Source of the DNA: Halobacillus massiliensis
GTDB lineage: Bacteria > Bacillota > Bacilli > Bacillales > Halobacillaceae
Assembly: GCF_900166625.1 (NCBI RefSeq)
Contig: NZ_LT800499.1
Coordinates: forward strand, 1,818,115 to 1,882,114
Length of the DNA: 64,000 nucleotides
Reading direction: 5' to 3'
Position 1 is the stretch's first letter. Each line of letters opens with the position of its first letter. The translations under genes were made by a program, and so were the position numbers. Below, in pieces: positions 1 to 64,000 of the stretch. The notes under the pieces were generated by a model that had not been told where the DNA came from, did no database searches, and saw only the letters and a list, made by a program, of their open reading frames with translations.

Positions 1-93
1 CCAAAAACGGCGGTCGGAAAAATTTTACGTCGTACACTGGTGGAAGAAGAAAGAAAAAAGATCGAAGAATCTAAACCTTTACAGAATTCCTAG
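1..93 (+). CDS. lcfA: Long-chain acyl-CoA synthetase, C-terminal end (partial)
   Basis: The window opens inside a reading frame that runs 30 codons to a TAG at 91-93. The first residues read PKTAVGKILRRTL, which is the C-terminal motif of the acyl-adenylate/CoA ligase family, where the lysine of the TxxGK segment takes part in adenylation. With the FadR-controlled genes that follow, this is almost certainly the end of the long-chain fatty acid CoA ligase that activates fatty acids for beta-oxidation, the first gene of the lcfA-fadR-fadB-etfB-etfA group in Bacillus subtilis. Only the tail is visible, so substrate range cannot be judged. Confidence 0.85.
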   Translation, partial: PKTAVGKILRRTLVEEERKKIEESKPLQNS

Positions 94-102
94 GAAAAGT
101 TA

Positions 103-131
103 TTGACAGTGTAATTTTTGGACTGTAATAT
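103..131 (+). promoter_or_regulatory. Sigma-A promoter of fadR operon
   Basis: TTGACA at 103-108 and TAATAT at 126-131 are separated by 17 bases; an overlapping TATAAT lies at 129-134. The promoter sits between the end of lcfA and fadR and is followed directly by a FadR-type operator, so fadR can be transcribed independently of lcfA. Confidence 0.7.
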
Positions 132-137
132 AATAGA

Positions 138-155
138 TGAATGACCATTCATTCA
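138..155 (+). promoter_or_regulatory. FadR operator
   Basis: TGAATGACCATTCATTCA matches the known Bacillus FadR consensus (TGAATGAMTANTCATTCA) at all defined positions except one (C for T at position 9). It lies just downstream of the -10 element, as expected for repression that acyl-CoA binding relieves. It implies autoregulation of fadR and control of fadB-etfBA. Confidence 0.85.
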
Positions 156-180
156 TTTTTGGCAAAGGCAGGGATTACAC

Positions 181-771
181 GTGAATAAAAACAAACCAAA
201 ATACAAACAAATCATCGAAGCAGCAGTTGTCGTTATGGCTGAAAATGGATATCACTCTTCGCAAGTTTCAAAGATTGCTAAAAAAGCGGGAGTGGCGGAT
301 GGTACCATTTATCTTTACTTTAAGAACAAAGAAGATATTTTAGTATCACTATTTCAAGACAAAATGGGTCAGTTCATTGAAAGAATTGAATACGAGACCA
401 CTTCAAGGCAGTCAGCTGAAGAAAAACTGCTTACACTGATTGAAACGCATTTTAAGCAGCTGGCTGCCGATCATCACTTAGCTATTGTTACACAGCTGGA
501 ACTGCGTCAGTCGAACAAGGAACTGCGCACCAAAATAAATAATGTGTTAAAGCGTTATTTGGCTGTGATCGACAATATCGTGGAAGAAGGTATTCGTGAA
601 GAGCTGTTTCGGGATAACCTGAACCGCCGGCTTGTTCGTCAGCTGATTTTTGGGATGATGGATGAAACGGTAACAAATTGGGTTATGAAGGATCAGCGCT
701 ATAACTTAGAAGAACAGGCAGAAGACGTCCATAGTTTTATCGTCAATGGACTGGCCCGGTCTCGATCATAA
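181..771 (+). CDS. fadR: TetR-family fatty acid degradation regulator FadR
   Basis: A 196-residue TetR/AcrR-type repressor. The N-terminal 50 residues carry the helix-turn-helix, including GYHSSQVSKIAKKAGVADG and the TIYLYFKNKEDIL signature typical of the family; the remainder is the helical ligand-binding domain. In B. subtilis FadR (YsiA) represses beta-oxidation genes and is released by long-chain acyl-CoA. The start is a GTG at 181 with a modest purine-rich RBS around 166-173. A near-consensus FadR operator lies 25 bases upstream, and fadB, etfB and etfA follow closely, so function and autoregulation are well supported by sequence and context. Confidence 0.93.
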   Translation: MNKNKPKYKQIIEAAVVVMAENGYHSSQVSKIAKKAGVADGTIYLYFKNKEDILVSLFQDKMGQFIERIEYETTSRQSAEEKLLTLIETHFKQLAADHHLAIVTQLELRQSNKELRTKINNVLKRYLAVIDNIVEEGIREELFRDNLNRRLVRQLIFGMMDETVTNWVMKDQRYNLEEQAEDVHSFIVNGLARSRS

Positions 772-784
772 GGAGTGAGTGTCA

Positions 785-1558
785 GTGTCTACGATGAAAG
801 TTCAGCTGAACGGGGCATTAGCAGAAATTACGATAGACAGCCCGCCGGCAAATGCATTATCGAGCCATATTTTAAAAGATTTATCACACGAGCTTGATCA
901 AATTGAACAGAATAAGGAAATCAAAGGGGTTTTGCTTAAAGGAGAAGGGAGATTCTTTTCAGCAGGAGCTGATATTAAAGAATTTACTTCGTTTCAGGAT
1001 TCTTCAGGATCAGGAGGACTTGCAAAGAAAGGCCAGGAGCTTTTTAATCGAATTGAAAGCTTCCATATCCCGGTGATTGCGGTTATTCATGGAGCGGCAT
1101 TAGGCGGCGGCCTGGAACTGGCGATGGCCTGCCATATCCGTTATGTTGCTGACAATGCGAAGCTGGGGCTTCCTGAATTAACCTTAGGTATTATCCCGGG
1201 TTTTGCAGGTACACAGCGTCTGCCGCGTTATGTAGGAACAGATAAAGCTTATGAAATGATTCTAACCGGCACTCCAATTTCCGGACAAGAGGCTGCTGCC
1301 TGCGGGTTAGCTACAGCAAGCTTCCCTGAAGAGAAAATTTTTGAAGAAGCAAACAAACAAATCAGTAAAATGATATCTAAAAGCGGCCCGACTATCCATG
1401 AGATTATGAAGCTGATTCCCTATGCCCACACTCCTCAGCTTTTTGAAGGAATGGAGCAGGAAGCAAAGGCGTTTGGTGAGGTTTTTGCCAATGAAGATGC
1501 TAAAGAAGGGGTACAGGCTTTTATAGAAAAAAGGAAACCAGTGTTTAGAGACCAATAG
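785..1558 (+). CDS. fadB: Enoyl-CoA hydratase/isomerase
   Basis: A crotonase-fold protein of 257 residues that hydrates trans-2-enoyl-CoA in beta-oxidation. Visible family features are the oxyanion-hole segment FFSAGADIKEF near residue 60, the second segment HGAALGGGLELAMACHIR near residue 107, and the LPELTLGIIPGFAGTQRLPR region, whose glutamate is a usual catalytic acid. An in-frame GTG at 779 exists, but AGGAG at 771-775 is only 3 bases from it; the GTG at 785 has normal spacing and is chosen. The gene follows fadR by 13 bases and precedes etfB by 17, indicating one operon. Confidence 0.9.
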   Translation: MSTMKVQLNGALAEITIDSPPANALSSHILKDLSHELDQIEQNKEIKGVLLKGEGRFFSAGADIKEFTSFQDSSGSGGLAKKGQELFNRIESFHIPVIAVIHGAALGGGLELAMACHIRYVADNAKLGLPELTLGIIPGFAGTQRLPRYVGTDKAYEMILTGTPISGQEAAACGLATASFPEEKIFEEANKQISKMISKSGPTIHEIMKLIPYAHTPQLFEGMEQEAKAFGEVFANEDAKEGVQAFIEKRKPVFRDQ

Positions 1559-1575
1559 AACAGGAGGAATCTTAT

Positions 1576-2349
1576 ATGAACATTTATGTTTTAATGAAAC
1601 GTACGTTTGACACAGAAGAAAAGATCTCTATCGGCGGAGGCCGTATTGACGAGGAAGGCGCAGAGTTTATTATTAACCCTTATGATGAGTACGCAGTCGA
1701 GGAAGCAATTAAATTGCGTGATGAACATGGCGGGGAAGTTACTGTTGTTACTGTTGGCGAGGAAGATGCCGAGAAGCAGCTAAGAACTGCTCTTGCGATG
1801 GGGGCGGATAAAGCCGTACTCATTAATACAGAAGACGATCTTGAAGAAGGAGATCAATACACTACTGTTAAAATTTTAGAAGCTTACTTTGAAGATAAAG
1901 AAGTAGACATTATTCTTGGCGGAAATGTAGCGATTGATGAAGCGAGCGGACAGGTTGGGCCAAGATTGGCAGAGCGCCTTGATATCCCATGTGTAACTAC
2001 GATAACTAAAATTGAAGTGGAGGGTTCAGAAGTCCATATTGAACGTGATGTGGAAGGAGATGTAGAGAAAGTTGACACTACTCTTCCCCTATTAGTCACT
2101 TGTCAGCAAGGGCTTAATGAGCCGAGATATCCATCACTGCCGGGGATTATGAAAGCGAAGAAAAAGCCGCTGGAAGAGCTGGAAATTGATGATCTTGATT
2201 TAGAAGAAGATGAGGTAGAGCCTAAAACAAAAACGATTGATATTTTTCTTCCACCTGAAAAACAGGCAGGAAAAGTTCTTGAAGGTGATACAGATGAACA
2301 GGTGAAGGAATTGGTATCCTTGCTTAAAACAGAAGCGAAAGTTCTTTAA
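1576..2349 (+). CDS. etfB: Electron transfer flavoprotein beta subunit
   Basis: A 257-residue ETF beta subunit that with EtfA forms the FAD/AMP-containing heterodimer carrying electrons from acyl-CoA dehydrogenases to the respiratory chain. The start MNIYVLMKRTFDTEEKI, the AMADGADKAVL-like stretch (here ALAMGADKAVLI) and the ETF-beta signature region around VTTITKIEVEGSEVHIERD, followed by LPLLVTCQQGLNEPRYPSLP, are all present. It has a strong RBS (AGGAGGA) seven bases before ATG. It lies between fadB and etfA with short gaps and is probably cotranscribed under FadR control. Confidence 0.95.
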   Translation: MNIYVLMKRTFDTEEKISIGGGRIDEEGAEFIINPYDEYAVEEAIKLRDEHGGEVTVVTVGEEDAEKQLRTALAMGADKAVLINTEDDLEEGDQYTTVKILEAYFEDKEVDIILGGNVAIDEASGQVGPRLAERLDIPCVTTITKIEVEGSEVHIERDVEGDVEKVDTTLPLLVTCQQGLNEPRYPSLPGIMKAKKKPLEELEIDDLDLEEDEVEPKTKTIDIFLPPEKQAGKVLEGDTDEQVKELVSLLKTEAKVL

Positions 2350-2373
2350 TAAAGAGAAGGGAGAGTTAGGATA

Positions 2374-3354
2374 ATGAGTAAAAAAATATTAGTAATTGGG
2401 GAAGCCCGTGAAGGATCTCTTAGAAACGTAACTTTTGAAGCGATTGCTGCTGGAAAGAAAATCAGTGATGGCGGCGAAGTGGTCGGTGTTCTTTGCGGTT
2501 TGGATAACCTTAAAGAAATGGGTCAGGAAATGATCTATTATGGTGCGGATCGTGTGATTGCTTTAGCAAATGAAGAATTGAAAACGTATACATCAGATGG
2601 TTATGGGCAGGCCATTCAATCCTTGCTGGATGAGGAAAACCCTGAAGGAATTATTTTGGGTCATACATCAATGGGGAAAGATTTAGCGCCTAAGCTGGCC
2701 AGCCGTTTAGAATCCGGATTAATTTCAGATGCAACTGAAGTATCGGTTGAAGGTGGTCAAGTGGTGTTTACCCGGCCGATTTATTCAGGTAAAGCGTTCG
2801 AGAAGAAAGAAATTACGGACGGCATTGTCTTTGCAACCATTCGTCCAAATAATATTCCGGCCGATACTCGAGATGACACTCGTTCTGGAAATGTCGATCA
2901 TAGGGATGTATCTATACAGAATATCCGTACGGTGATTAAGGATATTCTTCGTAAATCCTCTGAAGGTGTTGATTTATCCGAAGCTAAAGTAATCATAGCT
3001 GGTGGACGTGGAGTGAAAAGTGCCGAAGGATTTGGACCACTGGAAGAACTGGCTGATGTTCTCGGAGGAACCGTCGGTGCTTCCCGTGGAGCGTGTGATG
3101 CAGGATACTGTGATTATTCACTGCAAATTGGTCAGACGGGTAAAGTTGTGACACCTGACTTATATATTGCATGCGGGATTTCAGGTGCTATTCAGCATTT
3201 GGCAGGGATGTCAAACTCCAAGGTAATCGTTGCGATTAATAAGGATCCTGAAGCAAACATCTTTAATGTAGCAGATTACGGGATCGTAGGCGACCTGTTC
3301 GATGTTGTACCTAAGCTGACGGACGAGATTAAGCAGCTTAAAGTAAATGCATAA
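2374..3354 (+). CDS. etfA: Electron transfer flavoprotein alpha subunit
   Basis: A 326-residue ETF alpha subunit. The C-terminal FAD-binding domain is clear: GGRGVKSAEGFGPLEELADVLG, GASRGACDAGYC, QIGQTGKVVTPDLYIACGISGAIQHLAGM and NKDPEANIF are the conserved FAD-contact segments of this family. The N-terminal domain has the usual Rossmann-like start KILVIGEAREGSL. It ends the fad/etf operon; a hairpin follows immediately. One difference from many homologues is the residue context AGYCDYSLQIGQTG, but this is within normal variation in Bacillaceae. Confidence 0.95.
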   Translation: MSKKILVIGEAREGSLRNVTFEAIAAGKKISDGGEVVGVLCGLDNLKEMGQEMIYYGADRVIALANEELKTYTSDGYGQAIQSLLDEENPEGIILGHTSMGKDLAPKLASRLESGLISDATEVSVEGGQVVFTRPIYSGKAFEKKEITDGIVFATIRPNNIPADTRDDTRSGNVDHRDVSIQNIRTVIKDILRKSSEGVDLSEAKVIIAGGRGVKSAEGFGPLEELADVLGGTVGASRGACDAGYCDYSLQIGQTGKVVTPDLYIACGISGAIQHLAGMSNSKVIVAINKDPEANIFNVADYGIVGDLFDVVPKLTDEIKQLKVNA

Positions 3355-3357
3355 AAA

Positions 3358-3391
3358 AATGGCCAGAGCTGAAAATGCTTTGGCCTTTTAG
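3358..3391 (+). terminator. Rho-independent terminator after etfA
   Basis: An inverted repeat GGCCAGAGC / GCTTTGGCC (one G-U pair) with a six-base loop at 3361-3385 is followed by TTTT. It closes the fadR-etfA operon. Confidence 0.7.
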
Positions 3392-3594
3392 ATTCTCTCT
3401 GCTGGTTTAAGTCCCCGTACTGGTGATAAACTTTGATGGTTAAAGCATATGGTTCCAATTGGAAGTGTCAAGAATACCATTTAATTATGAACAAAACTGT
3501 ATTTTTAATCGCATAAACAAATCGTTAGTCAGTCAAAATATAAAGTGATATACTCATTACAGATCAAAAGAATATGATCGAGGAGGAATTTTTA

Positions 3595-3909
3595 ATGGCA
3601 CTTGTTAAAGCTACTGATCAGAATTTTACAGAAGAAACAGGCGAGGGTTTAGTTCTTGCTGATTTCTGGGCACCTTGGTGCGGACCTTGTAAAATGATTG
3701 CTCCAGTACTAGAAGAACTGGACGAAGAAATGAGCGATCAAGTAAAAATCGTAAAACTTGATGTAGATGAGAACCAGGAAACTGCCAGTAAGTTTGGTGT
3801 TATGAGTATTCCAACACTGCTGCTATTTAAAGATGGAAAAGTAGTTGACCAGGTTATTGGTTTCCAGCCTAAGGAAGCTTTAGCTGAATTAATTACAAAA
3901 CATTCTTAA
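3595..3909 (+). CDS. trxA: Thioredoxin
   Basis: A 104-residue thioredoxin with the redox-active WCGPC motif (Cys29 and Cys32) after DFWAPW, the cis-proline segment [12 protein letters not shown], and the conserved buried Asp in VLADFWA. It keeps cytosolic disulfides reduced and serves ribonucleotide reductase and other reductases. The frame is open upstream to 3574, but AGGAGG at 3581-3586 is placed correctly for the ATG at 3595, giving [18 protein letters not shown] -10-like hexamer at 3549-3554 lies upstream with only a weak -35, so the gene may use an additional sigma factor. It is monocistronic, between two terminators. Confidence 0.97.
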
Positions 3910-3929
3910 TTTTAATCTACAGACAGATA

Positions 3930-3961
3930 AAAGCCACGCCCTATACGGCGTGGCTTTTTGC
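3930..3961 (+). terminator. Terminator after trxA
   Basis: Perfect stem AGCCACGCC (3932-3940) / GGCGTGGCT (3947-3955), six-base loop, then a T run. Isolates trxA from uvrC. Confidence 0.9.
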
Positions 3962-4025
3962 TGTATATCATTTCCTAAATGTGGTACATTTTTAGAAGAA
4001 CCACAGTAGGGTGGGGTGAGCAACC

Positions 4026-5819
4026 ATGAATAACAAATTAAAAGAAAAACTGGCCGTGCTGCCTGGGCAGCCGGGGTGTTATTTAATGAAAGATAAACAG
4101 GGAACCATTATTTATGTGGGAAAGGCAAAGGTTCTAAAAAATCGTGTCCGTTCTTATTTTACTGGAGCCCATGATGGAAAAACACAAAGACTTGTAAGAG
4201 AAATTGTAGACTTTGAATATATAGTGACCACTTCAGAAATAGAAGCGCTTATTCTGGAAATGAACCTGATTAAAAAGCATGATCCTAAATACAATGTCAT
4301 GCTTAAGGATGATAAAACATATCCCTATTTAAAAGTAACTGCTGAAAGGCACCCAAAGCTAATCGTCACCCGCAAGGTAAAGAAAGATAAGGGGAAATAC
4401 TTTGGACCATATCCTAACGTGATCGCAGCAAGAGAAACGAAGAAGCTCTTAGACCGTCTTTATCCTTTAAGAAAATGTAATACGATGCCGGACCGGGTCT
4501 GTCTTTATTACCATATGCATCAATGTTTAGGGCCCTGTGAATTTCCTGTTTCTAAAGAAACCAACCAGGAAATTGTTCAGAGCATAACGTCTTTTTTAGC
4601 AGGGGGACATAAAGAAATTAAAGATGATTTAAAGAATAAAATGCACGAAGCGTCTGAAAAGCTTGATTTTGAGCGCGCCAAGGAATTTCGTGATCAGATT
4701 GAGCATATCGAATCTGTTATGGAGCAGCAGAAGATGACGATGAATGATCGAGTCGATCGTGATATATTCGGGTACTCGTATAATAAGGGATGGATGTGTG
4801 TCCAGGTCTTTTTCATACGACAGGGCAAACTGATTGAAAGGGATGTAGCTTTATTTCCATTTTTTGATGATCCCGAAGATTCATTTTTAAGCTATATCGG
4901 TCGTTTTTATCTGCACCAGAATCACCTATTTCCTAAAGAGGTTTTAGTCCCGATCGGAACAAAAACAGAGCTGCTTGAAGGAATTATTGAAACGAAAGTA
5001 ATGACTCCCATGCGCGGCCGGAAGAAAGAGCTCGTGGAATTAGCCATGAAAAATGCGGAAATAGCGCTTGAGGAGAAGTTTGCTTTAATTGAGAGAGATG
5101 AAGAACGTACGATTAAAGCGGTAGAGACGCTTGGAAATGTATTGAACATTCAAACACCATATCGTATTGAAGCTTTTGATAACTCAAATATACAGGGAAC
5201 GGATCCAGTTTCCGCTATGGTTGCCTTTATTGACGGCAAACCAAATAAAAAAGAGTACCGTAAATATAAAGTGAAAAATGTAGAGGGTCCGGATGATTAT
5301 GATACAATGCGTGAAGTTATTCGGAGAAGGTATACGAGAGTGCTTAAAGAAAATCTTCCGCTTCCAGATTTAATCGTTGTTGATGGAGGAAAAGGACAGA
5401 TGTCTGCAGCGATTGATGTCCTGGAAAATGAGCTTGGGCTTGATGTGCCATTGTGCGGGTTAGCGAAAGATGATAAGCATAAAACGAGTGAGCTCTTATA
5501 TGGGGATCCTCCTGAGCTTGTGCCGCTTGACCGTAACTCACAGGAATTCTATCTTGTCCAGAGAATTCAGGATGAAGTTCACCGCTTTGCCATTTCCTTT
5601 CACAGACAGCTGAGAGGAAAGGGGGCGCTCCAGTCTGAGCTGGATAGTATTCCGGGTGTAGGACAGAAGCGCAGGCGGATGCTGCTTAAACATTTTAAAT
5701 CGGTTAAAGATATAAAGGAAGCCGTACCTGGAGATTTGGCTAAGCTGGGGCTGCCTTATCCAGTAGCCGAAACGATTATCGAGACTTTAAACAAAGAAGA
5801 AGAGCCGGCTGAAGAGTAA
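4026..5819 (+). CDS. uvrC: UvrABC excinuclease subunit C
   Basis: A full-length 597-residue UvrC that makes both incisions in nucleotide excision repair. Domains in order: N-terminal GIY-YIG nuclease ([19 protein letters not shown], residues about 17-35), a cysteine-bearing central region ([23 protein letters not shown]), the UVR domain that binds UvrB ([18 protein letters not shown], about 210-230), the RNase H-like endonuclease domain ([19 protein letters not shown] and [10 protein letters not shown]) and two C-terminal helix-hairpin-helix motifs ([17 protein letters not shown]). RBS GGGGTGAG precedes the ATG. Its position after trxA is the standard Bacillus order. Confidence 0.97.
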
Positions 5820-5836
5820 TCAGCCGGCTTTTTTAT
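5802..5836. terminator. Bidirectional terminator between uvrC and yslB
   Basis: Ten-base stem AGCCGGCTGA / TCAGCCGGCT (5803-5812, 5820-5829) followed by TTTTTT. It overlaps the last codons of uvrC and also ends just at the 3' end of the convergent gene. Confidence 0.85.
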
Positions 5837-6276
5837 GCTTTTGTTGCTGTTATTTCTATTATACGATCTTTTTGCAGTATTTCTTCCATGCATTCATATG
5901 TATCATTTGTCAGCCGGGAGAGAATTTCTGATAAGAACCCGCACTCCAGCCTGAAATCAACAGGGAATATATTCTGTGTTAACCGTTTCTCCACTATATG
6001 ACCGTACAGGTGAAAAGTGGTGGCTCGTTTTTTCTCTTTTACAAGCTTTAACTCTCCCCAGCCCATATACTGATAAAAATCATATAGTTCATCAAAGGTT
6101 TCCAGCTTTGTCTCGCGGGCAATATTCTTTCCCATAAAATAAAGCAGATAAGGTGCTTCTTTTCCGAGAAAGTCTGGGAGTGTGTAGTATCTCAGCAGAT
6201 CGTAGCCAGCTCCTGTTGCAACCAGCGATGAAATATTTTCTGTCTTTAACTTAGCTGTTTCTTTCAAAACACTCAT
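5833..6276 (-). CDS. yslB: DUF2507 family protein (YslB-like)
   Basis: About 147 residues, on the opposite strand between uvrC and sdhC, where B. subtilis carries yslB. It contains the YLLYFMGKNIARE and LFPLESW-like segments (here ETFDELYDFYQYMGWGELKLV) and an ECGFLSEIL stretch typical of this V4R-like family. No catalytic residues are evident; the family's role is not established. Start choice is uncertain: the ATG at 6276 follows AAAGGA with no spacing, whereas the TTG three codons later (6267) sits 8-9 bases from that SD-like sequence and may be the true start. It has no cotranscribed neighbour. Confidence 0.75.
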   Translation of the reverse strand: MSVLKETAKLKTENISSLVATGAGYDLLRYYTLPDFLGKEAPYLLYFMGKNIARETKLETFDELYDFYQYMGWGELKLVKEKKRATTFHLYGHIVEKRLTQNIFPVDFRLECGFLSEILSRLTNDTYECMEEILQKDRIIEITATKA

Positions 6277-6556
6277 TCCTTTCTGCTTCTCTATTATCGC
6301 TCGAATAAGGAAATCTAGCAACAAGTTTCAAAGTAAATAATTGATATGGACCAAATGTAGTCTTTTCCATAATTTATACTCTCGTTTTCTTGACGCTCCT
6401 CTCCGATAGAAGTACAATAAACGTGTTACAAATTGCACATTCCTCAGTTTTTATATGGAAATTTGGGGATTTTCATATCTTTTTCACGTAATAGTAAAGC
6501 GCTTTATTGTCTGAAATGTGCAAAAAAATTTTGTTATCATCTTGAGGGGGGTAAAC

Positions 6557-7177
6557 ATGGCAGGAACACGAGGATACGTTAACCGAAGATTACATTCATT
6601 ATTAGGGGTTGTTCCGATCGGAATATTCCTTATTCAGCACTTAACCGTGAACTTCTTTGCTACACGCGGACCTGAGGCGTTTAATAATGCGGCACATTTT
6701 ATGGAAAGCTTACCATACCGCTACGTCCTGGAAACCTTTATCATATTTTTACCGCTGCTTTTTCACGGTATTTATGGAGTGTATATCGCGTTTACGGCAA
6801 AAAGTAACCTTAAGAATTTTGGTTACTTTCGAAATTGGATGTTCATCCTGCAGCGGGTCACGGGTGTAATTACGCTGATCTTTATTGCATGGCATGTGTG
6901 GGAAACTCGTATTGCTATTGGATTTGGCTGGGCTGAGCTGAACTATTCGCTTATGGAAGGCATTCTTACAGATCCTTTCTTTTTCTGGTTCTACATAGTA
7001 GGAGTAATTTCCACAACATTCCACTTTTCTAATGGCTTATGGTCATTCTTTGTCAGCTGGGGAATTACAGTTTCACCACGCTCTCAAAAGATTATGACTT
7101 ATGTAAGCATGATTGTTTTCGTTGCCATTACCTATGTTGGTGTGCGCACACTAATTCAATTCGCTTATGGAATCTAA
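6557..7177 (+). CDS. sdhC: Succinate dehydrogenase cytochrome b558 subunit
   Basis: The 206-residue membrane anchor of complex II, with five predicted transmembrane helices. It binds two b hemes and links SdhAB to menaquinone. The four axial heme ligands known from B. subtilis are identifiable: His28 (FLIQH), His70 (LLFH), His113 (IAWH) and His156 (TTFH, B. subtilis His155). The frame is open upstream to 6518, but GAGGGGGG at 6544-6551 sets the ATG at 6557 (MAGTRGYVNRRLHS). It leads the sdhCAB operon. I found no strong sigma-A promoter in the 280 bases upstream. Confidence 0.96.
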   Translation: MAGTRGYVNRRLHSLLGVVPIGIFLIQHLTVNFFATRGPEAFNNAAHFMESLPYRYVLETFIIFLPLLFHGIYGVYIAFTAKSNLKNFGYFRNWMFILQRVTGVITLIFIAWHVWETRIAIGFGWAELNYSLMEGILTDPFFFWFYIVGVISTTFHFSNGLWSFFVSWGITVSPRSQKIMTYVSMIVFVAITYVGVRTLIQFAYGI

Positions 7178-7223
7178 AAACCATTCATGATCGTTATAGA
7201 AAGCAAGGGAGTGAGGTTCAATC

Positions 7224-8975
7224 ATGAGTAATCGAAATATAGTTATTGTCGGTGGAGGTCTTGCAGGACTGATGGCGACAATTAAAGCTGCAGAACAAGG
7301 AGTTCATGTAGACCTTCTGTCTGTAGTACCAGTTAAACGTTCTCACTCTGTATGTGCTCAGGGTGGTATTAATGGAGCCGTAAACACAAAAGGTGAGGGA
7401 GACTCGCCGTGGGAACACTTTGACGATACAGTTTATGGAGGAGATTTCCTGGCAAACCAGCCTCCGGTTAAAGCCATGTGTGAAGCTGCACCAGGAATTA
7501 TTCATTTGCTCGACCGTATGGGAGTTATGTTCAACCGTACGCCGGAAGGTCTTCTTGATTTTCGACGCTTTGGCGGGACACAGCACCATAGAACAGCATT
7601 TGCCGGTGCCACGACGGGCCAGCAGTTATTATATGCTCTTGATGAGCAAGTCCGCCGCCATGAGGTGAATGGACTAGTAACTAAATACGAGAATTGGGAA
7701 TTTATTTCTGCTATAATAGATGAGAAGGGTGTAGGCAGAGGGGTTATCGGTCAAAACCTTCGAAATCAGGAAATTAAAGCATTTCCTGCCGATGCCGTAA
7801 TTATGGCAACTGGCGGACCTGGTATCATTTTTGGTAAATCTACCAACTCTGTTATAAATACTGGCTCTGCTGCCGGGGCACTATACCAGCAGGGTGTCAA
7901 ATATGCAAACGGAGAATTTATACAGATTCACCCGACAGCTATCCCAGGAGATGATAAGCTTCGATTAATGAGTGAATCAGCTCGTGGGGAAGGCGGACGT
8001 GTTTGGACTTACAAAGACGGTGAGCCCTGGTATTTCCTTGAAGAGAAATACCCTGCTTACGGAAACCTGGTGCCACGTGATATTGCTACACGTGAAATTT
8101 TCGATGTCTGCGTTAATCAGAAACTTGGGATTAATGGGGAAAACATGGTTTACCTGGACCTGTCTCATAAAGATCCTAAAGATTTGGATGTTAAACTCGG
8201 CGGAATTATCGAAATCTATGAAAAATTCGTAGGGGAAGACCCACGTAAAGTACCGATGAAGATCTTCCCGGCAGTACACTATTCTATGGGTGGTCTATGG
8301 GTGGATTTTGACCAGATGACCAACATCCCGGGAATTTTTGCAGCAGGTGAATGTGATTACAGTCAGCACGGAGGTAACCGTTTAGGGGCTAACTCCTTAC
8401 TATCCTCTATTTATGGAGGTATGGTTGCTGGACCGAAAGCCGTTCAGTATACAGAAGGTCTGGAAACTATTTCAGAAGAAATGACGTCTGCGCTGTTCGA
8501 TCAAAAGGTGAAAGAAGAGCAAGAAAAATTTGAACAAATTATGAGCATGGACGGAGACGAAAATGCTTATCAGATTCATAAAGAATTAGGCGAATGGATG
8601 ACGGATAATGTAACAGTCGTCCGTGAAAATGAGAAGCTTCTGAAAACAGATGAAAAAATCGTAGAGTTAATGGAAAGATTCAAGCGTATTAACATTAATG
8701 ATACATCCAGGTGGAGTAACCAGGGAGCTATGTTTACGCGTCAGCTGTGGAATATGCTGCAGTTAGCACGTGTTATTACACAAGGTGCTTACAATCGTAA
8801 TGAAAGCCGCGGAGCCCACTTTAAACCTGAATTTCCGGATCGGAATGATGAAGACTGGCTGAAGACAACGATTGCCTCTTTTGATAAAGAGAACAATCAG
8901 CCTGTATTCACTTACGAACCTGTAGATACATCGTTGATTAAGCCAAGGAAACGAGACTACTCGAAATCGAAATAA
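7224..8975 (+). CDS. sdhA: Succinate dehydrogenase flavoprotein subunit
   Basis: A 583-residue flavoprotein that oxidises succinate to fumarate. The N-terminal dinucleotide-binding motif is GGGLAGLMAT; the covalent FAD histidine is in KRSHSVCAQGGINGA (His41). Substrate-binding segments include QIHPTA, SARGEGGRVW, and HYSMGGLWVD, and the arginine-bearing GGNRLGANSLL FAD segment is intact. RBS AGGGAGTGAGG precedes the ATG. It follows sdhC by 46 bases and precedes sdhB by 15, forming the usual Gram-positive complex II operon on the inner face of the membrane. Confidence 0.97.
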   Translation: MSNRNIVIVGGGLAGLMATIKAAEQGVHVDLLSVVPVKRSHSVCAQGGINGAVNTKGEGDSPWEHFDDTVYGGDFLANQPPVKAMCEAAPGIIHLLDRMGVMFNRTPEGLLDFRRFGGTQHHRTAFAGATTGQQLLYALDEQVRRHEVNGLVTKYENWEFISAIIDEKGVGRGVIGQNLRNQEIKAFPADAVIMATGGPGIIFGKSTNSVINTGSAAGALYQQGVKYANGEFIQIHPTAIPGDDKLRLMSESARGEGGRVWTYKDGEPWYFLEEKYPAYGNLVPRDIATREIFDVCVNQKLGINGENMVYLDLSHKDPKDLDVKLGGIIEIYEKFVGEDPRKVPMKIFPAVHYSMGGLWVDFDQMTNIPGIFAAGECDYSQHGGNRLGANSLLSSIYGGMVAGPKAVQYTEGLETISEEMTSALFDQKVKEEQEKFEQIMSMDGDENAYQIHKELGEWMTDNVTVVRENEKLLKTDEKIVELMERFKRININDTSRWSNQGAMFTRQLWNMLQLARVITQGAYNRNESRGAHFKPEFPDRNDEDWLKTTIASFDKENNQPVFTYEPVDTSLIKPRKRDYSKSK

Positions 8976-8990
8976 AGGAGGTTCATCAAT

Positions 8991-9755
8991 ATGAGCGAAA
9001 ATAAAACGATTACGTTTATTATTACTCGTCAAGATGATCCAGAATCTGCTCCATATGAAGAAACCTTCGAAATTCCATATCGCAAAAATATGAACGTTAT
9101 TTCTGCTTTAATGGAAATACGACGCAATCCTGTGAATGCTGAGGGTAAAGCAACTACTCCAGTAGATTGGGAGATGGGCTGCCTGGAGGAAGTATGTGGA
9201 GCTTGTTCAATGGTAATTAACGGCAAGCCAAGACAGTCATGTACAGCTTTAGTCGATAAGCTCGAGCAGCCAATCCGGTTAGCTCCGATGTCTACATTCC
9301 CGGTTATGCGTGACCTGGCTGTAGACCGTAATCGAATGTTTGATTCCTTGAAGAAAGTTAAAGCCTGGATTCCAATTGATGGTACGTATGATCTTGGACC
9401 AGGACCAAGAATGCCTGAAAGCAAGCGCCAATGGGCTTACGAATTATCTAAGTGTATGACTTGCGGTGTTTGCCTGGAAGCTTGCCCAAACGTGAATAGT
9501 AAATCAGACTTTATTGGTCCGGCGGCACTTTCCCAGGTTCGTCTCTTTAACTCTCATCCAACAGGAGCGATGAATAAGAGTGAACGTCTTCAGACAATAA
9601 TGGATGAAGAAGGAATTATGGGCTGCGGAAACGCACAAAACTGTGTACAGGCCTGTCCGAAAGGAATTCCTTTAACGACTTCTCTGGCTGCACTTTATCG
9701 TGATACGGCCGTAGAATCGTTTAAGAGCTTCTTCGGAAGTGACCAGCGCGTATAA
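8991..9755 (+). CDS. sdhB: Succinate dehydrogenase iron-sulfur subunit
   Basis: A 254-residue subunit that transfers electrons from SdhA flavin to the heme anchor. Cysteine clusters are complete: a [2Fe-2S] set in MGCLEEVCGACSM with a fourth Cys in RQSCTAL, and two C-terminal sets, CMTCGVCLEACP and CGNAQNCVQACPKGIP, for the [4Fe-4S] and [3Fe-4S] centres. The RBS AAAGGAGG is strong. A terminator follows, so the operon ends here. In B. subtilis ysmA and gerE come next; here a two-component system intervenes. Confidence 0.97.
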   Translation: MSENKTITFIITRQDDPESAPYEETFEIPYRKNMNVISALMEIRRNPVNAEGKATTPVDWEMGCLEEVCGACSMVINGKPRQSCTALVDKLEQPIRLAPMSTFPVMRDLAVDRNRMFDSLKKVKAWIPIDGTYDLGPGPRMPESKRQWAYELSKCMTCGVCLEACPNVNSKSDFIGPAALSQVRLFNSHPTGAMNKSERLQTIMDEEGIMGCGNAQNCVQACPKGIPLTTSLAALYRDTAVESFKSFFGSDQRV

Positions 9756-9770
9756 CATCTTCAAACTATT

Positions 9771-9804
9771 AAAAACCACTGTCAGAATCGGCAGTGGTTT
9801 TTTT
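9771..9804 (+). terminator. Terminator after sdhCAB
   Basis: Stem CCACTGTC / GGCAGTGG (one wobble) flanked by A and T runs, loop of six bases; ends with seven T. Confidence 0.85.
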
Positions 9805-9812
9805 ATTGGTGG

Positions 9813-9840
9813 TTGTTCTATTGAAGTGAAGTAGTATAAT
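9813..9840 (+). promoter_or_regulatory. Promoter of comP-like gene
   Basis: TTGTTC (9813-9818) and TATAAT (9835-9840) with 16 bases between them, directly after the sdh terminator and 36 bases before the histidine kinase start. It supports separate transcription of the two-component pair. Confidence 0.6.
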
Positions 9841-9876
9841 AAGTAGTACTGATTTTAAATGAAGGTGGAAGGCAGT

Positions 9877-12198
9877 ATGAAGATGTTTACCTGGAAAGAG
9901 TTGGGGTTGTTGCTTTTTGTTATCGCCTCAGCCAGCTATATTACAATTATTAGTATCAATCAACCCTTTCTTGGGATTAAAGCTGAATATTTAGATGAAA
10001 CCTTGAAAATTACGCATATTAGCCATGGTTCGTGGGCAGACAGGAATGATGTGCCTTTAGGGGCTGAAGTCACCTCTATAAATAAACGTCCTCCAGAAGA
10101 GCATTATACGATCCCTATGTTTAGTAGGATTGAAAATACGGACTCTTTTAGTATTATATCCGACGGGGAGCCAGTGGTATATACAGGAATTGAACAGTCT
10201 TCCATACTTCACTGGGCCTTATTTATCGTCCTTCCGTTTTTATATATAATAACCGTGCTATGGATAGCCTACATCGTTAAGAAAAAGGTGGAAAAACGAT
10301 TTTCCGCCCACCTTCTCGTGCTTTTCTTTTTTTTAATTGGGTTAGGTTATCTCAGTGCAAGCGGAGCTGTCAGGAATGATTTATTTAGTGTGTTTTTAAA
10401 TACCTCTCTTTTTTTATTAGCTCCGGTAGTCCTTATTCATTTCTTATATAATTATTTCGCTGAGTTTGAAGTTTTTTGGTTTTCAAAAAAGTGGATTCAT
10501 TTTCTGTATATAAATGTATTGATTATCGGTATTATGGATAGTGTTTTTTTAGCCTTAGTCTATTATCCCCCGTACTTTTTTGAGATCCCGCGTGTTTTAT
10601 TGCTGCTGGAATATATACTCTTATTCTTTATTGTTTACAGGGGGCTTTATTTGTATAAAGACCGGTCACATGGAGTTATTTTCAAATACATCTCTTTTGC
10701 AATGACAGCAGCTTTCACGCCTTATATAATCTTATATTTAATGCCTGGACTGACAATTGGAAGTAAATTTATACCACTTGAAGTTGCGGCCATTTTTCTT
10801 CTTGTACTTCCAGCTACTTTTATGTATCTGGTTACTCGTGAGCAATTAATTGATATTGACTTTTATATCGGACGTTTAAGATATTATGCGATCATCTCTT
10901 TGGTCCCCAGCTTTGCCATACTTATGATTTTGGCCATTACAATTGGAGACCGTTTGAGCGCTTCTAATATTATTGAAATTTTTCTCAGCATATTTTTTAT
11001 ATTGATCTTGTTTTTAACATTAAAAGAAATTCTGGATTTTCGTCTCCAGAAATATTTGTTTGCTGCCAGATACAGCTACCAGGAAAGTATGCACCGTATG
11101 GCAAAAGATATGAAGGATCAAACAAATGCTGTTGATCTTATGAAAGTCATGCGCTCAGAAATCAACAGTGTTTTGAACGTTCGTCACATTTATATCTTTT
11201 CCAGGCACTTAGATAAGCCGATGTATTGTGTGTACGATCCACTGCCAGAACAAATAATGGATCATTTTAACAAAAATTTCGATTTAAGCAGCCATGATAT
11301 TGGATCGGTGATTGAGACAAATAAAGGTTTCGGGGTGATAGTAGGTTTCTCCCTTGAAAAAGCTACGATGATCTGGTGTGAAGGAAAAAAAGATTTCACA
11401 GCATTAAACCGGGATGAAAAAACATACCTGCAGACCATTTCCCATAATGCGAACATCGCCATTGAAAATATGAATTTAATAGAAGATTTATTAAAAGAAC
11501 TGCGAACGCTCAGGAGCGATCAAACCCAGCAGTATCCAGCCTGGCTGTCCAGACTGTTATTTTCGATTGCCGAGAATCAAAGAAAACAGCTGTCGATCGA
11601 TTTACACGATACTGTTCTTCAGGAACAGCTGTACTTATATAGAAAAATGGATGATTTAATTTGTAAGCGGGATGATCTTCCTAAAACGTTGAAAGCGGAG
11701 CTTAGCATATTTAAAGAATCCATCTTAGACAGTATCCATTTAATTAGAGAAACGTGTAATGAGTTACGGCCTGCCTTTATTGAAGAGTTAGGCCTCGTAC
11801 ATGCCCTTGAAAACCTGATTGAGCAGTATCAGCTTCGATCTAATTTCACGGTATACTTTACTCACCACCATTTCGATCAGGAGCTCGATCAGGAGAGGGT
11901 GCTGGCTATCTTTCGAATTGTTCAGGAGCTATTGTCCAATGCAATGAAACATTCGGAAGCTAAAATAGTAAAACTGAGTCTGTCTAATACAAATAGTGAA
12001 GTCACTCTTTTGTATACAGATAACGGCCAGGGAATGGATCATTCCTTCCAGAGGGATCTGTTTTCACACATTGGGTTATCCGGAATGGAACAGCGTGTGC
12101 ATGGTTTAGATGGACAGCTGAATATAGAAACAGCTCCTAATGCAGGCTTTAAGGCTGTTATAACATTTCCAATTGCAGCCAGGGAGGTTAAAATATGA
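9877..12198 (+). CDS. ComP-like membrane sensor histidine kinase
   Basis: About 773 residues. The layout is that of ComP: one N-terminal membrane segment, an extracytoplasmic PDZ-like loop (ISHGSWADRNDVPLGAEVTSINKRPP), then seven or more membrane helices to about residue 380, the conserved FYIGRLRYYAIISLVPS motif, a GAF-like linker, and a HisKA_3/HATPase core. The phospho-acceptor is His577 in SIDLHDTVLQ; the N-box is ELLSNAMKHSEA and the G-boxes are DNGQGMD and GLSGMEQRV. Start at 9877 is chosen over 9859 because GGTGGAAGG lies before it. Ligand is unknown: ComP senses ComX pheromone in B. subtilis, but no comQ or comX is adjacent. Confidence 0.85.
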   Translation: MKMFTWKELGLLLFVIASASYITIISINQPFLGIKAEYLDETLKITHISHGSWADRNDVPLGAEVTSINKRPPEEHYTIPMFSRIENTDSFSIISDGEPVVYTGIEQSSILHWALFIVLPFLYIITVLWIAYIVKKKVEKRFSAHLLVLFFFLIGLGYLSASGAVRNDLFSVFLNTSLFLLAPVVLIHFLYNYFAEFEVFWFSKKWIHFLYINVLIIGIMDSVFLALVYYPPYFFEIPRVLLLLEYILLFFIVYRGLYLYKDRSHGVIFKYISFAMTAAFTPYIILYLMPGLTIGSKFIPLEVAAIFLLVLPATFMYLVTREQLIDIDFYIGRLRYYAIISLVPSFAILMILAITIGDRLSASNIIEIFLSIFFILILFLTLKEILDFRLQKYLFAARYSYQESMHRMAKDMKDQTNAVDLMKVMRSEINSVLNVRHIYIFSRHLDKPMYCVYDPLPEQIMDHFNKNFDLSSHDIGSVIETNKGFGVIVGFSLEKATMIWCEGKKDFTALNRDEKTYLQTISHNANIAIENMNLIEDLLKELRTLRSDQTQQYPAWLSRLLFSIAENQRKQLSIDLHDTVLQEQLYLYRKMDDLICKRDDLPKTLKAELSIFKESILDSIHLIRETCNELRPAFIEELGLVHALENLIEQYQLRSNFTVYFTHHHFDQELDQERVLAIFRIVQELLSNAMKHSEAKIVKLSLSNTNSEVTLLYTDNGQGMDHSFQRDLFSHIGLSGMEQRVHGLDGQLNIETAPNAGFKAVITFPIAAREVKI

Positions 12199-12842
12199 CG
12201 CAAGTTTTAATTGTAGACGATCACCCGGCAGTAGGGGCCGGAACGAAAGCGATGCTTGAGCAGGAAGAAGATATGCAGGTGGATGTCATAGACAAAGCAA
12301 AAGATACAGAAGCTATGATGGCACAGCATTCCTATGATGTTTTGCTGCTTGATCTATATATGCCTGGAATGAGCGGAGTGGATTTAGCAAAAGAATTAAG
12401 AAAAAACCATCCGGATGTAGTGATTTTAATTTATACCGGGTTTGACTTGAGTACCCATTTTAATATGCTTGTTGAAGCTAATATAAATGGGTTTGTAAGC
12501 AAGACAGCCACTAGTGAACAGCTGCTCAACGTAATCCGTTGTGCTCTAAGGGATGAGGTTGTTCTTCCGCTTCACCTGTTTAAGCAGCTGCGCAGAACAG
12601 AAGCAAGCATTAGTGAAACTTCCAAAGTGGAAGGAAGCGGCATTTCTTTAAATGAAAAAGAGCAATCGATTTTAAAAGAAGTCGCTTCTGGACTGACCAA
12701 CAGGGAAATCGCTCAAGCTCTTCATATGTCGCAGCGGAGTGTTGAATATACACTAACGGGAATATTTAATAAACTTACGGTTAAATCTCGTACAGAGGCC
12801 TTATTCAAAGCCCAGGAATTTGGACTAATATCTAAAACGTAA
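12195..12842 (+). CDS. ComA-like response regulator (NarL/LuxR family)
   Basis: A 215-residue response regulator overlapping the kinase gene by four bases (ATGA), so the two are translationally coupled. The receiver domain has the acidic pair Asp8/Asp9, phospho-acceptor Asp53 (LLLDLYMPG), Thr (IYTGF) and Lys (VSKTATSE). The C-terminal LuxR-type HTH reads LTNREIAQALHMSQRSVEYTL followed by IFNKLTVKSRTEA, strikingly close to ComA (SIEYSLTSIFNKLNVGSRTEA). ComA activates srfA, competence and degQ in B. subtilis; target genes here are unknown. Confidence 0.85.
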   Translation: MTQVLIVDDHPAVGAGTKAMLEQEEDMQVDVIDKAKDTEAMMAQHSYDVLLLDLYMPGMSGVDLAKELRKNHPDVVILIYTGFDLSTHFNMLVEANINGFVSKTATSEQLLNVIRCALRDEVVLPLHLFKQLRRTEASISETSKVEGSGISLNEKEQSILKEVASGLTNREIAQALHMSQRSVEYTLTGIFNKLTVKSRTEALFKAQEFGLISKT

Positions 12843-12851
12843 ACAGTCGCG

Positions 12852-12880
12852 CACAGGGCCATACCTCCTTTCATACGATA
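12852..12880 (+). promoter_or_regulatory. Sigma-K type promoter of gerE
   Basis: CACA (12852-12855) and CATACGATA (12872-12880) are 16 bases apart, matching the sigma-K pattern AC-N16/17-CATANNNTA completely. gerE is a known sigma-K gene, so this is a well-placed mother-cell promoter. Confidence 0.75.
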
Positions 12881-12936
12881 TCAAGACTAAATAATTCCTT
12901 CCGATAGAGCTCTAGATAACAAGGAGGGGTACGCTT

Positions 12937-13161
12937 GTGAAGGAGGAGGGCTATAGGCCGACACAAATTCTTACAAAACGCGAGCGGGAAGTTTTTGAAC
13001 TGTTAGTTCAGGATAAGACGACCAGGGAAATTGCTAAAGAATTATTCATTTCCGAGAAGACCGTAAGAAACCATATTTCTAACGCAATGCAGAAACTTGG
13101 TGTAAAGGGACGGTCACAGGCTGTAGTAGAACTGTTGCGTATGGGTGAATTAAAGCTTTAG
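12937..13161 (+). CDS. gerE: Spore coat and germination transcription factor GerE
   Basis: A 74-residue stand-alone LuxR-type HTH protein, the same length as B. subtilis GerE. The core reads LTKREREVFELLVQDKTTREIAKELFISEKTVRNHISNAMQKLGVKGRSQAVVELLRMGEL. GerE acts late in the mother cell, activating and repressing sigma-K-dependent coat genes. It starts with GTG at 12937 after AAGGAGGGG. A sigma-K promoter lies 57 bases upstream. It differs from the upstream ComA-like regulator in lacking a receiver domain; both belong to one DNA-binding family, but transcription appears separate. Confidence 0.96.
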   Translation: MKEEGYRPTQILTKREREVFELLVQDKTTREIAKELFISEKTVRNHISNAMQKLGVKGRSQAVVELLRMGELKL

Positions 13162-13327
13162 CACATCGATTGTAAGTAGCAGGCGTGACTGAAAGACCTT
13201 TCAGGATTTGATATTTAATGGAACCTCAAGTCCTGAGAGGATTTTCACTTTCAAAGGTTTTACTTGTAATTTCGGAATAAAAGCGTAAAAATAAATGAAT
13301 AAACTATTGATTAGGAGTGCTCGAACA

Positions 13328-13771
13328 GTGACTCACTCACACCAGGCATCGATGGTTGCCGACGTAGAAAAAGAATTAAGATACATATCTGGAATTATTA
13401 AGCAAAAGGGAAGAGAAATTCTGGATAACTATCCGATAACAGCCCCTCAGTTTGTCGCTTTGCAATGGCTGGTGGATAAAGGTGATTTAACTATTGGGGA
13501 GTTATCCAACCATATTCACTTAGCGTGCAGTACAACAACAGATTTAGTTGACCGCATGGAAAAAAATGTACTCGTTGAAAGAGTCAGGGATCCAAAAGAT
13601 CGTCGTGTCGTACGGATCCATGTCCAGGAAAAAGGAAAAAATATTATTCAGGAAGTTATTGAGAAAAGACAAGAGTATTTAAAAAACGTCTTAACCGAGT
13701 TCTCGGAAAATGAAGTAGAAACTTTAAATAAATTGTTAGCATTGCTACATCAGGAAATGCTTGATAGATAG
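13328..13771 (+). CDS. ysmB: MarR-family transcriptional regulator (YsmB)
   Basis: A 147-residue MarR-type winged-helix regulator. The core LRYISGIIKQKGREILDNYPITAPQFVALQWL, the recognition region GELSNHIHLACSTTTDLVDRMEK and the wing VRDPKDRRVVRIHVQEKG closely resemble B. subtilis YsmB, which occupies the same place between gerE and racE. The frame is open to an ATG at 13295, but AGGAG at 13313-13317 points to the GTG at 13328 (MTHSHQASMV). Ligand and targets are not known. It is 14 bases ahead of the glutamate racemase gene and probably cotranscribed with it. Confidence 0.9.
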   Translation: MTHSHQASMVADVEKELRYISGIIKQKGREILDNYPITAPQFVALQWLVDKGDLTIGELSNHIHLACSTTTDLVDRMEKNVLVERVRDPKDRRVVRIHVQEKGKNIIQEVIEKRQEYLKNVLTEFSENEVETLNKLLALLHQEMLDR

Positions 13772-13785
13772 AAAGAGGGATTGAC

Positions 13786-14607
13786 TTGCAACAGCCTATA
13801 GGTGTCATTGATTCAGGAGTAGGGGGACTGACGGTAGCACGTGAGCTCATGCGCCAGCTGCCGAAAGAAAAATATATATATTTAGGGGACACGAGAAGGT
13901 GTCCATATGGTCCAAGACCTAAAGAAGAAGTGAAGCGCTATACGTGGGAAATGGTTCATTACCTGCTGGAAAAAAATATTAAGATGCTGATCGTTGCTTG
14001 TAACACAGCGACAGCCTATACACTGACTGAACTTCAAAATGAACTAGATATACCTGTTATCGGGGTTATTGAGCCGGGCGCACGAGCTGCTATCAGCAGC
14101 AGTCAGCGTAAAAACATTGGGGTGATTGGTACAGAGGGGACGATTCAGAGTAAAGCTTATTCTAAAGCTTTAAAAGAAATCGACAGTTCAATCCTGGTAG
14201 AAGGTTTGGCATGTCCGCCACTTGTTCCAATGATTGAGAATGGCATCCTTCATGGGGAAGAGGCTAAAGCGATTGTGAAGCGTACACTCGCTCCTTTAAA
14301 AGGGAAACAAGGACTCGATACACTTATTTTGGGATGTACACATTATCCGATTATTAAAGATCTTGTCCAGGCAGAGATGGGTACACATATTCAAGTGATC
14401 AGCTCGGGTGAAGAAACAGCCCGTGAGGCAAGCTTAATCCTTGCCTACAATAAATCTCTGGCGAAATGGGAGGAGTCTCCTGTTCATGAATTTTACTCAA
14501 CAGGCGATATAGAAAAGTTTAGAAGTGTGGCAGATCAGTGGCTTGATCATCCCGTACAATTATTAGAATTAGTAAATCTTCATCCTATGCCAAGCTCCGT
14601 AAAATAA
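13786..14607 (+). CDS. racE: Glutamate racemase
   Basis: A 273-residue cofactor-independent racemase supplying D-glutamate for peptidoglycan. The motif IGVIDSGVGGLTVARELMRQLP with the catalytic VACNTATA (first Cys) and LGCTHYPII (second Cys) are both intact, as are the substrate segment YLGDTRRCPYGPR and VIGTEGT. Translation starts with TTG at 13786 after GAGGG. It sits between ysmB and gerM as in B. subtilis. A terminator follows the stop codon directly. Confidence 0.96.
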   Translation: MQQPIGVIDSGVGGLTVARELMRQLPKEKYIYLGDTRRCPYGPRPKEEVKRYTWEMVHYLLEKNIKMLIVACNTATAYTLTELQNELDIPVIGVIEPGARAAISSSQRKNIGVIGTEGTIQSKAYSKALKEIDSSILVEGLACPPLVPMIENGILHGEEAKAIVKRTLAPLKGKQGLDTLILGCTHYPIIKDLVQAEMGTHIQVISSGEETAREASLILAYNKSLAKWEESPVHEFYSTGDIEKFRSVADQWLDHPVQLLELVNLHPMPSSVK

Positions 14608-14623
14608 TTCGGGGCTTTTTTTT
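14592..14623 (+). terminator. Terminator after racE
   Basis: AAGCTCCG / CGGGGCTT stem (one wobble) across the racE stop codon, followed by eight T. Confidence 0.8.
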
Positions 14624-14705
14624 ATGGCTTTGCAATAATTTCTAGTCTATTCCCTCTAAAAGCTCGTATATATGGTAGTACAAACTATCATTGGGAGGGA
14701 AAGGA

Positions 14706-15794
14706 ATGAAAACAAGCGGCATTAAGCCCTTATCAATTGTTGCTCTTCTAACATTAGGATTGCTTTCCGGCTGTTTCTTTGAAGGTGAGCAGTCAATGGA
14801 GGATATGGACGGTCCTCCTGAGGAAGAAGTGAATACTGAAACCACTGCAGAAGTTGCTGAAGATAATGAAGCAGGTACAGAAAAAGGCACAGAGGAAGAT
14901 GGAAAGGAAGAAGAAGCAGCAGGAACTGTAGAAAGAGAATTATACTTACTTGATTCTAACGGTATGGTCGTTCCTCAAACACTTGAAATACCGGCTTCAA
15001 AAGAGGTAGCAGCACAGGCGCTGGAATACCTGGTGAAAGATGGACCAGTCTCAGAACTACTCCCTTCTGGGTTCTCTGCCGTCCTGCCTGCCGGTACTCA
15101 GATTAAAGGCGTTAACTTGAAAGAAGACGGTACGATGGTTGTGGATGTATCTAAAGAATTTGAAAGCTATAAACCGGAAGAAGAAGAAAAGATCCTTCAG
15201 TCTATGACTTACACACTCACCCAGTTTGACGGGGTGGAAAAAATTAAGCTCTGGGTCAATGGCCATGAGCTGCAAACAATGCCTGTCAACGGAACCCCTA
15301 TTTCTGATGGGGTTTCCCGATCTGATGGGATAAATATTCAAGAAAGTGCAGTCAGTGATCCTGTAAACAGTGAACCAGTAACCGTATACTATCCTTCCCA
15401 GCAGGATGGGCAAGAGGTTTATCAAGTGCCTGTAACTACTCGTGTAGCAAATGAGGAAAATCTCTATACATCAGTCGCTCAAACCCTTTTAGAAGGACCA
15501 GCTTTAGGCACTTCCCTTCTTCAGCCATTTAATGAAGGGGCCGAAGTGAAAAATGCGGAGTTAAACGAAGGAGTGCTTACAGTTACCTTTAATGAAGCAC
15601 TTCTGACGGGCGAGGAAGCAAAGGCCTTATCCAATGATGCTTTATCCAGTCTTGTTATGAGTTTAACGAGTCTTCCAGAGGTTGATTCTGTCCAGGTTAA
15701 AGTGGAGGGCATGGAGGAAGTTATGAACGAAGCAGGAGAAGCAATCACAGAGCCGGTTACCCAAACCGATGTGCAGAAACCAAAAAGCTTATAA
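14706..15794 (+). CDS. gerM: Germination/sporulation lipoprotein GerM
   Basis: A 362-residue lipoprotein. A lipobox LLSGC follows a short hydrophobic signal; an acidic low-complexity linker (residues about 30-75) leads to two GerM domains, the first around EVAAQALEYLVKDGPVSELLPSGFSAVLPAGT and the second around SVAQTLLEGPALGTSLLQPFNEGAEVKNAEL. GerM is needed for proper asymmetric septation, engulfment-linked channel assembly and spore germination in B. subtilis. A TTG upstream at 14691 is part of the RBS context; GGGAGGGAAAGG places the ATG at 14706. A clear terminator follows. Confidence 0.92.
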   Translation: MKTSGIKPLSIVALLTLGLLSGCFFEGEQSMEDMDGPPEEEVNTETTAEVAEDNEAGTEKGTEEDGKEEEAAGTVERELYLLDSNGMVVPQTLEIPASKEVAAQALEYLVKDGPVSELLPSGFSAVLPAGTQIKGVNLKEDGTMVVDVSKEFESYKPEEEEKILQSMTYTLTQFDGVEKIKLWVNGHELQTMPVNGTPISDGVSRSDGINIQESAVSDPVNSEPVTVYYPSQQDGQEVYQVPVTTRVANEENLYTSVAQTLLEGPALGTSLLQPFNEGAEVKNAELNEGVLTVTFNEALLTGEEAKALSNDALSSLVMSLTSLPEVDSVQVKVEGMEEVMNEAGEAITEPVTQTDVQKPKSL

Positions 15795-15802
15795 TAGTAA
15801 AG

Positions 15803-15838
15803 AATAAGAGCCACTATAAAGATAGTGGCTCTTATTTG
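15803..15838 (+). terminator. Terminator after gerM
   Basis: Perfect 15-base stem AATAAGAGCCACTAT / ATAGTGGCTCTTATT with a four-base loop. Confidence 0.85.
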
Positions 15839-15912
15839 TTTCTGTAAACATCATAAGGATTATGTTACGATAAGCAAGGAAAAAGGTTGTTGCAAAGGGA
15901 GGAAGTAAGGCA

Positions 15913-16665
15913 ATGAGATCAGATCATCGAGAAGCAAATGAACTACGAAATATAAAAATTGAAACAGATTATATTAAACACCCCGAAGGATCCGTATTAA
16001 TCAGCTTTGGTGATACGAAAGTAATTTGTAACGCCAGTGTGGAAGACCGGGTTCCTCCTTTTCTAAGAGGGCAGGGAAAAGGCTGGATTACAGCAGAATA
16101 CGCAATGCTCCCAAGAGCTACAGAACAAAGAAATATTCGTGAATCCTCCAAAGGAAAAGTTTCAGGCCGAACAATGGAAATACAGCGGCTTATTGGCAGA
16201 GCACTACGTGCGGTTGTTGACCTTGAAAAATTGGGTGAACGAACGTTATGGGTCGATTGTGATGTGATACAGGCTGACGGTGGTACGAGAACCGCTTCGA
16301 TCACAGGAGCATTTACTGCAGTTGTGCTGGCTTTCGGCAAATTGATAGATAAAGGCACAATTAAAGAATTACCGGTTAACGACTTTTTAGCAGCAATCTC
16401 TGTTGGAGTTTTAAATGAAGGTCAGGAAATCCTTGATCTTTGCTACACAGAAGACAGTCAGGCACAAGTGGATATGAACGTTGTCATGACTGGGCAGGGT
16501 GAATTTGTGGAGTTACAAGGGACGGGAGAAGAATCTACATTTTCAGTTAATCAGCTGCAAACGATGCTCGGATTAGCTCAGGAAGGAATTGAAAATCTGA
16601 TTACGATTCAGAAAGAAGCTATCGGCCCCTGGGCAGAAGTCATAGAAAAAAAGCGGAGCGTGTAA
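15913..16665 (+). CDS. rph: Ribonuclease PH
   Basis: A 250-residue phosphorolytic 3'-5' exoribonuclease that trims tRNA 3' ends. Family segments are [89 protein letters not shown] and [22 protein letters not shown] with the phosphate-binding arginines. Start ATG at 15913 has a GGAGG-type RBS. Its stop overlaps the next start (TAATG), so ysnA is translationally coupled. Confidence 0.96.
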
Positions 16666-17261
16666 TGATGAAGAAAGTGATCATTGCTACAAAAAATAAT
16701 GGCAAAGCTAAAGAATTTAAAGAAATGTTAGGGAAATATGATCTTGAAGGGTACTCCCTGTTAGATTTAAAAGAGCCTGTCGAAGATATAAAGGAGACGG
16801 GCACAACATTTGAGGAAAATGCTTTAATTAAAGCAGAAGCTATTGCAAGTCAGTTTAACCTTACAGTCATCGCTGACGATTCAGGTCTGGAAGTGGATGC
16901 CTTAAATGGGGAGCCGGGGATTTACTCGGCCCGTTATGCGGGTATAGAGAAAGATGACCAGAAAAATATGGAGAAACTATTGCTGGCATTAAGCGGAGTA
17001 AATCCAGAAGACCGCACCGCCCGGTTTGTCTGCGCCATTGCGATTGCCCGACCAGGATCAGATTCCATTGTAGAACGAGGCACTTGTGAAGGTTCTATTG
17101 CGAAAGAACAAAAAGGAACTCAGGGCTTCGGCTATGATCCCTTATTTATTCCTTCTGGAGAAAGCCGGACGATGGCTGAACATACACCAGATGAAAAAAA
17201 TTCAATCAGTCATCGTAAAAACGCCCTCGTTAAAATTGAGAAGCATTTGAAAGATCTTTAA
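16665..17261 (+). CDS. ysnA: XTP/dITP pyrophosphatase (HAM1/RdgB family)
   Basis: A 198-residue house-cleaning enzyme that hydrolyses ITP, dITP and XTP to monophosphates. The start KVIIATKNNGKAKEFKEM, the central TFEENALIKAEAIASQFNLTVIADDSGLEVDALNGEPGIYSARYAG and the C-terminal GFGYDPLFIPSGESRTMAEHTPDEKNSISHR are diagnostic, including the catalytic Asp of ADDSGL. ATG at 16665 overlaps the rph stop; another ATG follows immediately and may also serve. Same neighbours as in B. subtilis. Confidence 0.95.
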   Translation: MMKKVIIATKNNGKAKEFKEMLGKYDLEGYSLLDLKEPVEDIKETGTTFEENALIKAEAIASQFNLTVIADDSGLEVDALNGEPGIYSARYAGIEKDDQKNMEKLLLALSGVNPEDRTARFVCAIAIARPGSDSIVERGTCEGSIAKEQKGTQGFGYDPLFIPSGESRTMAEHTPDEKNSISHRKNALVKIEKHLKDL

Positions 17262-17276
17262 AAATGAGGTGATTAA

Positions 17277-17804
17277 TTGACTAAGGTACTCATAATCAGC
17301 GATACCCATGGTCTAACTGACAAAGTAATTGACATTAAAGAACGCCACAAGGAAGAAACAGCAGCCATGATTCACTGCGGTGATTCAGAGTTGGATATTG
17401 ACTCCAAAGAACTGGAAGGCTTTTATTACGCCAAAGGAAACTGTGATTTTCAGCCGGAAATGGAAGAGGAGCAGGTATTTACTGTCGATGGAGTAACCTT
17501 TCTCGTTGTTCATGGCCACCTCCATCAAATTAAATCAACGCTGATGCCATTGTCTTACAGGGCAGATGAAGCAGGAGCGCAGGTTGCCTGTTTTGGCCAT
17601 TCCCACATGGCAGGGGCAGAGAATATAAACGGTAAACTTTTTATTAATCCGGGAAGTGCCCGTCAGCCCAGAGATCGAAAAGAACCTACGTATGCTATAT
17701 TAGAGTGGGAAACACCTGAAGAAGTAAAATTACAGTTCTATCACGTAGATGGCGAGCCGATGCCGGAACTGCAAATACAAACAACACTTGCGGCAAAGAA
17801 TTAA
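17277..17804 (+). CDS. ysnB: YfcE/MJ0936-family metallophosphoesterase
   Basis: A 175-residue calcineurin-like phosphodiesterase. Metal-binding motifs are ISDTHG, HCGDSE, KGNCD, VVHGHLH and FGHSHMAG, followed by NPGSARQPRD, all typical of the small YfcE-type phosphodiesterases that act on non-specific phosphodiesters. It starts with TTG at 17277 after GAGGTGATT. It ends the rph-ysnA-ysnB group; no hairpin terminator is obvious between it and the tRNA promoter. Physiological substrate is not known. Confidence 0.9.
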   Translation: MTKVLIISDTHGLTDKVIDIKERHKEETAAMIHCGDSELDIDSKELEGFYYAKGNCDFQPEMEEEQVFTVDGVTFLVVHGHLHQIKSTLMPLSYRADEAGAQVACFGHSHMAGAENINGKLFINPGSARQPRDRKEPTYAILEWETPEEVKLQFYHVDGEPMPELQIQTTLAAKN

Positions 17805-17823
17805 ATTTCTTTGCTGCACTCTG

Positions 17824-17852
17824 TTGACAAATGAGCGATATATTTATATACT
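17824..17852 (+). promoter_or_regulatory. Strong promoter of the tRNA-Gly/tRNA-Arg unit
   Basis: Consensus TTGACA (17824-17829), 17-base spacer and TATACT (17847-17852). Transcription would begin near 17859, upstream of the first tRNA-Gly fragment, and run to the terminator near 18470. Confidence 0.85.
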
Positions 17853-17886
17853 TATTCTTGTCCGAAAAAAAAGTCACTACATAAAT

Positions 17887-17917
17887 GCGGGTCTAGTTTA
17901 ATGGTAAAACCTCAGCC
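17887..17917 (+). pseudogene. tRNA-Gly 5' fragment
   Basis: Thirty-one bases match the first 31 bases of the complete tRNA-Gly at 18032 except one substitution (position 7, C for G, which would break the acceptor pair). The match stops inside the anticodon stem and unrelated sequence follows for 114 bases up to the intact gene. It cannot make a tRNA. Confidence 0.85.
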
Positions 17918-18031
17918 ACGAGCATAATCTTCTGCCGAATCAACTGCGAGTTGCTTCGACGCATTCACTTTCTTGAATAAGCTTGGAGAGGAAGAAGCAT
18001 GTAAGAACATGGCTAATGAAACTTAATATAC

Positions 18032-18105
18032 GCGGGTGTAGTTTAATGGTAAAACCTCAGCCTTCCAAGCTGATGACGAGGGTTCGATTCCCTTCACCCG
18101 CTCCA
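18032..18105 (+). tRNA. tRNA-Gly (anticodon UCC)
   Basis: Acceptor arms GCGGGTG (18032-18038) and CACCCGC, D-loop GTTTAATGGTAAAAC, anticodon loop CTTCCAA giving anticodon TCC, T-arm AGGGTTCGATTCCCT, discriminator T and an encoded CCA (18103-18105). All stems pair. It is preceded by its own 5' fragment and followed, after about 240 bases, by tRNA-Arg in the same unit. Confidence 0.95.
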
Positions 18106-18135
18106 AATTTACATAATCCTAACGTCAAAATTTTC

Positions 18136-18164
18136 TTGAAATACAGCACTTAATCATGTTATGG
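18136..18164 (+). promoter_or_regulatory. Possible internal promoter before tRNA-Arg
   Basis: TTGAAA at 18136-18141 and TATGGT-like hexamers about 17-18 bases on, upstream of the tRNA-Arg fragment. Weaker than the promoter at 17824; may be an alternative start for tRNA-Arg. Confidence 0.35.
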
Positions 18165-18188
18165 TAGTAATGCTGACTTTTCAAAAAT

Positions 18189-18215
18189 GTCCCAGTAGCT
18201 CAGCTGGATAGAGCA
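18189..18215 (+). pseudogene. tRNA-Arg 5' fragment
   Basis: Twenty-seven bases identical to the first 27 bases of the complete tRNA-Arg at 18345 (acceptor strand, D-arm). The identity ends at the start of the anticodon stem and is replaced by 129 bases of unrelated sequence. It mirrors the tRNA-Gly fragment at 17887. Confidence 0.88.
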
Positions 18216-18344
18216 TGAACGAATAAGCTTCTATGAAAAAACATCAACGTACTGATTTTTTTACATCAATGAAATGCTTCTTCGACAATCGGGACGACAG
18301 GTGCTCAGACTATAATTGGTCTACAAAACTTAATCTTTTTACAT

Positions 18345-18418
18345 GTCCCAGTAGCTCAGCTGGATAGAGCAACAGCCTTCTAAGCTGTGGGTCGGGAGTT
18401 CGAATCTCTCCTGGGACG
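18345..18418 (+). tRNA. tRNA-Arg (anticodon UCU)
   Basis: Acceptor GTCCCAG / CTGGGAC, D-arm GCTCAGCTGGATAGAGC, anticodon stem ACAGC/GCTGT with loop CTTCTAA (anticodon TCT), T-arm GGGAGTTCGAATCTCTC, discriminator G. CCA is not encoded (GCTAAC follows), unlike the neighbouring tRNA-Gly. Its 3' half and terminator are repeated at 20487 and 22654. Confidence 0.95.
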
Positions 18419-18427
18419 CTAACTAAA

Positions 18428-18470
18428 AAACGCTGAATCTCTTGTGCATCAAGGGATTCAGCGTTTTTAT
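18428..18470 (+). terminator. Terminator of tRNA-Arg
   Basis: Stem CGCTGAATCTCTTG (18431-18444) / CAAGGGATTCAGCG (18450-18463), five-base loop, then TTTTT. Decayed copies of this terminator occur at 20543 and 22698. Confidence 0.9.
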
Positions 18471-18531
18471 TATTATGAAGGGTTTGGGGTTGCATAAGCA
18501 ATTAATTCTTCTCTCTGTTGATTGGCCAAGA

Positions 18532-18582
18532 AAAAAAGAGTGACTTCCTTTTATAAAACAAAGAAAGTCACTCTTTTTCATT
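18532..18582. terminator. Hairpin terminator downstream of SASP-like gene
   Basis: Long inverted repeat AAAGAGTGACTT / AAGTCACTCTTT with A and T runs on either side. It can act on the minus strand for the small gene at 18673-18834 and on the plus strand as a second stop after tRNA-Arg. Confidence 0.75.
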
Positions 18583-18672
18583 TAGTTTGTGTGGAAATCT
18601 AATGTTGATTAAAAAAGATAGACGGCCCTATTCGGCAAGCATCACCTTTCAAAGGCCTCCAGTAATCGCGAT

Positions 18673-18834
18673 TTAATCTCTCATTGATCCAGCTTCACGA
18701 GCCGTCATAGATCCAACCCCATTACTTACATCCTTTTGAATTTCTTGTTTTACTTTTTCAGGGTTTGTTCCTGAAGGGTTGGAATTAGGGTTCTCTTTGC
18801 TTATTTGCTGACTGTCATTCTGGTTCTCAGCCAT
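18673..18834 (-). CDS. Small SASP-like protein (53 aa)
   Basis: A 53-residue hydrophilic protein, starting MAENQNDSQQISKENPN and ending GSMTAREAGSMRD, with a strong RBS (GGAGGTG, seven bases before ATG). The segment EKVKQEIQKDVSNGVGSMTAREAGS resembles the core of alpha/beta-type small acid-soluble spore proteins (K-EI-xx-GV-xx-G-xx-TxRxxGS), but the protein is shorter and stops where the second conserved block (ITKRLV) would begin. A spore-protein role is therefore an inference. It is on the opposite strand to its neighbours, inside the first islet, with a terminator after it. Confidence 0.65.
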   Translation of the reverse strand: MAENQNDSQQISKENPNSNPSGTNPEKVKQEIQKDVSNGVGSMTAREAGSMRD

Positions 18835-19060
18835 TAATAAACACCTCCATAACAGGTAGTTTAATCAATAGCCCTTAGAATAAACAGATAACTAAAAAGT
18901 ATCACTAATTTTTTGAAAAAAGGATCAAACCATTTGAACGGCCTGTTATCTATATGATCTGAAACTTTCCAGCACATGGCTAGATTGTTTTTATTGAAAA
19001 AATAGGAAGTCATAACTTGGATGATTTGAGAAAAAATAATCTCACATGAAAATAAAAAGG

Positions 19061-19277
19061 ATGAGCAAAATCACTGTAATTAGTGATATGAAACAAACCG
19101 TGGCTAGTTTAAAAAGTGCTCAAGCAAATTTTGAAACATTTGCCCTCAGTACAGAAAATCAAGAAAGCTAAGAAGCTTTATGAACAAGCGGCAGTGCAGA
19201 CGCAAAGTATTATTGAAAGTATAACACCGCGTATTCAGATAATAGAGCAGGAAGAACCGCAATATCGCTCCGAATAA
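19061..19277 (+). pseudogene. Frameshifted DUF1657 gene
   Basis: The frame beginning at ATG 19061 reads MSKITVISDMKQTVASLKSA and on to FALSTENQES, then a stop at 19169. Removing one A from GAAAGCT at about 19163-19169 restores the reading ENQEAKKLYEQAAVQTQS and continues to EEPQYRSE and TAA at 19277. The joined product is a typical DUF1657 protein of about 71 residues, paralogous to the intact gene 42 bases downstream. Either a real single-base frameshift or a sequencing error. The only good SD (AAGGATGAG) overlaps the ATG, so an ATC start a few codons in, as in MTVxxx paralogues, cannot be excluded. Confidence 0.75.
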
Positions 19278-19319
19278 GCTGCGGGCGTTTTTTTCTTCAT
19301 TTGAAAAGGAGTGAGCAGT

Positions 19320-19526
19320 ATGACCGTCGGAGCTAATGTAAAACAGTGTTTAGCTACTTTAAAAAACATAGAAGCCATTCTTTCAAAGCTTTCCATTGAA
19401 TCAAGTGATGAAGCAGCAAGGCAGCTTTTCCATCAACAAACACTAGTTATGGAAGATATCAAAAAAGATGTGAAAAAGCGGGTAATGGAATTAGAACGGG
19501 AAGAGGAACAGTATAAAGGGTTTTAA
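19320..19526 (+). CDS. DUF1657 domain protein
   Basis: A 68-residue protein beginning MTVGANVKQCLATLKNIEAILSKL and ending EREEEQYKGF, matching the small DUF1657 family of spore-formers, predicted as a helical hairpin. AAGGAG at 19305-19310 sets the ATG at 19320 rather than the in-frame GTG at 19311. In other Bacillaceae such genes accompany yetF (DUF421), spoVAC/D/E and yhcN in mobile spoVA-2mob operons linked to spore heat resistance. Here it lies directly upstream of a yetF gene (17-base gap). Function of the domain is unknown. Confidence 0.85.
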   Translation: MTVGANVKQCLATLKNIEAILSKLSIESSDEAARQLFHQQTLVMEDIKKDVKKRVMELEREEEQYKGF

Positions 19527-19543
19527 TTAAGGAGGAAAGAATA

Positions 19544-20404
19544 GTGACAGACGGGTTTGAGGTGCTTTATAGAGGAACTCTTTTTTTAATTGTTTTGTTC
19601 TTTTTAACGAAATTATTAGGAAAGAAACAAATATCACAGCTTACTTTTTTCGAATATGTAACAGGGATTACAATAGGTAGTATTGCTGCTGAAGTAATAA
19701 TGGGGTTAGAAAATAATATATGGCACGGTATTCTTGGGACTGCTATTTTTGCTGTTTTTCCATTTTTAATTGGCCTTCTGGCCCTTCATAGTAAAAAAGT
19801 ACGGGATTTTGTCGACGGAACCTCTACTGTTTTGATAAAAGATGGGAAAGTGTTGGAACAAAGTTTAAAGAAAGAAAAATATACCCTTGATGAACTTCTG
19901 CAGCTGTTACGAGGAAAGGATATTTTTGAAATTGCGGAAGTAGAGTATGCGGTGCTGGAAGCGGACGGAAAGCTCAGTGTACTCCCTAAAAAAGATTATC
20001 GTCCTGTTACCCGCAAGGATCTGGGTTTAGAAAGTATGAATGAAAAAGAACCCCATATTGTTATTATGGATGGAAAAATTATGGATAAACCTTTACATGA
20101 AGTTGGAAAAGATCAGGAATGGTTAATTATGGAGCTCGAGAAGCAGGAAACAACTATTGATAAAGTCTTCATCGCGCAGGTAGATTCTTATGGTTCTTTA
20201 ACCATTGATTTATACGATGATGAAATTCAAGTTACTACTCCCCAGGATCGCCCTTTATTATTAGCAAACATAAAAAAATGTCAGGCCGATCTAGAACTTT
20301 TTGCTTTAGCAACGGATTCACCTTCAGCAAAAGCATTATATGAAAAAAATGCAAAAAAACTGGCCCTTTCTATGGAAAAATTAACCCCTTACCTTAAAAG
20401 TTGA
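19544..20404 (+). CDS. yetF: YetF-family (DUF421) membrane protein with C-terminal DUF1657-like domain
   Basis: A 286-residue protein with three N-terminal membrane helices (residues about 5-80), the DUF421 signature FFEYVTGITIGSIAAE, a conserved STVLIKDGKVLEQSLKKEKYTLDELLQLLRGKDIFEIAEVEYAVLEADGKLSVL block, and a second copy-like soluble part. The C-terminal 45 residues (ANIKKCQADLELFALATDSPSAKALYEKNAKKL...) align with the DUF1657 proteins encoded just upstream (SAQANFETFALST...AKKLYEQ). GTG start after AGGAGG. Probably a spore or inner-membrane protein by analogy with spoVA-2mob operons; direct function is unknown. Confidence 0.85.
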   Translation: MTDGFEVLYRGTLFLIVLFFLTKLLGKKQISQLTFFEYVTGITIGSIAAEVIMGLENNIWHGILGTAIFAVFPFLIGLLALHSKKVRDFVDGTSTVLIKDGKVLEQSLKKEKYTLDELLQLLRGKDIFEIAEVEYAVLEADGKLSVLPKKDYRPVTRKDLGLESMNEKEPHIVIMDGKIMDKPLHEVGKDQEWLIMELEKQETTIDKVFIAQVDSYGSLTIDLYDDEIQVTTPQDRPLLLANIKKCQADLELFALATDSPSAKALYEKNAKKLALSMEKLTPYLKS

Positions 20405-20486
20405 TCACTATTGGGTACAGGGAATTTTTTAGTTTTAACACATTTAAGCGGAAATATGGTTTCAAGGTAGAGTGACTTCCTAACAC
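20405..20486 (+). other. Gap after yetF with no recognised gene
   Basis: AT-rich sequence between the yetF stop and the tRNA-Arg remnant. I see no terminator hairpin or ORF here. A GGTAGAGTGACTTCC stretch just before the remnant may be badly decayed tRNA sequence, but this is uncertain. Confidence 0.4.
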
Positions 20487-20531
20487 CAGCCTTCTAAGCT
20501 GAGGGTCGGGAGTCGAATCTCTTCTGGGACG
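20487..20531 (+). pseudogene. tRNA-Arg 3' half, copy 2
   Basis: Corresponds to tRNA-Arg from the anticodon stem (CAGCCTTCTAAGCTG) through the T-arm to the acceptor (TCTGGGACG). It differs from the intact gene by a few bases including one deleted T in the T-loop, so it is non-functional. It is followed by a copy of the same downstream GCTAACTAAAAA and terminator. Offset from the intact gene is 2114 bases. Confidence 0.88.
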
Positions 20532-20542
20532 CTAACTAAAAA

Positions 20543-20585
20543 AACGATGAATCTCTTGTGTTATCAAGAGATTCATCGTTTTTTC
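20543..20585 (+). terminator. Duplicated tRNA-Arg terminator, copy 2
   Basis: AACGATGAATCTCTTG / CAAGAGATTCATCGTT (16-base perfect stem) with TTTTTT, closely related to the hairpin at 18428. Compensatory changes (CGATGAATC pairs with GATTCATCG) keep it functional, and it may now terminate yetF. Confidence 0.85.
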
Positions 20586-20645
20586 TGTATGGAGTGAATG
20601 AAGATTTGAGACATGAACGCCCCCTTTGGGATGGGGTCAGGATTC

Positions 20646-20696
20646 TAATTGCAGAAGTTGGCTTCGTATAGACCAACTTCTGCAATTTCTTTTACT
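20646..20696 (+). terminator. Strong hairpin upstream of the amidase operon
   Basis: A perfect 14-base stem ATTGCAGAAGTTGG (20648-20661) / CCAACTTCTGCAAT (20673-20686) followed by TTCTTTT. It lies inside the 250-base gap before the small ORF at 20839, with no gene directly upstream, so it may be a leftover terminator or a leader structure. Confidence 0.65.
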
Positions 20697-20838
20697 TTCT
20701 TCTGCCATTTCAACGTTCTTCAACAAAACCTCTCATAATTCACCACAGGAATTAAAGGTTATTATGCAGAATATTACGGATAACTGTGTTTATAGACAAA
20801 ACAGGATATTTAAAAATTTTATAAAAAGGGTGATAGTC

Positions 20839-21024
20839 GTGCAGGAATTGTTGAAAACCTATTTTTCAGCTAGAAATTTGAATGTTTCAGAAGAAGACTG
20901 CAGTAAGATTACTCAACAGATGGAAGGACTCGATGTTCTTAGAAAAGGGCTGGACGTTCGTTATTTAAATGATTGTGAAATTGGCTTGTACCACAGACCT
21001 ATAAGGAGGCGTGAACATGAGTAA
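20839..21024 (+). CDS. Small AtzG/GatC-like putative amidase partner
   Basis: A 61-residue reading frame (GTG at 20839, alternative GTG at 20830) after AAAAGGG. It reads MQELLKTYFSARNLNVSEED, continues as an amphipathic helical pair and ends GLYHRPIRRREHE. Size, position and the terminal arrangement recall the AtzG-like/DUF4089 proteins that precede AtzE-type amidases and, more distantly, GatC. The last 8 bases overlap the amidase start, so the two are translationally coupled. The open frame extends upstream to 20626, but that part has no coding character. Identification as AtzG-like is by context and size only. Confidence 0.55.
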   Translation: MQELLKTYFSARNLNVSEEDCSKITQQMEGLDVLRKGLDVRYLNDCEIGLYHRPIRRREHE

Positions 21025-22444
21025 GGAGCGGTTATATTCGAAAACAATTGATGAGTTGAGTGGACTGATTCGAAAAAAAGAAGTCTCCCCGGTTGAGGTG
21101 ACAAAAGCTACACTGGAGCGGGCGAAGAATTTGAACGACCAGGTGAATGCCTTCATTTCTATCACTGAAGACCATGCAATTGATATGGCACTTTTACATG
21201 AAAAGGAAATATTGAACGGAAATTACCGTGGAAAACTCCATGGGATACCGATGGCTTTAAAAGATATTTTTTTCTTTGAAGGAGAAGTCGCTACGATAGG
21301 TTCAAAAATCCATCAGGACTTTATTCCGAGTTATGAGTCGACCGTCGTATCCAAGTTGAAGGAAGCAGGGGTAGTGTTTACTGGTAAGCTGAACATGCAT
21401 GAATATGCCTGGGGAGCGACAACGGCTAATCCTCACTATGGTCCGTGCCGTAACCCTTGGAATTTAGAAAAAATACCAGGCGGGTCAAGCGGCGGTTCGG
21501 GAGCTGCGGTTATAGCTGATATGACGATCGCCTCGTTGGGGACGGACACGGGAGGGTCTATCCGTATTCCGGCTTCAAGTTGTGGAATTGTTGGGTTGAA
21601 GCCGACTCATGGACGGGTGAGTAAGTATGGTTGTTTCCCGCTTGCCTGGTCACTCGATCATATTGGTCCGATGGCTAAAACGGTGACTGATGCTGCAATC
21701 TTATTAGAAGCAATCGCCGGTTTCGATTCTAACGATCCGACAACGGTCGATGTACCGACCGCTGCCTACACGGAAAACTTGAAAAAAGATATTAGCGGAA
21801 TGGTCATTGGTGTTAATGAAGAATATTTCTTCCGTAACGTCGATTCTGAGGTGGAAGCGCTGGTAAGAGCCGGTATTCGAAAGTTAGAAAATATGGGAGC
21901 CAATGTCGTCCATGTAGATATTCCCTCCTTGAAAAATGCTGAGTTTGCTGAGCTGATCACTATCATGACGGAAGCAAGCACAGTCCACCACTCCAACTTA
22001 ATAGAACGGTCGCAGGATTTCGGGGAAGATGTAAGACTATTGTTAGAAGCAGGTGAAGTGCCTTCAGCAGTTGACTATTTGCAGGCTCAGCAGATTCGAA
22101 GACAGCTCGATGTGGAATTTGCTGAAGCAATGAAGCAAGTGGATGTTATAATTAGTCCGACGCTTCCTTTTACACCAATTGATATTGGGGCGGACACATT
22201 ATCGCTAAATAGCGAAATTGTGAGCTTTCTCGATCACATCATCCGATTTACGCTGCCTGGTAACCTCACCGGCCTGCCATCCATATCTATCCCTTGCGGA
22301 TTGAGCAACGGATTGCCGGTAGGAATGCAGATCATGGGTAAAGCGTTTAAAGAAGAAGATGTGCTGCAAGTCGCATACGCTTTTGAAAGGACGAACCCTA
22401 TGAACGGATTGAAACCAAATCTATCCGAAAGCAATTTGGTTTAA
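21017..22444 (+). CDS. Amidase signature family protein
   Basis: A 475-residue amidase. The Ser-cisSer-Lys triad is visible: Lys in GIPMALKD, cis-Ser in GGSSGGSGAAV and nucleophile Ser in TDTGGSIRIPASSCGIVGLKPTHG. The fold is that of GatA/AtzE amidases, which hydrolyse amide bonds or carry out ATP-free deamidations. ATG at 21017 has AGGAGG with seven-base spacing; the GTG two codons upstream has almost none. Its substrate is unknown; no gatB or gatC follows, so it is not the tRNA-dependent amidotransferase. It lies in the second tRNA-bounded islet. Confidence 0.85.
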   Translation: MSKERLYSKTIDELSGLIRKKEVSPVEVTKATLERAKNLNDQVNAFISITEDHAIDMALLHEKEILNGNYRGKLHGIPMALKDIFFFEGEVATIGSKIHQDFIPSYESTVVSKLKEAGVVFTGKLNMHEYAWGATTANPHYGPCRNPWNLEKIPGGSSGGSGAAVIADMTIASLGTDTGGSIRIPASSCGIVGLKPTHGRVSKYGCFPLAWSLDHIGPMAKTVTDAAILLEAIAGFDSNDPTTVDVPTAAYTENLKKDISGMVIGVNEEYFFRNVDSEVEALVRAGIRKLENMGANVVHVDIPSLKNAEFAELITIMTEASTVHHSNLIERSQDFGEDVRLLLEAGEVPSAVDYLQAQQIRRQLDVEFAEAMKQVDVIISPTLPFTPIDIGADTLSLNSEIVSFLDHIIRFTLPGNLTGLPSISIPCGLSNGLPVGMQIMGKAFKEEDVLQVAYAFERTNPMNGLKPNLSESNLV

Positions 22445-22653
22445 TTATAGGAGTGGAATAAAGCAAATTTAAATGGACTCTAGTTTTAGTCAATTGATGA
22501 ATTATATTCTTTACTTAATCTTCTATCCAATATTGAAGTGCTGCAGATGTGCATCCACCTATTGAATGGAGAGATGAGTGCAGATGTAGTTGGCTGAAAG
22601 TCAAAATTGCTAAAGTGTCTAAAGTAGTATCCATAAGGATGATGGAACTAAGT
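22445..22653 (+). other. Non-coding stretch after the amidase
   Basis: AT-rich sequence of about 200 bases with no ORF above 40 codons, no clear terminator and no tRNA-like fold. It leads into a third tRNA-Arg remnant. Confidence 0.4.
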
Positions 22654-22685
22654 GTGTATCGAGAGTTCGAATATCCACTGGGAAA
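22654..22685 (+). pseudogene. tRNA-Arg 3' end, copy 3 (decayed)
   Basis: GTGTATCGAGAGTTCGAAT followed by ATCCACTGGGAAAC aligns with the T-arm and acceptor of tRNA-Arg (GTGGGTCGGGAGTTCGAAT and CTCTCCTGGGACGC). More mutated than copy 2. Offset from copy 2 is 2153 bases. It is followed by a copy of the downstream terminator. Confidence 0.75.
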
Positions 22686-22697
22686 CCTATTTAAATA

Positions 22698-22740
22698 AAC
22701 GCTGAATCTCTTATCTTACAATAGGTTCAGCGTTTTCTAG
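22698..22740 (+). terminator. Duplicated tRNA-Arg terminator, copy 3
   Basis: AACGCTGAATCTCTT is identical to the start of the tRNA-Arg terminator; the partner arm GGTTCAGCGTTTT is partly preserved, with a longer loop. It may still terminate the amidase operon. Confidence 0.7.
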
Positions 22741-22865
22741 CTATAATAGATAAATATTGGTTTAAGTGGTAAATGAATTAATTTGTATTCCTCAAATAAA
22801 TACCTCTCGTCAGAAAGCTGTTCAATCATCAAGAGACTGTTAAACATTATCGATGTATGAAAATG

Positions 22866-22899
22866 AAAGAAGCTGAATCAAGAGATTCAGCTTCTTTCT
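22866..22899. terminator. Hairpin downstream of small minus-strand gene
   Basis: Perfect inverted repeat AAAGAAGCTGAATC (22866-22879) / GATTCAGCTTCTTT with a four-base loop. On the minus strand it follows the small gene at 22933-23103 and ends in a T-rich tract; its inner bases again resemble the tRNA-Arg terminator. Confidence 0.75.
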
Positions 22900-22932
22900 T
22901 AGTTATATGAAAGGGAAGACAAATAGGTAAAA

Positions 22933-23103
22933 TTAGCGATGAGTTCTCTTTGCTACCCACTGATACGGAAGCTTTGATTTTGTGTTTATTATTCTCACTA
23001 GAAGTTCCGCGGATCTTTGATGATGGACGATTTTATCTTCGTTCGTTACGGTATCCCTTAAATGATAATTCTTTCCATTAATTGTACGTCCAATTTTATA
23101 CAC
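22933..23103 (-). CDS. Hypothetical small basic protein (56 aa)
   Basis: A GTG-start frame (23103) with GAGAGGGG seven bases upstream encodes 56 residues starting MYKIGRTINGKNYHLRDTV and ending QWVAKRTHR. It is basic and mainly soluble, with no membrane segment. A terminator hairpin follows on the same strand. I do not recognise the family. RBS and terminator placement argue for a real gene, but the length is short and only comparative evidence would settle it. Confidence 0.5.
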   Translation of the reverse strand: MYKIGRTINGKNYHLRDTVTNEDKIVHHQRSAELLVRIINTKSKLPYQWVAKRTHR

Positions 23104-23200
23104 CTTGAAACCCCTCTCAGTAACGTTATATAAATATAATTATTTTGTCTGAACAGGCAATGGATTGAAAGCAGATTATTTAACTTTAGAATAAGGACTT

Positions 23201-24079
23201 TTAATTATGGTAGATTTCTTGAATTTCCTTAATAATTATCCCCCAGGCTATCCCGGCTTGTTCTTTTGGGCCGAGGTGAGTAAAAGCGTGTGTACATTTA
23301 CGGAAATTTACTCCATGAACATCCACTTGGGCTTGCTTTAACTTCTCAATATATTTTTCAGCCTCAGCAGAAAAAGCATCGCAATTTGCGTAGAGGATGA
23401 CGGTTCTTGGAAGCCCTTCTACATTCCCGGTAAACACAGGAGAAACAAGGAGATTTTTGGCCTGACCGGCTTCAGGAATGTAGCACCTATTAATAAAGTG
23501 TGCCGCCTGAGGAAATTTTTTTCGCAAGGGGTCGTCCTCGGGTTTTTCTGCATGCGGTGTTACAAAGTCAAGCATCGGGCACGTTAATATTTGGAGCAGG
23601 GGGAGGGGCTTTTTATGCTTTTTTAGAGTTAGTGTCAAAGCGTTAGCAATACTGGCGCCTGAACTATGTCCGCCTACAATAATTTTATGGGGATCTATTT
23701 TTAATTTATCTGCTTGGTTTAAGATCCATTGATATATTTCATACGATTGTTTGATCGGTTTGGGAAACGGATATTCCGGAGCCTTAGCATAATCAATGTT
23801 TATTACTGCACAGCCTGTCTGATTAGCAATGTAGCGGCAATAAGGATCATCCATATTTTTATTGTGCATAATGAAGGCGCCGCCATGAAAATTAATATAA
23901 ACTGGCAATTTATCATTCGATGCATTAAAAGGATAATAACAAGTGATATATGTATCTTTTACGCTTGTTTCTATGAGAATGTCTCTAACTTCTTCGACTT
24001 CCTTATGGTCTACCATCGGTTGTAATACTGCTTTGTTTGGGAGCAGTCGTAAAATTTTTGCAGCTATAGAAGTAAGCAT
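23201..24079 (-). CDS. Alpha/beta hydrolase (HSL-type esterase/lipase)
   Basis: A 292-residue carboxylesterase of the hormone-sensitive lipase group. The oxyanion-hole motif is HGGAFIM, the nucleophile is in GGHSSGAS, and the likely acid and base are in YANCDAFSAEAE and KCTHAF. The ORF is open upstream to 24274, but AAGGGG at eight bases places the ATG at 24079 (MLTSIAAKILRLLPN). No signal peptide. It is divergent from the glycosyltransferase gene. Substrate is unknown; likely short acyl esters. Confidence 0.88.
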   Translation of the reverse strand: MLTSIAAKILRLLPNKAVLQPMVDHKEVEEVRDILIETSVKDTYITCYYPFNASNDKLPVYINFHGGAFIMHNKNMDDPYCRYIANQTGCAVINIDYAKAPEYPFPKPIKQSYEIYQWILNQADKLKIDPHKIIVGGHSSGASIANALTLTLKKHKKPLPLLQILTCPMLDFVTPHAEKPEDDPLRKKFPQAAHFINRCYIPEAGQAKNLLVSPVFTGNVEGLPRTVILYANCDAFSAEAEKYIEKLKQAQVDVHGVNFRKCTHAFTHLGPKEQAGIAWGIIIKEIQEIYHN

Positions 24080-24188
24080 CGTGTATTCCCCTTTTTTTAT
24101 AATATGGTACCCTGTATAAAAGGAAGATAACCCAAAGCACTGAATAATCAGTCTCAAAAGGGTCTGAATCTGCAATGAGGTGAGAGCA

Positions 24189-25259
24189 ATGTGGCTTATG
24201 GTTATAGCTGGGATAATGACTGTTTTTCTATTTTGGCATAAAGTTTCTTTTCCTGACGTAAAAGCCAGGAGCAATGTTTCTTACTCGATCATTATTCCAG
24301 CTAGAAATGAAGAGAAAAATTTAGAAAGACTTCTCTCTACATTAATGAAGGATTACGACGATAAAAGAGAAGTTATTGTTGTGGATGATCAATCTGACGA
24401 TCGTACATATGAGATAGCAGTAAAGTTTGGAGCAACAGCGATCCAGGCGCCGCCTTTGCCGAAAGAATGGATGGGGAAATCCTGGGCTTGCTATAATGGT
24501 GCTAAAGAAGCGTCTGGAGAAGTGCTGCTATTTCTTGATGCAGATACTTGGTTTTCGAAGGATGGACCAGAGAAGCTCGTTCAATACATAGTAACAACAG
24601 GAACAAAAGCTCTCGTCACTGTACATCCTTATCACTATATGTGTTCATTTTGGGAAAAATTGTCAGCGGTCTTTCACCTTGTCGTATTCTCTTCATCCGG
24701 AATAACGCCGATACTTAAAAAATATTTGGGGGTGCAAGGCGGATTTGGTCCTTGTTTGCTTATTTATCAAAATACTTACTGGGAGCTGGAGGGCCACCAT
24801 TCGATTCGTAAGGAAATCGTCGAGCATCTTTCTATGGCACGGAGAGCACAATCGAAGGGAATAAAAACTTTTGCATACAGCGGGAAAGGTATCGTAAATA
24901 TGAGAATGTATCCTGCCAGCCTGAGAAAGGTAATTAATGGCTGGAGTAAGAGCTTTGCTTCAGGAGCGAAATCAGCATCTCCCGTGATGACGGCCGCAAA
25001 TATTTTATGGATCTCAGCGCTAGCCTCATTTCTTACGAATTTGGAAAAAGCGGGCTGGTGGAGCCTCGCAGGCTATTTCTTTATTAGCATATGGCTTTAT
25101 CGGACTTTGAAGGAAATCGGCAGCTTCAAATGGTATGACGCACTGCTTATTCCTGTTTATTTTTTGTTTTTTGTTTTATTGTTTATCTATTCCCTTCTTA
25201 AGACGTTCTTTTCTAAAGAAATGGATTGGAAAGGGCGCAATATTTCTAATAAAAAGTAA
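24189..25259 (+). CDS. Membrane-bound family 2 glycosyltransferase (CrtQ-like)
   Basis: A 356-residue protein with an N-terminal membrane anchor, a GT-A core (YSIIIPARNEEKNLERLLSTL, VIVVDDQSDDRT, LLFLDADTWF with the DAD metal-binding motif), and three or more C-terminal membrane helices. The segment PKEWMGKSWACYNGAKEASGEVLLFLDAD is characteristic of the 4,4'-diaponeurosporenoate glycosyltransferase (CrtQ) group. RBS GAGGTGAG supports ATG at 24189; an in-frame GTG lies at 24180. No carotenoid gene is adjacent, so carotenoid glycosylation is only a suggestion. Confidence 0.75.
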   Translation: MWLMVIAGIMTVFLFWHKVSFPDVKARSNVSYSIIIPARNEEKNLERLLSTLMKDYDDKREVIVVDDQSDDRTYEIAVKFGATAIQAPPLPKEWMGKSWACYNGAKEASGEVLLFLDADTWFSKDGPEKLVQYIVTTGTKALVTVHPYHYMCSFWEKLSAVFHLVVFSSSGITPILKKYLGVQGGFGPCLLIYQNTYWELEGHHSIRKEIVEHLSMARRAQSKGIKTFAYSGKGIVNMRMYPASLRKVINGWSKSFASGAKSASPVMTAANILWISALASFLTNLEKAGWWSLAGYFFISIWLYRTLKEIGSFKWYDALLIPVYFLFFVLLFIYSLLKTFFSKEMDWKGRNISNKK

Positions 25260-25300
25260 AAATTCCAGCTTCCCAAGTCGGGAAGCTGGAATTTTTTTAT
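25258..25300. terminator. Bidirectional terminator
   Basis: Sixteen-base stem AAAATTCCAGCTTCCC / GGGAAGCTGGAATTTT with five-base loop and T run, between two converging genes. Confidence 0.92.
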
Positions 25301-26670
25301 AACGGACGATCATCAAATTCATAGTGAACAGGGCCTGGTGCAACTCTGGCTCTTTCTAATGCAGGAGTGTCAGGGCGAGCGATTTGGTAGACGGCTGCTC
25401 CAACTATTTTAGTTACTTCCGTAAGTTTTTCTTTACTTATTTTATCTATCGTATCGTCAGGCGAGTGATACCATGGTTCAAGTGGAGCGTGGATAAATAG
25501 AGCTGCTGGGATGCCACGTTCAAAGAAAGGTACATGGTCACTTCGCCCAAGCTTTCCATACTCTACTACTTCTGCTACCCGGGCACCTGCAGAAGCTCCG
25601 AGATCAGTGACAAGGTTTTTATTTCCATCCGGAGTGAACATAATTAAATCGCCGGCATCACGGCTCCCGATCATATCCATCTGGAAGTGAGCTGCTGTAC
25701 GGTCAACCTCATTTTGAGATAGTGTGGAAGCATAGTGATAGGAACCTACCAGTCCTTTTTCCTCCGCACCAAACGTAATAAATCTTAACTCCGTATCTGT
25801 AGGTGTGTTGGCCATAATTTTCGCCAGTTCTAAAACTCCAGATACACCAGAAGCATCATCATTAGCTCCAGGCCCGTTTGCAACCGAATCATGGTGAGCT
25901 CCGATGTTGATAATCTGTCCGGTATCTTTATTCTTATGAGGTTTCTTTGTAGCAATTACATTGTAGGACGTCTTGTCAATCGTTCCAGCGCCTTCAACTG
26001 TAAGATTAGCAATTACTTCTTCGGACTGAAGCTGTTCGACTAGTGATAAGCCTGCTTCACGTGTAATGGCTACAGCTGGGATGTCCTGGCCTTCATAGGT
26101 ATAGCCGAAATGACTGCCGGCCTGTCCTGGACCGTTAAACATAATGACACCTGCTGCTCCTTTATCTAAGACGTTTTGTACTTTATCATAAAAAGGGATA
26201 GATCCTCTTTCTACTAAAGCAATTTTTCCTTTAATAGAATCAGGGATTTCTTCTGTAGTGGCTAATCCGACATATTCAATCGCCGCCTCTACAGACCCGT
26301 TCACAGAGCCGTTAAACGAGTGAACATCATCTGTAAAGGTTGAACCGTTTACCATAAGAGAAGATGATCCTCCATCCCATTCCTGGAAAGTAAAGGGCTG
26401 AAGCTCGGTGTCAAGCCCATAGCTTTCGAATTCGCCTTTTATGTATTGAACCGCATCATACTCACCTTGTGTGCCTGCTTCACGCGGTGCTTTTGAAAGA
26501 AGATCAACACGGTCATATAGACGGTCCGGGCTGATTTTCTTTATGATTTTGTTATCAAATGCTTGATCTGCATTTTCGTTTACTGCAGGCGGGTCAGCTA
26601 AAACAGAATGGGGAGCAGCACTTAAAACTAATCCAGCTGTCATCATTAATGTAATCGCTTTCTTCGACAA
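25297..26670 (-). CDS. Secreted M28-family aminopeptidase with PA domain
   Basis: A 457-residue exported metallopeptidase. The signal peptide reads MSKKAITLMMTAGLVLSAAPHSVLA; a PA (protease-associated) domain occupies about residues 130-220 (IPDSIKGKIALVERGSIPFYDKVQNVLDKGAAGVIMFN). The zinc ligands of M28 are visible as GAHHDSV, ANDDASG, GAEEKGLVGS, MDMIGS and YHSPDDT. It resembles B. subtilis YwaD. Start is TTG at 26670, seven bases after AAAGGAGG; the ATG at 26691 lacks an SD. Confidence 0.9.
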   Translation of the reverse strand: MSKKAITLMMTAGLVLSAAPHSVLADPPAVNENADQAFDNKIIKKISPDRLYDRVDLLSKAPREAGTQGEYDAVQYIKGEFESYGLDTELQPFTFQEWDGGSSSLMVNGSTFTDDVHSFNGSVNGSVEAAIEYVGLATTEEIPDSIKGKIALVERGSIPFYDKVQNVLDKGAAGVIMFNGPGQAGSHFGYTYEGQDIPAVAITREAGLSLVEQLQSEEVIANLTVEGAGTIDKTSYNVIATKKPHKNKDTGQIINIGAHHDSVANGPGANDDASGVSGVLELAKIMANTPTDTELRFITFGAEEKGLVGSYHYASTLSQNEVDRTAAHFQMDMIGSRDAGDLIMFTPDGNKNLVTDLGASAGARVAEVVEYGKLGRSDHVPFFERGIPAALFIHAPLEPWYHSPDDTIDKISKEKLTEVTKIVGAAVYQIARPDTPALERARVAPGPVHYEFDDRPL

Positions 26671-26864
26671 ATGAATTCCTCCTTTAAACATACGATACTT
26701 CTGTCACATTATACTATATTATGGAAAAACAGGTTTTCTAAACTCTTTCTTACATCTGGGTCTATAGGCTTGGAAGCGGGATGATGAATAGTAGAAGGAA
26801 TTGTCGAATGGCAGGGAGTGGGACCTGCTTAATTAAAAGGTATGATGGTAAAAGAGATGAAAAA

Positions 26865-26990
26865 ATGAAGATTCGGGCCAATAGTTTGATTTTAAAAGAA
26901 AAGTTTGATTGTCTGTTTACTCCTAGGTTCTTTAGGCAGCACATTGAGAAAGAAAAGATTCTAAAACTGAAAGAAGAAGAAGGATTTTGA
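26865..26990 (+). CDS. Possible small protein (41 aa)
   Basis: A 41-residue frame MKIRANSLILKEKFDCLFTP followed by a basic helical tail ending LKLKEEEGF. The SD (AAGAGATG) is weak. It has charge patterning of a small helical protein and no membrane segment. Family unknown; the ORF may be non-coding. The remainder of the 26671-27106 gap holds an AT-rich promoter-like TATAAT near 27056. Confidence 0.3.
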   Translation: MKIRANSLILKEKFDCLFTPRFFRQHIEKEKILKLKEEEGF

Positions 26991-27106
26991 CTTCAATAAA
27001 TAGGAAGAAAAATACTTATTTATATGGAATTTTTCCAATGCTTCGTGTATTTTGAATATAATGGTTATACTTTTTTACATAAAAAATAATATTAGAGGGT
27101 GTATTG

Positions 27107-27820
27107 ATGACTTCGATTGACAAACTATTATCCGACAAGTCGTTTTCCCACCATTTCCAGCCTATTTTCAATTTGTTCACGTGGAAGAAAGCCGGATATG
27201 AAGTGTTGTTGAGAACCGAATGGGATTCTAATCCGGCAGAAGTCTTCGAAAAGGCAAGACTAGAAGGGAAATTATATGAATTAGATACGTTATCGATTAA
27301 GAAAGCTTTAAAGTATTACATTTATGAAGGTTATACCTCTACTGATGGCTTGCTGTTCTTTAATATCTATCCTTCCACCATAATGAATGCTTCCTTTTAT
27401 CCCTTTATAAGCGGTTTAAACGAAGAGTATTCATCTTATCAATTTATTCTTGAAATTAGTGAGTCTGAGATCATACAAGATTATAAAAAATTTAATGAGG
27501 CGTTTGAGTGGATCAGATCGCTTGGAATTAGAACAGCCATTGATGGATTTGGTAAAGGATATTCCGCGATGGAGAGGCTGGTTGAATTAAAACCGGACTA
27601 TATTAAGCTTGACCGGTTTTTAACTACAGAATTGGACACTTCAAAAGAAAAGCAGTTTATTGTTGAGGGGATTAATAGATATTGCCACGAATTTAATGCC
27701 CAATTAATTATCAAAGCTGTTGAAAAGCCTAATGAGCTGGCCATAGCGAAATATTTAGGTGTGCCTTTAGCTCAAGGAAACGTCTTAGCTCCGCCGGAAC
27801 TATTAAAAAAAGAATTGTAA
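27107..27820 (+). CDS. Degenerate EAL-domain protein
   Basis: A 237-residue stand-alone EAL domain. Several c-di-GMP phosphodiesterase positions are kept: the E of YEVLLR (EAL motif as EVLLR), the N of FFNIYP, E of LEISES and K of YIKLDR. Others are lost: the DDFG motif is IDGFGKG (second Asp replaced by Gly) and the EGVE loop is KAVE (Glu replaced by Lys). So it is probably not a phosphodiesterase but could bind c-di-GMP or another partner. ATG at 27107 after GAGGG. The partner GGDEF gene is 23 kb away. Confidence 0.82.
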   Translation: MTSIDKLLSDKSFSHHFQPIFNLFTWKKAGYEVLLRTEWDSNPAEVFEKARLEGKLYELDTLSIKKALKYYIYEGYTSTDGLLFFNIYPSTIMNASFYPFISGLNEEYSSYQFILEISESEIIQDYKKFNEAFEWIRSLGIRTAIDGFGKGYSAMERLVELKPDYIKLDRFLTTELDTSKEKQFIVEGINRYCHEFNAQLIIKAVEKPNELAIAKYLGVPLAQGNVLAPPELLKKEL

Positions 27821-27846
27821 AAAACACGCAGTCTGCGTGTTTTTTA
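27817..27846. terminator. Bidirectional terminator
   Basis: AAAACACGCA / TGCGTGTTTT stem with three-base loop; serves the EAL gene and uppP, which converge here. Confidence 0.85.
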
Positions 27847-28671
27847 TTGTATAAAAATGATATATACAGCTGCTGCAAGAACCAGTCGGTAAATGGCGAA
27901 AGGGATTAGCTTAATTCTTTCTATAATTCTCAAAAAGAAGCGGATGGAAAGCAGGGCGAAAATGAATGCTGTGATAAATCCGGCTGCAAGGTAAGGAAAA
28001 GATTCGAAGCTGAAGTAGTTCCAATTTTTAATTAGAGATAAAAGGCTTGCTCCAAACATAATGGGCACGGCCATTATAAATGTGAAGTCTGCCGCAGCCC
28101 GGTAGTTCATCCCAAGCAGCACACCACCTGAAATTGTGGCTCCTGAGCGGGAAAACCCCGGCCAAAGGGCGAAACATTGAAAAAGCCCCACCATGATCGC
28201 CTGTTTATAAGTGATGTGATCGACTGTAGCAGAAGTCGGTGTTTTTATCCTTAATTTATCCGCAGCCATCATTAGAAATGCCCCGAGTACGAGACCAACC
28301 ACCACTGTTTCTGCTGAGAATAGATATTCATCAATATAATCTTCAAAACTGAAGCCAAGAACAACAGCCGGAACAAGTCCTGCGGCTATATGACTGATTC
28401 TTAATTGTTTCACAGGGCGAGGCTCGAACCTCGTAAAGGATCTTAGTAAGGTCTGAAAGCGATTTTTAAAAACACATACAACAGCACAAATCGAACCAAG
28501 TTGAATAACTACTTTAAAAGTATTTGCCGCATGTCCGGTTAGGAATTCATTTGAATGGAGCCAAAGATCATCTACTATAATCATATGTCCAGTAGAAGAA
28601 ATTGGAGCAAACTCTGTCAATCCTTCGACAATACCAAGAATAATCACTTTAATTAACTCGATAATTTCCAT
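27844..28671 (-). CDS. uppP: Undecaprenyl-diphosphatase
   Basis: A 275-residue integral membrane protein with about eight helices. The two family motifs are visible: EGLTEFAPISSTGHMII (residues about 16-32) with the catalytic Glu/Ser, and ALWPGFSRSGATISGG (about 167-182). It recycles undecaprenyl pyrophosphate to the monophosphate for cell-wall synthesis and can confer bacitracin resistance. RBS AAAGGAGCAGCAAAG before ATG. The usual family form is EGLTEFLPVSSTGH; here APISS is a mild substitution. It stands alone on the minus strand. Confidence 0.95.
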   Translation of the reverse strand: MEIIELIKVIILGIVEGLTEFAPISSTGHMIIVDDLWLHSNEFLTGHAANTFKVVIQLGSICAVVCVFKNRFQTLLRSFTRFEPRPVKQLRISHIAAGLVPAVVLGFSFEDYIDEYLFSAETVVVGLVLGAFLMMAADKLRIKTPTSATVDHITYKQAIMVGLFQCFALWPGFSRSGATISGGVLLGMNYRAAADFTFIMAVPIMFGASLLSLIKNWNYFSFESFPYLAAGFITAFIFALLSIRFFLRIIERIKLIPFAIYRLVLAAAVYIIFIQ

Positions 28672-29032
28672 CTTTGCTGCTCCTTTTGTTACTTAATCAT
28701 TTTCTATGATATATTCATGAAAACAAGTTTATATTCTTCCCCCTGTATTTGCTGTCCTATATAGATGTCCCGGCTAAGGTATGATAAGCCCGATATGGTA
28801 TAATGAAGTTTCGTAATAATTAAGACTGCTTGAACTTATACACCTGATAGAGGCATGATTTCAAAGGCGTTTCTTACATATTACCTGTTATAAGATAAAT
28901 GAAGATACTATTTCTTTGTTTTTTTAAAACAAGAATGGCTTCAATAGCTTTTTCCATAACGTACCGGTTTTAAAAATATAGATTTTGGTTAAAATGATTG
29001 AATGGGATTTTACATATTAGGAAGGGTGTCTT
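28672..29032. other. 360-base gap between divergent uppP and TPR gene
   Basis: AT-rich, no ORF worth reporting. A TATAAT hexamer (28799-28804) faces right but lacks a good -35. It probably carries both divergent promoters. Confidence 0.4.
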
Positions 29033-30013
29033 ATGGATAAACAAAATGGAGAGGTTGTATTGTTCCCAAAGTGGAAATCGACCCTTGAAAACGTGGGATT
29101 TAACGCTGTTAAAGAAAAACGTTATACAGAAGCTGTTGAAAGTTTTATGACTTTATTAAATCATGAGGTGGCTTCACATGAAGTGATTACAGCCTTATTA
29201 ATGAGCTTAATTGAGCTTGGTCAGTACGAAAAAGCGGAAGATTTATGTCAGGAACAAATGAAAATAGAAGAAGATCACTATTATCAGTATTTACATATTT
29301 ATATTACGATTCTCTTCCAGGATAATCGCTATCAGGAATTAATTGATCTGCTAGATGAAGTTTTTGAGACAGAAGATATTCCTCACCAAAACCGTACACA
29401 GCTCTGGCAAATGTATGAGGTGACTAAGAAATTATTAGCTGATGCCCATAAGGAAGAAAGCGACCAACTGGAAATGGATTTTGAGAAAGCGATTCGCGAA
29501 AATGAATTACATAAGCAGTGGGCCGCTATTTCCCAATTAAAAAAGCAGCCTTTGCCTGCCGATCTTACATTATATAAAGAACTGCTTAAGAAGAATGAGG
29601 TTCACCCGATCATTAAAACTGAAATGATATTATGGTTTCGGGATATGGAAATGGCCGAGACTGTAACTATAAAAAAATTCGGGAGTGAAATTGAAATTGT
29701 TCCTGAGAAGCTTAATTCCTTTCAGTCCGATTATATTATACAGCAGATTCAATTGAGGCTTGGAGCGATTGAACAGGAAAACCCTACTATGTATGAAATG
29801 GTGCAGCGTCTTCTTAGAAATTATTGCTATGTGCGCTATCCATTATATCCAACAGAGCATGAGGTTGATATAATAGTAGAAGCCCTGAAACAGCTGGGGT
29901 ATGAATACTTACAGCTACCTTACGAGAAAGTTTCTGACGATCGGCGTATTCACAAGTATAAAGAAGAAATTGAATTGTGTGATCAGCATTATATGATTCT
30001 AGCAGGAGAATAA
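29033..30013 (+). CDS. ysoA: TPR-repeat protein (YsoA-like)
   Basis: A 326-residue helical protein. The N-terminal part has tetratricopeptide-like pairs (GFNAVKEKRYTEAVESFMTLLNHE, LIELGQYEKAEDLCQEQMKIEE, LFQDNRYQELIDLLDEVFE); the C-terminal part has a different helical fold ending with QHYMILAGE. It lies just upstream of tig, as ysoA does in B. subtilis. Function unknown; such proteins usually scaffold partners. RBS AGGAAGGGTG. The tig promoter follows, so it is probably transcribed separately. Confidence 0.8.
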   Translation: MDKQNGEVVLFPKWKSTLENVGFNAVKEKRYTEAVESFMTLLNHEVASHEVITALLMSLIELGQYEKAEDLCQEQMKIEEDHYYQYLHIYITILFQDNRYQELIDLLDEVFETEDIPHQNRTQLWQMYEVTKKLLADAHKEESDQLEMDFEKAIRENELHKQWAAISQLKKQPLPADLTLYKELLKKNEVHPIIKTEMILWFRDMEMAETVTIKKFGSEIEIVPEKLNSFQSDYIIQQIQLRLGAIEQENPTMYEMVQRLLRNYCYVRYPLYPTEHEVDIIVEALKQLGYEYLQLPYEKVSDDRRIHKYKEEIELCDQHYMILAGE

Positions 30014-30062
30014 GCTTATTACAGCTGCAGGCCGCTAAAAAGTATGGACTCTATCACAATTG

Positions 30063-30090
30063 TTGAAAGCACAAAACTTTATGTTATAAT
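30063..30090 (+). promoter_or_regulatory. Promoter of tig
   Basis: TTGAAA (30063-30068), 16-base spacer, TATAAT (30085-30090). The leader that follows contains a short palindrome ATGATGA-TCG-TCATCAT (30139-30155). Confidence 0.75.
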
Positions 30091-30191
30091 GTAGTGGTTG
30101 CAAAAAAGATTCGTGTATCAATAGTATCATAGAATCAGATGATGATCGTCATCATTACGAACAGGAAAATAGATGTTGGAGGGAATTTTTT

Positions 30192-31478
30192 ATGTCAGCA
30201 AAATGGGAAAAACAAGAAGGAAACCAGGGCACACTAACCGTTGAAGTCCCTGCGGAAGATTTTAATAAAGCATTAGATGAGGCTTTCAAAAAAGTCTCTA
30301 AGCAGGTGCAAGTACCTGGATTCCGTAAAGGTAAAGTACCACGCAAACTATTCGAACAGCGTTTTGGAGTAGAGTCACTTTATCAGGATGCGATCGATAT
30401 CGTTCTTCCTAAAGCATACTCTGATGCTGTGGAAGAAACAGGTATTGAACCGGTTGATCGTCCGGAAATTGACGTTCAGCAAATTGAAAAAGGCCAGCCT
30501 CTAGTATTTACGGCAGATGTTATTGTTAAGCCGGAAGTTAAGCTTGGCGAATACAAAGGTCTTACTTATGAAGAAGTAGACACCGAAGTAACAGATGAAG
30601 ATGTTGAAAATGAACTTAAACAGCAGCAGGAACGTCAAGCTGAACTAGTTGTTAAAGAAGAAGGCGCTGTTGAAGAAGGCGACACTGTTGTTATGGACTT
30701 CGAAGGTTTCGTTGACGGCGAAGCATTTGAAGGCGGACAAGCAGAAAACTACTCTCTTGAAATTGGTTCAGGTTCCTTCATTCCAGGATTTGAAGAACAG
30801 CTAGTCGGCAAACAGTCCGGAGAAGAAGCTGATGTTGAGGTTACTTTCCCTGAAGAGTACCATGCAGAAGATCTTGCTGGTAAAAAAGCTGTATTTAAAG
30901 TGAAAATTCATGAAATCAAAGGTAAGGAACTTCCTGAGCTTGATGATGAATTCGCTAAAGATGTAGATGAAGAAGTTGAATCTCTTGAAGAGCTTAAGAA
31001 GAAAACTCGTGAGCGTCTTGAAGAGCAGAAGAAAACTGATGCTGAAAATCAAAAGCGTGACACTCTAGTTCAAAAAGCTAGTGAAAATGCAGAAGTGGAA
31101 ATTCCACAGGCTATGGTTGACACAGAGCTTGACCGGATGGTGAGCGAATTCGAACAGCGCCTGCAAATGCAAGGTATGACTAAGGATATGTACTTCCAAT
31201 TCACTGGTCAGGACGAAGACGCCCTGCGTGAACAAATGGGTGAAGACGCCGGCAAGCGCGTGAAGACGAACCTTACACTTGAAGCAATTGCTCAGGCGGA
31301 AAATGTGGAAGCTGCTGAGGAAGACGTAAATGCTGAATTAGAAAATATGGCATCTATGTATCAGACAGACGTAGCGCAGTTGACACAAATGCTTGGCGGT
31401 AATACGGATATGGTGAAAGAAGACCTGAAAGTTCGTAAAGCTATTGACGTTTTAGTAGATAATAGTAAAGCAGAATAA
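30192..31478 (+). CDS. tig: Trigger factor (ribosome-associated chaperone, PPIase)
   Basis: A 428-residue trigger factor. The ribosome-binding signature GFRKGKVPR is present (residues about 43-51) in the N-terminal domain; the FKBP-type PPIase domain follows ([47 protein letters not shown]); the C-terminal chaperone arms are helical. It binds nascent chains at the ribosome exit tunnel. RBS TTGGAGGG before ATG. The product is rich in acidic residues and the codon bias is marked, in keeping with high expression. It precedes clpX as in B. subtilis. Confidence 0.97.
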
Positions 31479-31486
31479 TATAATTA

Positions 31487-31533
31487 GAAGACAAGGTGAT
31501 ATAGTCTGCCTTGTCTTCTCCTATATTTTTTAG
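31487..31533 (+). terminator. Terminator after tig
   Basis: GAAGACAAGG / CCTTGTCTTC inverted repeat, 12-base loop, T-rich tract a few bases later. Confidence 0.6.
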
Positions 31534-31609
31534 AAATACCAGGAAAATAATGAAGATCTTATGAATGAAAAGCTCGTATTTTTACATATACTATAGATGT
31601 ACCTATTGT

Positions 31610-31638
31610 TTGACTTATAAGCGATATGTCTACATAAT
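31610..31638 (+). promoter_or_regulatory. Promoter of clpX
   Basis: TTGACT (31610-31615), 17-base spacer, CATAAT (31633-31638), about 160 bases before the clpX start. No CtsR direct repeat (GGTCAAANANGGTCAAA) is visible between it and the gene. Confidence 0.7.
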
Positions 31639-31802
31639 GAGGATGATGTAATAGTAAAAGAGCACACCTCTCAAAAGATATTGCTTTTTTGTTTGTAGTT
31701 AATTTGTTATGATGAGCAAAAGAAGTGGGTGCACAATTTCAGGTGCCACGGGTAGTTATGCAGCTGCAAACTATTGCGTCATTTTAAGAAGGGGTGAAAA
31801 GA

Positions 31803-33080
31803 ATGTTTAAATTTAATGAAGAAAAAGGGCAGTTAAAATGTTCTTTTTGTGGCAAAAGTCAGGAACAAGTTCGTAAATTAGTAGCTGGTCCTGGTGTTTA
31901 TATATGTGATGAGTGTATTGAACTTTGCACAGAAATTGTGGAAGAAGAGCTGGGTAACGACGAAGAAGTAGAATTCAAAGAAGTTCCTAAGCCTCAAGAA
32001 ATCCGCAGCATTTTAAATGATTATGTAATCGGGCAGGATCAGGCGAAGAAAAACTTGTCTGTTGCTGTTTATAACCATTATAAGCGTATTAATGCTGGCG
32101 TTAAAAATGACGATGTAGAATTGTCAAAAAGTAATATTCTTATGCTTGGGCCGACAGGAAGCGGGAAAACGCTTCTTGCTCAAACGCTGGCTCGCATTTT
32201 GAATGTTCCTTTCGCTATTGCTGACGCTACGTCTCTTACAGAGGCTGGTTATGTAGGGGAAGATGTGGAAAACATCCTTCTTAAGCTTATCCAGGCTGCT
32301 GACTATGATGTAGAAAAAGCTGAAAAAGGAATTATCTATATTGATGAAATAGATAAAGTAGCCCGTAAGTCTGAAAATCCATCCATTACACGTGATGTGT
32401 CTGGTGAAGGAGTTCAGCAGGCATTGCTGAAAATTCTTGAAGGAACACAGGCAAGCGTTCCTCCACAAGGCGGCAGGAAGCATCCTCATCAAGAATTTAT
32501 TCAAATCGATACAACCAATGTGTTGTTTATTGTAGGCGGTGCCTTTGATGGAATTGAACAGATTATAAAACGCCGTCTTGGTAAAAAAGTAATTGGCTTT
32601 GGCGCTGGTACAAGTGAGACAGATGCAGAGAAAAGTGAACTGCTCACTAGAGTACTTCCAGAAGACTTGCTCAGCTACGGGCTGATCCCGGAATTCATCG
32701 GTCGTCTTCCGGTAATTGGAAGCCTTGAACAGCTTGATGAAGAGGCACTTGTAGAAATTCTTACGGCTCCAAAAAATGCTCTTGTTAAGCAGTATCAGAA
32801 ACTTCTTCAAATCGACCATGTAGAGCTTGAATTTGAAGAGGGAGCCCTGCGTGAAATCGCCAAGTTAGCGATTGAAAGAAAAACAGGAGCACGTGGTCTG
32901 CGTTCCATTATTGAAGGCATTATGCTCGATGTAATGTATGAACTTCCATCCCGTGACGATATTGAGAAATGTATTATCACGAAGGAGACTGTTCTTCAGG
33001 ATAATAGTTATCCTAAACTGATCCTTACAGACGGAACGGTAGAAGATGAGAACAAAGAAACGCCGAAAGAAAGTGCTTAA
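31803..33080 (+). CDS. clpX: ATP-dependent Clp protease ATP-binding subunit ClpX
   Basis: A 425-residue AAA+ unfoldase that feeds substrates to ClpP. The N-terminal C4 zinc domain has Cys13, Cys16, Cys35 and Cys38; Walker A is GPTGSGKT, Walker B is [10 protein letters not shown], and the ClpP-contact loop IGF appears in [10 protein letters not shown]. Sensor and arginine-finger motifs ([23 protein letters not shown]) are intact. The SD AAGGGGTG fits ATG 31803 rather than the GTG at 31794. lonB, which separates clpX from lonA in B. subtilis, is missing. Confidence 0.97.
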
Positions 33081-33138
33081 AATTATGAAATGGCGCATGT
33101 CACTGTAAGTCCTCGTTATTTAGTGACTGCATGTAAAC

Positions 33139-33178
33139 GAAGAAGCCGCGCTACATTTTGTGTAGCGCGGCTTCTCTA
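33139..33178 (+). terminator. Terminator after clpX
   Basis: Perfect 15-base stem AGAAGCCGCGCTACA (33141-33155) / TGTAGCGCGGCTTCT (33161-33175), followed by CTATTG rather than a T run; likely still efficient. Confidence 0.7.
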
Positions 33179-33335
33179 TTGCATAATATGTGTGAAGGGC
33201 TAGCATGATTCCTCTACTGCTGTTCATAATAAAAGTACTTGCAGATAGCATTTTTGACCTATTGCTTACGTTTTACTTTATGTAGAGATTTTTATATGAT
33301 TAACTTACGATTAGGATAATTCGGAGGTGCAAACA

Positions 33336-35666
33336 TTGACTGAAAACAATAAAACACAACTCCCCCTCCTTCCTCTCAGAGGTCTATTGGTGTATCCTTC
33401 GATGGTACTCCACCTTGATGTGGGCAGAGATAAATCAGTAAACGCATTAGAGCAGGCAATGATGGATGATAATCAAATTTTACTCGTTTCACAGAAGGAA
33501 GTTAATATTGACGATCCATCCATTGAAGATATGTATGAGATCGGCACTGTAGCTAAAGTGAAACAAATGGTGAAATTGCCAAATGGAACAAACAGAGTAT
33601 TAGTGGAAGGTCTCTTCCGGGCAACGGTAGAGAACATTCAAGAAGGTGAAGACTATTATGAAGCGGAAATCACCAGGCTTGAAGATATACATGATAATAA
33701 AAAAGAAGAAGAAGCCTTAATGCGGACGCTTCTAGAACAGTTTGACCAGTATGTAAAGGTCTCTAAAAAGGTAAGTAAAGAAACCTACAACACAGTGGCT
33801 GACATTGAAGAACCGGGGAATCTTGCAGACATTATAACTTCTCATCTTCCTATTAAGATTAAAGACAAACAAAAGGTGCTTGAAACCAATAGTGTAAAAG
33901 AACGTTTAAAGCATCTGATCGAACTTATTTCAAATGAACGTGAAGTTCTGCAAATTGAGAAAAAGATCGGCCAGCGTGTAAAAAAATCCATGGAGAAAAC
34001 TCAAAAGGAATATTATTTGCGAGAACAGATGAAAGCCATCCAGAGCGAGCTGGGTGATAAAGATGGTAAAAACGGTGAGGTTTCTCAACTTAAGGAAAAA
34101 ATAGAAGAAGCCAATATGCCGGAGCGTGTGGAATTGGTAGCTTTAAAAGAGCTGGGCCGTTATGAAAAAGTTCCGCAAAGTTCTGCGGAAAGTTCTGTAA
34201 TCCGTAACTACCTTGAATGGCTTGTTTCGTTGCCGTGGTCTGAGGAAACAGAAGATAATCTCGATGTTAATCATGCTGAAAAAATTCTTGACGAAGATCA
34301 CTATGGGCTTGAGAAAGTAAAAGAGCGTGTACTTGAATATTTAGCTGTTCAACAGCTGACTCAATCAATTAAAGGCCCCATCCTTTGTTTAGTAGGACCA
34401 CCTGGAGTCGGAAAAACTTCACTGGCAAAGTCTATTGCTCGATCGATCAACCGTAAATTTGTACGTGTTTCCCTTGGCGGTGTGAGGGATGAAGCAGAAA
34501 TTCGCGGTCACAGGCGTACTTATATTGGCGCGATGCCCGGGCGTATTATTCAAGGGATGAAGCGGGCAGAAACCATAAACCCTGTCTTTCTGCTCGATGA
34601 AATTGATAAAATGGCAAGCGATTTTAGAGGAGACCCTTCTTCCGCTATGCTTGAAGTACTCGATCCAGAGCAAAACAGCACATTCAGCGACCATTTCATT
34701 GAAGAACATTATGACTTGTCGAATGTAATGTTTGTTGCTACAGCAAATACGATGGCTTCCATACCAGGTCCGCTCCTTGACCGGATGGAGGTTATAACAA
34801 TCGCCGGATATACAGAGGTCGAGAAGCTTCATATTGCTAAAGATCACTTATTGCCAAAGCAGATTAAAGAAAATGGATTAACTAAAAGTAAAATTCAAGT
34901 AAAAGATGAGGCGCTGCTTAAACTCATCCGCATGTATACGCGTGAAGCAGGAGTTCGTAATCTGGAGCGTCAGTTGGCAGGTGTTTGTAGAAAAGCGGCC
35001 AAAGTCATCGTATCAGGTGAAAAGAAACGAGTAATAGTTAGTGAAAAACAGCTTGAAATTATGTTGGGACGTCCGAAATTCAGGTATGGTCAAGCTGAAC
35101 TTGAAGATCAGGTCGGAGCAGCGACAGGTCTGGCTTATACAACAGCAGGCGGGGATACTTTATCTATTGAAGTGTCTATTTATCCAGGCAAAGGAAATCT
35201 AACATTAACAGGTAAACTTGGGGATGTTATGAAAGAATCCGCTCAGGCAGCCTTCAGTTATATCCGTTCAAAAGCTGAAGAGCTGAAAGTGGATCCGGAA
35301 TTTGCTGAGAAGAATGACATTCATATTCATGTCCCTGAGGGAGCTACTCCTAAAGACGGACCTTCTGCAGGTATTACAATGGCAACAGCTCTAGTTTCTG
35401 CGTTAACAGGACGTCCGGTAAGAAAAGAAGTCGGAATGACAGGAGAAATTACTCTTAGAGGACGAGTGCTTCCGATTGGCGGACTTAAGGAAAAATCTTT
35501 AAGTGCCCATAGAGCAGGCCTTACAACTATTATTATTCCTGCAGATAACGAGAAAGATCTTGAGGATATTCCTGAAAGTGTAAGAGAGGGTTTAACTTTC
35601 ATTCCAGTTAAGCATTTGGATGAAGTATTAGAGAAAGCATTGGTGAAAGAAAAAAATGAAAGTTAA
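33336..35666 (+). CDS. lonA: ATP-dependent protease Lon (LonA)
   Basis: A 776-residue Lon protease. Domains in order: N-terminal substrate-binding domain ([23 protein letters not shown]), AAA+ module with Walker [10 protein letters not shown] and Walker [11 protein letters not shown], and the C-terminal Ser-Lys protease domain with catalytic Ser677 in PKDGPSAGI and Lys in PIGGLKEK. It degrades misfolded and regulatory proteins. Start TTG at 33336 is placed correctly after CGGAGGTG. The 3' end overlaps engB by 11 bases. B. subtilis has lonB directly upstream, absent here. Confidence 0.97.
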
Positions 35667-36243
35667 CCACGCAGAAATAGTAATTAGTGCAGCAAGCAAG
35701 AAACAATATCCAGCTGATCCCATACCGGAAATCGCGCTGGCGGGACGTTCCAATGTAGGGAAATCTTCTTTTATTAACAAGTTGATTTCCCGGAAAAATT
35801 TAGCGCGTACCTCTTCGAAACCAGGAAAAACCCAGACATTAAACTTTTATAAAATCAATGAAGCTTTCCATTTTGTAGACGTCCCCGGCTATGGCTATGC
35901 TAAAGTTTCGAAAAAGGAACGGGCCAAGTGGGGGAAAATGATGAAGGAATACTTTGCTGAACGTGAACAGCTAAGGGCTACAGCTCTTATTGTAGATATT
36001 CGTCATGAACCTTCTGATGAAGACTGTATGATGTATGATTATCTAAAGTATTTTGATTTACCAGTAATAGTCATTGCAACGAAACTGGATAAAATTAAAA
36101 AAGGTAACATCCAAAAGCAGTTAAAGCTCGTAAGTTCAACACTGGAAATGGCAGAAGATGATCTGTTAATCCCTTTTTCTGCAGAAACAGGAGAAGGAAA
36201 AGATCAGTCATGGAAGGTTATACGTGAATATTTAGAAATATAA
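35656..36243 (+). CDS. ysxC: Ribosome biogenesis GTP-binding protein EngB/YsxC
   Basis: A 195-residue GTPase needed for 50S subunit assembly. G motifs are visible: G1 [10 protein letters not shown]3 [10 protein letters not shown]4 TKLDK, G5 SAETG. It overlaps the end of lonA by 11 bases, so the two are probably coupled. A terminator follows. In B. subtilis the next gene is ysxD, then hemA; here an ABC ATPase and a repeat cluster intervene. Confidence 0.96.
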
Positions 36244-36245
36244 AA

Positions 36246-36279
36246 GAAACACCATTCCTTTTAGGAGTGGTGTTTTTCG
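36246..36279 (+). terminator. Terminator after ysxC
   Basis: AACACCATTCC / GGAGTGGTGTT stem with one wobble, five-base loop, TTTT. Confidence 0.85.
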
Positions 36280-36300
36280 CAAAAAGGATGATCGTTCTAT

Positions 36301-37035
36301 ATGTCGGAAGAAATTCTTCAAGTCAATCGGTTAAATAAATCATTTGAACGCACTCAGGTGCTTAACAATGTCAATTTAAGTGTTAATAAAAATGAAGTGG
36401 TATGTCTTATTGGCTCCAGTGGTTCAGGAAAAAGCACCTTTCTAAGGTGTCTTAACTTCTTAGAGTTTCCAGACAGCGGAGAAATTACTATTCTTGGCCG
36501 GACCATTCAGCCGAAGCAAGACAGTTTAAACGAAATTCGTCAGAAGCTCGGCATGGTGTTTCAGCAGTTTAATCTGTTCCCCCATAAAACCGTCCTGGAA
36601 AATGTGACAGAGGCCCCGATGCTTGTAAGGAAATTAAGTAAGCAGCAGGCAGTGAAAGAAGCGAAGGACATGCTCGGAAAAGTAGGTTTAAGTGACAAAG
36701 AAAATGACTTTCCTTCAAGGCTATCAGGAGGTCAGCAGCAAAGGGTGGCGATAGCCAGAGCTTTGGCCATGAAGCCGGAGATTATGCTGTTTGATGAACC
36801 TACTTCAGCGCTTGACCCAGAGCTTGTTGGAGAAGTATTGCAAGTAATCAAGCAGCTTGCAAAAGAAGGGATGACAATGATCGTAGTGACCCACGAGATG
36901 GGATTCGCCCGGGAAGTAGCTGACCGAGTCGTATATATGCATGAAGGTAAAATCGTGGAAGAAGGCAGCCCTTCTGATATATTTGATCATCCGAAAGAAG
37001 AAAGAACCCGTGCGTTCTTAAGCTCAATTCTTTAA
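36301..37035 (+). CDS. Polar amino acid ABC transporter ATP-binding protein (orphan)
   Basis: A 244-residue ABC ATPase of the PAAT (GlnQ/ArtM) group: Walker [11 protein letters not shown]-loop [17 protein letters not shown], signature [16 protein letters not shown], Walker [18 protein letters not shown]-loop VVTHEMGFA. It energises uptake of polar amino acids. No permease or solute-binding gene is adjacent in this window, so it is likely split from its partners or works with distal ones. SD AAAGGATG lies before the ATG. It directly precedes a dispersed repeat cluster. Confidence 0.9.
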
Positions 37036-37126
37036 AAGCTACGGTATTTTTTAATTATTAAGATCGATAAAACCTATTCCGTTTGCCAAAAAAGAAATAA
37101 TCAGGTGGAAAAACTCTTGTTTTCTT

Positions 37127-37536
37127 CGGGAAACTGATGAGCCAACTCATTACACTCCCGGATCTCACCATGGCTCTATCCCCTGCAGGAGGTTTAGCAT
37201 ATCTCTTACTAAGCCTTTAAGAGAAGGAAAAGTTAGTTCCGTTTTACTGGAGCAAGAGAAAAGCGTCTGGGAAATGACTCGCTTTCCGCGAGGAGCCGGT
37301 GAGCTAGCTCGCTGCACTCGCGGATCTCACCTTGTCTCTTCTCCCTGCAGGAGTCACGTTATTGCTTCATTTTCTTCTTAATGGTGAAAGAGAAAGACCT
37401 GTTCCGTTTATCAAGTACGGAGAAACGCGGCTGGGAAATGACTCGCTTTCCGCGGGGAGCCGGTGAGCTAGCTCGTTTCACTCGCGGATCTCACCATGGC
37501 TCTATCTCCCTGCAGGAGTCTCGCCATTTCCCAGCC
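37127..37536. repeat. Dispersed palindromic repeat family, type A (three units)
   Basis: Three related units of about 70-108 bases: a decayed one at 37127-37196, one at 37267-37353 and a complete one at 37429-37536. The complete unit has 12-base terminal inverted repeats GGCTGGGAAATG / CATTTCCCAGCC, a GAGCTAGCTC palindrome and a CTGCAGG block. The same family occurs in the opposite orientation at 61103-61374. ORFs across it have no coding character. Confidence 0.85.
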
Positions 37537-37644
37537 TCTTTACATTTAATGGGGAAACGGAACGCTGTAATCTCATTAAGCTCTCTAATGAGATCAATCC
37601 TCTCTTCTTATATGTTCCGTTACTCAAAAATACGTAAAGGGACA

Positions 37645-37752
37645 GGGGGAAACGGCGAGACTCCTATGGGAGAAAAGAACAGGGTGAGATCCCGGAAGGC
37701 TTTAGCCTGAGGAAGCTCAGCGTTCACCCATGGAAAGCGAGTTGTTTCCCCC
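37645..37752. repeat. Dispersed palindromic repeat, type B
   Basis: A 108-base unit bounded by GGGGGAAAC (37645-37653) / GTTTCCCCC (37744-37752), containing GAAGGCTTTAGCCTGA and CGAGACTCCTATGGGA. The inverted equivalent is at 60894-60992. The spacer between A and B (TTCCGTTACTCAAAAA...) is also shared between the two clusters. Confidence 0.85.
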
Positions 37753-37874
37753 GGCCCGGTTATCTATATCGTGGTGAACGGAACACTTTTTCCCTTTAAG
37801 TGAGACTCAAAGAACCCTTCTTCCAAGGCTTTTTTCCTGAGGAAGGTTCCCGGCAGATAATGGGTAATGGAAAA

Positions 37875-37906
37875 ACAAAAAAGCCGTGGATTTCACGGCT
37901 TTTTTT
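37875..37906. terminator. Terminator of minus-strand membrane protein gene
   Basis: AAAAGCCGTG / CACGGCTTTT stem with T and A runs on both sides, at the 3' end of the gene on the minus strand; also stops transcription leaving the repeat cluster. Confidence 0.85.
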
Positions 37907-38385
37907 TACTTCTTTTTTAAGATATATACACCAGCTATAACAAGCACAACGGGCCAAAAACGCTCCACAAAAGTAATAACTACAGATATGTATTCAAACC
38001 ATTCAGGATTGGAAGTTGAAAACAGAGCGAATATGGACAGTCCGAGCAGGACAAGAGCTGGAATAATCCCTGACTTTGTTTTTAAATACTTAATGAAGAA
38101 GCCTGTGCCAATAATCAGGGTATAGACGGCCCAATGGTCAATCCAGTTCGGGTAACGCTCAAGACCGTGAAAATGAATGCCAAAGCCGGTCAGAATAATG
38201 CCTGGAAGCAGAGTAGAGCTATCTTTCGAAAAATAATTATGTAATAATAGGGCCGCTCCAATAATAATTAAAATAGTAGGCCATGAGTAGAAGGGATTCA
38301 AAAAGGGAATATTGAATTGACGAAGCAGAAAATATCCGCCTAATCCCAGGAGCAAAAAGCCGGTAAACGAATTTTGTTTCTTCAA
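37906..38385 (-). CDS. LiaI/LiaF-type multi-pass membrane protein
   Basis: About 159 residues with five hydrophobic helices (GFLLLGLGGYFLLRQ, ILIIIGAALLLHNYF, LLPGIILTGFGIHFHG, YTLIIGTGFFIKYL and a C-terminal pair). The pattern TGFLLLGLGGYFLLRQF-x-WPTILIIIGAALL is that of the LiaI/LiaF transmembrane region (DUF5668). It occupies the position of B. subtilis ysxD, but is on the opposite strand. The RBS GGAGG is one base from an ATG at 38391 and seven bases from a TTG at 38385, so TTG is preferred. Function unknown. Confidence 0.7.
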   Translation of the reverse strand: MKKQNSFTGFLLLGLGGYFLLRQFNIPFLNPFYSWPTILIIIGAALLLHNYFSKDSSTLLPGIILTGFGIHFHGLERYPNWIDHWAVYTLIIGTGFFIKYLKTKSGIIPALVLLGLSIFALFSTSNPEWFEYISVVITFVERFWPVVLVIAGVYILKKK

Positions 38386-38419
38386 TGTCATTCCTCCGTA
38401 AATACATAAAAGGTCTGTC

Positions 38420-38448
38420 TTGCGAACACTGTCGGGATTTGGTATATT
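38420..38448 (+). promoter_or_regulatory. Promoter of hemAXCDBL
   Basis: TTGCGA (38420-38425), 17-base spacer, TATATT (38443-38448). Two PerR-like palindromes lie just downstream. The untranslated leader is about 175 bases. Confidence 0.65.
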
Positions 38449-38464
38449 AATGACGGGTTACAAA

Positions 38465-38479
38465 TTAGAATTGTTCTAA
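38465..38479 (+). promoter_or_regulatory. PerR/Fur-type operator upstream of hemA
   Basis: TTAGAATTGTTCTAA matches the PerR consensus TTATAATNATTATAA at 11 of 14 defined positions, with a perfect six-base inverted repeat, placed about 10 bases after the predicted transcription start. PerR regulates hemAXCDBL in B. subtilis. A second, weaker candidate TTATCATAATGATTT is at 38516-38530. Confidence 0.65.
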
Positions 38480-38630
38480 ATTGTTTTTTCGACGTATTCG
38501 TTTTGTATGTATATCTTATCATAATGATTTCAAAATCTGTTCATATTATAAAGAAAACTATGGCTTTTTATATGTTATAATGAGGCATATGTGATTGTAC
38601 AGGACGCTTTTTAACTTGGGGGTATATAAA

Positions 38631-40004
38631 ATGCACGTATTATCAATCGGGTTAAACTATAAGACAGCCCCTGTGGAAATTCGGGAAAAGCTGACATTCT
38701 CTGATGATCGACTGGTAGAGGCGATGCAGAACCTTAATCAACAAAAAAGTGTTCTGGAAAATGTAATTATCTCTACTTGCAATCGTACGGAAATATATGC
38801 AGTGGTCGATCAGCTTCACACAGGTCGTTACTACATTAAGCAATTTCTAGCCGAATGGTTTGAGATCAGCAAAGAAGACTTTTCTCCCTTCCTTTCCATT
38901 TCAGAGGCTGACGGTGCGATGGAACATCTATTCCGGGTAGCTTCTGGACTTGATTCCATGGTTCTCGGGGAGACCCAAATTCTTGGCCAAATCAAACAAG
39001 CCTTTCAAACAGCTCAGCAGGCTGGTACTACGGGGACTATATTTAATCAGCTGTTTAAGCAGGCGGTGACTTTAGCCAAGAAGGCGCATAAAGATACGGG
39101 TATCGGGGAAAATGCTGTATCAGTGAGCTATGCTGCTGTGGAACTCGCCCGTAAAATATTCGGCGACTTAGTTCATAAGCACGTTGTTATAATCGGTGCC
39201 GGAAAAATGGGAGAACTTGCAGCGAAGAATTTACACGGTTCGGGTGTTAAACAAGTTACCGTAATTAATCGAACACATGATAAAGCAAAAGTCGTGGCAG
39301 ATCAATTTAATGGACAAGCCCGCACGATGGAAGATTTACAGGATGTTTTAACAGAAGCTGACATTGTGATCAGTTCAACTGGTTCTTCAGAATATGTAAT
39401 TTCAAGAAACCAAATGGATCCTGTTCATAAAAAAAGAAAAGGAAAGCCTCTTTTTCTTGTAGATATTGCAGTGCCTCGAGATCTTGACCCTGGAATGGAA
39501 GATCTGGAGAGCGTTTTTCTCTATGATATTGATGACCTTCAAGGCATTGTTGATGCTAATCTAGCCGTTCGTAAACAAGCTGCAGAAGAGATTGAAATTA
39601 TGATAGAGGCAGAAATTATTGATTTTAAAGAATGGCTGCAGACGATTGGTGTGGTGCCGGTCATTTCTGCTCTTAGAACGAAGGCTTTAGGCATTCAGGC
39701 CGAGACAATGCAAAGTATTGAACGAAAAATGCCAAATCTAACAGAGCGTGAAAAAAAGGTTTTGCGGAAACACACTAAGAGTATTATTAACCAAATGCTG
39801 AAGGATCCTATTCTTCAAGCTAAAGAATTAAGTGCCAAGCCTGATGCGGAAGAATCTTTGCGCCTCTTCACACAAATCTTCGGCATTGAAGAGGAAGTGG
39901 AAAAGGAACTCGAAGAGCAGGAGAAAAAGAATATAAAAGAACAAGCTCCTGATTCAAGTGAAAACTTTTCTTTCGCAGCGCTTCACAAGATTGTGAATTC
40001 ATAA
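38631..40004 (+). CDS. hemA: Glutamyl-tRNA reductase
   Basis: A 457-residue enzyme that reduces glutamyl-tRNA to glutamate-1-semialdehyde, the first step of heme synthesis. The catalytic Cys50 is in [10 protein letters not shown]; the NADPH site reads [28 protein letters not shown] is the substrate-contact helix. Start ATG at 38631 ([21 protein letters not shown]) is chosen over 38595 because of TGGGGGT nearby. It leads the hemAXCDBL operon. Confidence 0.96.
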
Positions 40005-40019
40005 GGGTGGAAGCAGCGG

Positions 40020-40838
40020 ATGTTTGAGCTTAAATGGATTTATGAATTAATCCTTTTACTTTATGGTGCAAGTTTAATAGGATATTTCATTGATTTTATT
40101 CAGAATAACCGGAAGGCTAATCGGATGGCCTTCTGGTTACTTAGTATGGTTTGGGGTTTGCAAACCTTTTTTTTATTAGCTCAGGTTTTTATTGAAGAAA
40201 ACTTTCCTATTGTGAATGTTTATGATAGCTTGTATTTTTATTCCTGGATACTAGTCACGTTCTCCTTAATAATCAACCGGCTTTTTCGGGTCGATTTCTT
40301 TGTTTTTTTTGCGAATTTGTTAGGCTTTCTTGTGATGCTTCTTTACATTGCAACACGGGCACCTAATACATTAAAAGACCAGGGACTTTCTCTTGTTCAT
40401 GAAATGCTGGTCGTGCATATTACATTGGCTCTTATCTCCTATGGTTTTTTTACACTATCATTTATTTTTTCAATTATGTATTTGCTTCAGTATCGATTGC
40501 TCAAGCAGAAAAAGTGGGACGCCAAGCTGTTTAGACTTGGCGATTTAACAAAACTTGATCATTTTTCTTATATAGCTGTCATTCTAGGGGTGCCTCTGCT
40601 GCTCATTGCCTTAATTCTTGGGGTGACATGGGGGTATACTTCCGGCGACACCTTCTACTGGTATGATTCAAAAACACTTGGCTCCATATTAGTACTTCTG
40701 GTGTATGGGGTTTATTTATTTTTAAGAGTTGTGAAAGGGTATCAAGGTAGGTCTATTTCTATTTTTAATAGTGCCGCTTTCTTGTTTTTGCTCATTAACT
40801 TTCTGCTCTTCGGTTCATTATCAAATTTTCATTTCTAG
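40020..40838 (+). CDS. hemX: HemX, CcsA-type membrane protein
   Basis: A 272-residue protein with eight predicted membrane helices, of the CcsA/cytochrome c assembly family (MFELKWIYELILLLYGASLIGYFIDFIQ, LVHEMLVVHITLALISYGFFTLSFIFSI, and a WGYTSGDTFYWYDSKTLGS loop with a conserved tryptophan). In B. subtilis HemX negatively controls the level of HemA. SD GGTGGAAG before ATG. It lies between hemA and hemC as in B. subtilis. Confidence 0.9.
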   Translation: MFELKWIYELILLLYGASLIGYFIDFIQNNRKANRMAFWLLSMVWGLQTFFLLAQVFIEENFPIVNVYDSLYFYSWILVTFSLIINRLFRVDFFVFFANLLGFLVMLLYIATRAPNTLKDQGLSLVHEMLVVHITLALISYGFFTLSFIFSIMYLLQYRLLKQKKWDAKLFRLGDLTKLDHFSYIAVILGVPLLLIALILGVTWGYTSGDTFYWYDSKTLGSILVLLVYGVYLFLRVVKGYQGRSISIFNSAAFLFLLINFLLFGSLSNFHF

Positions 40839-40856
40839 TCTTAAGGAGGATATCGT

Positions 40857-41786
40857 ATGCGAAAAATTATTATAGGATCCCGAAAAAGTAATCTCGCTAT
40901 CACACAAACAGAATGGGTGATAAAGCGTTTAAAGGAAATAGATCCTTCTTATGAGTTTGAAATCAAAAGAATCTCGACTAAGGGTGACAAGATATTAGAC
41001 GTCACTCTTTCAAAAGTTGGTGGAAAAGGCTTATTTATAAAGGAAATTGAACAGTCAATGTACGATAAGGAAATTGATATGGCTGTTCACAGTATGAAGG
41101 ATGTACCTGCTGCTGTGGCTGAGGGATTAACAATTGCTTCTATCCCTGAGCGGGAGGATCACCGTGATGCTTTCGTTTCAAATGGCAATGTATTGTTAAA
41201 GGACTTAAAAGAAGGGGCAATTGTGGGAACGAGCAGTCTTCGCCGCGGCTCCCAGCTAAAAGCCTACCGACCGGATTTAGAAATACGCTGGATTCGCGGA
41301 AATATTGATACACGTCTCCAAAAGCTTAAAGAAGAAGATTTTGATGCGATTATATTAGCGGCAGCCGGTTTAAAGAGAATGGGCTGGGATGACGATGTAG
41401 TAACAGAGTATCTTGAACCTGACGTATGTGTACCGGCTGTTGGCCAAGGTGCGCTTGCTTTGGAGTGTCGTGAAGATGACCATGAGCTAATCAAACTGTT
41501 AAAGGAAATCAATGATGAATATACAGAAAGAACGGTAACTGCTGAGCGTAAGTTCCTTCATGATTTAAATGGCGGCTGCCAGGTCCCTATCGGTGCCTAT
41601 GCTTTCATAAAAGATGGGCAAATTACACTGACAGCACTAGTAGGAAAGCCAGACGGTGAAACTATTCTTCATGAAACGGTTACGGGAGAAGATCCGGTGG
41701 CTGTCGGAAAGGAAGCCGCTGATCGGCTGAAAGCACAGGGAGCGGTAGACATCGTTGAGAAAGCAAGAGAGGAGTATGGAGATTGA
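40857..41786 (+). CDS. hemC: Porphobilinogen deaminase (hydroxymethylbilane synthase)
   Basis: A 309-residue enzyme that joins four porphobilinogens. The start [20 protein letters not shown], the [13 protein letters not shown] segment (here [12 protein letters not shown]), the arginine-rich [11 protein letters not shown] and the dipyrromethane-cofactor Cys in [12 protein letters not shown] are all present. TAAGGAGG is a strong RBS. The stop overlaps hemD start (TTGATGA). Confidence 0.97.
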
Positions 41787-42559
41787 TGAGCAGGCCGCTT
41801 GCGGGGAAAAAAATACTCGTGACGCGTGCACATCCTCAAGGCGAGGGTTTTGTTCTTAAGCTGAAAGGTTTAGGGGCAGAGCCTCTTCATATACCTCTTA
41901 TTAAGTTTCAGCGGTGCTGGACTGATAAAACTGAAGATATACTAACAAACCTTCACGACTATAGCTGGGTTTTTATAACGAGCTTCAATGGCGTGAAGTT
42001 TTTTTTCGAGTGGCTTGAAGAGTTTAAAGTCCAGCTCCCATCCTGTTTGAAGTGGGCGGCGGTTGGTTCAAAAACTGAAAAGGCTCTTCATGAATACGAT
42101 GTCCAGGCCTCTTTCGTGCCTGAAAGCTACCACGCTCAAGCGATGCAGGCAGAATTTTTATCAAAAAATAGAAACCCAGGGAAAGTTCTGTTCGTTCGTG
42201 GCAACCTATCGAAAAACGTTCTTCCTGAAGCTTTTAGCCACCAGGGTATTCCTTTTGATTCTCTAACCGTGTATGATACCCTACTAGTAAAAGAAGTTAA
42301 GAATTTAGGGGAAATGCTGCCCGAAATGGACGCGCTGACTTTTACTAGCCCATCGACTGTAAAAGCTTTTATTGAGGCAGTCGACGTTAAATCGGCTCGG
42401 TATGTTCCCTGCTTCTGTATTGGATCATCAACTGCTAAAGCTGCAGAAGCGGCAGGTTTTCAATCAATTTACGTTCCTCATGAATTTACTGTTGATGGAA
42501 TGATTGAAATAATAATCGACTACTTCCAGAAAGAAGGAAAATTACATGAAAGACCTTGA
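41786..42559 (+). CDS. hemD: Uroporphyrinogen-III synthase
   Basis: A 257-residue bilobed enzyme that cyclises hydroxymethylbilane. The family is poorly conserved, but [49 protein letters not shown] and [16 protein letters not shown] are typical. ATG at 41786 overlaps the last base of the hemC stop. Its end overlaps hemB by 14 bases, consistent with operon coupling. Confidence 0.9.
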
Positions 42560-43526
42560 ATTTAAAAGACACCGCAGACTGAGAAGAACAGAATCCATGC
42601 GTGCCCTTGTCAGTGAAACTCATTTGAGAAAAGAAGACTTGATTTACCCGATCTTTGTGTTAGAAGGGGAAAATATTAAAAACCCGGTAGCTTCTATGCC
42701 TGGTGTCCATCAAGTATCTCTTGACAATCTTTCAGAAGAGATGAACGAGCTTGAAGAGCTGGGGGTTCGTTCTGTGATTGTATTTGGTGTGCCAAATGAA
42801 AAAGATGAAATCGGATCACAAGCCTACCAGGAAGAAGGCATTGTTCAGAGAGCTATCCGCCATATTAAAGAGGCCCATTCAAGCTTAACAGTAGTTGCAG
42901 ATACTTGTCTGTGTCAATATACAGACCATGGGCACTGTGGTGTTGTACGGAATGGAGAGATTGTGAACGATGAATCTCTTGAACTTATTACAAAGACAGC
43001 CGTCAGTCAGGCGGAGGCCGGGGCAGACATTATTGCACCTTCAAATATGATGGATGGATTTGTTGCAGCCATCCGACATGGTTTAGATGAAGCAGGCTAT
43101 AGTGATATTCCGATTATGTCCTATGCTGTTAAGTACGCTTCTGCCTTCTATGGTCCATTTCGTGACGCGGCTCACAGCTCTCCACAGTTTGGTGACAGAA
43201 GGGCCTATCAAATGGACCCGGCCAATCGCTTAGAAGCAATACGTGAAGCACAGTCTGACGTGGAAGAGGGAGCAGATTTTCTAATTGTAAAGCCTGCTTT
43301 ATCTTATCTTGATGTTATGCGTGAAGTAAAAGACCGTTTTCCTCTGCCCTTAGTGGCTTATAATGTAAGCGGCGAATACTCCATGATTAAAGCGGCAGCA
43401 GCCAATGGATGGGTGAACGAAGAAGAAATCGTAATGGAAAAGCTGACATCTATGAAACGTGCAGGAGCAGACTTAATAATTACTTACTTTGCAAAAGATG
43501 CTGCAAGATATATTGACAAGCAATAA
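42546..43526 (+). CDS. hemB: Delta-aminolevulinic acid dehydratase (porphobilinogen synthase)
   Basis: A 326-residue enzyme that condenses two aminolevulinates. The Schiff-base lysine is Lys249 in [12 protein letters not shown]; the second active lysine is in [19 protein letters not shown]. The cysteine-rich [14 protein letters not shown] is a Zn-binding segment, so a Zn-type enzyme is expected. It overlaps hemD at the 5' end. Confidence 0.97.
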
Positions 43527-43555
43527 AGCTGGACAGGAAAGGGTGTAGCGATTTT

Positions 43556-44839
43556 ATGAAAAAGTTCGATCGTTCAATTGATGCTTATAAGAAAGCCGTA
43601 AATTACATGCCGGGAGGGGTTAATTCTCCGGTAAGAGCCTTTAAATCAGTAAAAATGGATCCTATTTTTATGGAAAGAGGAAAAGGTTCTAAAATATATG
43701 ATATTGATGGAAATGAGTACATTGATTATGTGCTGAGCTGGGGACCATTAATTCTGGGCCATGCAGATGATCGTGTCGTGGAGGCTTTGAAGAAAACGAC
43801 GGAATCCGGAACAAGCTTTGGCGCCCCAACTGAAATTGAAAATGAATTAGCTGAACTCGTCATTGATCGTGTCCCTTCAATTGAAATGCTTCGCATGGTT
43901 AACTCCGGTACTGAAGCGACCATGAGTGCACTTAGGGTGGCCAGAGGGTATACAGGTCGTGACAAGATTCTTAAATTTGAAGGCAACTATCATGGACACG
44001 GCGACTCCCTGCTTATTAAAGCAGGGTCCGGCGTGGCAACGCTTGGACTTCCTGATTCGCCAGGAGTTCCTGAATCGATTGCGAAAAACACGATTACTGT
44101 CCCTTATAACGATATTGAAAGTGTACGTTATGTATTTGAAAACTATGGTGATGACCTTGCTGCGGTAATTATTGAGCCTGTATCAGGCAATATGGGAGTG
44201 GTACCGCCTGAGGAACAATTTCTTCAGGACCTTCGCCAAATTACGAAGGATAATGGAACAGTGTTGATCTTTGATGAGGTTATGACAGGTTTCCGTGTAG
44301 GTTACAACAGTGCGCAAGGCCATTTTGGCGTTACGCCTGATATGACGTGCCTCGGCAAAGTGATCGGCGGCGGGCTTCCCGTAGGAGCTTATGGAGGAAA
44401 AAAAGAAATTATGGAACGCGTCGCACCTGTGGGTGACATTTATCAGGCGGGTACTTTATCCGGAAATCCTTTGGCTATGACTGCGGGATATGAAACCCTG
44501 AAAGCGATGGATGAAGAAGCTTATGAACAAATAAATAAAAAAGTTGATCGTTTGATTCAAGGTTATAAGAGAGCGGCTGAGAAATATAATATTCCGTTAA
44601 TGGTGAACCGAGCGGGTTCGATGGTGGGGGTATTCTTTACTGACCAGCCTGTGAGCAACTTTGAAACAGCGAATGCGTCTGACTTAGAAAGATTTGCGGC
44701 CTATTACCAAGGGATGATCCAAGAAGGTATTTTCCTGCCGCCGTCCCAATTCGAAGGGATTTTCTTATCTGCCTCCCATACGGATGAAGATATTGAAGCA
44801 ACCATCGAAGCTGTGGAAAAAGTATTTCAAAATCTTTAA
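43556..44839 (+). CDS. hemL: Glutamate-1-semialdehyde 2,1-aminomutase
   Basis: A 427-residue PLP-dependent aminotransferase-fold enzyme. The PLP lysine is Lys268 in [52 protein letters not shown] is the standard core. It ends the heme operon. B. subtilis carries ysxE next; here it is absent and spoVID follows after a terminator. Confidence 0.97.
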
Positions 44840-44843
44840 CAGT

Positions 44844-44878
44844 TAAAAGCTGCCGGATAACCGGCAGCTTTCTTTATG
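44844..44878 (+). terminator. Terminator after hemL
   Basis: AAAGCTGCCGG / CCGGCAGCTTT perfect stem with four-base loop, then TCTTT. Confidence 0.85.
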
Positions 44879-44996
44879 TTCACTTATTTAGAGCAGAAAT
44901 CTACTTTTCTTTCTCTATTCAATGTATAACAAAACATCTATTGCATAGAGTGTAATAGATGTCTTTTTAGTGTATGAATAGGGAGGAGACATAAAC

Positions 44997-45953
44997 ATGG
45001 AAAGAAATCAGGATTTTTCATTTTTTTTAGATGAATCTTTATGGTTTAAGGAAGGACAGGGAGTTAATGAGCTGCTTGGGATTTCTTTGGAGCCGCAAGT
45101 ATCGATATCAGATTTAGGAGAAGATGTTCGTTTGCATGGTTTTGTAGAGCTTTCTGGAGAATACCTTGCAAAAGAGCAGGAAGAAGGGATTTACAGAGAA
45201 GACGATGTCCGCCAATCTGGGAGAGTCATTCAAAGGGTGGATAAGTCCGCAGAAGGTGTTTCGGAATTCTTTCATCAGTTCCCGGTTGAAATTACGGTTT
45301 CTAAAGATCGTGTAGCTGACTTGGAAGACGTTATTATTAATATTGAAAGTTTTGATTATGAAATTCCTGAGTCAAATCAGCTTCGTCTTCACGCTGAACT
45401 TGTAATGAATGGTATATTTCAAGAGCAGCCTTCCAATCAACGAGAAGGAATAGAGCATGATGAAGTCGTAACTTTAGGACCTGTCCTTTATAAAGAGGAG
45501 GAAGTTCGTTCACAGGAAAAGGCAGAAGATGAAGAAAGCGGCCGAAAAGAAACATATCAAACTTTTTCGGAATTCTTTCAGATGAGCGAACCGGCAGAAA
45601 CAGAAGTGGAAGAAAAACCAGAAGTGCAAGAGGAAGAGGTAGAAGAAGAATCTGAATCTGAATCACCAAAGGAAAACAAAGCGAAAATGGCTGGAATAGG
45701 TGATGAAGAAGAAAACGAAGAAGTGGAAGAGGAAGAATCACCACCGTCCGTTAATGGATTTAAACAGATTTTTCAACACCTATTCCCTAACAGGGATGAG
45801 ACTTATGCTCAAATGAAAATGTATATCGTTCAGGAAGATGAAACAATCGAAATGATCGCCAAGCGATATGAAGTGCCTGTTAAACAGCTGGAAAAGGTAA
45901 ATAAAATGGAAGAAGAAGTAACCGCGGGGCAAGTTGTCTATATCCCTTGTTAG
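44997..45953 (+). CDS. spoVID: Spore coat morphogenetic protein SpoVID
   Basis: A 318-residue mother-cell protein that directs encasement of the forespore by coat layers. The N-terminal region (FFLDESLWFKEGQGVNELLGISLEPQVSI) is typical of SpoVID; a glutamate-rich low-complexity section (residues about 185-255) leads to a C-terminal LysM domain (MYIVQEDETIEMIAKRYEVPVKQLEKVNKM). SD GGGAGGAG before ATG. A CATAGAGT hexamer-like element (around 44943) resembles a sigma-E -10 but its -35 is poor. Confidence 0.9.
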   Translation: MERNQDFSFFLDESLWFKEGQGVNELLGISLEPQVSISDLGEDVRLHGFVELSGEYLAKEQEEGIYREDDVRQSGRVIQRVDKSAEGVSEFFHQFPVEITVSKDRVADLEDVIINIESFDYEIPESNQLRLHAELVMNGIFQEQPSNQREGIEHDEVVTLGPVLYKEEEVRSQEKAEDEESGRKETYQTFSEFFQMSEPAETEVEEKPEVQEEEVEEESESESPKENKAKMAGIGDEEENEEVEEEESPPSVNGFKQIFQHLFPNRDETYAQMKMYIVQEDETIEMIAKRYEVPVKQLEKVNKMEEEVTAGQVVYIPC

Positions 45954-46138
45954 ATCCATTTATACTTGAAGGCAAGCCATATACCGATCCATATTCCTAG
46001 AAGAAAAACATCCAGTGACGTCGGAAAAAATAAGGTACGAAACAGCTGATAAATTAATATAGGCAAACAGGCAATTTCAAACACATAGATAACCTGCCGG
46101 CACCATGACGGAAGACGGTAACGGTAGAAACGGCTCAT
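45950..46138 (-). CDS. Small two-helix membrane protein
   Basis: A 62-residue minus-strand frame, overlapping the end of spoVID by four bases. Two hydrophobic segments (VIYVFEIACLPILIYQLFRTLFF and DVFLLGIWIGIWLAF) are separated by a short loop, with a basic N-terminus (MSRFYRYRLPSWCRQ). SD CAGGTG seven bases before ATG. Such compact hydrophobic genes between spoVID and valS may be conserved in relatives, but I cannot name the family. Confidence 0.55.
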   Translation of the reverse strand: MSRFYRYRLPSWCRQVIYVFEIACLPILIYQLFRTLFFPTSLDVFLLGIWIGIWLAFKYKWI

Positions 46139-46174
46139 TTACAACACCTGACCTTCCTCATTTTTTAAAAAGAG

Positions 46175-46204
46175 TTGACTAAAACGGCGAATTCTATATA
46201 CAAT
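46175..46204 (+). promoter_or_regulatory. Promoter of valS
   Basis: TTGACT (46175-46180), 18-base spacer, TACAAT (46199-46204). It drives the T-box leader and valS. Confidence 0.75.
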
Positions 46205-46224
46205 ATGTATATTAACAACTATAT

Positions 46225-46472
46225 GTGAAATGCCGTGAATGGGAAGAGTACATTCTCCGTTCCTTCAGAGAGGAAAACAAATGCTGAGAGTTTTCCAGGA
46301 ATACAGGTGGATGGAAGGTCGCCCGGGATGCAGTTTCTTTGAAAAATGAGTAAAAGAAGCCGGTTAAAAGCCGTTATTCATGATGAGTGTACAGATTTAT
46401 TCTGTAAACAAAGGTGGTACCACGGAAAAGCAAACCTTTTCGTCCTTTATAGGATGAAAGGGTTTTTTTATT
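46225..46472 (+). promoter_or_regulatory. T-box leader of valS (Val specifier)
   Basis: A tRNA-responsive leader. The antiterminator T-box AAGGTGGTACCACGG is at 46411-46425; its TGGT pairs with the ACCA end of uncharged tRNA-Val. The likely specifier codon is GTC at 46318-46320, in GGAAGGTCGC on the 3' side of Stem I. An AGAGA element lies near 46267. The terminator AACCTTTTCGTCC / GGATGAAAGGGTT (46433-46465) ends in seven T. Confidence 0.92.
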
Positions 46473-46503
46473 TTCACAGAGAATGTGAAGGAGGAAAACG
46501 TTA

Positions 46504-49146
46504 ATGGAAGATAATAATTTATCAATGCCGACTAAATATGATCCAACGGCAATTGAAAAAGACCGTTATCAATATTGGGTGGAGGGCAAATTTTTTGAAG
46601 CTGCTGGCGATCAAAATAAAGAGCCTTATACAGTAGTAATCCCGCCGCCGAACGTAACAGGGAAGCTTCACTTAGGGCATGCTTGGGATACTACCCTTCA
46701 GGACATCTTGACTCGTGTGAAGCGTATGCAGGGGTATGATGTTCTGTGGCTTCCTGGAATGGACCATGCGGGTATCGCTACACAGGCAAAAGTAGAAGCT
46801 AAACTGAAAGAGCAGGGACAGTCACGCTATGATCTTGGCCGTGAAGCCTTCCTGGAAAAGTCATGGGAATGGAAGAAGGAATATGCTCAGTTTATCCGTA
46901 CCCAGTGGGAAAAACTCGGCCTTGGCCTGGATTATTCACGTGAACGCTTTACTCTTGATAAAGGGCTGTCAGAAGCGGTTAAGGAAGTTTTTGTTAAGCT
47001 TTATGAAAAAGGATGGATCTATCGCGGAGAATACATTATTAACTGGGACCCTTCCACAAAAACGGCTTTATCTGATATCGAAGTGGAGTATAAAGATGTA
47101 CAGGGCGCATTTTACCATATGCGTTATCCGTTGAAAGACGAAGATGGCTATATTGAAATCGCAACAACTCGTCCCGAAACCATGCTTGGAGATACAGCTG
47201 TAGCTGTCCACCCAAAGGACGAACGTTATAAAGATTTAATTGGAAAAAAAGTTATTCTGCCAATTGTCGGACGTGAAATTGAAATCGTTGCTGACGATTA
47301 CGTGGATATGGAATTCGGGTCCGGAGCTGTTAAGATTACGCCAGCTCACGATCCAAATGATTTTGAAATTGGAAACCGTCACAAATTAGAGCGTGTTCTC
47401 GTTATGAATGAAGACGGGTCAATGAATGAAAATGCCGGAAAATACAAAGGTATGGACCGATTTGAATGCCGAAAGCAGCTTGTAAAGGATCTTCAAGAGA
47501 GCGGAGTGCTGTTTGAAATCGAAGAACATCTGCACTCTGTTGGTCATTCAGAACGAAGTGGAGCTGTTGTGGAGCCATATTTATCTACACAATGGTTCGT
47601 AAATATGGAGCCTCTTGCTAAAGAAGCGATTAATTTACAATCGACTGATGACAAAGTAAGCTTTGTGCCTGATCGTTTTGAGAAAACATATTTAAATTGG
47701 ATGGGAAATATCCGTGACTGGTGTATCTCTCGTCAGCTTTGGTGGGGACATCGTATCCCGGCCTGGTACCATAAAGAAACGGGAGAAATATATGTAGGAA
47801 AAGAAGACCCTGCAGATGCTGAAAATTGGGAGCAGGATGAAGATGTGTTAGATACCTGGTTCTCTTCTGCTTTGTGGCCGTTCTCTACTATGGGATGGCC
47901 TGATGAAAACAATGAGGATTTCAAACGCTATTTTCCTACCAATGTGTTAGTAACTGGATATGATATTATTTTCTTCTGGGTCAGCCGGATGATTTTTCAG
48001 TCCATTGAGTTTACAGAACGCCGTCCATTTGAAGATGTATTAATCCACGGACTAGTACGCGATGCTGAAGGAAGAAAAATGAGTAAATCTCTCGGCAACG
48101 GTGTTGATCCTATGGATGTGATCGAGAAGTATGGTGCTGATTCATTACGCTACTTCCTTTCTACCGGTTCTTCTCCAGGCCAGGACCTGCGTTTCCAATG
48201 GGAAAAAGTTGAATCTACATGGAATTTTGCCAATAAGATTTGGAATGCTTCCCGTTTCGCTTTAATGAACATGGGTGACTTAAAGTATGAAGATATTGAT
48301 TTATCTGGTGAAAAATCTGTTGCGGACGAATGGATTTTGACACGTCTGAACGAAACTATTGAACAGGTTACAAAAAATATCGACCGTTATGAATTCGGAG
48401 AAGCGGGTCGTCATCTCTATAACTTTATTTGGGATGAGTTCTGTGATTGGTATATTGAAATGGCTAAACTTCCGCTGTATGGTGAAGATGAAGAACGTAT
48501 TCTAACGACACGCTCTATTTTGGCCTATACACTTGATCAGATTATGAGAATGCTTCATCCGTTTATGCCGTTTATTACAGAAGAAATCTGGCAGCACCTG
48601 CCGCATGAAGGCGAGTCCATCACACAGGCTTCCTGGCCGCAGGTAAGAGCAGACCTTCATAATGAGCAGGCAGTAACGGAAATGCAGCGTCTTGTTTCCA
48701 TTATTCGCTCCGTTAGAAATATTCGAGCTGAGGTGGATACACCGATGTCTAAGGAGATCCAGCTGCTTATTCAAGCGAAGGATGATCAGGTTGTAGCAGA
48801 GCTAGAGAATAACCGGAGTTATCTGGAACGTTTTTGTAACCCTAGTGAATTAGAGATTTCCACACAGGTGAAAGCACCTGAAAAAGCAATGTCTGCTGTA
48901 GTAACGGGAGCAGAGCTGTTCCTGCCTCTAGCCGGATTGATTAATATTGATGATGAAATCCAGCGTCTGGAGAAAGAATGGAAGAGATGGGACAGTGAAG
49001 TTATCCGGGTACAGAAGAAGCTTTCAAATGAAGGTTTTGTTAAGAAGGCACCCGAACAGGTAGTGGACGAAGAGCGTAAAAAAGAAAAAGATTATGTAGA
49101 TAAACGTGAGAAAGTAGAAGCCCGAATTAAAGAACTAAAGGCATAA
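46504..49146 (+). CDS. valS: Valyl-tRNA synthetase
   Basis: An 880-residue class I synthetase. The HIGH signature is in [16 protein letters not shown] and the KMSKS signature in [11 protein letters not shown]; the editing domain includes [19 protein letters not shown]-terminal coiled-coil ([18 protein letters not shown]-like, residues about 805-880) is present. It is controlled by the upstream T-box. Normal length for the family. Confidence 0.97.
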
Positions 49147-49159
49147 AAGGAAAACAGAA

Positions 49160-49196
49160 GGGAGGGTATTCATTTGAATACTCTCCTCTTTTATGA
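49160..49196 (+). terminator. Hairpin between valS and folC
   Basis: GGAGGGTATTCA / TGAATACTCTCC stem with two-base loop and TCTTTT tail; may attenuate rather than fully stop transcription into folC. Confidence 0.6.
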
Positions 49197-49214
49197 AGTG
49201 GGGGGAAGAACAAA

Positions 49215-50495
49215 ATGAATTATGAAGAGGCAATCAACTGGATCCATACGAGAGAAAAATTCAAAATTAAACCAGGGCTGGAACGTATGCAGTGGATGCT
49301 TGAGAAACTGGATCATCCTGAAAAAAAACTGCGTGCTGTTCACGTAGCAGGTACCAATGGAAAAGGGTCGACCGTATCTTTTCTCAGAAGCCTGCTTCAG
49401 AAACAGGGCTACACAATTGGAACTTTTACTTCACCATATATTATAAAGTTTAATGAGCGGATGAGCATTAATGGGGATCCAATAGCGGATGAAGATCTGG
49501 CTGATCTGGCTAAAAGAATAAAGCCGCTGGTCGACGAGCTTAAAGGTTCTGCCATAGGAGAACCCACAGAATTCGAGACCATTACAGTGATGGCTTTTGT
49601 TTATTTTTCTGAAAAAGATGTCGATTTTACGATAGTGGAGACAGGGCTTGGTGGAAGGTATGATTCTACTAATGTCATAACTCCGCTTATTTCTGTTATT
49701 ACGAATATCGGAAAAGATCATATGGCTATTCTCGGAAACACTTATGAGAAGATTGCTAAAGAAAAGGCTGGTATCATAAAGACTGGAGTTCCTGTTGTAA
49801 CGGCAGTCTCCCAGCTGGAAGCTTTATCCGTTATTAAAGAAGAAGCTTGTATTAAAAACTCGCCTTTATTTGAGTACCAAAGAGATTTTACAGCACAGCA
49901 TATATCAGCTGAAGAGCGGGGGGAAGCATTCAAATTTGAAATGGCAGATTATACTTCTCCACTATTGGTTTCCTCTCTTATGGGAAGCCACCAGGTAAGC
50001 AATGCTTCATTAGCTTTGGCTGCTGTAGAACTATTAAGGAAGATGGGATTCTTAATTCAGCAAAGCTTTTACCCGGAAGCGATCATGTCAACGTATTGGC
50101 CAGCCAGATTTGAGATGGTAAACGAATCGCCTCTTGTTATTATTGATGGTGCTCATAATGAAGAAGGGATGGCATCACTGGCCGATACCCTGAGGCAGCG
50201 CTATAGTGAAAAGACGATTTATTTAATCTATGCCGCTATAAACGATAAGCCAGTCTATAAAATGCTCAATCAGCTCAAACCTCTCGTAAATGAAGTCTGG
50301 GTTACTGAATTTGACTTCCCTAAAGCGTTCCAGGCTAAGGAGCTTGCTGAAAAGTCACCTATTGTTCCCACATATGTAGAAAATGATTACAAAAAAGCTG
50401 TTGAAATGCTTCTGGGTAAGTTGACAGAAAAAGATGTATTAGTTATTTCTGGTTCGCTCTACTTTATTTCGGAAGTAAGGAAAATTTTTGAATAA
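49215..50495 (+). CDS. folC: Folylpolyglutamate/dihydrofolate synthase
   Basis: A 426-residue Mur-ligase-fold enzyme. The P-loop is VAGTNGKGSTVSFLRSLL; the SPYIIKFNERMSINGDPI and GLGGRYDSTNVI segments are typical; the Lys of SVITNIGKDHMAILGNTYEKIAKEKAGIIK is the carbamylated/magnesium region. It adds glutamates to folates. SD GGGGGAAG before ATG. Same position after valS as in B. subtilis. Confidence 0.96.
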   Translation: MNYEEAINWIHTREKFKIKPGLERMQWMLEKLDHPEKKLRAVHVAGTNGKGSTVSFLRSLLQKQGYTIGTFTSPYIIKFNERMSINGDPIADEDLADLAKRIKPLVDELKGSAIGEPTEFETITVMAFVYFSEKDVDFTIVETGLGGRYDSTNVITPLISVITNIGKDHMAILGNTYEKIAKEKAGIIKTGVPVVTAVSQLEALSVIKEEACIKNSPLFEYQRDFTAQHISAEERGEAFKFEMADYTSPLLVSSLMGSHQVSNASLALAAVELLRKMGFLIQQSFYPEAIMSTYWPARFEMVNESPLVIIDGAHNEEGMASLADTLRQRYSEKTIYLIYAAINDKPVYKMLNQLKPLVNEVWVTEFDFPKAFQAKELAEKSPIVPTYVENDYKKAVEMLLGKLTEKDVLVISGSLYFISEVRKIFE

Positions 50496-50568
50496 CAATA
50501 TGGGCTATGGTAATATATAAATAGTTTGAATTTTCTATTAAATGGATGGGGGAAGGAGGAGAGCTTGA

Positions 50569-52290
50569 TTGGTCTCCCGGTGGAAGAAGCTGGCCGTTTA
50601 TGGAATATGGGCTGCCGTCTGGCCTGTATCCGTCTATTTAATTTATTTACACTCTCCTTTCTCTATTTTTGACTATAAAACTGATATTCTTTTGTTCATT
50701 ATCTTAGCTTCGATCGTGGCTTTATTTCCTCTCTTGATGGGTGAACACCCGGTATTTTTAACAAATGGGATCAGTTTTACTGTCTTTTTGTACTTTGGAT
50801 TATTAGTTGAAATCCTTGTCATTCAGATAGCCCTCCTCTTCTTATTAGCGAAGATCGGGATAGGGAAGAAAGAGTTTTTTCGTGTCCCTTTAAACATGTT
50901 AATGTTTCTAGGGATTTCTGTAATTGCTGCCGCCATTTATTATCTTTTAGGAGGGGACCATGGTGGCCGTGCTTTAAATGAGGCCAGTGATGTATTTCCT
51001 GTATCTGCCTATCTGCTGACCCAGATTATTGCAAACCATATTTTGCTTCTTTTTATTAGAAGATACCTTTATGGAAAAAAGCAGCGGCTTTCTGATCAGG
51101 GAATAAAGTGGGAATTTGTAACGACTCTGCTGATTGCTCCTGTAGGGATAATTCTATATTTCTTTTATAAAGAAACAGGTCCCCAGGCGGTTTACTTAGT
51201 AGGACTGCCATTTTTGATGATATCGTTTATGCTGCGGCAGTTCCATAAAACTAGTGAATTAAATAATTACTTGAGGAAGACCGGTGATATTGGACATGAA
51301 CTCACTGGAAGCCTCAGTGTAACTGAAGTACTCGATGTATTTGTGAAAAGAGTGACCAGGCTTTTGCCGATGGATTACATGTATGTGTATGACGTAAACG
51401 AAAAACAAATGGTGAAGCTGATTCGGTCTTATGGTCATAATAATTTAATCCAGCCGAAATTTTATAAGACAATGGAAAAGTTAAGTGAAGATACTTTGCG
51501 AAAAGGAATGGGGAAGCATTACCACCATCATAAAGAGTGGAAGCATCTTGCCGATGATTTAACGCCTCACGATGCAGAAAGTGTTATTTCTCTCCCCGTG
51601 TTAAGAAGAGATTCCATCGTAGGGATTATTACGGTATATGCTACTAAGCCTAAAATTTTTTTTAAATACCAGTATATGATTTTAAATATACTGGGCAGCT
51701 ACCTGGCTGTAGCGGTTGATAATGCTCGCCATTACGAAAAAACAAAGGATGAAAGCGAACGCTGTCCTTTAACATCGCTATATAATTATCGATACTTTGA
51801 TAAATATTTAAGAGACTTAGCCCAGAAAGATGAAACCCAGTCGGTATCCCAAATTTTACTGGATATAGATTATTTTAAGTCTGTAAATGACTATTACGGC
51901 CATAAAACTGGCAATGAGGTTCTCTGTGAGCTTGCCGCACGTATTGAGACTATATTGAATGACCGTGGGATTGCTGCTCGGCTTGGAGGAGAAGAGTTTA
52001 CCATCCTTCTGCCTGGAATGGGAAGTAAGGAAGCACTGATTGTCGCCGAAGAGATTAAATCAGCGATTAGTCTGTTACCTTTTACTACCTGGCAGCATAT
52101 ACAAAATGATACTCAGCCTAAACACATAAATATCACGGTAAGCATTGGTGTTGCTTCCTACCCTGAGCATTGTAATAACCTGCTTGAACTTACCCGTCAT
52201 GCTGACAGGGCGATGTATGTTGGAGCTAAACAGCAGGGCCGTGACAAAATCGCCAGCTATGATACATTGGCACGCACTCCTCAGCGATAA
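50569..52290 (+). CDS. Membrane GAF-GGDEF diguanylate cyclase
   Basis: A 573-residue protein: about eight N-terminal membrane helices (residues 1-225), a GAF-type sensory domain (about 240-400), and a C-terminal GGDEF domain with active-site motif RLGGEEF. The catalytic motif is intact, so it should make c-di-GMP. The inhibitory I-site RxxD expected upstream (aligned NDRG before IAARLGGEEF) is absent, so product inhibition is not expected. Start TTG at 50569 after GGAAGGAGG. It replaces nothing known in B. subtilis between folC and comC. Confidence 0.88.
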   Translation: MVSRWKKLAVYGIWAAVWPVSVYLIYLHSPFSIFDYKTDILLFIILASIVALFPLLMGEHPVFLTNGISFTVFLYFGLLVEILVIQIALLFLLAKIGIGKKEFFRVPLNMLMFLGISVIAAAIYYLLGGDHGGRALNEASDVFPVSAYLLTQIIANHILLLFIRRYLYGKKQRLSDQGIKWEFVTTLLIAPVGIILYFFYKETGPQAVYLVGLPFLMISFMLRQFHKTSELNNYLRKTGDIGHELTGSLSVTEVLDVFVKRVTRLLPMDYMYVYDVNEKQMVKLIRSYGHNNLIQPKFYKTMEKLSEDTLRKGMGKHYHHHKEWKHLADDLTPHDAESVISLPVLRRDSIVGIITVYATKPKIFFKYQYMILNILGSYLAVAVDNARHYEKTKDESERCPLTSLYNYRYFDKYLRDLAQKDETQSVSQILLDIDYFKSVNDYYGHKTGNEVLCELAARIETILNDRGIAARLGGEEFTILLPGMGSKEALIVAEEIKSAISLLPFTTWQHIQNDTQPKHINITVSIGVASYPEHCNNLLELTRHADRAMYVGAKQQGRDKIASYDTLARTPQR

Positions 52291-52355
52291 GCAGTGTGTG
52301 CTTTCCTCCTCTTTTCTTATTACCCCCTAAAAAAACCCTCAGGAGTGATATACAA

Positions 52356-53105
52356 GTGTTATCTATCTATTTCTTTTTGCTCGGGATGACCCTCGGCTCT
52401 TTTTATAACGTTATCGGCCTTCGGCTTCCTAAGCGGATATCCTTTACTCGAAACAGATCGTTTTGTCCCCATTGCAGGAATCAGCTTGAATGGCATGAAT
52501 TAATACCTGTCTTTTCTTTTCTTCTGCAAAAAGGATCGTGCCGACACTGCAACAAGCGTATCTCCATTCTTTATCCCCTCATGGAAATCCTCAGCGGTTC
52601 CGCTTTCCTTCTCTTTTATATAGCTATCGACTCCCATATAAAACTTCTTCCAGCGCTCCTGCTCTATACCCTATTCCATATCCTCATTGTCAGCGATTTG
52701 ATGTACCAGGTCATTCCAAATACCGTACTGTTATTTTTTTTCAGCATTTTCTTTTTGTTTCGGCTCATATATCCACTAGATCCATGGTGGCATAGTGCGG
52801 CAGGTGCTCTAATCGGACTGGTGGGAACTGCAGCTATCATAATCTGCAGCCGTGGAGGTATGGGGGGAGGAGATATGAAGCTCCTGGGGCTTATTGGTTT
52901 TATTCTCGGACCTTCACTTCTTCTCGTAGCTTTTTTGACAGCTGTACTGACAGCTTTCATATTAAGTGTCTTCCTGCTGGCCTTTGCAAAGAAAAACCTT
53001 AAGAGTAAAATACCATTTGCTCCTTTTTTGTCGATTGGAGGGATGACGGCATTTATGTACGGAGAGGCCCTTATTCAGTGGTACCTTCTATACTTTCTCT
53101 CATAA
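52356..53105 (+). CDS. comC: Prepilin peptidase (ComC/type IV leader peptidase)
   Basis: A 249-residue membrane protease that cleaves and methylates competence pseudopilins. Two CXXC pairs (CPHCRNQL and CRHCNKRI, residues about 37-62) bind Zn in the methylase loop; the catalytic aspartates are in SDLMYQVIP and GGGDMKLLG. Seven or eight membrane helices. GTG at 52356 follows AGGAGTG; the longer frame from 52296 lacks a good SD. It sits between folC and spoIIB as comC in B. subtilis. Confidence 0.93.
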   Translation: MLSIYFFLLGMTLGSFYNVIGLRLPKRISFTRNRSFCPHCRNQLEWHELIPVFSFLLQKGSCRHCNKRISILYPLMEILSGSAFLLFYIAIDSHIKLLPALLLYTLFHILIVSDLMYQVIPNTVLLFFFSIFFLFRLIYPLDPWWHSAAGALIGLVGTAAIIICSRGGMGGGDMKLLGLIGFILGPSLLLVAFLTAVLTAFILSVFLLAFAKKNLKSKIPFAPFLSIGGMTAFMYGEALIQWYLLYFLS

Positions 53106-53154
53106 AAAAATCATATATTTGATGGCACAAGAGTATAAATATAAAGAATCACCA

Positions 53155-53190
53155 GATTAGTGAGGGTTTCATAACCTCACTAATTTTATT
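53155..53190 (+). terminator. Terminator after comC
   Basis: ATTAGTGAGG / CCTCACTAAT perfect stem (53156-53165, 53175-53184), then TTTTATT. Confidence 0.85.
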
Positions 53191-53312
53191 ACTGAAAGAA
53201 AGAGACACACTTCCCAAGCAGTTTGAAGATTGTCGAAGCCTCATGACAAAAACTAACGTGTTTTTTAAGAGGGCTGTGATAGATTTGGAAAAAAGAAGAG
53301 GAGTGAAACCTT

Positions 53313-54140
53313 GTGGGTGAAAGAAACAAAATTATTATTTCCTATAAAAACAAAGAGACCAATTCGGAAATCATCCAAGCAAAGGAAGAACATGCCGCTG
53401 CCCAAGTGAAAAGTATTGAGGACTATCACAAAACGAAAATTCAAAAAAAACCGGCGGCAGCCACTATTCGCAGAAACATTGCTCCTTCTTCCCTAAAGCA
53501 TGTGACACTATCCATTTTTACCGCTTTGGCAGTAAGTCTTGTGCTGGGATTTATTTTGTTAAAAGTTTTTGTAGCAGCTACTGATGGGGGAGCGATCGCC
53601 CAGTCTCAAATGACACAGGGTGCGCCCTCAGCTTCTGAGCAAGGCCAACCAGCGTCGCTGGAAATTCCGGATCTCTCCGTGAACGTCATCCAAAGCGGAG
53701 TTTTCTCAACAGAAGAAAAGGCGCAGGAATGGAAGGAAAACTTAGCAGAACAGTCTATTCCTTCTCTTATCTGGGAAAAAGACGGGCAGTTTTTTCTCTT
53801 GTCTGGAAGCGAAGATCTCTCTTCAGGAATCAATGAAGTGTCAGAAGGATATTCGGCTAAGGACATTCCTGTTTATAAGAAAGAATGGACAATATCAGGT
53901 GGAAAGGCTGGTGTATCAAAAGACCAGTCGCAAGTTGTACAGACAATTATAGGCCATTTAGAAGCGAGAACCCTTCACTCAGTCCCGCAAGGGGAGCGGG
54001 CAAAACTGCTGCAAGCCTATGAACAAAGTAAAGATCCTGCACCCGGATTTTTAGAAGCTTTAAAAGAATGGAACAGCGGGGAGAATAATGGTATAAGCTG
54101 GCTGTCATTCGCAAAGGCCATAAATTCGATGAAGAATTAA
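53313..54140 (+). CDS. spoIIB: Sporulation engulfment protein SpoIIB
   Basis: A 275-residue bitopic protein: a cytoplasmic N-terminal region rich in Lys/Ala, one membrane helix (VTLSIFTALAVSLVLGFILLKVFV, residues about 65-88), a linker, and an extracytoplasmic SPOR domain (LSVNVIQSGVFSTEEKAQEWKENLAEQSIPSLIWEKDGQFFLLSG). SpoIIB localises to the sporulation septum and guides engulfment. GTG start after AGGAGTG. The B. subtilis gene maf that normally follows is absent; radC comes next. Confidence 0.88.
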   Translation: MGERNKIIISYKNKETNSEIIQAKEEHAAAQVKSIEDYHKTKIQKKPAAATIRRNIAPSSLKHVTLSIFTALAVSLVLGFILLKVFVAATDGGAIAQSQMTQGAPSASEQGQPASLEIPDLSVNVIQSGVFSTEEKAQEWKENLAEQSIPSLIWEKDGQFFLLSGSEDLSSGINEVSEGYSAKDIPVYKKEWTISGGKAGVSKDQSQVVQTIIGHLEARTLHSVPQGERAKLLQAYEQSKDPAPGFLEALKEWNSGENNGISWLSFAKAINSMKN

Positions 54141-54321
54141 TGTTTAAAATTTTTGCTGTGTTTTTAGTGGGGAAAGTAAGTTTTGGCTTATATAAATCTT
54201 AAACTTGTTCCTTTATTCATTAATTTCTTTTCATAATTACTGACTAAACTAAATCCTTCTCTTTTTATAAAATAAAGGCACCCCTTATTGAGGGAACGGA
54301 AAAGAGAGGATGAATGTTTAA

Positions 54322-55008
54322 TTGACAAACTCTTTAATGATTCGGGATATACCTAAAGAAGATCGTCCCAGGGAGAGATGTCTCAAATATGGACCAGCCA
54401 ACCTGTCCCACCAGGAACTGCTGGCCATTCTGCTTGGCAGCGGATCAAGACAGGAATCCGTCACAGAACTTGCCAAAAGGATACTCGTACATTTTGAAGG
54501 AATTGATTTGCTTAAAGGGGCAACGATAGAAGAGCTTACAGCAATCAAAGGCATTGGAACTGCTAAAGCGGTACAATTGCTGGCCTCCATAGAATTTGGT
54601 CAAAGAATTCATCGTACCAAATTGGCTGAGCGCTATGTCATACGAAGTCCTGAAGACGGAGCAGATTACATCATGGAAGAAATGAGAGAACTGAAACAAG
54701 AGCATTTTGTCTGTCTGTTTTTAAATACGAAAAATCAGGTCATTCATCGCCAGACTATTTTTATAGGCAGCTTAAATGCATCGATCGTTCATCCGAGAGA
54801 GGTTTTCAAGGAAGCAGTCAAACGTTCTGCAGCTTCAATCATTTGCGCACATAACCATCCTTCCGGAGATCCTACCCCTTCTCAAGAGGATATTCAAGTC
54901 ACAAGAAGATTGAATGAATGTGGAAAAATGATTGGAATCGAGCTGCTGGATCATATAGTTATTGGTGATCGCAAATTTATTTCCTTAAAAGAAAAAGGCT
55001 ATCTATAA
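54322..55008 (+). CDS. radC: RadC/MPN-domain DNA repair-related protein
   Basis: A 228-residue protein: N-terminal UPF0758 helix-hairpin-helix region (LSHQELLAILLGSGSRQESVTELAKRIL) and a C-terminal JAMM/MPN metalloprotease-like domain with the HNHPSGDPTPSQED motif. Precise role is unsettled. Start at TTG 54322, with GAGAGGATG nine to twelve bases upstream; ATG at 54337 is an alternative. Confidence 0.92.
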   Translation: MTNSLMIRDIPKEDRPRERCLKYGPANLSHQELLAILLGSGSRQESVTELAKRILVHFEGIDLLKGATIEELTAIKGIGTAKAVQLLASIEFGQRIHRTKLAERYVIRSPEDGADYIMEEMRELKQEHFVCLFLNTKNQVIHRQTIFIGSLNASIVHPREVFKEAVKRSAASIICAHNHPSGDPTPSQEDIQVTRRLNECGKMIGIELLDHIVIGDRKFISLKEKGYL

Positions 55009-55059
55009 CACTATCTATTTTTATTTATTTTTCGTATAATTGAATAGATGTAATAAAGT

Positions 55060-55104
55060 AGGCGCCATTTATAAGGTTCATTCTTATAAAATGGCGCTCT
55101 TCTC
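55060..55104 (+). terminator. Hairpin downstream of radC
   Basis: GCGCCATTTATAAG / CTTATAAAATGGCGC stem with one bulge, followed by TCTTCTC. Confidence 0.6.
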
Positions 55105-55159
55105 GTGGTAGATTAAATAATAAATAGTTATGAAGTGTGTGCCAGAAAGGAAGATATTA

Positions 55160-56212
55160 TTGGGGTTATTTGGTTTTCAACAGGATTTAGGAATCGATTT
55201 GGGAACAGCCAATACGTTAGTATTTTTAAAAAATAAAGGAGTTATATTAAGAGAGCCGTCCGTGGTAGCTAAAAACAATCAGACAGGAGAAATTGAAGCG
55301 GTAGGGAACGATGCCAGAAACATGCTCGGAAGAACACCGAACTACATATCTGTAATCCGGCCTATGAAAGATGGAGTAATTGCTGACTATGATACGACAG
55401 CCCAAATGATGAAGTATTATATTAAGCAGGCTTTAAAAAACCGCTCTTCTTTTGCAAGTAAACCAAACGTAATGGTGTGCGTACCTTCAGGAATCACAAT
55501 GGTTGAGGAACGCGCTGTTATTGATGCGACAAAGCAGGCGGGCGCAAAGGAAGCTTTTCCGATCGCAGAACCTTTTGCAGCAGCAATTGGAGCAGGTATG
55601 CCGGTATGGGACCCTACGGGAAGTATGGTGGTCGACATTGGAGGCGGAACGACTGAGGTTGCGATTATTTCCCTGGGCGGTATCGTTACCAGCCAATCGA
55701 TTAGAGTAGCTGGTGATGAAATGGACGATGCGATCACTCAGCATGTGCGTAAGAAGTATAACCTGATGATCGGTGAACGTACGGCTGAAGATATTAAAAT
55801 CGAAATCGGCGGAGCCGGCAATGTTGAAACTGAAAATGAAACTGAAAAGGGAATGGAAATTCGCGGACGTGATCTGCTGACGGGACTTCCTAAGACGATT
55901 ACCGTACAATCTCAGGAAATTGTTACAGCATTAAAGGATACAGTAGAGGCGATCGTTGAAACCGTAAAAAACACTCTTGAGAAAACACCCCCTGAGTTAG
56001 CAGCTGATATTATAGAACGTGGAATCGTATTAACAGGCGGTGGAGCTTTGTTAAAAAACATTGACCGTGTATTAAGTGAAGAAACCAATATGCCAGTATT
56101 CATAGCTGATGAACCGTTGGATTGTGTCGCGATTGGAACGGGTAAATCCTTGGAATACATTCACCAGTTCCGCTCACAGCCTAATGTGGCTGCCCGTACT
56201 AAAACGGAGTAA
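55160..56212 (+). CDS. mreB: Cell-shape actin-like protein MreB
   Basis: A 350-residue bacterial actin. The phosphate-1 motif [14 protein letters not shown], phosphate-2 [17 protein letters not shown] and adenosine motif [15 protein letters not shown] are intact. It forms membrane-bound filaments that direct lateral cell-wall synthesis, with MreC and MreD encoded next. The SD AAAGGAAG places the start at TTG 55160 ([13 protein letters not shown]), not ATG 55130. Confidence 0.97.
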
Positions 56213-56223
56213 GGAGTCTATCT

Positions 56224-57099
56224 ATGCCATCATTGTTTCGCAGAAGAGGACTCATGATTTTATTAATTAGTTTTATAATTTTAGCGGCACTTATAGGCTT
56301 TTCTACGAGAGACCGGGATTCTTTGACGGTTCCGGAAAAATTTTTGCAGGATTCCATCGGATGGGTGCAAACGATTTTCCATGCACCATTTCAAGTTGCT
56401 GATAATACGTATCAAAACATCCAAAATATGTTGAATGTTTATGAGCAGAATGAAGCTTTAAAAAATCGACTTGATGAATATAAAGGGCTTATCCAGGACA
56501 ATCAACAGCTCGAAAAGGACAATGCAGAGCTGAGAGCTGCACTGGATAAAGAGGAATCTATGAAGGATTATACTCCTATCCATGCTACGGTCATTGCCAG
56601 GAGCTCAGATCGCTGGTTTGAGCAGATGACGATTAACCGGGGAGAAGAACATGGCATCAAAAAAGATATGGCCGTCATTACCAGTGATGGGATGGTTGGG
56701 AAAGTACAGTCGGCCGGTGCCTTTCATTCCAATGTTCAGCTGCTGAGTGGTTTTGATGAGTCTAATAAAATTTCATCCTACGTTGTAAGAGAAGGGGAAG
56801 ATAACGTATTCGGCCTCATCGAAGGATATGACAGTGAAAGCGGTCGTCTGCTGCTTGAGGGAATAAAACTCGGCGAGGAATTGGAAAAAGGAGACGTCGT
56901 TATTTCCTCTGGTTTGGGGGGAGTGTTCCCAAGCGATCTAAGAATCGGGACAGTTGACGAAGTTCAAAATGACAGCACAGGCCTAACGAAAACGGCTTAC
57001 ATAAAGCCATTTGCCGACCTGTTTAACATCAACCACGTAATGGTAGTGGATAGAGATATGGATACGGTGAATACGAGCGAGGAAGGCGAAGAACAATGA
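56224..57099 (+). CDS. mreC: Rod shape-determining protein MreC
   Basis: A 291-residue bitopic protein. An N-terminal membrane helix (LMILLISFIILAALIGFSTR) is followed by a coiled coil (NVYEQNEALKNRLDEYKGLIQDNQQLEKDNAELRAALDKEE) and two beta-rich lobes. It links the cytoplasmic MreB filaments to the cell-wall synthetic complex. It follows mreB by 11 bases and overlaps mreD by four. Confidence 0.95.
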   Translation: MPSLFRRRGLMILLISFIILAALIGFSTRDRDSLTVPEKFLQDSIGWVQTIFHAPFQVADNTYQNIQNMLNVYEQNEALKNRLDEYKGLIQDNQQLEKDNAELRAALDKEESMKDYTPIHATVIARSSDRWFEQMTINRGEEHGIKKDMAVITSDGMVGKVQSAGAFHSNVQLLSGFDESNKISSYVVREGEDNVFGLIEGYDSESGRLLLEGIKLGEELEKGDVVISSGLGGVFPSDLRIGTVDEVQNDSTGLTKTAYIKPFADLFNINHVMVVDRDMDTVNTSEEGEEQ

Positions 57100-57623
57100 T
57101 TCGATTTCTAATTGCTGCAATTTTGCTTGTTCTGCTGGCACTTCAAGGTATGGCAATGAGCCTGCTGCCTTCTTCTATTGTTTATTCAGAGTTACTCGTT
57201 ACCCCGCATTGGGTACTATGTATGGTTATGCTTGTTGCAATTTTTTTTGATAAGGACAATACGTATTTTTGCGTCTGGTATGGAATTATATTCGGCCTCC
57301 TGATTGATGTAGTATACACTGGGGTGCTAGGGGTCTATATGGTGACTTACGCCTTTACAGCCTACGTCGTTCATGGTTTGAAGAAATTTTTTCATGCTAA
57401 CTTTATTGCTTCCACGTTGCTGGCTATTGCCGGGGTAGCATTTGCGGATACGCTCCTTTATATAATCTATTCTTTTGTAGAAATATCAGCTATGAATTGG
57501 GGCCATTATTTAATTTTAAGAATGCTTCCCACTCTACTTGCAAATGTCATCTTTTTTGTTATCTTATACCCATTGGTGAAAAACCGTGTAGAGCGTTGGG
57601 GCATCGATTTTGAAAATGCTTAA
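57096..57623 (+). CDS. mreD: Rod shape-determining protein MreD
   Basis: A 175-residue protein with five or six membrane helices, opening MIRFLIAAILLVLLALQGMAMSLLPSSI and with the GLLIDVVYTGVLGVYMVTYAFTAYVVH region typical of MreD. Overlaps mreC (ATGA). Completes the mreBCD module. Confidence 0.93.
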   Translation: MIRFLIAAILLVLLALQGMAMSLLPSSIVYSELLVTPHWVLCMVMLVAIFFDKDNTYFCVWYGIIFGLLIDVVYTGVLGVYMVTYAFTAYVVHGLKKFFHANFIASTLLAIAGVAFADTLLYIIYSFVEISAMNWGHYLILRMLPTLLANVIFFVILYPLVKNRVERWGIDFENA

Positions 57624-57657
57624 GCTAATTCATGGGCTAGGTTAGAGGTGAAAGCTT

Positions 57658-58350
57658 GTGTCAGTTAAAACTCAGCAGATCGTTACAATCAAAGGAACAA
57701 GAGACGGCTTAACTCTAAGGTTGAATGACCAATGTTCTTTTCACGATATTCTGAAGGAGCTGGAGGAGAAGTTATCTGTAGGAAGCGGAGACGAAACAGA
57801 AGAACCAATGATCCGGGTGAACATTCAGCTTGGAAACCGCTTCTTAACAAGTGACCAACAGGATCAGTTGAAAGAAATCGTGCGGGAACGACAAAAATTA
57901 GTAGTGGAACGTATCGATTCCAATGTAATAACTAAAGCTCACGCTTTGGAATGGAAAGAACAAACGGATGTCAAACCGATCGTAAAAACCGTAAGATCAG
58001 GCCAGGTGGTTGAAGTGAAAGGGGATTTACTCCTGCTTGGTGATGTAAATCCAGGTGGCCGGGTGACGGCTACAGGAAATATATTTATAATGGGAAAGTT
58101 GCAGGGTATTGCTCATGCAGGGAGAAACGGCGATACGGAAACGGTCATCGCTGCTTCTTATATGAAACCAAACCAGCTTCGAATAGCCGACCAGCTGTCT
58201 CGTGCACCTGAAGATAGTGAAGAAGGGGTATATAACGAATGCGGCTTTATAGATCAGTCGGAAAGCAAGATCCGTGTAGCTCCATTACAGGAAGTCATGA
58301 AGAAAAAACCGGATTTAGTCAGCTATGAAAGGAGAATGCTTAATGGGTGA
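57658..58350 (+). CDS. minC: Septum site-determining protein MinC
   Basis: A 230-residue FtsZ-polymerisation inhibitor. The N-terminal domain (residues about 1-100) is followed by the beta-helical C-terminal domain with the GDLLLLGDVNPGGRVTATGNIFIMGKLQGIAHAG motif. GTG start after AGAGGTG. Its last eight bases overlap minD. Confidence 0.94.
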   Translation: MSVKTQQIVTIKGTRDGLTLRLNDQCSFHDILKELEEKLSVGSGDETEEPMIRVNIQLGNRFLTSDQQDQLKEIVRERQKLVVERIDSNVITKAHALEWKEQTDVKPIVKTVRSGQVVEVKGDLLLLGDVNPGGRVTATGNIFIMGKLQGIAHAGRNGDTETVIAASYMKPNQLRIADQLSRAPEDSEEGVYNECGFIDQSESKIRVAPLQEVMKKKPDLVSYERRMLNG

Positions 58351-59140
58351 GGCAATTGTCATTACCTCGGGTAAGGGAGGAGTCGGAAAGACAACTACGT
58401 CTGCTAATCTGGGAACTGCTCTAGCCCTGCAAAATAAAAAGGTTTGCCTCGTCGATACGGACATTGGTTTAAGAAACCTTGACGTCATCATGGGACTGGA
58501 AAACCGAATCATATATGACATTGTCGATGTCGTTGAGGAGCGCTGTAAAACAAAACAAGCATTAATTACAGATAAAAGATTTGATTGTCTTCATCTGCTC
58601 CCGGCTGCACAGACCTCCGATAAAAGTTCTGTTACTCCTGAAGCTGTTAAAGATATTATTGAAGAGCTGAAGCAGGATTATGATTACGTTGTGATTGACT
58701 GTCCGGCTGGTATAGAACAGGGATACAAAAATGCTGTGGCAGGGGCTGATAAAGCAATCGTAGTAACCACTCCTGAGAAATCGAGTGTGCGTGACGCAGA
58801 CAGGATAATCGGCCTTCTTGAACAAGAAGAATTAGAACCTCCTAAGCTTATTATCAATCGTATCAGGCCACATATGTTAAAAGATGGGGCCATGCTGGAT
58901 GTAGATGAAATCGTCAATATATTATCCATTGATCTCCTCGGAATAGTAACGGATGATGATGCGGTCATTGAAGGCTCAAATAAAGGGGAGCCTGTAGCGC
59001 TGACTCCGGATACAAAAGCTTCATTAGCCTACCGAAACATTGCACGGCGAATACTTGGAGAATCAGTTCCTCTGCTTAGTTTAGAGGAAGAACCGGGACT
59101 ATTAACAAAAGTGAAGCGATTCTTTGGAATGCGCGCTTAA
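58343..59140 (+). CDS. minD: Septum site-determining ATPase MinD
   Basis: A 265-residue ParA/MinD ATPase. Deviant Walker A is SGKGGVGKTTT; switch regions LVDTDIGLRNLDVIMGL and VIDCPAGIEQG are intact. The C-terminal amphipathic membrane-targeting helix LLTKVKRFFGMRA is visible. ATG at 58343 overlaps the end of minC; AAAGGAG is the SD, so the ORF start at 58325 is not used. Confidence 0.97.
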   Translation: MGEAIVITSGKGGVGKTTTSANLGTALALQNKKVCLVDTDIGLRNLDVIMGLENRIIYDIVDVVEERCKTKQALITDKRFDCLHLLPAAQTSDKSSVTPEAVKDIIEELKQDYDYVVIDCPAGIEQGYKNAVAGADKAIVVTTPEKSSVRDADRIIGLLEQEELEPPKLIINRIRPHMLKDGAMLDVDEIVNILSIDLLGIVTDDDAVIEGSNKGEPVALTPDTKASLAYRNIARRILGESVPLLSLEEEPGLLTKVKRFFGMRA

Positions 59141-59146
59141 AAAACT

Positions 59147-59192
59147 ATACTCACAGGTAAGCTTTTCAAGCTGGCCTGTGAGTTTTTTAGTG
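59147..59192 (+). terminator. Terminator after minD
   Basis: ACTCACAGG / CCTGTGAGT stem (59149-59157, 59175-59183) with an inner AGCTT/AAGCT pair, followed by TTTTTT. Confidence 0.85.
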
Positions 59193-59317
59193 CTCATAGA
59201 TTTTTCAAACACTGGATGTGGGGCTTGCCCCTTATAAAATACTCCTGTCTCTCTTTATCATATTTAAGGAGAAGTTCCCATAGATTATTAAAAAAGGCAT
59301 AAGAGAGAAGGGGTATT

Positions 59318-60046
59318 TTGAAAAGAAATATAGAGCACGTCAGAAGAAATATTGCCGCCCGAAAAAGGAGTAGACTCCCATCTCCTCCTAAAACAAAAGC
59401 CCCCCCGTCCTTTGAAACAAGAGAAGTTCATGATACTTTTCACCCGTTTAAAGAGTACAAGCCTGAGAGTAAAAAAAAGCCGGTCTGGCCTATTCAGGCA
59501 GTGGCTGCGGCTCTTCTGCTCACCGGAGTATTTTTTAGTGAAAAGTCGGATGCTTCATTTGCTGAACAGCCGCGCACGTGGGTATCAGATCAGTTGCAGG
59601 AAGAATTCCCTTTTGCAAAGGTTACAGCCTGGTATACCGATAAATTTGGGGACCCGCTTCAATTAGTAGATTCAAAAGACCCAGCGGGTACGCCTTTAGC
59701 GCTTCCTGTTAGCGGAACGGTAACTGAGCCGTTTGAAAACCATGGACAGGGGATTGTAGTAAGTGCAGAACAAGGGAACCAGGTAAAATCTGTAAAGCAG
59801 GGCACCGTAATCTTTGCTGGAAATAATAAGGATACAGAAAAGACTGTGATCATTCAGCATGTAGACGGAACTAATACTATTTATGGTTATTTATCCTCAA
59901 TAGATGTTCATTTGTATGAGCATGTTGGCGCAAATCAGACGATAGGTACCCTTAATAATGAAAGTAAAGAAGTGTTTTTTGCCATTGAAAAAGACAAGCA
60001 GTTTATAGATCCCGTAGAAGTGATTAAAGTTGATGAAGGTTCTTAA
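59318..60046 (+). CDS. spoIVFA: Stage IV sporulation protein FA (SpoIVFA)
   Basis: A 242-residue bitopic protein: basic N-terminus (MKRNIEHVRRNIAARKRSR), one membrane helix (VWPIQAVAAALLLTGVFF) and an extracytoplasmic LytM/M23-like domain (LALPVSGTVTEPFENHGQGIVVSAEQGNQVKSVKQGTVIFAG) that lacks the full catalytic metal set. SpoIVFA anchors and inhibits the SpoIVFB protease and is cleaved by SpoIVB during sigma-K activation. TTG start after AGAAGGGG. It overlaps spoIVFB. Confidence 0.92.
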   Translation: MKRNIEHVRRNIAARKRSRLPSPPKTKAPPSFETREVHDTFHPFKEYKPESKKKPVWPIQAVAAALLLTGVFFSEKSDASFAEQPRTWVSDQLQEEFPFAKVTAWYTDKFGDPLQLVDSKDPAGTPLALPVSGTVTEPFENHGQGIVVSAEQGNQVKSVKQGTVIFAGNNKDTEKTVIIQHVDGTNTIYGYLSSIDVHLYEHVGANQTIGTLNNESKEVFFAIEKDKQFIDPVEVIKVDEGS

Positions 60047-60878
60047 AGTTCTTCCTTCTGTTCATATTCACCCGTTGTTTTTTCTTCTCGCTATATCAGC
60101 TTTTTTAACGGGGACGATCTACGAATTTATTATATTGTTCTCTATAGTCGCTTTGCATGAGTTTGGCCATTATTTTGCAGCCCGGCGCTTGAAGTGGAGA
60201 GTTTCCCATATTGAGTTCTGGTTATTAGGGGGCGCAGTTGTCAGTGAGGAGCATACAACTAAACCAATGAGAGAGCAGGTACAAGTGGTATTGGCTGGTC
60301 CATTTCAACACATATGGATATTTTTACTGCTTGAATTGTTAATAATACTTTTTGGTCCTCACCCTTTGATTACTACGGCCCACCATTATAACGGTCTTCT
60401 GCTGTTATTGAACATGCTTCCGGTTTGGCCGCTTGATGGAAGCAAACTATTATTTTATGCTTTAACCTCTTTTATGAGCTTTAAAAAAAGTCTGAAACTA
60501 GCCTTATGTCTTTCAATGGTAAGTTTGGCTGTTTGTACACTAACACTTTTGCTTAACGGTCGAATGACTTTGGCAGGGACTATGCTAGCGGGATTTCTAG
60601 TTCTTGAAAACGTGCTGGAATGGCGGCGTCAGATGTATGTTTTTATGAGATACCTCCTTCACTGTCTTGAGAGGGACGTTAGTGATATGAAAGTAAAATA
60701 CTACTCTGTTTCTCCTCAAATGCCGATCATGGATGCCATTAAAATGACACGTGCTAATCGTCATAATATTTACGTGCTAAAAGGAACGAATGAACTGAAA
60801 ATGCTCGATGAACAGGAATGCTTTCATATTTTTTTAAGAGAAAAACAGCCATACGCAAGGCTATATGAAGTTGTATGA
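60033..60878 (+). CDS. spoIVFB: Intramembrane metalloprotease SpoIVFB
   Basis: A 281-residue site-2-type protease. The zinc motif is HEFGH (His42, Glu43, His46) in a membrane helix; the second aspartate is in LPVWPLDGSKLL. Six membrane segments are followed by a CBS-like domain (MPIMDAIKMTRANRHNIYVLKG) that senses ATP in this family. It removes the pro-sequence of sigma-K in the mother cell, which would then transcribe gerE here. ATG at 60033 overlaps spoIVFA by 14 bases. Confidence 0.95.
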   Translation: MKVLKVLPSVHIHPLFFLLAISAFLTGTIYEFIILFSIVALHEFGHYFAARRLKWRVSHIEFWLLGGAVVSEEHTTKPMREQVQVVLAGPFQHIWIFLLLELLIILFGPHPLITTAHHYNGLLLLLNMLPVWPLDGSKLLFYALTSFMSFKKSLKLALCLSMVSLAVCTLTLLLNGRMTLAGTMLAGFLVLENVLEWRRQMYVFMRYLLHCLERDVSDMKVKYYSVSPQMPIMDAIKMTRANRHNIYVLKGTNELKMLDEQECFHIFLREKQPYARLYEVV

Positions 60879-60893
60879 AATTCTTCTACACTA

Positions 60894-60992
60894 GGGAAAC
60901 AACTCGTTTTCCACGGGTGAATGGTGAGCTTCTTCAGGCTAAAGCCTTCCTGGATCTCACCCCGTTATTCCATAGGAGTCTCGTCGTTTCCC
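60894..60992. repeat. Dispersed palindromic repeat, type B (inverted copy)
   Basis: GGGAAACAACTCG ... CGTCGTTTCCC with AGGCTAAAGCCTTCC and CATAGGAGTCTCG; the reverse complement of the type B unit at 37645-37752. It begins 16 bases after the spoIVFB stop. Confidence 0.85.
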
Positions 60993-61102
60993 CTGCCCCT
61001 TTATGTTTTTTTGAGTAACGGAACATTGAGTAAGAGAAGACTATTTCCTTTAGAGCGGTTACTGAGCTATAGCGTTCCGTTTATACCATTAACGATAAAG
61101 TT

Positions 61103-61374
61103 GCTGGGAATTGGCGAGATTCCTGCAGGGAGAAGAGCCATGGTGAGATCCGCGAGTGCAACGAGCTAGCTCACCGGCTCCCCCGCGGAAAGCGAGTCAT
61201 TTCCCAGCCGCTTTTCTCTTTCTACAGGAAACGGAACCATCTTTTTTCCTTTCTCTGAAAAAGGAAAGAAAGGGAAATGGCGAGACTCCTGCAGGGAGAT
61301 AGAGCCAGTATGAGATCCGTAAGTGTAACGAGCTAGCTCACTGGCTCCCTGGAAAGCGAATCATTTCTCCAGCC
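61103..61374. repeat. Dispersed palindromic repeat family, type A (two inverted copies)
   Basis: Units at 61103-61209 and 61272-61374, each with a central GAGCTAGCTC, a CTGCAGGGAGA block and GGAAAGCGA near the right end. They are reverse complements of the units at 37267-37536. Together with the B unit at 60894 the order is the mirror image of the first cluster. Confidence 0.85.
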
Positions 61375-61541
61375 GTGTTCCTCTTCTATAGTAAAGAGAA
61401 CAGCCTACCTATAAAGACAGGGACCTTTTAAAGGTTCTTTTTTATTTTTTATTGCACCGTGGGTTATTTTCTAGTAAAATTTCTAACGGACTGATTAAAC
61501 CCGTCCAAGCTTGAAGGGTATTTGACCAAATATGACTTGTG

Positions 61542-61571
61542 TTGACAATAGTTATGGGTCTGTGGTAACAT
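61542..61571 (+). promoter_or_regulatory. Promoter of rplU operon
   Basis: Consensus TTGACA (61542-61547), 18-base spacer, TAACAT (61566-61571), upstream of the L21 leader. Confidence 0.65.
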
Positions 61572-61579
61572 TGTTTTGT

Positions 61580-61662
61580 TATTCAGTAGCACTTCATGCT
61601 ACAACCGCGCAGAACAGGTTATAAAACCGTTAACCGGTACCTGAATGGCGAGTCTGAGTTTA
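61580..61662 (+). ncRNA. Ribosomal protein L21 leader (putative)
   Basis: The segment with CCGCGCAGAACAGGT and ACCTGAATGGCG forms a stem-loop of the kind known as the L21 leader in Firmicutes, just before the rplU RBS. It probably lets L21 or a complex member control its own operon. I base this on resemblance and position; a covariance-model search would be needed to confirm. Confidence 0.55.
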
Positions 61663-61678
61663 TTGAGGAGGTGCAGGT

Positions 61679-61987
61679 ATGTACGCAATTATTGAAACTG
61701 GTGGTAAGCAATTTAAAGTTCAAGAAGGCCAAGAGATTTACGTAGAAAAAGTAAATGTTGAAGCTGGCGAAGTAGTTACTTTTGATAAAGTTCTTTTCGT
61801 AGGCGGAGATGACACTAAAGTTGGCGCTCCATTTGTTGACGGAGCTTCTGTAACGGCTAAAGTTGAAAAACAAGGTCGTCAAAAGAAGCTGACTGTTTTC
61901 AAATATAAGCCTAAAAAGAACTACAAGCGTAAGCAAGGTCACCGTCAGCCGTACACGAAACTTGTCATTGAGAGCATCAAGGCATAG
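61679..61987 (+). CDS. rplU: 50S ribosomal protein L21
   Basis: A 102-residue ribosomal protein with the [25 protein letters not shown] start and the [19 protein letters not shown] end typical of L21. It binds 23S rRNA with L20. SD GAGGAGGTG before ATG. First gene of the L21-Prp-L27 operon. Confidence 0.97.
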
Positions 61988-61993
61988 TGACGG

Positions 61994-62627
<634 letters not shown>

Positions 62628-62640
62628 ACGAATGATGGAA

Positions 62641-62686
62641 TACGGAAAGCCGCGCTGTGCCCTGGCATAAGCGCGGCTTTCTTTTT
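62641..62686 (+). terminator. Terminator after rpmA
   Basis: GAAAGCCGCGCT / AGCGCGGCTTTC stem and TTTTTT. Confidence 0.88.
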
Positions 62687-62804
62687 TAATGCGATTAAGC
62701 TTATCGTTTAATAAATTGCAAAGAAAAAGATAACCCTAATTTTTAGTTTGGCATAAATTTTGCTATACTTTTCTTATTATGGTTTCGTAAAGGGTGTGGG
62801 GGAT

Positions 62805-63314
62805 TTGGAAAACCAAGAGGTTATTCATTTATTAAGGCATAAGCGTCATGACTGGATGAATCAAATACAGCTGATCCAAGGCTACATTACTATGGGTAAA
62901 ATGGATCGGTTAGAGCATCAGGTAAACCAGATTGTACAAGAGGCAGAAGAAGAAAGAAAATTGCTGAACAGTTCAGCATACGAATTTAGTTTATGGTTAC
63001 TTTCCTTTAATTGGGAAAATGAGCAATACCGTCTCAAATATCTAGTGAATGCAGATGTTGATTTATCCCGTCATGACCATAAATTACTGGCTTATGCGAA
63101 ACGAATGATGAACATCCTGGATGAACATAGCCACTCTGAAGAACTTTACGAAGGCACCCTCGAAATTCACCAGCCTGATGATTCAAAGTTTAAGTTAAGC
63201 TGGAATTGGAACGGTCTCTTCTTAGTGGAAGTAGAAGAAGCACTATCGGGCGAAGGGTTTCTTACCGCCCACGATCCAGGGTATGAACTCTCAATAGAGA
63301 TGATGATTGAATAA
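62805..63314 (+). CDS. spo0B: Sporulation initiation phosphotransferase Spo0B
   Basis: A 169-residue phosphorelay protein that moves phosphate from Spo0F to Spo0A. The active-site histidine is His15 in LLRHKRHDWMNQIQLIQGYI; the rest is the degenerate kinase-like domain (LWLLSFNWENEQYRLKYLVNADVDLSRHDHKLLAYAKRM). The frame is open to 62760, but SD AAGGGTG positions the TTG at 62805 (MENQEVIHLLRH). A TATACT lies at 62764-62769 without a strong -35. It precedes obg as in B. subtilis. Confidence 0.9.
   Translation: MENQEVIHLLRHKRHDWMNQIQLIQGYITMGKMDRLEHQVNQIVQEAEEERKLLNSSAYEFSLWLLSFNWENEQYRLKYLVNADVDLSRHDHKLLAYAKRMMNILDEHSHSEELYEGTLEIHQPDDSKFKLSWNWNGLFLVEVEEALSGEGFLTAHDPGYELSIEMMIE

Positions 63315-64000
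<686 letters not shown>

Follow-up and report, generated by a model that had tools for sequence, protein, structure and literature searches.

Genomic islands, ICEs, and prophages are found at tRNA genes, where tyrosine integrases act at att sites in the anticodon loop. In CIMEs, and in the site-specific accretion of ICEs and IMEs, tandem units lie between att repeats and lack a recombinase of their own. The window analyzed here, a stretch of 64,000 nt from the genome of Halobacillus massiliensis, contains a tRNA-Arg(UCU) gene that is followed by two small units, islets 1 and 2, each bounded on its downstream side by a displaced copy of the tRNA 3' end (table 1). With the first of these groups the locus shares a displaced 3' end, a restored tRNA gene, an integrase by the tRNA in relatives, and variable content, whereas the two units in the window measure about 2 kb and lack an integrase. 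Like CIMEs and accreted elements, the islets stand in tandem with att-like repeats on both sides and without their own recombinase (tyrosine integrases being the class searched for), but their repeats are decayed and their mobilization in trans is hypothetical. Integration at tRNA genes is already a known kind of event, and the islets of the window add new members to it.

The tRNA-Arg(UCU) gene is best explained as an integration hotspot and the islets as remnants of islands that were left after at least two integrations and later deletions. This reading, to which a probability of about 0.9 is assigned, is based on a left edge shared among displaced copies, integrases located by the same tRNA gene in relatives, differing content, a near-empty site in relatives, and an operon in islet 1 without its central genes. 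Elements encoding a tyrosine integrase would recombine with the gene through an attachment core that spans the part of the tRNA between the anticodon stem and the 3' end, and each integration would restore the tRNA and displace the old 3' end together with its terminator downstream. At least two such integrations would have taken place in the genome of the window (G000), and with later deletions the integrases would have been lost along with most of the other genes, leaving two stumps of about 2 kb between decaying att scars. The number and order of the integration events, with one former element per islet, are inferred.

Table 1. Features of the tRNA-Gly/tRNA-Arg region (positions within the window; a dot marks features without strand assignment).
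Feature	Position	Strand	Basis
5' fragment of tRNA-Gly, tRNA positions 1-31	17887..17917	+	
R1-type nested element (ACGAGC...GAAGCATG)	17918..18001	+	R1 model, 96.2 bits
Intact tRNA-Gly(TCC)	18032..18105	+	
5' fragment of tRNA-Arg, tRNA positions 1-27	18189..18215	+	
R2-type nested element	18211..18299	+	R2 model, 85.2 bits
Intact tRNA-Arg(TCT), proposed integration site	18345..18419	+	
Terminator of tRNA-Arg, copy 1	18425..18467	+	
Islet 1, read as island remnant	18468..20483	.	
53-aa ORF, SASP-like by its earlier name, no Pfam match	18673..18834	-	
DUF1657 remnant	19116..19277	+	Pfam, 25.6 bits (below the 27.7 cut-off)
DUF1657 protein	19311..19526	+	Pfam
YetF/DUF421 + DUF1657 protein with the domains of 2Duf	19544..20404	+	Pfam
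Displaced tRNA-Arg 3' end with terminator, copy 2	20484..20583	+	BLAST
Islet 2, read as island remnant	20584..22647	.	
Reading frame of about 62 aa ahead of amidase, 3' part of ORF 20626-21024	20836..21024	+	
Amidase (PF01425)	21011..22444	+	Pfam
Displaced tRNA-Arg 3' end with terminator, copy 3, most decayed	22648..22736	+	BLAST
Abhydrolase, glycosyltransferase, and M28-like genes after the last displaced copy	23201..26691	.	Pfam on first two
Gene directly after tRNA-Arg in near-empty-site relatives	29033..30013	+	

The sequence around the tRNA-Arg gene (18340-18480) was compared by BLAST with the whole genome of the window (4.31 Mb in two contigs), which resulted in 27 matches with E ≤ 1. 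The sole displaced copies of the tRNA-Arg 3' end found in the genome are copy 2 (query positions 31-129, 90%, E = 3.6e-30) and copy 3 (query positions 41-128, 77%, E = 2e-9); judged by the part of the query covered, the remaining matches are other tRNA genes, terminator palindromes on the opposite strand, short weak matches, and a 29-nt copy of the tRNA-Arg 5' end. The first-pass annotation had described the same two decayed recurrences of the tRNA 3' half and terminator, at offsets of 2114 and 2153 bases, and the measured spacings are 2114 and 2155, the latter being 2154 when taken from another repeat family. Its account of the cargo as different in the two units and devoid of an integrase gene also agrees with the present analysis, as does its gene content overall, except that one proposed gene (19116-19277) is a DUF1657 remnant only and the SASP-like ORF has no Pfam match. 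Copy 2 retains a perfect 20-bp terminator stem that is altered on both arms (CGCTGAATC to CGATGAATC and GATTCAGCG to GATTCATCG) and displays the constant left edge described below, whereas copy 3 has lost most of the anticodon arm and is too decayed to show this edge. The increase in decay from copy 1 to copy 3 fits the suggested successive insertion beside the intact gene, without being proof of age. Weak Rfam matches at the terminators scored far below the gathering scores and were taken as chance, and phage records that resemble the tRNA end (20 of 1508 records) were tRNA genes where annotated and were uninformative.

Displaced 3' copies are present, on our reading, in seven out of 41 genomes (G000, G004, G013, G015, G020, G024, and G026). 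The copies of G004 (copy 2), G013, G015, and G024 share their start base (CAACAGCCTTC) and copy 2 of G000 starts with CACCAGCC, so that the same left edge is common to five genomes; the copies of G020 and G026 and the second copy of G004 start a few bases off this edge. A screening of nine genomes for the PF00589 domain located it 0.1-2.4 kb from the tRNA-Arg gene or a core copy in five of the seven genomes with displaced copies (G004, G013, G015, G024, and G026, the last with an internal stop in the gene) and found none at these places in G000 or G020; the displaced copy of G020 lies far from its tRNA-Arg and has no adjoining integrase. The integrase genes of G003, G004, G013, and G015 are 56-93% alike. 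The earlier proposal that the displaced 3' ends mark integration is thus borne out by the relatives in their left edges, their integrases, and the differing content and near-empty sites described below. The only sign of an excised form comes from a relative: one contig of G024 (C4, 39,587 bp) carries a 51-nt core at both ends and an adjoining integrase, as would the assembly of a circular element. As a point against this reading, the attP-side copy in this genome has its own terminator, whereas the three copies in the window have related terminators, and the attP regions of the elements that entered the window must therefore have carried a host-like terminator.

Alternatively, the copies could descend from tRNA-Arg genes that once stood in a tandem array and decayed, so that 3' halves and terminators were left among unrelated genes. 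Such an array would account for the terminators retained by copies 2 and 3 and for the stem of copy 2, whose changes on both arms would befit a terminator that was once functional. However, the displaced copies in five genomes break at the same base with no 5' half retained, integrases adjoin the gene in five relatives, and each of the 11 genomes of the genus contains one full-length tRNA-Arg(UCU) match. Decay of a tandem array was rejected because of the constant left edge and is considered extremely improbable. Decayed tRNA copies had earlier been tied to a picture in which all relatives hold both islets and multiple intact tRNA-Arg genes; instead, the amidase of islet 2 is present in one of the 11 genus genomes (E ≤ 1e-100) and in the other 10 the roughly 18 kb that follow tRNA-Arg contain neither a YetF nor an amidase match.

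Content at the integration hotspot is variable among relatives. Where the window has islets 1 and 2, G004 has stretches of about 70 kb and 10.4 kb, and the content between the copies differs in G000 and G004. Three genomes (G011, G016, and G018) contain a near-empty site, with a homologue of the gene at 29033, which we take to lie in the position of B. subtilis ysoA, within about 0.2 kb after tRNA-Arg. Abhydrolase, GT2, and M28 genes (the third being M28-like by our own naming) come after the last displaced copy in both G000 and G004, with one unrelated ORF in between in G004.

Since no PF00589 domain lies near the tRNA-Arg gene of the window, the islets are termed remnants and not islands. 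The missing integrase had been attributed either to remnants or to movement by enzymes acting in trans. The former explanation is supported by the apparent deletion in islet 1 (below) and by the lack of a close integrase relative in the own genome, while the latter, in which the islets are cis-mobilizable units that are still moved by an integrase in trans, is unsupported and judged highly improbable: core-like repeats flank each islet without an integrase of its own and related islands exist in relatives, but the own genome has nothing closer to the G004 integrase than a match of 34% identity, divergence has brought the copies down to 90% and 77%, and copy 3 has lost most of the anticodon arm. 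As remnants, the islets document how islands at a tRNA gene wear down to stumps, a useful but unexceptional record.

The spoVA2mob operon and 2Duf have been described previously (PMC10126465, PMC5133452), and one of these sources places the operon on a Tn1546-like transposon (PMC5133452). The full set consists of DUF1657-YhcN-SpoVAC-SpoVAD-SpoVAE-DUF1657-2Duf, and an operon in G002 contains all seven genes, with YhcN/YlaJ below the cut-off (22 vs 26.3 bits). Alignments link islet 1 with the two ends of the G002 operon (126 nt at 78% and 1108 nt at 69%), the DNA that overlaps the DUF1657 remnant (about 19068-19193) matching the first gene of this operon, and the 2.46 kb between the aligned ends, with the YhcN/YlaJ-like, SpoVAC, SpoVAD, and SpoVAEB genes, is absent from the window. 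Islet 1 shares DUF1657, DUF1657, and YetF/DUF421 + DUF1657 with spoVA2mob in the order of the G002 operon but lacks the four genes in between, and its first DUF1657 gene is broken. Nothing of the set is left in islet 1 but a remnant of the first DUF1657 gene, the second DUF1657 gene, and YetF/2Duf, and by these alignments the islet looks as if it derived from a larger operon by an internal deletion. Relatives of the YetF protein (64-66%) are found in G002 and G004, neither of them adjoining tRNA-Arg, and the content of islet 1 may therefore not have come on a tRNA-Arg island, in which case the deletion could have occurred elsewhere.

A second kind of repeat is present upstream of the islets. 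A 5' copy of tRNA-Arg (repeat 18187-18215, 29/29 nt) lies 156 nt upstream of the intact gene, and a 5' copy of tRNA-Gly (repeat 17876-17917, 88% of 42 nt) lies 145 nt upstream of its own. Each partial copy is followed by a structured element of about 80 nt (17887-18001 and 18189-18299 including the fragments), termed R1 (at tRNA-Gly) and R2 (at tRNA-Arg); the R2 model begins in the D-stem and the element proper starts at about 18216. Both window elements are among the 10 sequences of their models, and the R1 match in the window is therefore expected. Nothing visible ties these nested 5' elements to the islands. The two 5' copies are absent from the first-pass annotation.

When the order was searched with the R1 model, 73 out of 150 genomes gave matches. 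Of 169 matches, the 150 best were aligned (alignment A3) and two rows of L166 that repeat L057 were removed. Among the resulting 148 matches from the best 150 of 169, 145 are followed by a tRNA on the same strand, and at 131 of these 145 the element is preceded by a 5' fragment of that next downstream tRNA, a recognizable fragment being absent at the other 14. The insertions lie behind NAGNN, a strand-specific 5' target, and leave intron-like junctions without target duplication. The junction analysis covered 179 units, all with an anchored 5' fragment, and its count is therefore silent on units that lack one. When flanks were joined, a match spanned the junction in only 44 out of 266 cases, many of which are other filled copies and not empty sites.

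R1 and R2 probably represent an undescribed family of intron-like mobile elements of about 80 nt that have their home in Bacillales tRNA genes. By the sequence patterns, they would insert precisely within the 5' half of tRNA copies, behind NAGNN in the D-loop, at the 26/27 junction, or in the anticodon loop. They would almost always share the orientation of the tRNA and would build tandem arrays upstream of the intact gene. Spread could proceed through an RNA step, by an insertion into tRNA loops resembling reverse splicing, or through single-strand DNA transposition. The partial copies and the element might instead be conserved regulatory leaders of tRNA genes, which would agree with the regular position ahead of a tRNA in the 145 cases, the close match between the 5' fragments and the tRNA they precede, and compensatory changes in one putative helix of R1. 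Leaders are nevertheless rather unlikely, as closely related species, such as the G010/G003 pair, can differ in having the element, the cut position differs among tRNAs, the element also occurs within non-tRNA repeats in Evansella and Litchfieldia, and the junctions are those of an intron-like insertion.

The covariation counts come from an alignment that had been fitted to the R1 model, and one set consisted of 52 of 62 matches, the ten weakest being excluded. When the first ten R1 sequences were examined, shuffled alignments were not exceeded in two of the five covariation measures: pairs changed on both sides (3 vs 1.5 in shuffles, a value reached by 65 out of 500) and further pair types (3 vs 4.5). 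The element set of the junction and target analysis was found by a script that requires a perfectly complementary helix and is therefore unusable for judging pairing.

If mobile, the nested 5' elements make up a class of tiny mobile element that is widespread yet unannotated, and the helix, target motif, and orientation of R1 make the movement of an 80-nt non-coding element directly testable. The tRNA 5' fragments of the R1 type can also mislead tRNA annotation and searches for att sites. Literature searches on titles and the beginnings of abstracts revealed no description of the 5' element.

IS200/IS605-derived, REP-type, and Rickettsia palindromic elements are short, non-coding, and hairpin-forming. 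R1 is likewise short and non-coding with a putative hairpin, lacks target duplication, and has a strand-specific target motif, but R1 and R2 are concentrated in the 5' halves of tRNA genes. No association of R1 with a Y1 transposase was detected in 24 genomes (Y1_Tnp in 11 of 12 element-rich vs 10 of 12 element-free genomes), and G035, despite its 17 R1 matches, has none to Y1_Tnp. A plasmid location was considered for two Anoxybacillus plasmid records and rejected, the annotated genes near the match appearing chromosomal; a second R1 query had no match among plasmids, R1 had none in a phage collection, and of 11 matching stretches in IMG/VR five hold, by eye, only chance matches. The tyrT operon of E. 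coli contains tRNA-fragment repeats, with 3' fragments downstream of the tRNA. These repeats resemble R1/R2 in that tandem units, each with a tRNA fragment, adjoin an intact tRNA gene, whereas the R1/R2 units hold 5' fragments upstream, with an insertion.

Group I introns occur in tRNA genes, and R1 and R2 share with them the precise insertion in a tRNA gene and the lack of target duplication. Unlike group I introns, R1 and R2 are about 80 nt in length and match no Rfam family, including the group I catalytic core (RF00028), the intact tRNA is a separate downstream copy, and the element is found in other repeats as well. A literature search on group I introns in tRNA-Arg of Bacillus brought up nothing relevant. 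In G012, an insertion in the same tRNA matches RF00028, with a score below the gathering score.

tRNA fragments flank the tRNA-Gly/tRNA-Arg pair of the window on both sides (table below); what makes the locus interesting are the elements on the 5' side, not the displaced 3' ends, which are ordinary. R1 (the Gly-type element, alignment A1) and R2 (the Arg-type element, alignment A2) are likely a family of small mobile elements, so far undescribed, that reside in Bacillales tRNA genes.

Features at the tRNA-Gly/tRNA-Arg pair and at related loci (window positions unless a locus or contig is named; L-numbers are loci taken from genomes, G-numbers are genomes, with G000 the window's own)
Feature	Position	Remark
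tRNA-Gly 5' fragment and R1 (~80 nt, structured)	17887-18031	before intact tRNA-Gly
tRNA-Gly(TCC)	18032-18105	precedes tRNA-Arg(TCT)
tRNA-Arg 5' fragment and R2 (~80 nt, structured)	18189-18344	before intact tRNA-Arg
tRNA-Arg(TCT)	18345-18419	copy 1
Displaced tRNA-Arg 3' part and terminator	20484-20583	copy 2
Displaced tRNA-Arg 3' part and terminator	22648-22736	copy 3
Palindrome	22856-22907	120 nt past copy 3
Second, weaker R1	L298, G000:C2:3072846-3072930	adjoins another tRNA-Gly(TCC) gene
R1 inside an R2 unit (D-loop part)	L073 4503-4676	G025
tRNA-Arg split by element	L230 4345-4801	Geobacillus zalihae
End of a reading frame	L230 4635-4799	opposite strand
Split tRNA-Arg(UCU)	L057 2220-2507	G012; oriented coordinates
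Split tRNA-Arg(UCU)	L064 1774-2159	G030; oriented coordinates
Split tRNA-Arg(UCU)	L065 12200-12590	G038; oriented coordinates
Two Bacillaceae-1 RNA matches (RF01690)	L064 1491-1717	G030; locus coordinates

The first-pass annotation had described the tRNA-Arg 3' end and terminator as present in three copies that bound two islets of ~2.1 kb and represent integration scars. This finding was confirmed and is of an ordinary kind: the recurrence is real and far above chance, because a search of the whole own genome returned copy 2 at E 3.6e-30 and copy 3 at E 2e-9, and the same search revealed no further displaced tRNA-Arg 3' copy. The palindrome past copy 3 looks like a tRNA-Arg terminator whose loop has become shorter and is possibly a fourth, tRNA-less scar. 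By reading of the matches, displaced 3' copies were identified in seven of 41 genomes (own plus 40 relatives: G000, G004, G013, G015, G020, G024, and G026), a count that includes neither the weak G030 match on contig C12 nor, on contig C46 of G031, a second copy of nearly full length. In G004 (copy 2), G013, G015, and G024 the displaced copy has its first base where the anticodon stem starts, at CAACAGCC; window copy 2 starts with CACCAGCC, the G020 copy starts a few bases before the common edge, the second copy of G004 and the G026 copy start a few bases past it, and in window copy 3 decay has gone too far for the left edge to be read.

A search for tyrosine-integrase domains in nine genomes (G000, G004, G009, G013, G015, G020, G024, G026, and G031) placed a domain near tRNA-Arg or a core copy in G004 (1.8 kb), G013 (2.4 kb), G015 (0.14 kb), G024 (0.15 kb, contig C4), and G026 (0.5 kb, with an internal stop) and found none beside either in G000 and G020. 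The integrase genes of G003, G004, G013, and G015 are 56-93% alike, and contig C4 of G024 starts and ends with an identical 51-nt core, as expected of a circular element. tRNA-Arg(UCU) is thus a classical integration hotspot. Relatives differ at this site: it is near-empty in G011, G016, and G018, where a homologue of window gene 29033-30013 lies within about 0.2 kb after tRNA-Arg (10.6 kb in the window), and has other content in G004. Going by the order of genes in Bacillus, those at the near-empty site are presumably ysoA, tig, clpX, and lon. G004 has its two displaced copies about 70 and 80 kb past tRNA-Arg; behind the last one come one unrelated ORF and then the abhydrolase-GT2-M28 genes, which in the window stand after copy 3, so the same slots hold different content.

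Islet 1 (18468-20483) corresponds to the two ends of a G002 operon, one aligned over 126 nt at 78% identity and the other over 1108 nt at 69%; the 2.46 kb that separate them in G002 are absent from the window. The operon encodes, in order, DUF1657, YhcN/YlaJ-like (22 bits, below the cut-off of 26.3), SpoVAC/SpoVAEB, SpoVAD, SpoVAC/SpoVAEB, DUF1657, and YetF/DUF421+DUF1657, which is the gene order of spoVA2mob. Islet 1 retains a DUF1657 remnant, a DUF1657 gene, and a YetF gene, whose relatives in G002 and G004 (64-66%) are located away from tRNA-Arg. The domain make-up of this YetF gene is that of the 2Duf protein (PMC10126465). At E<=1e-100, one of the 11 genomes of the genus contains the amidase of islet 2 (20584-22647). 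A close relative of the G004 integrase is absent from the own genome, where the best match reaches 34%. The best reading of the two islets is as stumps of former islands; any step-by-step order of events is inferred.

On the 5' side, each intact tRNA is preceded by a fragment of its own 5' end (Arg 29/29 nt, Gly 88% of 42 nt) and then the element, and side-by-side reading with the window showed the same layout, with conserved sequence past the fragment, in many of 24 relatives. R1 and R2 look related. Among the 11 genus genomes, Gly units are present in five (G000, G002, G005, G006, and G010), with a remnant recognized by eye in G001, and Arg units in three (G000, G004, and G007). The Gly unit of G010 faces a plain gene in G003 between neighbouring proteins that are 98-99% identical; a loss between 33-nt repeats would give the same picture as a gain.

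The tRNA sequence resumes a few bases past the element and then decays. Across 179 units the tRNA sequence runs on exactly at the right junction for 2.6 nt on average vs 0.57 nt when continuations are shuffled between units, and runs of >=3 nt occur in 42% vs 3%; among the 72 Gly units, the largest group, the run is mostly a single base and the right junction therefore less certain. The target is NAGNN: of 57 distinct left 8-mers, 88% have A at -4 and 86% have G at -3. Insertion of the element is intron-like, with no target duplication seen. The split tRNA-Arg of G. zalihae keeps nearly its whole 3' half; the reading-frame end past it looks, on reading, like a tyrosine integrase. In L073 the R1 within the R2 unit likewise lacks a duplication, indicating that one element entered the host fragment of the other.

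Of 150 genomes of the order, 73 were matched at E<=0.001 by an R1 model built without tRNA sequence, and the richest of them gave at least 30 matches. In a phylum-wide sample of 199 genomes, with just two other genomes of the order among the genomes listed, the own genome alone matched at E<=1e-5. A set of 148 R1 hits (the best 150 of 169 matches minus two duplicates) included 145 with a same-strand tRNA <=700 nt downstream; two of the three exceptions lie <=100 nt from the end of their stretch and the third (L147) is followed by 801 tRNA-free nt. The 5' fragment of the downstream tRNA directly precedes 131 of these 145 (control with other tRNAs, 18/725 comparisons). For R2, 21 of 23 have a same-strand downstream tRNA, 14 of the 21 with the matching fragment (control 0/105), and the two without a detected tRNA stand before an intron-split tRNA-Arg. 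R1/R2 units occur at Gly, Lys, Met, Asn, Phe, Thr, Asp, Val, Arg, and Ala tRNAs. Most of these are cut at favoured sites: after position 31 in Gly, 17 or 26 in Lys, 14 in Met, and 23-25 in Thr. The elements belong to a large family found in tRNA clusters of Bacillales.

A pattern scan of named genomes returned at least 117 stretches. Among the 80 stretches listed, 79 carry the names of Bacillaceae-type genera (Halobacillus, Evansella, Litchfieldia, Geobacillus, Anoxybacillus, and others); the remaining one, a Bacteroidetes bin, has a chance match. With viral loci included, 100 of 170 pattern matches are followed by a same-strand tRNA within 900 nt, 51 by >=900 tRNA-free nt, and 19 are too close to an end. 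Judged by eye, the element is present in about 43 of the 51, mostly in Evansella and Litchfieldia among loci with listed titles. Many of these lie inside other repeats, and for a few a matching empty site exists; the element is therefore not confined to tRNAs and has moved.

In 144 distinct R1 sequences, a helix (columns 36-41/82-87) and the pair 44-78 are maintained by changes on both sides (38-85, CG 79/UA 62; 39-84, CG 111/UA 29; 40-83, UA 92/CG 48; 44-78, CG 134/AU 6/UA 3). When the set is limited to the first ten sequences, three of the five covariation measures exceeded every shuffle and two did not. Only five G-U pairs and three C-A mismatches occur among 1007 cells, a scarcity of G-U that could reflect pairing at the DNA level or a very strict RNA; sheared G-A pairs would be possible too, given the G and A residues on either side of 44-78. 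No Rfam family matched the elements in the window or in five relatives' loci.

Insertions were also noticed in G012, G030, and G038, where 205-315 nt split the anticodon loop of tRNA-Arg(UCU). The G012 insertion matches the group I intron family RF00028 (39.4 bits, E 3.6e-8, under the gathering score of 50), and those of G030 and G038 resemble it by eye. The G030 locus also contains the two Bacillaceae-1 RNA matches.
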